From a virus: DNA of 26,027 nucleotides. Position numbers and translations under genes: made by a program. Below are positions 1-26,027 of the stretch, in pieces. The DNA lies in the IMG/VR virus record IMGVR_UViG_3300021137_001035, positions 1-26,027 of that record; one strand, written 5' to 3'. Within the stretch, counting starts at the first letter, position 1; each line of letters starts with the position of its first letter. The notes beneath the pieces are model-generated. The model was given only the letters and a program-made list of their open reading frames with translations, did not search any database and was not told where the DNA came from.

Positions 1-99
1 TTTTGGTGCTTTGATGATTTGAGCGTGTTCACGGAAGATGCGAACACAATCCTCGCTTTCGTCAGCGTGCCAAGGGTCTCCGGTATAGGTTGTCGTCAT
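1..99 (-). CDS. Partial unknown protein, N-terminal part only
   Basis: The first 33 codons of a minus-strand gene that runs off the left edge. It begins MTTTYTGDPWHADESED and continues without a stop to base 1. Its ATG overlaps the TGA of the upstream gene (96-383) in a 4-nt ATGA junction, the same translational-coupling arrangement seen at the next two junctions upstream, which supports it as a real gene and fixes its start. The visible part is acidic and has no motif I recognise; the function is unknown. Confidence 0.6.
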   Translation of the reverse strand, partial: MTTTYTGDPWHADESEDCVRIFREHAQIIKAPK

Positions 100-383
100 C
101 TGTATGATTTCCCACACTTTTTGCAAAGTGGTTGCCCGGTTGACCCATCTACCCACTGTGATCCGTATCGACCAACAGAATAATCATGATCGCATTGCGG
201 GAATAGTTTCTTCCACCATCCATCTCTACCGGTCCGGGCATCTTGGGCGATGTCTTCACTGATAGCAATCTCATGCTCAACCCCATCAGCGTCCCAGATG
301 TTGAGGTAGAAGCCTTCTGAGGTTTCGTTGACTCGAACCTCGATGTTATGTCGTCTCTTTTTTTCGTCAGTCATCGATGTCAT
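96..383 (-). CDS. Small protein with C-terminal zinc-ribbon-like motif
   Basis: A 95-residue protein. The C-terminal third carries CDHDY near residue 64 and CKKCGKSYR at the end, so Cys/His residues are placed like a small zinc ribbon (C-x-H followed by CxxC). The N-terminal part is a short beta-rich stretch with no known family. It overlaps its upstream neighbour (380-760) by ATGA; a second in-frame ATG lies three codons further in (372-374), so the start could be there. It belongs to a run of coupled small genes ahead of RNA ligase. Zinc binding is inferred from residue spacing only, and no function can be given. Confidence 0.65.
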   Translation of the reverse strand: MTSMTDEKKRRHNIEVRVNETSEGFYLNIWDADGVEHEIAISEDIAQDARTGRDGWWKKLFPQCDHDYSVGRYGSQWVDGSTGQPLCKKCGKSYR

Positions 384-760
384 ACCTTGGCTATACTATT
401 CACGAACTTGTCAGTATCGTCAATCTCACCAGTCTCATAGTCATACAGCAGTTGCTGGTTGAGTTTGATCCAATCTAGGATTTGTCCCATAGTCTTAGTA
501 TCAATCCACTTGGCTACCTGATTGGGATCATAATCTAAACTGGGAATTTGAACAGTGAAGTTGTCACTGGGATCCATCTTATTGGGAATGTTTGACACCT
601 TGACTCGCAGTCCATGTTGCTTGGGCGCCAGTCCTACCCAGATCACAACCTTGGGGATGCCGTGGCGTATTTCCCCCACACGGGCCATCTCCAAGAGTTG
701 ATCGCATTGCCATTCCTCTTCGACCATGCGGATATATTGTTGCAGTTCCTCGATCATCAT
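380..760 (-). CDS. Unknown small phage protein
   Basis: A 126-residue protein beginning MMIEELQQYIRMVEEEWQCD, with an amphipathic helical N-terminus, a beta-rich centre (residues 30-75) and an acidic C-terminus. There are no catalytic motifs or membrane segments that I recognise. The start overlaps the stop of the zinc-ribbon gene at 757-1026 (ATGA), and its own stop overlaps the start of 96-383, so it sits in the middle of a translationally coupled chain downstream of RNA ligase 1. Frames on the other strand are open here too, but they lack ribosome sites and neighbours. Function unknown. Confidence 0.65.
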   Translation of the reverse strand: MMIEELQQYIRMVEEEWQCDQLLEMARVGEIRHGIPKVVIWVGLAPKQHGLRVKVSNIPNKMDPSDNFTVQIPSLDYDPNQVAKWIDTKTMGQILDWIKLNQQLLYDYETGEIDDTDKFVNSIAKV

Positions 761-1026
761 TCGTCTTCCAAATCATATCCCGACTCTTTGGCCCATCGTT
801 CTTCTTGCAGTCGGCGCAGCTTTTCGTGGTGGCGTTCAGACATCGCTTGATAAATCTCATTGGCACCAGCACCCCAATAATCGCATTCCAACCCACAGCT
901 ATGACAGATTTCCCGGCTGAGGGTTTCCCGGAAGTTTTCACTGTGACAGTTGGGACATCGTTTTTGTCCGCCACGCACCGGTTGTCCAGAGTCAACCCAA
1001 CCGTTTTGGATTCTAGGGTATGTCAT
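757..1026 (-). CDS. Zinc-ribbon protein (two CxxC pairs)
   Basis: An 89-residue protein with a central zinc ribbon: CPNC near residue 24 and CHSCGLEC near residue 41, followed by a charged helical tail (residues 50-89). The open frame extends 16 codons upstream, but the ATG at 1024-1026 is preferred because it forms a TGATG junction with the stop of RNA ligase 1, giving one-base overlap and coupled translation. Ribbons of this kind in phages occur in transcription or nucleic-acid-binding proteins, but the rest of this protein matches nothing I know. The zinc site is well supported; the role is unknown. Confidence 0.7.
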   Translation of the reverse strand: MTYPRIQNGWVDSGQPVRGGQKRCPNCHSENFRETLSREICHSCGLECDYWGAGANEIYQAMSERHHEKLRRLQEERWAKESGYDLEDE

Positions 1027-2243
1027 CACTCTGCCTCCACCGTCATGCCATAGTCCCACCGAGCACCGCCCCACAGCCCGCGAGCAGCGTCCGCCCGAGT
1101 CTGGGTGCCGATGTTCTTGGAAACCACGTCAACAACCGCGCGCCACCAATCAAAATCCGGATCATCCCACGCCTTGAACACACTTCCGCGAAGATGCGGG
1201 TCAAGGTGCGGAGCCTTTTCCATAGCAAACCTCTTGCGGTCATTACCATAGACAGACCGAATCATCTGATTCTCCACAGCCCATTCAGACGCAGTCCGAT
1301 TCAAACCAGCGTAGAACTTGGTCTCAAAATCCTCCAAGCGGCGACGGTCATCGTCGGATAACACCGGCTTGACATCGTCCAACTTCTCCGCCAAGATCAT
1401 CTCAATCACGCCGTTCTCCCGCATGATCGAGTCCTTGGCACGGTGCATGCTTACGTATGCGTCACCTTTTAACTTCAACATGTGGCCATCGTCAAAGCGG
1501 ATGATCCAGCCTTCCTGACCCTCAAGGTCACGAGTCTCAGACAATAGAGCCTCCATGTTGTCCACAGTGCCCGCATACTCCCGCACCAAGTCCAGATCGT
1601 AATCTTCCTGGCAATACCGTAGTGCATGCATACCGTAGTATACGCCAGTGCGGTTGTGTCGCACTGCCGTGAGCACAAGGCGGTCCTCAGGATAGTCGAT
1701 CACAATCTTCTGCTTGCGGCTGCACCATTCGAAGATAGGCGTCAATCCAGCGCCGATCATATCGCGGATGAACAGGTCATAGTTGGGATGATCAGCCAGC
1801 CACACCTCAGCCTGCATGCTGACATCCGTGATGCCCATCTTGGTGGACAAGCGATATGCATCACCAATTGGCAAGGGACGAATCATGGATCCATCCATTT
1901 TTTCCAATATAACATGCGGCTGAGTCAAGTCGATGCGGTGCGCCTGCGTCTCGTCAATCTGGTTGACATTGAAAAACTTATGAAACGGGCGCGAGATCAG
2001 CCGTCCTTCAAGATCGAAGCACACGCCACGACACTCGCGACGCAGTGCCTTGTTGCGGGTTGCAGTTTCGCGCATCTCGGCGCTGCCGCCAGTCGTATAT
2101 ACGGGTGGAAAAGCATCTGGAGTCATGACCAAGTAATTGACCACATAGCCCCAATCACGCTGAGCCACGATGAACTCCGGCGAACCAGCAATAGCAGCTC
2201 GAACTTCGTCCAAATGAGTGATATGTGGAAATTCATACTTCAC
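1026..2243 (-). CDS. rnlA: T4 Rnl1-type RNA ligase
   Basis: ATP-dependent RNA ligase of the T4 RNA ligase 1 family, which seals 3'-OH/5'-phosphate ends and in T4 repairs tRNA cut by host anticodon nuclease. Numbered from the chosen start, the nucleotidyltransferase motifs are all present: KMDG with the adenylated lysine at 115, ECRG at about 70 and the Rnl1-typical KFFN at 89-92, FEW at 171-173, EGW at 244-246 and KLK at 257-259. The C-terminal half also resembles T4 Rnl1 (DRKRFAME). The frame is open to a GTG at 2279, but the GTG at 2241-2243 has AAGGAG seven bases upstream, giving 405 residues, close to T4 Rnl1 (374). A 3'-phosphatase lies 2.7 kb away and fits the same repair pathway. Confidence 0.93.
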   Translation of the reverse strand: MKYEFPHITHLDEVRAAIAGSPEFIVAQRDWGYVVNYLVMTPDAFPPVYTTGGSAEMRETATRNKALRRECRGVCFDLEGRLISRPFHKFFNVNQIDETQAHRIDLTQPHVILEKMDGSMIRPLPIGDAYRLSTKMGITDVSMQAEVWLADHPNYDLFIRDMIGAGLTPIFEWCSRKQKIVIDYPEDRLVLTAVRHNRTGVYYGMHALRYCQEDYDLDLVREYAGTVDNMEALLSETRDLEGQEGWIIRFDDGHMLKLKGDAYVSMHRAKDSIMRENGVIEMILAEKLDDVKPVLSDDDRRRLEDFETKFYAGLNRTASEWAVENQMIRSVYGNDRKRFAMEKAPHLDPHLRGSVFKAWDDPDFDWWRAVVDVVSKNIGTQTRADAARGLWGGARWDYGMTVEAE

Positions 2244-2278
2244 GGCACAACTCCTTGTTACTTGGTTAGTGTAACACA

Positions 2279-2653
2279 CTAACAGTCAACGTCAACCTTT
2301 TTCACAACTGATTCTACATTCTCAATATCAAAACCTTCGTATTCGTAGTCTCGACGATCTCTCATCCACCGAGCAACTTGTGATCTGTACCATTCGTCAC
2401 TTTTGGTGCCCTTGCGCAGACTGGGGTTGTCTAGTTTCATCAGCAACTGTTTGATGGTTTCGGCATCTGATAGATGAGCGTTAGGGCGGAACATATCTGG
2501 GTGCCCATTGGGCTCGTCGCTATACCAGTAGCCTTCTAACAGTCTCTCACGTGCCACCTGCACTAAAATCGCGTGGTAATCGTCTTGGGAGTCAACCACA
2601 AAGTTGCGATATTCGTGTTTTTCCTTGAAGCGAATCAGTTTCGGGTAATTCAT
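2279..2653 (-). CDS. Unknown phage protein
   Basis: A 124-residue protein starting MNYPKLIRFKEKHEYRNF. It is rich in charged and aromatic residues (DEWYRSQVARWMRDRRDYE near residue 86), with no recognised domain, signal peptide or membrane segment. It is the first gene after a sigma70-type promoter (2683-2710), so it heads the leftward unit that continues into RNA ligase 1. The ribosome site is weak (AAGAG 8 nt upstream). It lies 35 bases upstream of the ligase start. Function unknown. Confidence 0.7.
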   Translation of the reverse strand: MNYPKLIRFKEKHEYRNFVVDSQDDYHAILVQVARERLLEGYWYSDEPNGHPDMFRPNAHLSDAETIKQLLMKLDNPSLRKGTKSDEWYRSQVARWMRDRRDYEYEGFDIENVESVVKKVDVDC

Positions 2654-2682
2654 CGGTTATCTCTTATGTTTTATAGCATCAT

Positions 2683-2710
2683 ATAGTAACATATAGTGCA
2701 CAATTGTCAA
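2683..2710 (-). promoter_or_regulatory. Sigma70-type promoter, TTGACA-N16-TACTAT
   Basis: On the minus strand a perfect -35 TTGACA (2705-2710) is followed 16 bases later by TACTAT (2683-2688), which fits 4 of 6 with the -10 consensus. It lies 30 bases upstream of the gene at 2279-2653 in a divergent intergenic region. Five more promoters of this form lie upstream of other leftward genes in the window. Confidence 0.6.
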
Positions 2711-2743
2711 GCATTTTTTAATAATACTACTGTAAGTGAACTA

Positions 2744-2764
2744 CTGCGCAGCAAGCTGTTGCAG
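2744..2764 (+). other. Small hairpin upstream of the amidohydrolase gene
   Basis: On the plus strand CTGC-gc-AGCA and TGTTGCAG can pair around a three-base loop (8 pairs including one G.U, with a 2-nt bulge). It lies 30 bases before the ATG at 2794. A TAAATA element (2781-2786) lies between it and the start codon. No ribosome site is visible before that ATG, so the hairpin or an almost leaderless transcript may matter for expression. This is speculative. Confidence 0.3.
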
Positions 2765-2793
2765 GCTTACGCGCAAAGACTAAATACAAGAAC

Positions 2794-3579
2794 ATGTGTA
2801 CTATAATTGCTAAAAAATTTCCAAACATAGGTTGGATAGGTGTAAAAAACCGAGATAGGCCGGCTGCCACTCACACAGAGCTATTACGTGATCAGGAAAA
2901 CAAATTTCAACGAGTCACGCTTATGGATGAAGACACTCGGTGGTCAGAAGGTATGAACTCTAATGGTGTTAGCATAATTAGTTCAAGTCTCAGCCCTGTT
3001 GTAAATGGATTGACCAAACATACTAGCAAAGATGGACATATAATACGAGATGCGCTTGCCCAGCCAACTGTAGATCGTGCCGTTGCGGTATGTAGGAAAC
3101 AAGGTATCGGCGGCTGTGTAATGGTTTTCGATGCTAAAAAATTAGTGCTTATAGAGGGTAAAACTGGTGATAATCGTCGCCAAGTCATACGAGAAATACA
3201 TGATACAGCAATAGCAAGAACAAATCACGGTGTGTGGATACCTAGCGCAGGATATCAACCATACAGTACTAATAAAATACTGCAAATGCGTAGAATAAGT
3301 TCTGTTGCTAGACTTAAAATTGCGCGCTATATACTTGATATTGCTAAAGAACCTACAGAATTAATGCCATTGTTAGCTAAACAATGGGTAAGCAATCCTC
3401 AAATTACCACCTTGCGAACTCCAATACCAGACATTGAAACTCGCACAACAGAACAATTAATGTTACAACCAAACAAAAAGCTTATACTTGTACGCAATAT
3501 TAACGGTGTATTAGAATTTGATCAACATGATGCTAATCCTGTAGGCAGCAAGGTTCTTGTTGGTATTGTTCAATCCTGA
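2794..3579 (+). CDS. Ntn-type linear amide C-N hydrolase (NRDE/C45-like)
   Basis: A 261-residue protein starting MCTIIAKKFPNIGW. Cys2 would become the N-terminal nucleophile after Met removal, as in Ntn hydrolases of the choloylglycine/C45/NRDE superfamily. Supporting motifs are KNRDR at 18-22 (compare NRDE), WSEGMNSNGVSI at 50-61 and a RTNHG motif near residue 142, typical of C45-like enzymes. Such enzymes cleave amide bonds in bile salts, acyl-homoserine lactones, penicillins or peptides; the substrate here cannot be told. No signal peptide. It is the only sizeable plus-strand gene in the window, flanked by non-coding DNA and lacking a clear ribosome site, so it is probably a separately regulated accessory gene. 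Confidence 0.75.
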   Translation: MCTIIAKKFPNIGWIGVKNRDRPAATHTELLRDQENKFQRVTLMDEDTRWSEGMNSNGVSIISSSLSPVVNGLTKHTSKDGHIIRDALAQPTVDRAVAVCRKQGIGGCVMVFDAKKLVLIEGKTGDNRRQVIREIHDTAIARTNHGVWIPSAGYQPYSTNKILQMRRISSVARLKIARYILDIAKEPTELMPLLAKQWVSNPQITTLRTPIPDIETRTTEQLMLQPNKKLILVRNINGVLEFDQHDANPVGSKVLVGIVQS

Positions 3580-3671
3580 CTGTAGTTTGGCAAAGATTTC
3601 AATGTAGTACCAGGTTCCAACAACACATCGTCAAATGAACGTGCATCTTTACATAATGCATAACTATTCAC
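3570..3671 (-). other. Protein-like open stretch in frame after a TAA stop
   Basis: Directly downstream of the TAA of the 3678-4724 gene, and in the same frame, the reading frame stays open for 35 more codons. It contains a GTG at 3669-3671 and reads NSYALCKDARSFDDVLLEPG and onwards to a TGA that overlaps the 3' end of the convergent plus-strand gene. The composition looks like real protein, but there is no ribosome site before the GTG. It may be a small gene, a readthrough extension, or the lost C-terminus of the 348-residue protein. Confidence 0.3.
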
Positions 3672-3677
3672 TATTGA

Positions 3678-4724
3678 TTACAAAACTTTCAGTACCATTG
3701 TATTTCGATTAAACTTTCCAGCAAGGTCCCAGTTTTTGCCGTTTACCTGACTTAGCAATACTTCTAAGCGGCGAACTGTGGTAGCTCGATTCCAATGAGG
3801 CAAATCTGTTTCAGGATTTCGAAGGGTTTTGCCTGTTGATTTTTTTTCGTCGTAGTTAGTTATTCTAGAACCATGCACACTTAGTCGTTTACCTGTTTCG
3901 GCAAAATACACTTCACAGTGACGCGTTTTGGTATTGTAAATTACAGCAGCTTCTGCACCAACTAAATTAGTTGGGTCAATACTGCTGATACCTAAGTCAA
4001 TGTCTTCGTCTTTGTAAGTGACTTTTGCAGCAGCTTTTTCACCCTTACGATCACTTTGCTCAAGTGTATTAGCAAGCCGACGTGCTTTAGCTCCTTTAGC
4101 ACCAGCTTTAACACTAGCTCGATTGTTTACCAATAGTCCAAGCGTATCGACCACTGTAGTTAACGGTTTCACCCAATCGGTAATGGAAGTATCTGTTTTA
4201 GCTTCGACTAAGGCATCTCGATAATGTTCAAGTAGCTGTCGTGCTACAATAGTTTTACCATGTGCTTTGTCGGAAACTATTTTTCGAACTGTAGCAGCTA
4301 GATCGCGCGCAGGCATTTTACCAAGTAATACTCTAGTTTTAGCATTATCGATATGACTATAGCAGTCAACATATGCCAGCACAGATTTACCATGCGATGA
4401 CAATGCAATTGATTCCCAAGAAAAATCAATCTCCTTAGACAGTTTGTTTTTATATTCTGTTAACATTTTTGGTATTCTCTCAACACTAGACTCTTTAAGT
4501 CTTGCGCCTCGATTAAGGCAGTATGCAATCTTACCTTCAACACCAATATGCCCGGGTGTAATCAGTTCTGCAATATCTGCCATGCCAATTAGGTTGGCAT
4601 ACTTAACTAGCTCGTTTTTTAAAACAGCAGTATCAATTTCATAATGGATATAATTAAGAGCGTTTCCGTATTGTTCGTCAAAGCCCGATGTTGTACAATC
4701 AAGCTTGGCTATTTCAGCATCCAT
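3678..4724 (-). CDS. Unknown 348-residue phage protein
   Basis: The protein begins MDAEIAKLDCTTSGFDEQYG. Residues 1-200 look largely alpha-helical; residues 205-240 are a Lys/Ala-rich basic linker (VKAGAKGAKARR), which suggests nucleic-acid contact; and residues 250-348 look beta-rich with SVHGSRITNYDEKKSTGK. No signal or membrane segment. The start is well supported, with AGGAG eight bases upstream of the ATG and a TTGACA-N16-TAATAT promoter at 4755-4782, so it is transcribed alone as a single gene. Its stop is followed in frame by a 35-codon open stretch. I do not recognise the family. Confidence 0.75.
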   Translation of the reverse strand: MDAEIAKLDCTTSGFDEQYGNALNYIHYEIDTAVLKNELVKYANLIGMADIAELITPGHIGVEGKIAYCLNRGARLKESSVERIPKMLTEYKNKLSKEIDFSWESIALSSHGKSVLAYVDCYSHIDNAKTRVLLGKMPARDLAATVRKIVSDKAHGKTIVARQLLEHYRDALVEAKTDTSITDWVKPLTTVVDTLGLLVNNRASVKAGAKGAKARRLANTLEQSDRKGEKAAAKVTYKDEDIDLGISSIDPTNLVGAEAAVIYNTKTRHCEVYFAETGKRLSVHGSRITNYDEKKSTGKTLRNPETDLPHWNRATTVRRLEVLLSQVNGKNWDLAGKFNRNTMVLKVL

Positions 4725-4754
4725 TTAGATAGCTCCTACAGTTTTCATAGTTGT

Positions 4755-4782
4755 ATATTAGCATAAACTAACAAGTTGTCAA
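4755..4782 (-). promoter_or_regulatory. Sigma70-type promoter, TTGACA-N16-TAATAT
   Basis: Minus-strand TTGACA (4777-4782) and TAATAT (4755-4760) separated by 16 bases, about 30 bases upstream of the ATG of the 348-residue gene. The AGGAG ribosome site lies between promoter and start. It closely resembles the promoter at 5426-5454 that drives the phosphatase gene. Confidence 0.7.
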
Positions 4783-4887
4783 CAATATTTTGTCGTCTCC
4801 ACGGATGTAACAACGTAGATAGTGTGCACCGCAAAAACTTTAATTTTTAAACGATGTTAATCTAAAGTATAGATCATTAGTTGGATA

Positions 4888-4930
4888 GAAAAAGCGGAGG
4901 TAATTTCAATTTACGCTAAATTACCTCCAC
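4888..4930 (-). terminator. Rho-independent terminator after the 3'-phosphatase gene
   Basis: A perfect 11-bp stem (GGAGGTAATTT at 4896-4906, AAATTACCTCC at 4918-4928) with an 11-base loop. On the minus strand it is followed by GCTTTTTC, a five-T run. It begins just downstream of the stop codon at 4938 and upstream of the next promoter (4755-4782), so it insulates the phosphatase transcript from the 348-residue gene. Confidence 0.85.
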
Positions 4931-4937
4931 TAGATAT

Positions 4938-5396
4938 CTAGAAATTTCCAGGGGCAACCTGGAGAACCCTAAGTCCTCTGCTTCTAAACATGTCTACAAC
5001 CTGTTGACGGTCATCTACAACAATAGTAGGCGCATAACCGTCTGCATGCATTTGATCAAGGATTTCGCTTTTAATTACGTTATCTTGACGATAGTCTTGT
5101 TCGGGTCGCATGTAAAGTCGTTCATATAGGTCACCTACACCGGCTACATCTCGTAGCCAAGTTTCAGTTACCATACGATCTTCCTCGCCGCGGCCGCTTG
5201 CGATTAGAATAGTGCAACCAGCTGCATGCATTGTCTTAAGCAGCCAGATAATGTCGTGGTTGGGAAGATCGTTAGGCATTCCTCTACGAAACGCCATCCA
5301 ATTCTTAGGCTTGCTAGCTACAAAATGGCGGCGGTGCGAAATCTCTGCCAGTGTACCATCGATGTCAAAGATTGAACAGGTAGGTGTATTCCACAT
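4938..5396 (-). CDS. Polynucleotide 3'-phosphatase, HAD family (T4 PseT C-terminal domain-like)
   Basis: A 152-residue HAD phosphatase. Motif I FDIDGTLA is at 10-17 (Asp11 nucleophile, Asp13 acid/base), motif II SGR at 67-69, a lysine near 109, and motif IV VVDDRQQVVDMFRSRG at 126-141. The motif IV region and the ending QVAPGNF closely resemble the C-terminal phosphatase half of T4 polynucleotide kinase/phosphatase, which removes 3'-phosphates before RNA ligase acts. The N-terminal P-loop kinase half of T4 PseT is absent; the length equals the phosphatase domain alone. It has its own promoter (5426-5454) and terminator (4888-4930). GAGGG lies eight bases upstream of the ATG. It probably works with the RNA ligase at 1026-2243. 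Confidence 0.88.
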   Translation of the reverse strand: MWNTPTCSIFDIDGTLAEISHRRHFVASKPKNWMAFRRGMPNDLPNHDIIWLLKTMHAAGCTILIASGRGEEDRMVTETWLRDVAGVGDLYERLYMRPEQDYRQDNVIKSEILDQMHADGYAPTIVVDDRQQVVDMFRSRGLRVLQVAPGNF

Positions 5397-5425
5397 TATA
5401 TAACCCTCTTTTTCACTATGTTATC

Positions 5426-5454
5426 ATATTAGCATGGTATCAAAAGACTGTCAA
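5426..5454 (-). promoter_or_regulatory. Sigma70-type promoter, TTGACA-N17-TAATAT
   Basis: Minus-strand TTGACA (5449-5454) with TAATAT (5426-5431) at the ideal 17-base spacing, about 30 bases upstream of the 3'-phosphatase start. One of the strongest sigma70-type promoters seen in the window. Confidence 0.8.
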
Positions 5455-5458
5455 GTGT

Positions 5459-5466
5459 TATAAATA
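5459..5466 (+). promoter_or_regulatory. TATAAATA element, T4-late-promoter-like
   Basis: An exact match to the T4 late -10 octamer TATAAATA on the plus strand. Transcription would start near 5472, eight bases before a GGAGG ribosome site (5480-5484) that serves a GTG at 5493. It faces into the 3' end of pstS. AT-rich DNA can give such octamers by chance, so the case rests on the spacing to the ribosome site and small open frame. Confidence 0.35.
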
Positions 5467-5489
5467 TGAATGGGTCTTTGGAGGCACCT

Positions 5490-5571
5490 CAAGTGACACA
5501 CTGCAGATCCGTGAAGGTAAGTTATATTTTCAAAACTCCTTCACTTACACAAAATAACACGTCACAGCTTG
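5490..5571. other. Structured intergenic element 3' of pstS
   Basis: The region holds nested complementary segments: CAAGTGAC (5490-5497) pairs with GTCA-cag-CTTG (5561-5571), and GTGAAGG (5511-5517) pairs with CCTTCAC (5538-5544). A further pair, GTAAGT (5517-5522) with ACTTAC (5543-5548), is ordered so that it would form a pseudoknot or an alternative stem. On the minus strand it would be the 3' untranslated region of pstS; there is no T-run, so it is not a standard terminator. A stabilising 3' structure or a small RNA are possible. Confidence 0.35.
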
Positions 5572-5585
5572 TAGTCAACCATTGA
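5493..5585 (+). CDS. Possible 30-residue peptide antisense to the pstS 3' end
   Basis: A plus-strand frame beginning GTG ACA CAC and reading MTHCRSVKVSYIFKTP and on for 30 residues to TGA at 5583-5585. GGAGG lies eight bases before the GTG, and an exact TATAAATA lies 26 bases before the GTG. The last 11 bases overlap the pstS coding region in antisense. The peptide matches nothing known to me. The expression signals are better than the protein evidence, so it is a candidate only. Confidence 0.3.
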   Translation: MTHCRSVKVSYIFKTPSLTQNNTSQLVVNH

Positions 5586-6573
5586 TTTCGGATAACACTT
5601 GTCTCTGCACAGACTCAGGTAGAGGCACGTAGTCCATGTCCAGAGCCAGCTTGCTGCCATGTGCATAAACCCAGGCGATCCAGTTAGCAACCAATTTAGA
5701 CTGAGCAGGGTTCTGTGCATCCCGGGGCAGCAGCAGGTATGTGGCGCTCACAATGGGCCAGCTTGCTGAGCCAGGCTGGTTGATAATGTCCACTGACCAG
5801 TTCTTGGCGTGAGCCCAGTCGGCATTCTGTGCAGCAGCCTGGAAACTTGCTGCGGTAGGGGACACCCACTTGTGGTCTGCATTTTGCAACTGAGTTGTAA
5901 TGAGATGGTTGCTGCTGGCGTAGACACTTTCCACATATCCAATGCCGCCGCGAACCTGCTTGACTGTGGCACTAACGCCATCGTTGCCCTTGGCACCGTT
6001 ACCGGTGGGCCATTTTACGCTGGTGCTGGCTCCCACGGTCTTGGCCCAGTCAGTGCTTACCTTGCTGAGATAGCTGGTCCACACGTAAGTGGTGCCACTT
6101 CCATCGGCACGATACACAGGCGCAATGGCCAGCATAGGCAGAACTTTATCGGGATTTAGAACCTGGATGGCTGGGTTATTCCAATTGCGAATCTTGCCGC
6201 TGTAGATGTCAGCCAACACTGCACCCGTGAGCCTCACTTGGTTGGTTTCCACTCCGGGTATGTTGACAATCACAACCACCGCACCCATAACGGTAGGCAC
6301 TTGACTGAGATGATTTTCTACCAACTTGTCAGCTGACACCGGTGCATCACTTGCACCAAAGTCTACTGTGCGGTTGAAAATTTGATTTTGTCCGCCGCCG
6401 CTGCCAATAGCTTGGTAGTTGAGCTCTATGTTGATAGCTGTTTTGGTAGCTTCACCCCACTTGGCGTAAAGTGGGGCTGGAAAAGTTGCACCTGCCCCGT
6501 TAATTTGTTGTGCCGATGCAGCAGTCGACATCAGCAACAACGCAGTTGCTAATACAATATTAGATATTTTCAT
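5575..6573 (-). CDS. pstS: Phosphate-binding periplasmic protein PstS
   Basis: High-affinity phosphate-binding protein of the PstSCAB transporter. Residues 1-21 form a Sec signal peptide (hydrophobic LATALLLMSTAASA, cleavage before QQ), and the mature protein starts with the family signature INGAGATFPAPLYAKW. Phosphate-contacting segments are visible: GATF near 27, IGSGGGQNQIF near 56, DFGASDAP at 71-78 and RADGSGTTYVW near 155. The length of 332 is normal and the gene appears intact. AAGGAG lies six bases upstream of the ATG. No pstC, pstA or pstB accompany it, so the product should feed the host transporter during infection, as proposed for cyanophage pstS. The gene is visibly more GC-rich than the flanks at 2.7-5.5 kb, suggesting recent acquisition from a proteobacterial host. 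Confidence 0.93.
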   Translation of the reverse strand: MKISNIVLATALLLMSTAASAQQINGAGATFPAPLYAKWGEATKTAINIELNYQAIGSGGGQNQIFNRTVDFGASDAPVSADKLVENHLSQVPTVMGAVVVIVNIPGVETNQVRLTGAVLADIYSGKIRNWNNPAIQVLNPDKVLPMLAIAPVYRADGSGTTYVWTSYLSKVSTDWAKTVGASTSVKWPTGNGAKGNDGVSATVKQVRGGIGYVESVYASSNHLITTQLQNADHKWVSPTAASFQAAAQNADWAHAKNWSVDIINQPGSASWPIVSATYLLLPRDAQNPAQSKLVANWIAWVYAHGSKLALDMDYVPLPESVQRQVLSEING

Positions 6574-6586
6574 AAATTCTCCTTGT

Positions 6587-6850
6587 TTATCCGTTGAGAG
6601 TTTTTTTGAGTTGATTGATGATTTCCAGTGTTCGCTCCACCGGCATGTCTCCCAAATCTACCCTAATGATGCGGCGGCCTGTTTCTGTATCAACGTCAAT
6701 GTCAATTTGGCCTTCGCCTTGCCGTTCGGTGATCATGTTGTTTTTTGTATCAGAAGGGGCTGTCATGGGCGAGACTCCTTTGATGTCGTCAAGGATGATG
6801 CCGGGCATCACTCGCCTTGACAGCGGGATTGGTGTTGTTTTTTCTGTCAT
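6587..6850 (-). CDS. Unknown small protein with two possible starts
   Basis: An 87-residue frame between pstS and mazG. Two starts are plausible. The ATG at 6848-6850 overlaps the mazG stop by ATGA and has AGGTGA just upstream. The internal ATG at 6764-6766 has a perfect AAAGGAG seven bases before it and would give 59 residues beginning MTAPSDTKNN. The conserved-looking part is the C-terminus (RIIRVDLGDMPVERTLEI). This type of short acidic protein ending in a helix is common in T4-like phages, but I cannot name it. Both products may be made. Confidence 0.6.
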   Translation of the reverse strand: MTEKTTPIPLSRRVMPGIILDDIKGVSPMTAPSDTKNNMITERQGEGQIDIDVDTETGRRIIRVDLGDMPVERTLEIINQLKKTLNG

Positions 6851-7257
6851 AGATCACCTGCCTTGCGGTTCTCTGAGTAGTGTGCATCAAACTTTCCTCC
6901 TGGGTAGCGAGCTTCCAGTTTGCGTACATTCTCTTGGATCACCTCGTTGGGGTCAACACCAATGGCACGGCAGGCTTCTATCCAATAGAAGATGATGTCG
7001 CCAAGTTCCCGGAACATGTGATGACAAACATCTTGGTTCCACGGCTTGCCCTGGAAAATCATTTTTTTAACCAGTTCGGAAAATTCGCCGCCTTCGCTGG
7101 CCATGCCAATGGATGCAGTCAACAGCAGACTTACATTCAACTGTGGTTCGCTGTTCTGCAACGCTTGCAGCCGGGTCATGAGAACTTGTAAATCTTCGCT
7201 GGCACCACTTGTAACACCTTGCACAAAATCTTTGTATCTATTCAAATCAACAGTCAT
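6847..7257 (-). CDS. mazG: MazG-like nucleoside triphosphate pyrophosphohydrolase
   Basis: An all-alpha MazG-family NTP pyrophosphohydrolase of 136 residues, hydrolysing NTPs or dNTPs to monophosphates (or alarmones, as proposed for host MazG). The Mg-binding motifs are present: EGGEFSE at 55-61 (E-x2-E) and ELGDIIFYW at 84-92 (E-x2-D), followed by the typical NVRKLEARYPGGKF ending. The frame extends seven codons upstream, but the ATG at 7255-7257 has AAGGAG six bases before it, so that start is chosen. A bidirectional terminator lies just upstream (7305-7339), so it needs its own promoter; TATTAT overlaps the region just upstream of the ribosome site. It is coupled to 6587-6850 and followed by pstS, so a phosphate/nucleotide stress role is reasonable. 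Confidence 0.88.
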   Translation of the reverse strand: MTVDLNRYKDFVQGVTSGASEDLQVLMTRLQALQNSEPQLNVSLLLTASIGMASEGGEFSELVKKMIFQGKPWNQDVCHHMFRELGDIIFYWIEACRAIGVDPNEVIQENVRKLEARYPGGKFDAHYSENRKAGDL

Positions 7258-7304
7258 TTTGTTCTCCTTATAATACAAGCTTACGCTGTCACAATGATAA
7301 GGTC

Positions 7305-7339
7305 AAAAAGAAACCCTGCATAACGCAGGGTTTCTTTTT
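7305..7339. terminator. Bidirectional rho-independent terminator
   Basis: A perfect 15-bp inverted repeat with a five-base loop: AAAAAGAAACCCTGC (7305-7319), ATAAC, GCAGGGTTTCTTTTT (7325-7339). The GC core is flanked by A-tract and T-tract, so each strand ends in a U-run after the stem. On the minus strand it stops transcription coming from the methyltransferase gene before mazG. Confidence 0.92.
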
Positions 7340-7390
7340 GGTTTAATTAATTTGTAATAATCAAGATCAATAAAACCTATATATTAATTT

Positions 7391-8032
7391 TTATAACTTA
7401 CGATATACAGCCCAATTCTCCACAGGGCTATGTAATTTTTGGTAGCCAAACCTCGATACAATTACGTCGCATACCATTTGTACAGATGCGGTTGCAAGTT
7501 CTTGTTCAGTTAAATTAAGATATTCTCGACTGGGGTTACCAACGCAATCCTTAGGTAAAAAATTAATATCGTCAAACACAATTATTCCGCCGGGCAACAA
7601 TAACAAGTCTATCAAAACAAATCCAAGACCGGTTACATTAAATGTGTGTCCTGCATCAAAATAACAAAAATCATATTTTGTATTACCTTCTTGTATAATT
7701 TTAGCCAAATCCCAGATATATCCTTCTGGCGACGTTACTGTATTAACATAACTTTGTAAATTAAACTCTTCTAGCATTTCACTAACACACGGTGGCGAAG
7801 GCGGGTTGTCGGGTCGATCAAAAGTGGTTAATGTTCCGTATCCTTGCTCGTGTAAAATAGCAGCTAGATACGTGCTACCTTTCCCATGATAGGTACCTAG
7901 TTCACACAAACTTGTATAATTGTTTGATAAAATAAGTTCACGCAAACACATCGCATACCAATGCTTCATAAATGGAACACTGGCAAATCGTTCTGATATT
8001 GTATCTATCAACGACGTAGAGTTAGACAACAC
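7391..8032 (-). CDS. Class I SAM-dependent methyltransferase (Methyltransf_24/CmcI-like)
   Basis: A 213-residue Rossmann methyltransferase. Motif I CELGTYHGKGS is at 43-53, the acidic end of strand 2 at FDRPD (71-75), FDAGHTF at 125-131 and GGIIVFDDI at 148-156; the Asp/His pairs resemble the metal-binding residues of CmcI/TylF-like O-methyltransferases acting on sugars or small molecules. The frame is open to a TTG at 8059, but AAGGAG sits six bases before the GTG at 8030-8032, which is therefore the likely start. Its transcript ends at the terminator 7305-7339. The substrate is unknown; it is not a recognisable DNA methyltransferase (no DPPY/NPPF motif). Confidence 0.82.
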   Translation of the reverse strand: MLSNSTSLIDTISERFASVPFMKHWYAMCLRELILSNNYTSLCELGTYHGKGSTYLAAILHEQGYGTLTTFDRPDNPPSPPCVSEMLEEFNLQSYVNTVTSPEGYIWDLAKIIQEGNTKYDFCYFDAGHTFNVTGLGFVLIDLLLLPGGIIVFDDINFLPKDCVGNPSREYLNLTEQELATASVQMVCDVIVSRFGYQKLHSPVENWAVYRKL

Positions 8033-8133
8033 AAATATCTCCTTAGTAATATTTAACAATACAATATCATAAGATACAAAGCATGCTTAAAAATAATGCC
8101 TCAATTAAGGAGCTTGGGTCATGCCGACATCTG

Positions 8134-8307
8134 TCAGCGAGTATAATGCATGTTATTTGTGCTGATCCAATACTGGTAAGCCGATTTAGCATCATGCTTG
8201 TATTCAGCTTCGAAATATGCCATTACATCGTCTTGCGATGCAGAACGCTTTAACTTTGTAATAATTACGTCAACAATAGTGTATAAATTATTGATAATCT
8301 TTTTCAC
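8134..8307 (-). CDS. Unknown small protein, 57 residues
   Basis: A short gene starting at GTG (8305-8307), with AAAGGA eight bases upstream; the frame is open a further 11 codons to another GTG. The product starts MKKIINNLYTIVDVIITKLK and continues DDVMAYFEAEYKHDAKSAY. The N-terminal half is a possible amphipathic or weakly hydrophobic helix. A TAAATA element (8343-8348) lies upstream at a distance suitable for a late-type promoter. No family recognised. Confidence 0.55.
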   Translation of the reverse strand: MKKIINNLYTIVDVIITKLKRSASQDDVMAYFEAEYKHDAKSAYQYWISTNNMHYTR

Positions 8308-8342
8308 GGTACTTTCCTTTGCAATAATATTGCGCTGCACAA

Positions 8343-8348
8343 TATTTA
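8343..8348 (-). promoter_or_regulatory. TAAATA element, possible late-type promoter
   Basis: Minus-strand AGTAAATA matches 6 of 8 positions of the T4 late octamer. A start six bases downstream would leave the AAAGGA ribosome site of the 8134-8307 gene intact. Weak evidence in AT-rich DNA. Confidence 0.25.
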
Positions 8349-8416
8349 CTACAAATGATGCTATTACACAAGCGCATTGCTAGTGCATGAGGTATGCGTA
8401 AAATGCATAGCTATAG

Positions 8417-8812
8417 TTAGTCGTCAACCGAGTTTGTTCCGTTATTCTCTGCTGTGTTGCAAGTCGTTTGTAGGGTATTATGCAAATGTTTAAGCCAACT
8501 TACTTCTCTAAGCCAACCAGTTGAGCCACCATTTCCATAAAATATTGCAGCAGCCTCTGGGAGATATTGCTCATACCATTCTTGACCGGTTATTAAATCA
8601 CTGCTAAAGAATGCATTGCCATCAAGCATAGCTAAAGTTTCTGCAATTGGACGTAAACAACGTTTTTCATCATCAGAAAAGATCTTACTATGAAACTCGT
8701 CTGGTACTCGAAGATAGTATTTGTATATACGAAAATCTCGTTTAGCGTTGGATTGCAAGCCCTCATCATCATCAATGGGCATTGATTCATTTTCCCACCA
8801 TTCTTTAGGCAT
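8417..8812 (-). CDS. Unknown phage protein, 131 residues
   Basis: A protein starting MPKEWWENESMPIDDDEG, with an acidic N-terminus, a central CLRPIAETLAMLDGNAFF (residues 52-69), and a Ser/Thr/Asn-rich tail. The AETLAMLDGNAF stretch looks like a conserved core that I associate with uncharacterised proteins of marine T4-like phages, though I cannot confirm this by search. AGGA lies about eight bases upstream of the ATG, within the spacer after the 8822-9058 gene. No catalytic motif. Confidence 0.7.
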   Translation of the reverse strand: MPKEWWENESMPIDDDEGLQSNAKRDFRIYKYYLRVPDEFHSKIFSDDEKRCLRPIAETLAMLDGNAFFSSDLITGQEWYEQYLPEAAAIFYGNGGSTGWLREVSWLKHLHNTLQTTCNTAENNGTNSVDD

Positions 8813-8821
8813 GTCGGTTTC

Positions 8822-9058
8822 CTAGTTTTGCTGCATTCGGAACAGGACTGCATCACTTATAGTTGCAAACCTAATTTCCACATCAGTGTATTGATAGTAA
8901 TGGTCAGTTATAATAGATATTGTATAGTTATCATAGTTACAGCTTAACAGTTGTTCAAGCATGACTATCCAAGTTTCTACATCTAGTTTTGTACTAGTTG
9001 CTGTTTTTTTTCTTGGAAAACGTAATTTTACATCACGTAAATCTGGCTTCTCTGTCAT
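8822..9058 (-). CDS. Unknown small protein, 78 residues
   Basis: A protein starting MTEKPDLRDVKLRFPRKK, with a basic N-terminus followed by a hydrophobic/aromatic stretch (YTISIITDHYYQYTDVE, residues 45-61) that could be beta-strand. It lies between 9065-9340 (6 bases upstream) and 8417-8812 (9 bases downstream), so it is part of one leftward unit. Its own ribosome site is poor, suggesting coupling to the gene upstream. No family recognised. Confidence 0.6.
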   Translation of the reverse strand: MTEKPDLRDVKLRFPRKKTATSTKLDVETWIVMLEQLLSCNYDNYTISIITDHYYQYTDVEIRFATISDAVLFRMQQN

Positions 9059-9064
9059 TGACAG

Positions 9065-9340
9065 TTAGTCTTTGCCAAGAAACTTTTTAGCATATGCGTC
9101 GGCATAATTTTCAAGATTCTGTTGAAAATAATCAACACCTGCTGCGTTGTGCAGGCTTGGGGTTTTAGCTATGCTGTTGGCAATGATGTTGGGCAACTGG
9201 CCTTCAATCATGTCCAATATTCGACGTCGCTCGGTTGGACTCATATCTTTTGACCAATGTGCAAGTCTTTCTGCAACCATTCCCGACAGTTGCACAGCTA
9301 ACTCACCCAGTTGTCTATTAAAGTCGCTGTGGGTAGACAT
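9065..9340 (-). CDS. Small helical protein with hairpin-occluded ribosome site
   Basis: A 91-residue, largely alpha-helical protein (MSTHSDFNRQLGELAVQLSG, then MSPTERRRILDMIEGQLPN). No known family. The ATG is preceded by AGGAG at 7-base spacing, but that site lies inside the 3' arm of a 17-bp hairpin (9346-9391), and a TATAAT box lies in the 5' arm. Translation therefore probably depends on which promoter made the transcript, a layout known for T4 late genes such as lysozyme. It heads the leftward set 9065-8417. Confidence 0.65.
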   Translation of the reverse strand: MSTHSDFNRQLGELAVQLSGMVAERLAHWSKDMSPTERRRILDMIEGQLPNIIANSIAKTPSLHNAAGVDYFQQNLENYADAYAKKFLGKD

Positions 9341-9345
9341 AGATT

Positions 9346-9391
9346 ATCTCCTATAACAATTTATTAATTTTAACAAATTATTATAGGAGAT
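9346..9391 (-). promoter_or_regulatory. 17-bp RBS-sequestering hairpin with embedded TATAAT
   Basis: ATCTCCTATAACAATTT (9346-9362) and AAATTATTATAGGAGAT (9375-9391) are inverted repeats around a 12-base loop. The one mismatch is a G.U pair in minus-strand RNA but C-A in plus-strand RNA, so the minus transcript pairs fully. AGGAG of the 9065-9340 gene is buried in the 3' arm. The 5' arm contains TATAAT (9380-9385, minus strand), with TTTATA 17 bases further upstream; initiation there would start in the loop and omit the 5' arm, freeing the ribosome site. Confidence 0.8.
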
Positions 9392-9476
9392 TTCAATATA
9401 GATATAAAGGCGTATACCAGTTCGTGTTGACAAACTTGCCAAACACTACTCTGCTGCGGAAGTTGAGGCAGTTCGC

Positions 9477-9806
9477 TTAGGTATTGCGTAGTTTAAATTC
9501 AACCAATTTCAAATCATCATCGGGGATAACTACACCAAAGCTCGGACTATAGTAACTGACATGTGTCAAATCGTCGCCAATGTCCACAAACGTGTCTTTG
9601 TTGGGAGGTAGAACAAACATATCGGCGTTGTAACCAATAAATCGAAGATATTCTACATACGTTTTCAGACCTTGCCGGCCAGTGCACACATACTGTGTTG
9701 CCGATTTGTAGCTTGCAAACCCAAATTCATTTGCAAATTCGCGTAAGGTTTGCTCAAAAAACAAATACTTTAAGTTTTTGTTAGATCTTGCTAAGTTAAT
9801 ACGCAC
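9477..9806 (-). CDS. Unknown protein coupled to the VWA gene
   Basis: A 109-residue protein beginning at GTG (9804-9806), which overlaps the TAG of the VWA gene by one base (TAGTG) and has GGAG seven bases upstream. The sequence has a basic, aromatic N-terminal half (SNKNLKYLFFEQTLREFANE) and a beta-rich acidic C-terminal half. No known domain. Tight coupling to the metallopeptidase/VWA protein suggests it may be a partner or target of the MoxR/VWA pair; that is inference from position only. Confidence 0.65.
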   Translation of the reverse strand: MRINLARSNKNLKYLFFEQTLREFANEFGFASYKSATQYVCTGRQGLKTYVEYLRFIGYNADMFVLPPNKDTFVDIGDDLTHVSYYSPSFGVVIPDDDLKLVEFKLRNT

Positions 9807-11104
9807 TATACATCTCCAATCTCTTCAACACCCTTGCTGTGCTCATAATAAGCAAAACGGCCAAAAGGTGGTTTAACACGAGTTTTGTATCCTTCTGTGA
9901 TTACCCAAAGAGTATCACAGTAGTTTTCAGGTCCCCAAGTGCCATACGGAAACCCATCTGTGAACACCACAGCAAGTTTGGGCTCAATATGCTGGTCTTT
10001 CCAAAAATTCCAAAAAGCGTCAAAGTCGGTACCACCGCCACCTTTACATTGATACGACAGCAACTCGTCTTCACTGTCTTTAGTAAACTCTTTGTAGTTA
10101 TAAATTTTTGTATCAAAACATACAATACCAATTTTGAAGTCAGTGTAAAGCTTCATAATACCGTATATTTCGCTTAAAAAGTCTTTTGCCATTGCATCTG
10201 AAATAGATCCACTCATATCAATGGCAATTTGCAAATCAATTGTTTCGTCCTTGTCCAAGGTTGGCAAGAAAATTCCACTATACATATGTTTACGATTTGG
10301 ACGCATCCAAGTAAAATCGTCTACAACACAACTTTGAATGCTCTGTTGAAGCAAATCTCGCCAATTAACTTTTGATTCTACAAGTCCGTCGATTAAACGT
10401 TCTAAACTAGCAGGCATTTTGCCTGCGGCTGCGTTGGCAGCTTGCAAAATCTTGCCTCTCATTTCATCACGAATAGCTTTTAAGTCGGCATTTGTAAGTT
10501 TAATTTCGTTGCCATTGGCATCGCGAGCAACAATCTTGTCACTGCCAGCTGATCTGCTGTCGTCTCCTAACTCAAGATGTATATCCAGAGTTAGTTCTTT
10601 TTTAACCTTACGTTTTTCAAGATCATCGTAGACAGCTTCACTAGTCCATCCAATGTATTTGTCGTTGTACAATCCTACACGATGACTTTTGGTTTTTTTA
10701 CCAGAGTCATCAGTATCATCTACAGGTACTCGCTCAGTAGGCATCTTACCAATTTTATCTCGAATTAGCGCAGCATTGATCACGTAGTCGTTGGCCATGT
10801 TCCACCATTTTGGATCTCGGTGACTGCGACGACCAAAATGATCAAACGCTACATGTAGAAGCTCGTGACAAAGAACAAACTGAATCTCGTCAACATCAAG
10901 CTTTTTAAGGAAATCTCGGTTGTAGTAAATATAACGTCCGTCAACCGCAGCAGTTGCACACCACCCAGCATCTGTTGCATCTACCAATGGTAAATGCATA
11001 ATTAATGCACCAAAAAACGGCTGATTAAACAAGAGTTTAATCTTAGCCTGCTTCAGTTTTGTCTCTACTGGACTACGCTTAGTTTCTTGCGGCACGATTG
11101 GCAT
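9806..11104 (-). CDS. Putative metallopeptidase plus von Willebrand A protein (DUF2201-like)
   Basis: A 432-residue two-domain protein. The N-terminal domain has a zinc metallopeptidase-like motif HELLHVAFDH at 80-89 (HExxH with an extra His). A variable linker with a charged stretch (125-200) follows, then a VWA domain with a MIDAS motif: DMSGS at 296-300, GGTDF with Thr359, and FTDGFP with Asp383. This layout matches the VWA-like metallopeptidase proteins usually paired with MoxR-type AAA+ ATPases, and such an ATPase lies immediately upstream. AAGGAGG is four bases before the ATG, and a TTGACT-N16-TACAAT promoter drives it. Cytoplasmic; no signal peptide. MoxR/VWA pairs act as chaperone or maturation systems; the client here is unknown. 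Confidence 0.87.
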   Translation of the reverse strand: MPIVPQETKRSPVETKLKQAKIKLLFNQPFFGALIMHLPLVDATDAGWCATAAVDGRYIYYNRDFLKKLDVDEIQFVLCHELLHVAFDHFGRRSHRDPKWWNMANDYVINAALIRDKIGKMPTERVPVDDTDDSGKKTKSHRVGLYNDKYIGWTSEAVYDDLEKRKVKKELTLDIHLELGDDSRSAGSDKIVARDANGNEIKLTNADLKAIRDEMRGKILQAANAAAGKMPASLERLIDGLVESKVNWRDLLQQSIQSCVVDDFTWMRPNRKHMYSGIFLPTLDKDETIDLQIAIDMSGSISDAMAKDFLSEIYGIMKLYTDFKIGIVCFDTKIYNYKEFTKDSEDELLSYQCKGGGGTDFDAFWNFWKDQHIEPKLAVVFTDGFPYGTWGPENYCDTLWVITEGYKTRVKPPFGRFAYYEHSKGVEEIGDV

Positions 11105-11131
11105 GATACCTCCTTAGATGTTACTACTGCG

Positions 11132-11159
11132 ATTGTATAGATGAACTTGATGTAGTCAA
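11132..11159 (-). promoter_or_regulatory. Sigma70-type promoter, TTGACT-N16-TACAAT
   Basis: Minus-strand TTGACT (11154-11159) and TACAAT (11132-11137) separated by 16 bases, lying 28 bases upstream of the VWA gene and downstream of the hairpin 11176-11207. It gives the VWA gene a transcript separate from the ATPase gene. Confidence 0.7.
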
Positions 11160-11175
11160 GTATTATTTTATAAGT

Positions 11176-11207
11176 ATACAGGCAGATGGAGTATCATCTG
11201 CCTGTAT
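11176..11207. repeat. Perfect 13-bp hairpin between MoxR and VWA genes
   Basis: ATACAGGCAGATG (11176-11188) and CATCTGCCTGTAT (11195-11207) are perfect inverted repeats around a six-base loop. The hairpin starts eight bases after the stop codon of the ATPase gene. Neither strand has a T-run after it, so it is not a canonical intrinsic terminator; it may protect the 3' end of the ATPase mRNA, act as an attenuator, or work as a factor-dependent terminator. Confidence 0.75.
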
Positions 11208-11215
11208 GGTTTGTA

Positions 11216-12418
11216 TCAAGTATTTGGTAGAAGATCTGCAAAGCGCTTTACAAACTCGTTCCAGTTTGTGAGACGCGGAGCTTTAATAGGCAACTTATAG
11301 GTACCAAGAATAGTTTTGCTTGCCATTACCGACAGCTCTTCTTCAAAGTTATCCATAATAAATCGAAGGAATGTGTCAACTTGTGTATGGAAGTCCTCCA
11401 TTGGTTTTTTATCGCCGGCACGTTCAGCCTTTTCGGCACGTTCAGATACATCTCGCAATTCGTAGCACAAAGCAGTTGTCAACGCATACATCACATCAAT
11501 CTGCTTGCTAGACAACTTTTTTACTTTACCACTTAGTACATCTTTTGCATGCGGCAAATTAGCAGCTTGCTTGCGATAAGAAAGGAATTTAATACCAACA
11601 CCCTCGCCAATAGTGCCTTTTACCATGTCGCCAAGAACATCGCTTGGAAGGTTAGTATCAACCAGCTTGCCATCTGGACCAGGTTCTTGCAGCAATTCGC
11701 TAACAAAATACCAGCTACGAGGAGTAGCAAATGCATACCCGTCTACACTTGGATTAAACTGGTTAAGATCGCTAGGCTGGAAGCTGATATAACCTACAAT
11801 ATCTTTATGCACACGGTTAAGTGTGGCCCATTCTTTCCAATCGTCAACATCAACATCTAGTGTTAGGTGTGTGAAACGATTGGCCAGTGGCATTGGCATG
11901 TTGTACGACACACCTTTGTCCTTAACACGATTGCCTGCTGCAATGATTACAGCGTCGTTGGGCAGTTGATAGTTACCAATCCGTCGATTGAGAATGATTT
12001 GGTAAGTTGCTGCCTGCACACTTGGCGGCGCAGCACTCATTTCGTCAAAAAATACCAGCGCACGACTTGCTTCGTCGATTGGAAGGTCGCTCGGGGTGCT
12101 CCAACGAAATTCTTTATTCATAATTGGCACATTGTTTTCGTCACGTACCAAATTGCCTTTGCTGTCGTATACCTTTACTTCTGCAAGATACGGAATGCCG
12201 CGGATATCAGTTGGCTCCATAAGTGGCAGACGAATGTCAATAAGCGGGCGATTTTGATCCTTGGCCACTTCTGCAACAAGCTCGCTCTTGCCAATGCCAG
12301 GCTGACCCCAAATAAACAATGGGCGCTTACGTGCAATGCTATGCTGAATTGCCAACTTTAAACGGCTCGGATTAACTGTGCTAATTTCTAAAACTTTATT
12401 ACGTGTTGCAGTTGCCAT
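11216..12418 (-). CDS. MoxR-type AAA+ ATPase
   Basis: A 400-residue AAA+ ATPase of MoxR style. Walker A is GQPGIGKS at 38-45, Walker B LVFFDE at 121-126, sensor 1 AAGN at 160-163, and a candidate arginine finger is in ANRF at 179-182. The C-terminal 170 residues are helical. MoxR ATPases remodel proteins together with VWA-domain partners, and one is encoded directly downstream. The ATG has AAGGGG six bases upstream. Its promoter (TTGACA-N17-TATAAG) contains a perfect 16-bp palindrome in the spacer, so repression or activation by a dimeric regulator is likely. Function in infection is unknown; capsid/tail assembly or host-protein remodelling are possible. Confidence 0.9.
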   Translation of the reverse strand: MATATRNKVLEISTVNPSRLKLAIQHSIARKRPLFIWGQPGIGKSELVAEVAKDQNRPLIDIRLPLMEPTDIRGIPYLAEVKVYDSKGNLVRDENNVPIMNKEFRWSTPSDLPIDEASRALVFFDEMSAAPPSVQAATYQIILNRRIGNYQLPNDAVIIAAGNRVKDKGVSYNMPMPLANRFTHLTLDVDVDDWKEWATLNRVHKDIVGYISFQPSDLNQFNPSVDGYAFATPRSWYFVSELLQEPGPDGKLVDTNLPSDVLGDMVKGTIGEGVGIKFLSYRKQAANLPHAKDVLSGKVKKLSSKQIDVMYALTTALCYELRDVSERAEKAERAGDKKPMEDFHTQVDTFLRFIMDNFEEELSVMASKTILGTYKLPIKAPRLTNWNEFVKRFADLLPNT

Positions 12419-12455
12419 GTTGTACCCCTTAAACTAACTGTTTGGTTGCATCGCA

Positions 12456-12484
12456 CTTATATGACAGATATCTGTCAGTGTCAA
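12456..12484 (-). promoter_or_regulatory. Promoter with 16-bp palindromic operator in its spacer
   Basis: Minus-strand TTGACA (12479-12484) and TATAAG (12456-12461) are 17 bases apart. The spacer is filled by the perfect palindrome TGACAGATATCTGTCA (12462-12477). A dimeric DNA-binding protein sitting there would block RNA polymerase, so this looks like an operator controlling the MoxR gene. The palindrome was not seen elsewhere in the window. Confidence 0.75.
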
Positions 12485-12487
12485 CAG

Positions 12488-12913
12488 TTATTTTAGGTGG
12501 AAATCAACAAATCGTTTTATGCTACCATCAAACATCAGCATTTCAAAATGAGTGCCTTCATTCCAAACATAAACATGCCGGCCGCGATTACACCATGGAC
12601 TTTGGGTTATTCTGCCCATGTTAATTAACACTCGGCCGTTTATAGCAGCATTATCTGCGTGTTCAAGTGCCCACGATTGACATGTACTATACATGGCAAT
12701 GGCTCCTAGATTAGTAAGCTGCCAGCTATTTTTTATAAAAAATAATCTAACAATCTCATCTGTAGTATTGGGTAAAATGCTGTGTTGTAAATTGTGCCAT
12801 GTTTCAACAATTTCCCAGTTGTTCAACAGTGCTAACACAAGCTCTTCTCTCAGATGCCAACCGGACGGCAACGGACTGAGATGTTTAGAGATTTTCCGTA
12901 ATAATCTCGCCAT
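12488..12913 (-). CDS. Unknown protein, 141 residues
   Basis: A protein starting MARLLRKISKHLSPLPSGWH. It has a basic N-terminus, a central helical region and an aromatic-rich C-terminus (GRHVYVWNEGTHFEMLMFDG, residues 111-130). The ATG lies inside the preceding gene (29-base overlap with 12885-13178) and has no good ribosome site, so the true start is uncertain. It ends just before the MoxR promoter. No family recognised. Confidence 0.6.
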   Translation of the reverse strand: MARLLRKISKHLSPLPSGWHLREELVLALLNNWEIVETWHNLQHSILPNTTDEIVRLFFIKNSWQLTNLGAIAMYSTCQSWALEHADNAAINGRVLINMGRITQSPWCNRGRHVYVWNEGTHFEMLMFDGSIKRFVDFHLK

Positions 12914-13178
12914 TTGTCAATAGATACACTTTGAAGCGATCGGTCTTAAACATTGCATTTAGTTTTTCAGCTAAGTTGTGTGCGTGGCCAGAATTAGAAA
13001 ATGAACATTTTTTGTATTTTGGCCCAGGATAATCAAGCAGTTTGTTTAGACTACGGAGATTAATCGGTTGATCGTCCAAGAATACCGCGTATATACCTTC
13101 GGCCATAAGAACTTGTTCGCTCTTATAAGTTTCTGAATCTGTATAATCTAATAATACGGTAGGCTTTGGTCGGCTCAT
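12885..13178 (-). CDS. Unknown protein, 97 residues
   Basis: Begins MSRPKPTVLLDYTDSETYKS. The ATG at 13176-13178 is chosen over one four codons upstream because GGAG lies six bases before it. Just upstream on the minus strand is GATAAATA (13194-13201), 7 of 8 matches to a T4 late octamer. The product looks like a small alpha/beta protein (VLLDYTDS, YAVFLDDQP, FKVYLLTNGEI), which might be a nucleotide- or metal-binding fold, but no motif decides. Function unknown. Confidence 0.65.
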   Translation of the reverse strand: MSRPKPTVLLDYTDSETYKSEQVLMAEGIYAVFLDDQPINLRSLNKLLDYPGPKYKKCSFSNSGHAHNLAEKLNAMFKTDRFKVYLLTNGEIITENL

Positions 13179-13193
13179 GGGGTTCTCCATGAA

Positions 13194-13201
13194 TATTTAT
13201 C
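13194..13201 (-). promoter_or_regulatory. GATAAATA element, possible late-type promoter
   Basis: Minus-strand GATAAATA, 7 of 8 to TATAAATA. Initiation six bases downstream would give a leader of about 10 bases that begins at the GGAG ribosome site of the 12885-13178 gene. Suggestive only. Confidence 0.35.
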
Positions 13202-13564
13202 TTATTTGGCAAAAGAACCTGACAAGCTGCCAAGTAGCCTTTCAAACTCAATCTCAGACCAATTAGCCATAACAGTTTCTATCTTACTATGTAAGAAATG
13301 TACCATACCATACGGGTCAGTTTTTTTAATTAATTCGATATTATGTGTGTTTAATTTTAACACGTCGCTTAGTTGTGCGGATTCGCATAGAATAGGTTCA
13401 TATGAACAGTTGCCAGTCATTACCCACAGCATGACCACAACTGCAATGCTATACGGCAACACCATTCCGCCTATGCATGCATATCGATCGGTGCCAACTG
13501 AGACCAAGTGACAGCCACCACTTAACTGGCTAAACACTTGCATTTCATGTAGATTTTTACTCAT
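13202..13564 (-). CDS. Unknown protein with one hydrophobic segment
   Basis: A 120-residue protein starting MSKNLHEMQVFSQLSGG. Residues about 30-50 (ACIGGMVLPYSIAVVVMLWV) are hydrophobic enough for a membrane helix or a buried core; the C-terminal half is soluble-looking and helical (NTHNIELIKKTDP, then WSEIEFERLLGSL). Two other ATGs lie upstream (13577-13579 and 13583-13585) without better ribosome sites. The chosen one overlaps the stop of a possible 22-residue peptide. No family recognised. Confidence 0.6.
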   Translation of the reverse strand: MSKNLHEMQVFSQLSGGCHLVSVGTDRYACIGGMVLPYSIAVVVMLWVMTGNCSYEPILCESAQLSDVLKLNTHNIELIKKTDPYGMVHFLHSKIETVMANWSEIEFERLLGSLSGSFAK

Positions 13565-13625
13565 GGTCGTTGTTACCATAGCCATTTAAAGCCATTTCTC
13601 TACGTTGTTTTAATAATTCAGCCAT
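13557..13625 (-). CDS. Possible 22-residue peptide
   Basis: An ATG frame of 22 codons (MAELLKQRREMALNGYGNND) whose TAA overlaps the ATG of the 13202-13564 gene by three bases, so it could act as a coupled leader peptide. A TATAAT sequence lies only nine bases upstream of the ATG and there is no ribosome site, so translation would have to be leaderless or driven from upstream. The peptide is charged and helical; it may be the remnant of a larger protein. Low confidence. Confidence 0.3.
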   Translation of the reverse strand: MAELLKQRREMALNGYGNNDHE

Positions 13626-13677
13626 ATTTTGATTATAGTATCGTAATCGGCATTGAAGCCGTGCAAGCTGTATTTAA

Positions 13678-13948
13678 TTACGTACGTCTTAGCAAATAAT
13701 GCTCAATTGCAACAAATGCGTTGTCAAAAAAAACTGCCACCCGACAACTCAATTTCAGATTTATCTGCTAACAGCTGATCTTGTAGTGTAATTATTTTGC
13801 TACTAAGATTGTTTACATTAGCAAGAACAAGGGCAATCGCAGTGCTAAGTTCTTCGGCATCTTGAATAGTAAGGCGGATTTCCTTGCTGTTGTAATTTCG
13901 AGCTGTTTGATATTTTTTAATAAAAACTTCCAATGCGCTTGTGCTCAT
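13678..13948 (-). CDS. Small coiled protein, frame broken at an eight-T run
   Basis: Read directly, the gene is 74 codons (13724-13948), starting MSTSALEVFIKKYQTARNY with AAGGAG eight bases upstream, and ends ELSGGSFF then TGA. The stop is created within a run of eight T (13726-13733 on the complementary strand). If one T is skipped, the frame continues as DNAFVAIEHYLLRRT to TAA at 13678, which looks like a natural C-terminus. The coordinates cover both forms. The body is helical (TIQDAEELSTAIALVLANV). Sequencing error, mutation or slippage could explain it. Its start overlaps the stop of 13945-14424 (ATGA). Confidence 0.6.
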
Positions 13949-14424
13949 ACTTGTATCTCCTTGTTTTTTTGCGATATTTGGTGTAGCATTTCAAGTTTTG
14001 TAGTGTATGGCCCAATGTGGTCGTATTCTGCTAATGTAGCTAAACGAGGACAAAATGCATGGGTCCACCCTTGTTGGAACTTAAGTGCCCAATATCCTGC
14101 TGCATATAGTTCTTTTGTTTTTTCAGTTTTTGTATAACTAGGGAACGGTTCTAAAGACACGTTTGCATACGATTTATGTTTAATCGGAAATCCCGAAATT
14201 TCACCAGATACCAACTCTTTGGTTAATCCAGTATGTTCTTCAACGACAAGTTGGCCGCCTAGGTGTAACTCTAACTCAGCAATATTTGCAAAAGATTTTG
14301 TAGTAATTTTTCCGATCACAGTGATCATACCGTCGTGATCGTTTACAAGACCTAGCCTATCACCATCTGCTATAAGCAGCCAACTGGTGTCCCCAATGGG
14401 TTTAAGACTGTATTTTTTTACCAT
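13945..14424 (-). CDS. Unknown phage protein, 159 residues
   Basis: Starts MVKKYSLKPIGDTSWLLIAD. The open frame extends 33 codons further, but those codons overlap the exonuclease gene, and the ATG at 14422-14424 has AAAGGA nine bases before it. Residues 1-60 form a beta-rich domain (DRLGLVNDHDGMITVIGKIT), and the remainder is mixed, with AAGYWALKFQQGWTHAFCPR near residue 109. I recall similar uncharacterised proteins in marine T4-like phages but cannot name a function. It follows the exonuclease gene by 13 bases. Confidence 0.7.
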   Translation of the reverse strand: MVKKYSLKPIGDTSWLLIADGDRLGLVNDHDGMITVIGKITTKSFANIAELELHLGGQLVVEEHTGLTKELVSGEISGFPIKHKSYANVSLEPFPSYTKTEKTKELYAAGYWALKFQQGWTHAFCPRLATLAEYDHIGPYTTKLEMLHQISQKNKEIQV

Positions 14425-14437
14425 TGTAAATGATCCT

Positions 14438-15439
14438 TTAATCCGTATCCTGTTGAGACTGTAGCAAGCCACCTGCATAAACAGAGCTAAAACATGTACT
14501 ATACTCTGCACTAGTTTTCTCAATCTTTACCAACCCATGTCGATTGCAAAATTTAATAAGCGACAGTCCAACTTGACGTCGCGGTTCAACTATAATGTTT
14601 GTTCTAACAATTTCGTTAAATTTCTCTAGTAAATCTGCAGGTTGCCGGTTAAGATCAATTAAAAGTCGATTACGTTCAAAATCGTCTTTTACACGATGTT
14701 CAATGCCTTCATGGTCAATCCATTTGCTGAGCATAAGATTGTTCCAAGCAAACCCTCGATTATAACGATCTTCATATGCTTCTTGTAATTTTTTAGTTCT
14801 TACACCAGGATACGCACTCATTACATTGTCACCATCGTCGCCGCGCATACATTTTTCAAACAACAACCATTCCGGATCAGGTACTGGCATATCGTTGCCC
14901 TGCTTATTTTTAGCAATCTTACCATCTTTGTCAAAAATACCGTCCTTGGTAAGGAGTAGGCCAGATATACCATTGTAGATCATAACATTTTCAGAAATTA
15001 ATTGCTGAAAGTCACTGTCGCTACTGATAACAATGTGTGTATCAGTAGGATGCAAACTAATCCATCTTGCAACCATATCGTCTGCTTCAGCTTCTGGATG
15101 CCGTAGCAACGTACAGTTTGTGTGATTTTTAATAAACTGTATGAACTCGTCCATAACTTCAAAGAAAACGTTGTCTTCTTCTACTTCTCGTGGAGTACGT
15201 TTAATAGCAGCAGCTTTTCTATTGGCCTTATAAGGTGTATATACATCTTTGCGCCAGCTTCGGCCTTCTAGGCAAAATACAGTATGATTGGCATCAAATT
15301 GATTCCAAACTTTTTTAATACTAGAAAAAATTATATGAAGTGCCAGCGCCAGCTGTTGCTCTGTGTCAGGCGCTTTTACTCCATGACGTACACGTTGAAA
15401 TAGATTCTGAGTGTCAATAACAATGTATGTTTGCGGCAT
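14438..15439 (-). CDS. 5'-3' exonuclease/flap nuclease (T4 RNase H/FEN-like)
   Basis: A 333-residue PIN/FEN-superfamily nuclease that removes RNA primers and 5' flaps during phage DNA replication. The acidic metal-binding motifs are in order: VIDTQN with Asp9; RKDVYTPYKANR (63-74), the arch/helical gateway residues; EAEADD at 116-121; SSDSDF at 139-144; and RGDDGDN at 199-205, followed by PGVRTKK, the helix-three-turn-helix DNA-binding element. The length is typical of T4 Rnh. A near-perfect promoter (TTGACA-N16-TATAAT) lies just upstream. The ribosome site is weak (GGA). It acts with the phage replisome in the cytoplasm. Confidence 0.9.
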   Translation of the reverse strand: MPQTYIVIDTQNLFQRVRHGVKAPDTEQQLALALHIIFSSIKKVWNQFDANHTVFCLEGRSWRKDVYTPYKANRKAAAIKRTPREVEEDNVFFEVMDEFIQFIKNHTNCTLLRHPEAEADDMVARWISLHPTDTHIVISSDSDFQQLISENVMIYNGISGLLLTKDGIFDKDGKIAKNKQGNDMPVPDPEWLLFEKCMRGDDGDNVMSAYPGVRTKKLQEAYEDRYNRGFAWNNLMLSKWIDHEGIEHRVKDDFERNRLLIDLNRQPADLLEKFNEIVRTNIIVEPRRQVGLSLIKFCNRHGLVKIEKTSAEYSTCFSSVYAGGLLQSQQDTD

Positions 15440-15465
15440 TTTTGATCCAATAAGTTTCTATTTTT

Positions 15466-15493
15466 ATTATAGTGCCGCAGGTATTGATGTCAA
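15466..15493 (-). promoter_or_regulatory. Consensus sigma70 promoter, TTGACA-N16-TATAAT
   Basis: Minus-strand TTGACA (15488-15493) and TATAAT (15466-15471), both perfect and 16 bases apart, 27 bases upstream of the exonuclease start. This suggests early transcription by host RNA polymerase. Confidence 0.85.
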
Positions 15494-15530
15494 GCAAACT
15501 TTTATAACAAGCATGCATTCAACAATGTCG

Positions 15531-16244
15531 TTATGTTTCGCTATCATTATCTGGGGTTATTAAAGGGTCTGCTCGACGCGACGGTGTTATAAGATCGGCT
15601 TCCATTCCATTTATTTCTTCAGTAATACTAATACACACATCGTTTAACCATTTGTTAATAACATCGTCTTCGTCACCATCGTAACCGTTAGCCAGCAAAT
15701 GCTTGTAAAAGTAGTCGTTATAATCCAACTGAAAATACGTACGCGAACTAACTGCAGGATCCCAATTAATTACAGGCATGCTTACCCAAGGTTCTTTTAA
15801 TATATCAGCACGTTTGCGATCGTACTCTAATTGTGTAATTTTTTCATGTTTAAAATCTGCATCTAACAGCGCCAGAGCCTGTTGTGTTTCGTCAGTTTTA
15901 GTAAGTGTTACAAGTTTCATATCGTAGTCATACTGACTGATTTTGTTATGTTTGAGATTTATGTCTAACATCGCAATTTCTTGCTTCTCAGGATCAGGCT
16001 CTGTTAGTTTAACTACAGCACAGTCATAGTAGTATTGGTCGATCTCGCTGAATTTCAGTCTAAGATCTAGCTTCTTAAGTGCAAGTGTATCAAGATCGTC
16101 GCCATGATTAATCTCTAACAACTTTTCCTCTAGGTCTCTTTGCTCAAGCTCGTATTCGGCTCGGGCAATCTCTCGAGTCTTGCCTTTTAGTCCCCACGAA
16201 CCAGGCCAAAATCCAAATGGTATTAACGGTGTTCTTTTAGTCAT
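15531..16244 (-). CDS. Unknown protein with three SHOCT-like repeats
   Basis: A 237-residue protein. Residues about 54-150 contain three tandem units of roughly 35 residues with the pattern LD-x3-K-x3-I-x-Q-x2-YD-x5-LT (units at KFSEIDQYYYD, KHNKISQYDYD, KHEKITQLEYD). This resembles the short helical hairpin of SHOCT domains, which mediate oligomerisation. The N-terminus has PFGFWPGSWGLKGKTREIA, and the C-terminus is acidic. GGAG lies about 11 bases upstream of the ATG. It sits 6 bases downstream of the glycosyltransferase gene, so the two are co-transcribed. Function unknown. Confidence 0.7.
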   Translation of the reverse strand: MTKRTPLIPFGFWPGSWGLKGKTREIARAEYELEQRDLEEKLLEINHGDDLDTLALKKLDLRLKFSEIDQYYYDCAVVKLTEPDPEKQEIAMLDINLKHNKISQYDYDMKLVTLTKTDETQQALALLDADFKHEKITQLEYDRKRADILKEPWVSMPVINWDPAVSSRTYFQLDYNDYFYKHLLANGYDGDEDDVINKWLNDVCISITEEINGMEADLITPSRRADPLITPDNDSET

Positions 16245-16250
16245 ATGTAA

Positions 16251-16964
16251 TTATTCTCCAATACGCAAATCTGTTGTAATTCTTTCGTATCGTAATTTAG
16301 CACTTGATACAATTTCCATATCGTAAAAAGCATTTACGTGCGGATAGTTAGTATTATACGAGTTGTGTTTACCTTCTATAAATTTAGTTGGAATGCTTTT
16401 GCCAAGATTGTACGAATACTGCTCTTCTCGCATAGTTCGTTCTAGTTTAGTTGGTATACGACTGTCATGTTGCCAATAATGCTTCCATTTTTCACACCAA
16501 TGTGTATAGCCCGGATAGTGTCCATTAACTGTCCATTGAGACGGCGAGTCTATGTATGGCACCGATTCCTCGGTGTAAAATGCCAAGTTGTTTTCGATCA
16601 TTCTAACTACAAAATCATAGTCCTCGTACCCAGTTCCAATAAAGCGTTCATCAAAAAATCCAATACGCCTTAGCAATTCTTTTTTGAAACCAAAAAATCT
16701 AAACAGTCTCAGACCGACAAATGCATAACCGCTATCTAACAATTCTAATGTTTTATGAATATGGACAGGAGTTGGTCTGACTTTGTCACTCATTAGTATA
16801 ACAGTTTCTGTAGGAGAACTAGCCACACATGAGTTAACCAACTGAGAAAAGTTTTTAACGTTACTGCCGTCAAAGAAATTTAAAGTTTCGGGTGCAAGCT
16901 CTGCTTGCATTTCATTAAATACATGAGGTTTGTTTGATATAAGATAAATGGAATAGTTATTCAT
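16251..16964 (-). CDS. Putative GT-A-type glycosyltransferase
   Basis: A 237-residue protein with the C-terminal glycosyltransferase signature RRIGFFDERFIGTGYEDYD (residues 99-117), typical of GT2/GT7C enzymes where Glu-Asp acts near the catalytic base. VILMSDKVRPTP near residue 55 looks like the DxD-type metal-binding strand. The N-terminal nucleotide-sugar domain is short, so this may be a minimal or divergent enzyme. The sugar and acceptor are unknown; phage DNA bases, virion proteins or host surface are all possible. The start overlaps the stop of 16961-17227 by ATGA. It lies just downstream of queE. Confidence 0.72.
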   Translation of the reverse strand: MNNYSIYLISNKPHVFNEMQAELAPETLNFFDGSNVKNFSQLVNSCVASSPTETVILMSDKVRPTPVHIHKTLELLDSGYAFVGLRLFRFFGFKKELLRRIGFFDERFIGTGYEDYDFVVRMIENNLAFYTEESVPYIDSPSQWTVNGHYPGYTHWCEKWKHYWQHDSRIPTKLERTMREEQYSYNLGKSIPTKFIEGKHNSYNTNYPHVNAFYDMEIVSSAKLRYERITTDLRIGE

Positions 16965-17227
16965 GTATGAGTTTTAAACCTATTTGGTAAGATAGCAGCA
17001 GGATCTTTGAGATCGAACATGTAATCTGGTGCATCATGCGGCACAATGTATCTTACATCGGGATGCACAAACTTTTGATGTTGTGATATAGGACATTCCT
17101 GTATTCTCTTGGAGAGCGTGTTGAGGTTGCCACTATCATCAGTATAATTGATGGTGAAGAAACCTCTATTGGCTGCCAACAACCGGCCATATTGATCGTA
17201 CCAATCGAATCTAACCGGAATGCTCAA
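16961..17227 (-). CDS. Unknown protein starting at TTG directly after the queE stop
   Basis: An 88-residue protein (SIPVRFDWYDQYGRLLAANR). The only start near the 5' end is TTG at 17225-17227, immediately after and in the same frame as the TGA of queE, with no ribosome site. Translation would need termination-reinitiation or stop readthrough. The sequence is protein-like (VRYIVPHDAPDYMFDL) and overlaps the next gene by ATGA, so it is probably real. No family recognised. Confidence 0.6.
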   Translation of the reverse strand: MSIPVRFDWYDQYGRLLAANRGFFTINYTDDSGNLNTLSKRIQECPISQHQKFVHPDVRYIVPHDAPDYMFDLKDPAAILPNRFKTHT

Positions 17228-18091
17228 TCAAGTAGCCCATTCGTTTTTGTAGAGTGGTACTTGAATACGAGGACTGAATCTGAATCCATTGTTTCGACAA
17301 TAATCAGCTACTTGTCTCTCGTTCAATTCATATACACTATTGACTCCGCCAACTGGCATCAAATATACCGGAATACCCACACCGGCTGATTGATATTCAG
17401 CCACGGCCCGATGGGCATCAAGTACGTCAAGGTCGGTGCTAACGACAAATTTGAAGTAGCTGCGATGGCCATGGATTTCAAGATAGTCCGAAACAATTTC
17501 GGGAAGAATTGCACTCTCCCATTTTTCACCGCTGGCAGGCAGTTTGGCACTGATACTGAATGTGACCTCTAACCCATTGTTTTCAGCATACTGATTTAAG
17601 ATATCTTTGAACTTGGAGTCAAGTTTTTGAGTACCATTGGTCTCAAATGTCAGATGAGTCAAATTCATCTCACGATCATAAATCTCTCGCAGCAACTCTG
17701 GGTACGCTCTTTGCCAACCCAATAGAGGTTCACCGCCGGTAATAATTAGATGTTTGTCCTGACTGAATTTACCATTGGGTAGTAAGTGTTGAATTTGATC
17801 AACAATTTCGGTTATGCTCATCATTGGACTCAGATGTTTGAATCGTGGGTCCCACGATGGATAAGAATCACATCCGGTGCTAACCAATGGTAGATCTTTG
17901 TAATTCGGATAGAGATCAATTTTCTCAGCGATTCGATCTCTTTCAACACTCGCCTGACCTCGAGACATACCAAACCCTCCGCAACTGAAGTTACATCCAA
18001 ATGTTCGAAGGAACACACTTGGAACGCCTATATATTGCCCTTCTCCTTGACAGGAAAAAAACAGCTCACTAACTTTGAGTTTGGTTGTCAT
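17228..18091 (-). CDS. queE: 7-carboxy-7-deazaguanine synthase-like radical SAM enzyme QueE
   Basis: Radical SAM enzyme converting 6-carboxy-tetrahydropterin to 7-carboxy-7-deazaguanine (CDG). N-terminal SCQGEGQYIGVPSVFLR (13-29) is the QueE substrate/Mg region; the cluster motif begins C33-x3-C37. TGGEP (118-122) is the radical SAM GGEP motif, FETNGTQ follows, and SISAKL is near 180. The ending PRIQVPLYKNEWAT is typical of QueE. Oddly, the third cluster Cys expected at position 40 is absent; the likely ligand is Cys74 in TGCDSYPSWDP, displaced by a ~34-residue insertion (QGFGMSRGQ-like segment). AAGGA is nine bases before the ATG. It supplies CDG together with folE and queD further right. 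An ATGA overlap links it to a broken frame upstream. Confidence 0.87.
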   Translation of the reverse strand: MTTKLKVSELFFSCQGEGQYIGVPSVFLRTFGCNFSCGGFGMSRGQASVERDRIAEKIDLYPNYKDLPLVSTGCDSYPSWDPRFKHLSPMMSITEIVDQIQHLLPNGKFSQDKHLIITGGEPLLGWQRAYPELLREIYDREMNLTHLTFETNGTQKLDSKFKDILNQYAENNGLEVTFSISAKLPASGEKWESAILPEIVSDYLEIHGHRSYFKFVVSTDLDVLDAHRAVAEYQSAGVGIPVYLMPVGGVNSVYELNERQVADYCRNNGFRFSPRIQVPLYKNEWAT

Positions 18092-18268
18092 ATCTCTAGA
18101 TCCTTTTTGATAACATAAGTCTGCCTTAACTCTTCAAATTTGTCAAGCTCGAGAATTTCATATTTGGTCTTATCCAAGATTTTCCATTCGTAGATATGAA
18201 TATTTTTGATCTTACTGTTAGGGATGTACTCTACCTTGAAGTAATATTTTTTTGTCTCCTAAATTCAC
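18088..18268 (-). pseudogene. Short frame overlapping queE, interrupted at an A7 run
   Basis: An open frame of 54 codons (KKYYFKVEYIPNSKIKNIHI onward, ending KKDLEI) stops in an ATGA overlap with queE. It has no ATG/GTG/TTG near its 5' end and is closed upstream by a TAG at 18259-18261. Removing one A from the seven-A run (18247-18253 as T on the plus strand) joins it to a GTG at 18266-18268, giving NLGDKKYYFKV. The codon pattern and the overlap look like a real small gene, so I see either a sequencing indel, a mutation or slippage. Function unknown. Confidence 0.45.
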
Positions 18269-18336
18269 ATGAATATTAGGATACTTATTAATTTCTAATA
18301 TAATTAGTTTGACGCAGTTAACCAACGATGTCAACT

Positions 18337-18585
18337 TTAAACGTCTTGTATGCCTGTTTGTAATAGCATGTCGTAGTCTGTTTGCTTACCTGCTTCAAAC
18401 CAACGCATTCTATAAAAGATTGATGCTGATTCATTTTTAAAAACACATGTTCGAGTTTCCGCGCAAAAACCCCAATCGTCACCTGCAGTTAAATTTTCAC
18501 GCAACCAGTCAATCCTGTCCTGCATTTCATATTGAGTAAGATAGTCCCATACTACAAAAAACGGTTGCTCGGTAGTTTTATCCAT
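18337..18585 (-). CDS. Unknown protein, 82 residues
   Basis: Starts MDKTTEQPFFVVWDYLTQYE. A compact protein rich in aromatic residues (WGFCAETRTCVFKNESAS near 39), possibly with a Cys pair. The ATG overlaps the end of the 18578-18856 gene by eight bases, so the two are coupled. A TTGACA (18329-18334, minus strand) lies at its 3' end, but no good -10 follows. No family recognised. Confidence 0.6.
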   Translation of the reverse strand: MDKTTEQPFFVVWDYLTQYEMQDRIDWLRENLTAGDDWGFCAETRTCVFKNESASIFYRMRWFEAGKQTDYDMLLQTGIQDV

Positions 18586-18856
18586 TGTATTTGCTCCAAG
18601 TCAAGTTGTAAAAAATCATATCTTCAATTGTTTCAAGATAAAGTTCTGGCAAACTACGGTTGTTCACAAAATGTGTCCAATCAACTGAAACCACTGTCGG
18701 CGCTTGTGGAGTGAGAAACATTGTGTCGAGGTAATATCTACCGGTGCAATTTTCATCTAACCAGTAGTCAAGTTCGTCGACAGGAACCATACCTGGAACT
18801 GTTACACGGTTCCAAGTATTTTTAATGTCTAACAACATTTGATCAAAGTTGTCCAT
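18578..18856 (-). CDS. Unknown protein, 92 residues
   Basis: Starts MDNFDQMLLDIKNTWNRVTV. The frame is open 24 codons further, but that part lies inside the upstream gene, and the ATG at 18854-18856 has GAGG six bases before it; it overlaps the stop of 18843-19370 by 14 bases. Contains DELDYWLDENCTGRYYLDT and several aromatic residues; no motif recognised. It is part of the small-gene run 19775-18337. Confidence 0.6.
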   Translation of the reverse strand: MDNFDQMLLDIKNTWNRVTVPGMVPVDELDYWLDENCTGRYYLDTMFLTPQAPTVVSVDWTHFVNNRSLPELYLETIEDMIFYNLTWSKYNG

Positions 18857-19370
18857 CCGCAGCCTCGTCATTTTTGGAAAGTTCTTGCCAAACCGCTTTG
18901 CTGGTACGTGTTTCAACTTCTTTTTCAAGTACAGCGATAAAATCTTCTTTACTCATGGTTTTAATTTGTTGCAAACAACGTTCAATTGCTTTTCGATAGC
19001 GTCTGGCCATCGACTGCTCACTAGCCATTTTTTTGTCAATTGCATATTCAACTGCTTTAACAAATGCGTCTGCGTTTTTGCTTAATGGACCAGTCCATTC
19101 AACTCTTCCGTCGGGATGTATATTCAATAATATACCGTTGTTACCTGCTACGCAAATTCCAGTAATTAGTTGAGAAGAATGCATACTAACACCGGGCGGC
19201 ACTGCACCGCCAGTGTAGATAGCTCCTGTATTTGTTATTGCACTGTAATTACTGTAATTAGTAGTGATATTAGACGTATAGCCTGTTATAGGAGTTGAAA
19301 TTGTTATAGTTGGTAAACTATACCCTCCGTTGTGTACCAACGATGTGCCGATATTGTAAGTTCCGCTCAT
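18843..19370 (-). CDS. Unknown protein with Ser/Thr/Asn-rich N-terminus and helical C-terminus
   Basis: A 175-residue protein. Residues 1-65 are low-complexity and rich in Ser, Thr, Asn, Gly, Tyr and Ile (TISTPITGYTSNITTNYSN), resembling fibrous or adhesive phage segments. Residues 72-100 contain NNGILLNIHPDGRVEWTG, and residues 105-160 are helical and charged (ARRYRKAIERCLQQIKTM). The C-terminal pattern is one I associate with uncharacterised T4-like phage proteins. The start overlaps the stop of 19367-19615 by ATGA. Not identified. Confidence 0.65.
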   Translation of the reverse strand: MSGTYNIGTSLVHNGGYSLPTITISTPITGYTSNITTNYSNYSAITNTGAIYTGGAVPPGVSMHSSQLITGICVAGNNGILLNIHPDGRVEWTGPLSKNADAFVKAVEYAIDKKMASEQSMARRYRKAIERCLQQIKTMSKEDFIAVLEKEVETRTSKAVWQELSKNDEAADGQL

Positions 19371-19615
19371 TCACTTTCTCCATTAGATACCAGACGCAGC
19401 ATTGTTTGATACTGGACCCATAGTTCATTTACAACTGGATATTCATGCCGTATACATTGCTCTTTGATTACTTGCCGTGCAATTTCTATTGTTTGAGATA
19501 GCGGCAACCACTCACTACTGCTTATTTGAATATGCCGGTCGGTTTCATGAACACCTAATACACGACGTGTAATAGTTTTACCGTTATCAGGTGTTTCGTA
19601 AATCCATTTAGTCAT
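19367..19615 (-). CDS. Unknown protein, 82 residues
   Basis: Starts MTKWIYETPDNGKTITRRVL. A beta-rich N-terminus and helical C-terminus (TIEIARQVIKEQCIRHEY). The ATG lies within the final codons of the AbrB-like gene (eight-base overlap), and the stop overlaps the next start. An AbrB-type gene followed by a small gene can be an antitoxin-toxin pair, but this product does not resemble a toxin family I know. Confidence 0.6.
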   Translation of the reverse strand: MTKWIYETPDNGKTITRRVLGVHETDRHIQISSSEWLPLSQTIEIARQVIKEQCIRHEYPVVNELWVQYQTMLRLVSNGESE

Positions 19616-19775
19616 TTAATTGACGTACAACTATTGCGTCGTCCCTTATGTCCCAAACAATGGTATCACCTTCAGTCCATCCAAGATCTTCTAGCATCTG
19701 AGGGTCAAACACTAAAACGAGCTCTCCATCTTCTTCGGCTACTTTTCCTGTATATGTTTTTACTGTATCACTCAT
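19608..19775 (-). CDS. AbrB/MazE-like swapped-hairpin small protein
   Basis: A 55-residue gene with AGGA eight bases before the ATG. The core reads GELVLVFDPQMLEDLGWTEG and then DTIVWDIRDDAIVVRQ. The strand - helix (LGWxEGD) - strand - hydrophobic strand pattern is that of SpoVT/AbrB-type DNA-binding domains, which dimerise and contact DNA or act as antitoxins. It lies 15 bases downstream of queD and overlaps 19367-19615 by eight bases. Phages often carry such single-domain proteins; the target is unknown. Confidence 0.65.
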   Translation of the reverse strand: MSDTVKTYTGKVAEEDGELVLVFDPQMLEDLGWTEGDTIVWDIRDDAIVVRQLND

Positions 19776-19790
19776 TTTATATTTCCTATA

Positions 19791-20444
19791 TTATTCATCA
19801 AAAAGTGATTCGTTCCATTCCCTATGACCTTCACGATATGCCATGTTACTTTGTGTTTCTCTAACTTCTACTTTATAACACCAAATGCGGTCTGCTTCGC
19901 CTGCCCCAAGATAGTCAGGGATATAAACACCGTTGACATACTTGTAAAGCATATCGGCAATCATTTCGCAACCCATACCGGGTAGCACAGTTAAGTCCAA
20001 AATGCCATCACGCTCAAGTTGTTTAAACTTCTCCAAATCTGGGTCATCGGCAGCAATGAGTGTGCGATGGTCAAATTGGTCTTTAAGAATTTGCTTCAAC
20101 TCTTTAAGTCCACCGTAATCACAAACCCAACCACGCTTGTCTAATTCATTTGCACCAAAATAGAATTTGATAGAAAATGAGTACCCGTGGCTACGATTAC
20201 AATGAGTATCTGCCTTCCATTGTTTATATGCCACCGGGAATTCATCAACGTATTCTTTTGTGCTAGTAAATCTATATGCTACTGGTTGATATGTCATTTT
20301 ATGCGCTTTTTCAAGCTTGCGCTTGAAGTATTCAATATCATCGCTAACCAAATCAACGCCGTTAGGTAAGGATTCTACCTTGCTTCCTTTACCGTCGCTG
20401 TTAATGGGCCCGATGTAATCTTCAGTCTTTGTTTTATTCGCCAT
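19791..20444 (-). CDS. queD: 6-carboxy-tetrahydropterin synthase-like protein QueD
   Basis: A 217-residue member of the 6-pyruvoyl/6-carboxy-tetrahydropterin synthase family, second step to 7-deazaguanine (dihydroneopterin triphosphate to CPH4). The catalytic region THCNRSHGYSF (80-90) holds Cys82 and His86; WVCDYGGLK (106-114) is the conserved strand/helix; FDHRTL (124-129) has the Asp-His pair; Glu160 and VRET (194-197) match the pterin-anchoring Glu. The usual AAH and second His of HGH are replaced by VAYKQW (71-76) and Tyr88, as in a long QueD-like subfamily I recall with a CAFRQW...HCxxLHGY pattern. An upstream ATG exists, but AGGAG seven bases before 20442-20444 fixes this start. Confidence 0.82.
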   Translation of the reverse strand: MANKTKTEDYIGPINSDGKGSKVESLPNGVDLVSDDIEYFKRKLEKAHKMTYQPVAYRFTSTKEYVDEFPVAYKQWKADTHCNRSHGYSFSIKFYFGANELDKRGWVCDYGGLKELKQILKDQFDHRTLIAADDPDLEKFKQLERDGILDLTVLPGMGCEMIADMLYKYVNGVYIPDYLGAGEADRIWCYKVEVRETQSNMAYREGHREWNESLFDE

Positions 20445-20522
20445 CTCTTGTCTCCTATTGAGCGAGTTTGATAGCACGCAGAATTTTTAGAGTGGGATGA
20501 GCGCTGAAGTCCACTTTGTTAT

Positions 20523-20975
20523 TTAACAAGGGATATAAATTTTAGTTTCTAGTATATTGTTACCTGTTTTGTGAGCAATTTCTACTATATCTGGCATCAA
20601 TTTCAACAACCGGTCATCATTTATATCATAACATTCTTGTTGATTTTGATCCATTTCCATCCAATAACATGCAAGATGGCTGGCTATTGCTTGTTCAACA
20701 TCATATGTAGCATCATTGCTATCGAGTATCAATTCTGCATAAACACGAAAATCAATGCCCGGTTGATTACGCCCTCTCATAAGTGCTGTAACAAACTTTG
20801 CTCTACCAATCTTTAATGGTCCTCTTGCAACTGATTTGGTTTCATGATCAATTACATGACTACGACCAAAATAGATTGCATAACGTTCATTGCCCGGTTT
20901 TTCAATATTGCCGGACTTTAGTCCTTCGTTGAGCATCCTATGCTTGCGATACTCAACATACCCTATACCTTTCAT
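20523..20975 (-). CDS. Putative GIY-YIG-like (T5orf172/MUG113-type) nuclease
   Basis: A 150-residue protein between queD and folE. Residues 32-85 read YAIYFGRSHVID, then GPLKIGRAKFVTALMRGRNQ and DFRVYAELIL, followed by VEQAIASHL. This follows the T5orf172/MUG113 plan of the GIY-YIG superfamily: Y-x-Y strand, KIGR strand, Arg-containing helix, F-x-V-x-A strand and a Glu in the following helix. GIY-YIG enzymes cut DNA using Tyr, Arg and Glu; Tyr32/Tyr35, Arg67/Arg69 and Glu89 could fill these roles. The assignment is by pattern only. Its place inside a DNA-modification block hints at a nuclease that spares modified DNA. It ends one base before folE's stop region begins. Confidence 0.55.
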   Translation of the reverse strand: MKGIGYVEYRKHRMLNEGLKSGNIEKPGNERYAIYFGRSHVIDHETKSVARGPLKIGRAKFVTALMRGRNQPGIDFRVYAELILDSNDATYDVEQAIASHLACYWMEMDQNQQECYDINDDRLLKLMPDIVEIAHKTGNNILETKIYIPC

Positions 20976-20976
20976 C

Positions 20977-21648
20977 TTATTTCATCCTCGCTACAATGTT
21001 AAAGAATTCCTGCTTGATGTGAGGATGTTCTCTAAATGCTCCACGCATAACCGATGTTGTCATATCGCTCTCGTGTTCACGAACACCTCGCATGGTCATA
21101 CAACCATGCTCTGCTTGAACAAGCACAGCAATTCCTTCAGCTTGTGTTTCAGCTTCAATAATGTCAGCAATTTGAATTGTCATTTCTTCTTGAATTTGCG
21201 GACGACTTGCAATCCAGTCAACCATCCGGTTGAACTTTGAAAGTCCAATTACATTTTTACCCGGAAACACACCTACGTATGCCTTGCCTTTAATTGACTG
21301 AAAATGGTGTGCGCATGTTGAACGAATCGAAATAGGTCCAGTTACGTATACTTGATCGTATTCAGTAACATTTGGAAATGCAGTAATCTTGGGTTTTTCT
21401 TGATAGCGACCTGAAAAAATCTCAGTACAAAACATCTTAGCAACACGACGTGCTGTATCTGTTGTGTTATGGTCGTTATCAGTATCAATTACCAAGCTTT
21501 CCAGTACACCTTGCATTTTATCAGACACCTCGTCAATTAATGCATCGTAGTCATCTGGCTCTAGATATGCTGCAATGTTATCATTACAAAAAAACTTCCC
21601 GCCGTCTTCTTTTATGCGGTTACGTATTTTGCTGCTAGTTGATGTCAT
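20977..21648 (-). CDS. folE: GTP cyclohydrolase I FolE
   Basis: GTP cyclohydrolase I (EC 3.5.4.16) turns GTP into 7,8-dihydroneopterin triphosphate, the first step toward 7-deazaguanine. All zinc ligands are visible: STCAHHF with Cys112 and His115, and EHGCMTMRG with Cys183. VGVFPGKNVIGLSKFNRMVD (125-144) and RPQIQEEMT (149-157) are family signatures, and RGVREHESDMTTS contains GTP-contacting residues. The length of 223 is normal. AAGGA is eight bases before the ATG. A phage-encoded folE beside queD, with queE and dpdA nearby, points to 7-deazaguanine synthesis rather than folate. Confidence 0.95.
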   Translation of the reverse strand: MTSTSSKIRNRIKEDGGKFFCNDNIAAYLEPDDYDALIDEVSDKMQGVLESLVIDTDNDHNTTDTARRVAKMFCTEIFSGRYQEKPKITAFPNVTEYDQVYVTGPISIRSTCAHHFQSIKGKAYVGVFPGKNVIGLSKFNRMVDWIASRPQIQEEMTIQIADIIEAETQAEGIAVLVQAEHGCMTMRGVREHESDMTTSVMRGAFREHPHIKQEFFNIVARMK

Positions 21649-21719
21649 AGTTAGTTCCTTATAAACTTATAAAACAGAGTGTATATGCAAAAATTATGAA
21701 AGGCAATATTCAAGTTTGT

Positions 21720-22172
21720 TTATTTTATTCCATTGTAGCTGATGCATCCATTTGCACCTGATGCATACCCGTACGCTGGATGGTTAACTGCACCAGAGGC
21801 ACCGGTGGCACCAATTGCTCCATACGAACATACTGTACTAGACCCAGATGGCGATTTTGCAGCTTGACAAGTTGTTGTAATCAATCCATTTTGAGTACGC
21901 ATTACACGCGAATCAACTCCTATAGTTTGCCAAAGTGTGTTTTGCCGGGATTCTCCTTCTATACGTAGCTTTGCTTCCACTGGATCCCAGCCATTATCTA
22001 TCATAACACTGATAATTTGTTTCATACCATAAATTTCATCCGAAATAGTTGTAATATCTGATAGTTTTTTGTGATGATCCTGCTTAATGATTTCCAGCTG
22101 TTGGCTTAATCGATGTAGTTCGGCGATTTTACCACGGTATTCTTCAAAATAGTCAAGTGTAGCATTGCTCAT
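21720..22172 (-). CDS. Unknown protein with coiled N-terminus and Gly/Ala/Ser tail
   Basis: A 150-residue protein. Residues 1-70 are helical and charged (MSNATLDYFEEYRGKIAELH), possibly coiled-coil. The final 50 residues are rich in Gly, Ala and Ser with three Cys (SSTVCSYGAIGATGASGAV), a collagen-like or fibrous character. The start overlaps the stop of 22169-22696 by ATGA. No enzyme motif. A structural or adhesive role is conceivable. Confidence 0.6.
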   Translation of the reverse strand: MSNATLDYFEEYRGKIAELHRLSQQLEIIKQDHHKKLSDITTISDEIYGMKQIISVMIDNGWDPVEAKLRIEGESRQNTLWQTIGVDSRVMRTQNGLITTTCQAAKSPSGSSTVCSYGAIGATGASGAVNHPAYGYASGANGCISYNGIK

Positions 22173-22696
22173 AACGGTGTGTCCTTTGTATATTTGTTCC
22201 AGGGTGTAAACAGTTTTCTATCCAGCAAATCGTGCAAACTGTGACACCATACTCCAGGATTGCTAGCTTTAAAAGCTGTGTCATCAATTTTGATTGTTGC
22301 GTTATATCGTAGACTCTCAAGATAGGGAATCTTTACAGAAATTTGCGGTATAAAATTGTCATTTTCTGCATAACAACCTTCGAGCACCCATTCAACATGC
22401 TTTACATCAAAATCAAGTGTAGTTAGCACCCCAAGTTTTAATACAGATTTGATCATGCTGTCCCATGCATCGCTGGTAGACGAATCACTTAGAAAATCAC
22501 CAGGATCGAAACTCATGTTTGCTCCTAGATAAATGTGCTGGCATTCGTGCTGATTGACCAAAGTTTTGATTGTGTCAACTGGCTGTATGCCAGTTACAAA
22601 TAGTGTTTTAAGTCCAAATGCAGGAGTATGTTCAACTTCTATACCAACAAAAAATTGAACATCATTTTTTACTCCAGTAGTGTAATCACGCTCCAT
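22169..22696 (-). CDS. Unknown 175-residue protein upstream of the folE side of the block
   Basis: Starts MERDYTTGVKNDVQFFVGIE. It has alternating beta-strand and helix segments (LKTLFVTGIQPVDTIKTL, then GVLTTLDFDVKHVEWVLEG) resembling an alpha/beta or TIM-barrel-like fold, and ends with LLDRKLFTPWNKYTKD. GGAG is seven bases before the ATG. It lies between dpdA and folE in the same direction, so a role in the modification pathway is possible. The family was not recognised, and the fold is a guess from secondary-structure pattern. Confidence 0.65.
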   Translation of the reverse strand: MERDYTTGVKNDVQFFVGIEVEHTPAFGLKTLFVTGIQPVDTIKTLVNQHECQHIYLGANMSFDPGDFLSDSSTSDAWDSMIKSVLKLGVLTTLDFDVKHVEWVLEGCYAENDNFIPQISVKIPYLESLRYNATIKIDDTAFKASNPGVWCHSLHDLLDRKLFTPWNKYTKDTPL

Positions 22697-22760
22697 ACAT
22701 TATCTCCAATTTGATTTTATTGTTGTAATCAGTGTCAATTAGAAAAACAAGTAACCATTT

Positions 22761-24344
22761 TTATAGTTTGTTGATATCTAGTCGTAGTTCGTTATCTGCG
22801 TTCATTCCAGTACCGTTGGTTAACATTTTCCAATGCTTGTTGATTAGATCCATGGGCTTTTCTGAAATAAAGATTTCTTCGCAAAGATCTTTGAACTCGA
22901 GAACATCGCTGGGCAAATGTTGTCTTGCAATAGACAACGGCTGGTCCATCATATGGCAAGCTTCTTGGCATGCACGAATATGAAGTTCAACATTGTGGTT
23001 CATTAGCAACACATAGCTCATGCCATCTAACGCACTAGGATATTTCTTTTTACGAGTTTCAAACTGATCGTATTGCAACAATCCCATTTCATGTTGGATG
23101 GCTTCGTTGGTGGCTTCAATATCTTTACCATTAACATCTTCGTACCCTTTAACGCAAATGTCGCCTAGCGTAATTTTCCTGCTGATAGCAGTTTCTACTG
23201 CTAAGGGTCTGTGTGTCATGTTGTGATCAAACAAGCTGTCAAACGTACTAACCTCGTTTGAGTATTGTTTATTTTTTAGCATTTGTTCCATAATCCAATC
23301 TTTAAGCAAAGTTGTACTGCCCTTTAGCTCCTTTGCATCAGGAATTGAACTACCTTTAAACCCCATCTGTGTTGGGTTAATTGCATACGTATTGTAAATT
23401 TGTCCTTTTGCAGTCATTACAAATGGCGATGCGGCATCATAGCTTAATGTAACATTTGGATTAACATGTTTACGCAGCGCACGTTGAATAGTGGTTAAAC
23501 TACAAGCAGCTTTGATTTTTCCGTTACCAAGATAGTGGAGCCAATCTTGACCTCGGTCAAGATATCCGCCATCACGCATTATGATGAGGCGCCGCATGTT
23601 TAGTGCAATGCTATGGCCTTGTATGTTTGCAAAGGCAAAGCTTTCAAAGGGCCAATCCTTGCATATATCCCACCATTCATCGCCTTCCTCCAGGTTACGA
23701 CCTTGCAGCACGTTAAGGAACTTTGTGTCGCCATGACGGCGGTGCTTCATGAAGAACTCAGCATTTTCAATGCTGCCTTTCAAACAATCTGCATAGCTCT
23801 TGAGCCCGGGATGCTTTGCTTCTCCTGTTTTTTCATCATAACCAAACCGGTCGATGCCGCCCGGAGGAAAATCAAAAATCATGCTCCAGTCAGCGGTATG
23901 TTCCAACCATCGTAGTATGTTCATTCGTACGCTATCCTGATCAGCATGCCAAGCTGCATCATCCTGGCCTTTCTTTGGTTTCCACGGCCATTTAAGAACA
24001 CCTGTTGCAGCCTGGAATCCGCCGCTGTCGCCGATCAGCACGGTATTTGCACGATCTCTCTTTTGTACCATGCTTTCTTCAGTGTCTGTGCGTACAACAT
24101 CAAGTTGTGCATGACCGGCGCTGTACAGCGCCCATTTATACGTAAATAGGTCGCCATTGCGACAAAGGAAATCCAAATCGTCCCACGACCTATTCATACC
24201 AGGTGGTAATGCTGGGCGTTTTCCCAGCAGACGTTGGCTTTGTATTTTCACATATATCGAACTGATACTGGGCAAGAACACCGCATAATCAGAGTTTGAA
24301 GCGGTTAGATCCAGTATTTCAGACGCTTGTTTCTTTTTAACCAT
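22761..24344 (-). CDS. dpdA: DpdA-type 7-deazaguanine DNA transglycosylase
   Basis: A 527-residue member of the tRNA-guanine transglycosylase superfamily in its phage DpdA form, which swaps guanine in DNA for a 7-deazaguanine base. GDSGGFQ at 105-111 holds the general Asp (compare SDSGGFQ in TGT). FDFPPGG follows at 157-163, LNVLQGRN near 210, LHYLGNGK near 269, and SYDAASPF at 301-308 carries the likely nucleophilic Asp303. The CxCxxC zinc motif of tRNA enzymes is absent. Its start overlaps the stop of the GT4 gene by one base (TAATG), so the two are translationally coupled. folE, queD and queE in the window provide precursors. More GC-rich than 18-22.7 kb. Confidence 0.88.
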   Translation of the reverse strand: MVKKKQASEILDLTASNSDYAVFLPSISSIYVKIQSQRLLGKRPALPPGMNRSWDDLDFLCRNGDLFTYKWALYSAGHAQLDVVRTDTEESMVQKRDRANTVLIGDSGGFQAATGVLKWPWKPKKGQDDAAWHADQDSVRMNILRWLEHTADWSMIFDFPPGGIDRFGYDEKTGEAKHPGLKSYADCLKGSIENAEFFMKHRRHGDTKFLNVLQGRNLEEGDEWWDICKDWPFESFAFANIQGHSIALNMRRLIIMRDGGYLDRGQDWLHYLGNGKIKAACSLTTIQRALRKHVNPNVTLSYDAASPFVMTAKGQIYNTYAINPTQMGFKGSSIPDAKELKGSTTLLKDWIMEQMLKNKQYSNEVSTFDSLFDHNMTHRPLAVETAISRKITLGDICVKGYEDVNGKDIEATNEAIQHEMGLLQYDQFETRKKKYPSALDGMSYVLLMNHNVELHIRACQEACHMMDQPLSIARQHLPSDVLEFKDLCEEIFISEKPMDLINKHWKMLTNGTGMNADNELRLDINKL

Positions 24345-25522
24345 TAGTATTTCGATCCTCTTGTGTATTGGCGATAGTCAACACCGTCCCTACGCCATTG
24401 TTCTCCATTACCGGTTATTATGTCAATAATGCGATTAATAGTCCCGTCATTCCAATCACTTATGCTACCTTGTTTGCCATGCGGCGAGTCGAGCAGCACA
24501 AACAGCTTTGAGATGGCATCATCCATGCTCCACGGAACATAAAGCCTGGAATGGTCATTAGCAAACGTTTCTGGAAAACTACGATATGCAGGATAAAGCA
24601 CATTTGCACCAAGCGTGTCAGCTTCGCTTACCGTGTTGCTTACCCAATCCTGTAATGCACAATTAAACAGCACACGGCTATCATTGAGCAGTGCATAATA
24701 TTGGTTTTTGCTGAGATTTTCTTTTATGGACAGCAATCCTTGTTCCTGCATCCTCCTTGCCCTGGCTAGGCTTTCGGGTGCATTGCTACGCAACTGACCA
24801 CCACTTAGAACACAAAATTCAATGTCAGGCCTGGTTGCCTTGACCACTTCAATCAGATCCATGAAAAACTCGGGTTGTTTTTCCTGATCAAATCTTGCGG
24901 CAAACACCACACGGTTGGGGCGTTCGGCAAATGGTTTGATATTTTTTGCGCCGCCAATGCGCTCAAGAACTTCTTGTTTACCAAATGATAGGCCCGAAAT
25001 GTTATATATCGGAGCGGACCAATGTGCGATACGCATGTGTGCTACCATTTCTTCGTTGGTAGCAAGAACTCCTGTTACAAACTCGTTGCACATTTGCTCA
25101 TACAAACCCATCCATTTATCCATACCCCAAACATGCACAAAATCATCCGGATCTATTGTTTGTGCCAGGCAACGAACATAAATCTTTGGCTGCATGTTCT
25201 TGGGAATTTGATTCATGATGTATGGAAGGCTTTCGATTCCCGGCTGGAACATGTCCTCAAAGAATATCACATCCTCACCGGTAACCTTGCCTTCTCGCAT
25301 CATCTTTACCAGATTCATCATCTGGCTCATGCCAAAATAGCTGCGGCCGTGCGCGTCAAGCACCTGCCCAACCACGATGGCCTCAGAGTCGTCAAGCGTT
25401 TGACCCGGAACGATCACATAGTCGATCTCCCGGCGATCAAAGACTCGACGAGTCCATTCGGTTAGCTGGTAAGTGTAACGGCTGGCGTATGACTCCAAGC
25501 CCATATAGACCAATTTGCGCAT
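24344..25522 (-). CDS. GT4-family glycosyltransferase coupled to dpdA
   Basis: A 392-residue GT-B fold glycosyltransferase. The C-terminal nucleotide-sugar domain begins RVVFAARFDQEKQPEFF (204-220), the GT4 strand with Arg/Lys that contact the diphosphate, followed by CVLSGG near 237 and the donor-site segment NTVSEADTLGANVLYP (296-311), a variant of the E-x7-E motif keeping Glu300. The N-terminal acceptor domain includes ISGLSFGKQEV. GAGG is a moderate ribosome site. The stop overlaps the dpdA start, and the gene ends exactly where dpdA begins. This makes it a candidate for glycosylating the 7-deazaguanine base, as T4 glucosylates hydroxymethylcytosine; it could equally act on other phage or host molecules. 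Confidence 0.85.
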   Translation of the reverse strand: MRKLVYMGLESYASRYTYQLTEWTRRVFDRREIDYVIVPGQTLDDSEAIVVGQVLDAHGRSYFGMSQMMNLVKMMREGKVTGEDVIFFEDMFQPGIESLPYIMNQIPKNMQPKIYVRCLAQTIDPDDFVHVWGMDKWMGLYEQMCNEFVTGVLATNEEMVAHMRIAHWSAPIYNISGLSFGKQEVLERIGGAKNIKPFAERPNRVVFAARFDQEKQPEFFMDLIEVVKATRPDIEFCVLSGGQLRSNAPESLARARRMQEQGLLSIKENLSKNQYYALLNDSRVLFNCALQDWVSNTVSEADTLGANVLYPAYRSFPETFANDHSRLYVPWSMDDAISKLFVLLDSPHGKQGSISDWNDGTINRIIDIITGNGEQWRRDGVDYRQYTRGSKY

Positions 25523-25525
25523 TTG

Positions 25526-25906
25526 TTAGACCTCTGTAACAGTTAATGGATAGGAGTCAATCAAGTCAAAGTCATTGCTATCGCTTAATGCAAGTTGAGC
25601 TGCGACACCATCAGCAGGATCTTCGAATCTCAACATAAAGATTGCGTTACCAACTGGCCAATTTCGGCCCCAAGCTGCATGAGTATAAAGAACCCAATCC
25701 ACTTGCCATTTATTTCCCGGAACACTACTAGATCCAATAACACCGTACAACCATTTGGCCAATGAATCAGCTGCTTCCTCAGTGTCGTAGCCAGGGCCCG
25801 GAGAAGTTTTCCCTCTCAACCTTACCTCATATCTAGCCCAGTCTGGCGGATTGGTCCGGTCCTTACGGTCAAGTGCTGGATTACCAGGAACCGGTACTAC
25901 CTTCAT
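25526..25906 (-). CDS. Unknown protein, 126 residues
   Basis: Starts MKVVPVPGNPALDRKDRTNP. Pro/Gly-rich at the N-terminus, with a core GNKWQVDWVLYTHAAWGRNW (residues 64-83) and an acidic tail. AGGA lies about 10 bases before the ATG, and the start overlaps the stop of a partial gene (ATGA). It lies 3 bases upstream of the glycosyltransferase gene, so it shares its transcript. No family recognised. Confidence 0.65.
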   Translation of the reverse strand: MKVVPVPGNPALDRKDRTNPPDWARYEVRLRGKTSPGPGYDTEEAADSLAKWLYGVIGSSSVPGNKWQVDWVLYTHAAWGRNWPVGNAIFMLRFEDPADGVAAQLALSDSNDFDLIDSYPLTVTEV

Positions 25907-26027
25907 GTTAGGTTATCCTTTGTGACCACAGGGATCGCCTGATACTCTCGGCCTATCACCCGCCACTCCAGCTTGATGATCCATTTTTTCAGATGGTAGG
26001 AATATCGCGTCCATAGCCATAGATTGC
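25903..26027 (-). CDS. Partial unknown protein, C-terminal 40 residues
   Basis: A minus-strand frame open from the right edge to a TGA at 25903-25905, which overlaps the next start by ATGA. The visible end reads NLWLWTRYSYHLKKWIIKLE and then WRVIGREYQAIPVV. It is aromatic and basic. The overlap supports its reality; nothing more can be said. Confidence 0.5.
   Translation of the reverse strand, partial: NLWLWTRYSYHLKKWIIKLEWRVIGREYQAIPVVTKDNLT

Follow-up and report, generated by a model that had tools for sequence, protein, structure and literature searches.

The closest described systems are those of phage T4. In the long transcripts of T4 genes e, soc, 49, I-TevI and segB, a helix buries the Shine-Dalgarno (SD) sequence or the AUG, and a promoter in the region of the 5' strand of that helix yields RNA without the strand (PMC3014915, PMC2988022). 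The promoters of these known cases are late promoters (TATAAATA), and in a review the genes under promoter-in-hairpin control are all late (PMC2988022 section 12). The early promoters of T4 carry GTTTAC -35 elements and have been called exceptionally strong (PMC3014915). In the window, by which we mean the whole 26,027-nt stretch of viral DNA analyzed here, the gene for a 91-aa protein has the same layout, with a helix modelled to bury the SD. However, its promoter is sigma-70-like and likely not late, with a TTGAAA -35 unlike the GTTTAC of T4 early promoters. We consider it probable that the leader of this gene acts in cis as a translation switch that admits RNA from the gene's own promoter only, here in a non-late version. 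The features concerned are as follows:

9065 to 9340, minus strand: open reading frame of the 91-aa protein, the gene under proposed control
9346 to 9367 and 9370 to 9391: arms of inverted repeat I1, the longest of nine inverted repeats in the window
9346 to 9366, minus strand: 3' arm of the hairpin (inverted-repeat search and fold)
9348 to 9352, minus strand: SD AGGAG, within the 3' arm, 7 nt before the ATG at 9340
9371 to 9391, minus strand: 5' arm of the hairpin, overlapping the predicted promoter (inverted-repeat search and fold)
9391 to 9396, minus strand: -35-like TTGAAA, aligned in contigs L001, L003 and L004, similar in L065 and L084
9367 to 9372, minus strand: -10-like TAAAAT with TG before it; start predicted near 9360
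9380 to 9385, minus strand: TATAAT of the first-pass annotation, paired with TTTATA (9408-9403); start predicted near 9373
9806 to 11104, minus strand: VWA-type gene upstream of the 91-aa gene, with a promoter-like TTGACT-16-TACAAT at 11159-11132

Hairpin and ribosome binding site

The first-pass annotation had described a 17-bp hairpin with a single imperfect G·U pair and the AGGAG of the 91-aa gene in its 3' arm. The hairpin and the AGGAG (9352-9348) were recovered, but the computed fold of minus-strand RNA 9391-9346 has 21 pairs (9391-9371 with 9366-9346), a 4-nt loop (9370-9367) and two G·U pairs (9380 with 9357, 9374 with 9363), at -24.2 kcal/mol. None of 200 shuffles folded equally well (z -8.6), and z was -5.8 with wider flanks. 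When the ribosome binding site (RBS) was fixed and the upstream sequence alone was shuffled, none of 1000 shuffles concealed the RBS as well (p 0.001). The counterparts of the G·U pairs on the plus strand are mismatches, and the plus-strand RNA of the repeat does fold more weakly (-16.0 kcal/mol), in keeping with the annotation's proposal of selection on the sense RNA; this asymmetry amounts to two transitions, expected about 1 time in 4 by chance, and is weak evidence. The plus-strand AGGAG in the other arm serves no gene there, because no ATG, GTG or TTG follows it at a suitable spacing. Rfam covariance models gave no match at the gathering score.

RNA from upstream promoters would contain both arms, form the 21-pair hairpin, bury the SD and give no 91-aa protein. 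Polymerase starting at a sigma-70-like promoter over the 5' arm, either near 9360 (TTGAAA-18-TAAAAT) or near 9373 (TTTATA-17-TATAAT), would make RNA without this arm and with an accessible site, and expression of the 91-aa protein would thus track the local promoter only. In modelled RNAs, the cost of opening the RBS was 19.0 kcal/mol in the long form versus 4.7 in the short form (18.3 versus 4.2-4.4 kcal/mol in a longer context), and it was 4-5 kcal/mol in short RNA from either predicted promoter. The modelled probability of an unpaired SD was 0.00 in the long RNA and 0.37 in the short RNA. As modelled, then, the long RNA would sequester the SD as in switches of the T4 e and soc type, and the predicted promoters (9396-9367 and 9408-9380) are placed so that their transcripts would lose the 5' strand. 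The annotation's logic that read-through RNA is hidden and local RNA open draws strong support from this accessibility, from recurrence of the arrangement by compensating arms and from the T4 positive controls, the last two described below. Read-through transcription from the VWA-type gene is plausible, because the scan found no terminator-like site on the minus strand from the end of the upstream gene (9477) to the hairpin (9391); the promoter-like TTGACT-16-TACAAT is its likely source.

An AU-rich stem over an RBS could also be a transcription terminator, an mRNA-stabilizing stem or an RNA thermometer. We regard this as highly improbable, given that the terminator scan found no terminator-like site at 9346-9391 and no U-run follows either arm, that at -24 kcal/mol the stem would make a very stable thermometer, and that the predicted short RNA from the local promoter would be without the stem. 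In PeSL (promoter-early stem-loop) cassettes of T4-type phages, a sigma-70 promoter stands beside a stem-loop that is a transcription terminator. The window locus resembles these cassettes in that a sigma-70 promoter adjoins a stem-loop, but its stem has no U-run or terminator-like site and covers the RBS.

Predicted local promoter and its likely timing

The hairpin shares sequence with two sigma-70-like sites, TTTATA-17-TATAAT (9408-9380) and TTGAAA-18-TAAAAT (9396-9367), and RNA from either would begin past nearly all of the 5' arm. The second aligns in register with TTGAAT-17-AATAAT in L001 and L003 and with TTGAAA-17-TATCAT in L004, giving a form kept among relatives, TTGAA(A/T/C)-17/18-(TAAAAT/AATAAT/TATCAT); L065 carries TTGAAT-18-TATTAT and L084 TTGAAC-17-TATCAT. 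Upstream of genes in G000, G001, G004 and G005, TTGAAA occurred nine times in the sense orientation and never in the antisense. TTGAAA-18-TAAAAT is the likelier promoter of the two, because it is aligned with the promoter elements of the relatives. The TATAAT in which the annotation placed the promoter does lie in the 5' arm (9385-9380), but it falls out of alignment with the relatives' conserved -10 and is the less probable promoter.

The annotation had also likened this gene to the timing switch of T4 lysozyme. In a switch of that type the local promoter would be late, leaving the gene silent early in infection and active late. The layout is that of T4 e and soc (PMC3014915) and a late-like TAAATA motif exists in these phages, but neither TAAATA nor a T4-type late promoter TATAAATA was present in the leader of the 91-aa gene, and the promoter elements of the relatives are of the TTGA type. 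In the window, TATAAATA occurs once, at 5459 of the plus strand. In addition, genes with a TAAATA hairpin and a recognized function mainly encode structural proteins, holins or homing endonucleases, whereas those with a sigma-70 hairpin have metabolic roles. We therefore consider a late switch unlikely; since the local promoter is sigma-70-like and lacks TAAATA, the late timing of e and soc is not transferable. A gene confined to early or middle times, or merely insulated from read-through, is the more likely reading of the sequence. A switch of this sigma-70 form would keep the gene on as long as its own promoter is active and silent on later read-through RNA, the mirror of T4 e and soc. We infer the start sites, the translation and an early or middle local promoter, with late or read-through RNA silent; the proposed timing follows the promoter class.

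Relatives of the gene

The 91-aa gene is present in about 30 contigs, and relatives of its protein, 57-82% identical, occur in many phage contigs; annotated phages had no relatives of the DNA segment or the protein. The protein had no PHROG or Pfam match and is predicted to be all-helical (AF2 mean pLDDT 90.5), with no PDB match to the model at E<=0.001 in a fold search. Covariation in related phages, which the annotation had proposed as a check, was seen on exchanging upstream and downstream arms among relatives, a measure that needs no alignment. The native mean across 17 members was 9.98 versus 5.5 kcal/mol for swapped arms (0 of 20,000 permutations); among the 10 promoter-bearing members, 0-1 of 20,000 permutations did as well. 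In the shuffle test of RBS hiding, 20 members combined gave p 1e-10. L001 has an identical protein and a different leader, yet its different 5' arm still pairs with the SD (p 0.001), and in L065, L067, L093 (p 0.001 each) and L094 (p 0.005) unrelated hairpins bury the SD, the ATG or both. Promoters or hairpins are also present in L004, L068 and L084, although their pairing was not significant in this test (p 0.11-0.39), and distant family members lack it. Members without a recognized promoter had weaker hairpins on average, a modest association (p 0.03).

The 46-bp near-palindrome overlaps the promoter and might instead work at the DNA level, for example as an operator for a dimeric repressor, with incidental RNA pairing. 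However, relatives differ in arm sequence yet retain the pairing and its placement with respect to the start codon, and in L067, L093 and L094 the stem extends into the start codon instead, which makes a DNA-level function hardly probable. It is similarly improbable that the repeat is a neutral inverted duplication. Near-perfect AT-rich palindromes can form by template switching in replication, and L001 combines an identical protein with a different leader; against this, several relatives have unrelated hairpins at the same gene, there is a genome-wide excess of such hairpins, and both these phages and T4 show an association of them with promoters (below).

Two minor observations concern these leaders. 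In L067 (2700-2775), L069 and L077, a hairpin TTGACATGCACA/TGTGCATGTCAA holds the start codon in its stem with no clear SD, so that the short RNA would be nearly leaderless. An open stretch RRIPVRVDKLAKHYSAAEVEAVRLGIA* lies antisense in the leader of the window gene (9408-9488, plus strand); it is missing from L001, L003 and L004, no homolog was found, and it is possibly a gene remnant or an insertion.

T4 and the related phage records

In T4, the RBS-hiding shuffle test was positive for e, soc, 49, I-TevI, segB and I-TevII (p 0.002-0.01) and negative for genes 23, 36, hoc, 32 and regA. Among the 167 annotated minus-strand starts scanned (NC_000866), matches were found for 11 of 32 with an early-type promoter, 5 of 16 with the late motif and 2 of the 119 that had neither (early-type versus no promoter, p 5e-7 as called, with gene 49, a known late case caught by the loose early pattern, among the 11). 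About 10 genes have an early-promoter hairpin, ndd.4 and e.8 having less certain start or promoter assignments. In the following, the 5' arm of an RBS-hiding hairpin lies over the early promoter GTTTAC...TAnnnT (T4 NC_000866 coordinates), in the -35 to -10 region:

8161, minus strand: motB.2
13130, minus strand: modB
53885, minus strand: nrdC.8
62740, minus strand: regB
65355, minus strand: denV
123032, minus strand: alt.-3
130253, minus strand: 30.8
136275, minus strand: alc

In these eight genes, as in the window gene, a sigma-70-type promoter contains the 5' arm within its -35/-10 region. For the T4 early hairpin genes, modelled RBS opening cost 11-22 kcal/mol in the long RNA and 0.1-3 kcal/mol in the short one, and among unselected early genes 10 starts exceeded 11 kcal/mol versus 1.1 in arm swaps. 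A search of literature outside subscription sources found no report of an early-promoter form of RBS-hiding hairpins. In the group with neither promoter, gene 1 (75374, minus strand) has an RBS-hiding hairpin with TGCTTCA upstream of TATAAT, elements that look like a MotA-type middle promoter.

The survey covered the window and six relatives, in records of up to 519 kb, with genes outside T4 called by a simple script. Without prior input, upstream k-mers gave two promoter signals, TAAATA and TTGAC/TTGAA. The RBS was hidden better than in all 60 upstream shuffles at 68 of 824 intergenic starts (13.5 expected), and a local promoter was found in 47 of 86 hairpin genes versus 262 of 738 others (p 0.0009). 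The RBS was freed in 94% of predicted short RNAs of hairpin genes against a null of 83%, a relief that is partly expected, since leaders are short at most promoters of these phages. Among unselected genes, opening exceeded 11 kcal/mol at 18 starts versus 3.2 in arm swaps for the sigma-70 class, 18 versus 3.5 for the TAAATA class and 12 versus 4.4 where no promoter was called; hairpins without a recognized promoter numbered 27 of 515 (8.4 expected). Genes with and without a promoter showed no clear difference in mean RBS opening; the hairpin signal belongs to a subset of genes and is visible in the tail counts and the arm swaps. Among TAAATA-hairpin genes, the assigned PHROG functions include portal, head-tail adaptor, virion protein, tail fiber, holin and homing endonucleases, and sigma-70-hairpin genes include tRNA nucleotidyltransferase, exonuclease, RtcB, MazG, a MoxR ATPase and a methyltransferase. 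The 91-aa gene belongs to this second, non-late group. For comparison, the promoters described in jumbo phage CBB comprise an RpoD-like class, a second class with a TGAAACG -35 close to genes for DNA synthesis, and a late class with ATAAATA (PMC5259590).

On balance, we lean slightly toward the view that leaders with the promoter inside a hairpin serve early, middle and late genes in T4 and in its distant giant relatives, tying translation generally to the promoter from which an RNA came, and that the early/sigma-70 form, silent once its own promoter is off despite read-through, has gone unrecognized even in T4. Because phage transcripts often span many genes, the timing of a protein is not explained by promoter timing alone; a leader of this kind would let each gene disregard read-through RNA. 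The T4 version has been described as a property of late genes, and wide use by early and sigma-70 genes would make it a general rule of phage gene control, testable at once in T4. RNA level would then be a poor guide to protein level for such genes.

Several further observations were made in these records. The full 8-mer TATAAATA was not enriched over a reversed control, whereas TAAATA upstream of genes was. A pattern scan for TCTCCTATA...TATAGGAGA returned 58 stretches, many seemingly chance or coding and some like the window layout, and was excluded from the evidence. Strong RBS-hiding hairpins carry the late-like TAAATA in their loop or 5' arm at G001:19844, G004:33782, G002:285284, G007:393725 and other sites, structural, holin and homing endonuclease genes among them. 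TAAATA also stands directly upstream of a 96-97-aa family (MSRPKP...) in four of four phages (window 13178-13200, minus strand; G001:13985; G004:73816; G005:19421), three of which have RBS-hiding hairpins there. In G002, a 25-kb stretch of the minus strand (38-63 kb) holds eight perfect TTGACA-N16-TATAAT promoters (control 0) and is probably an early region. Other inverted repeats of the window are AGCGGAGGTAATTT/AAATTACCTCCACT at 4893-4931 and, at 7304-7340, a strong terminator-like stem with a T-rich stretch after it on the plus strand. The window also encodes a T4-type RNA ligase 1 (1026-2279), a PstS-like phosphate-binding protein (5575-6573) and a 5'-3' exonuclease (14438-15439), and by its appearance it is part of the genome of a T4-like giant phage.
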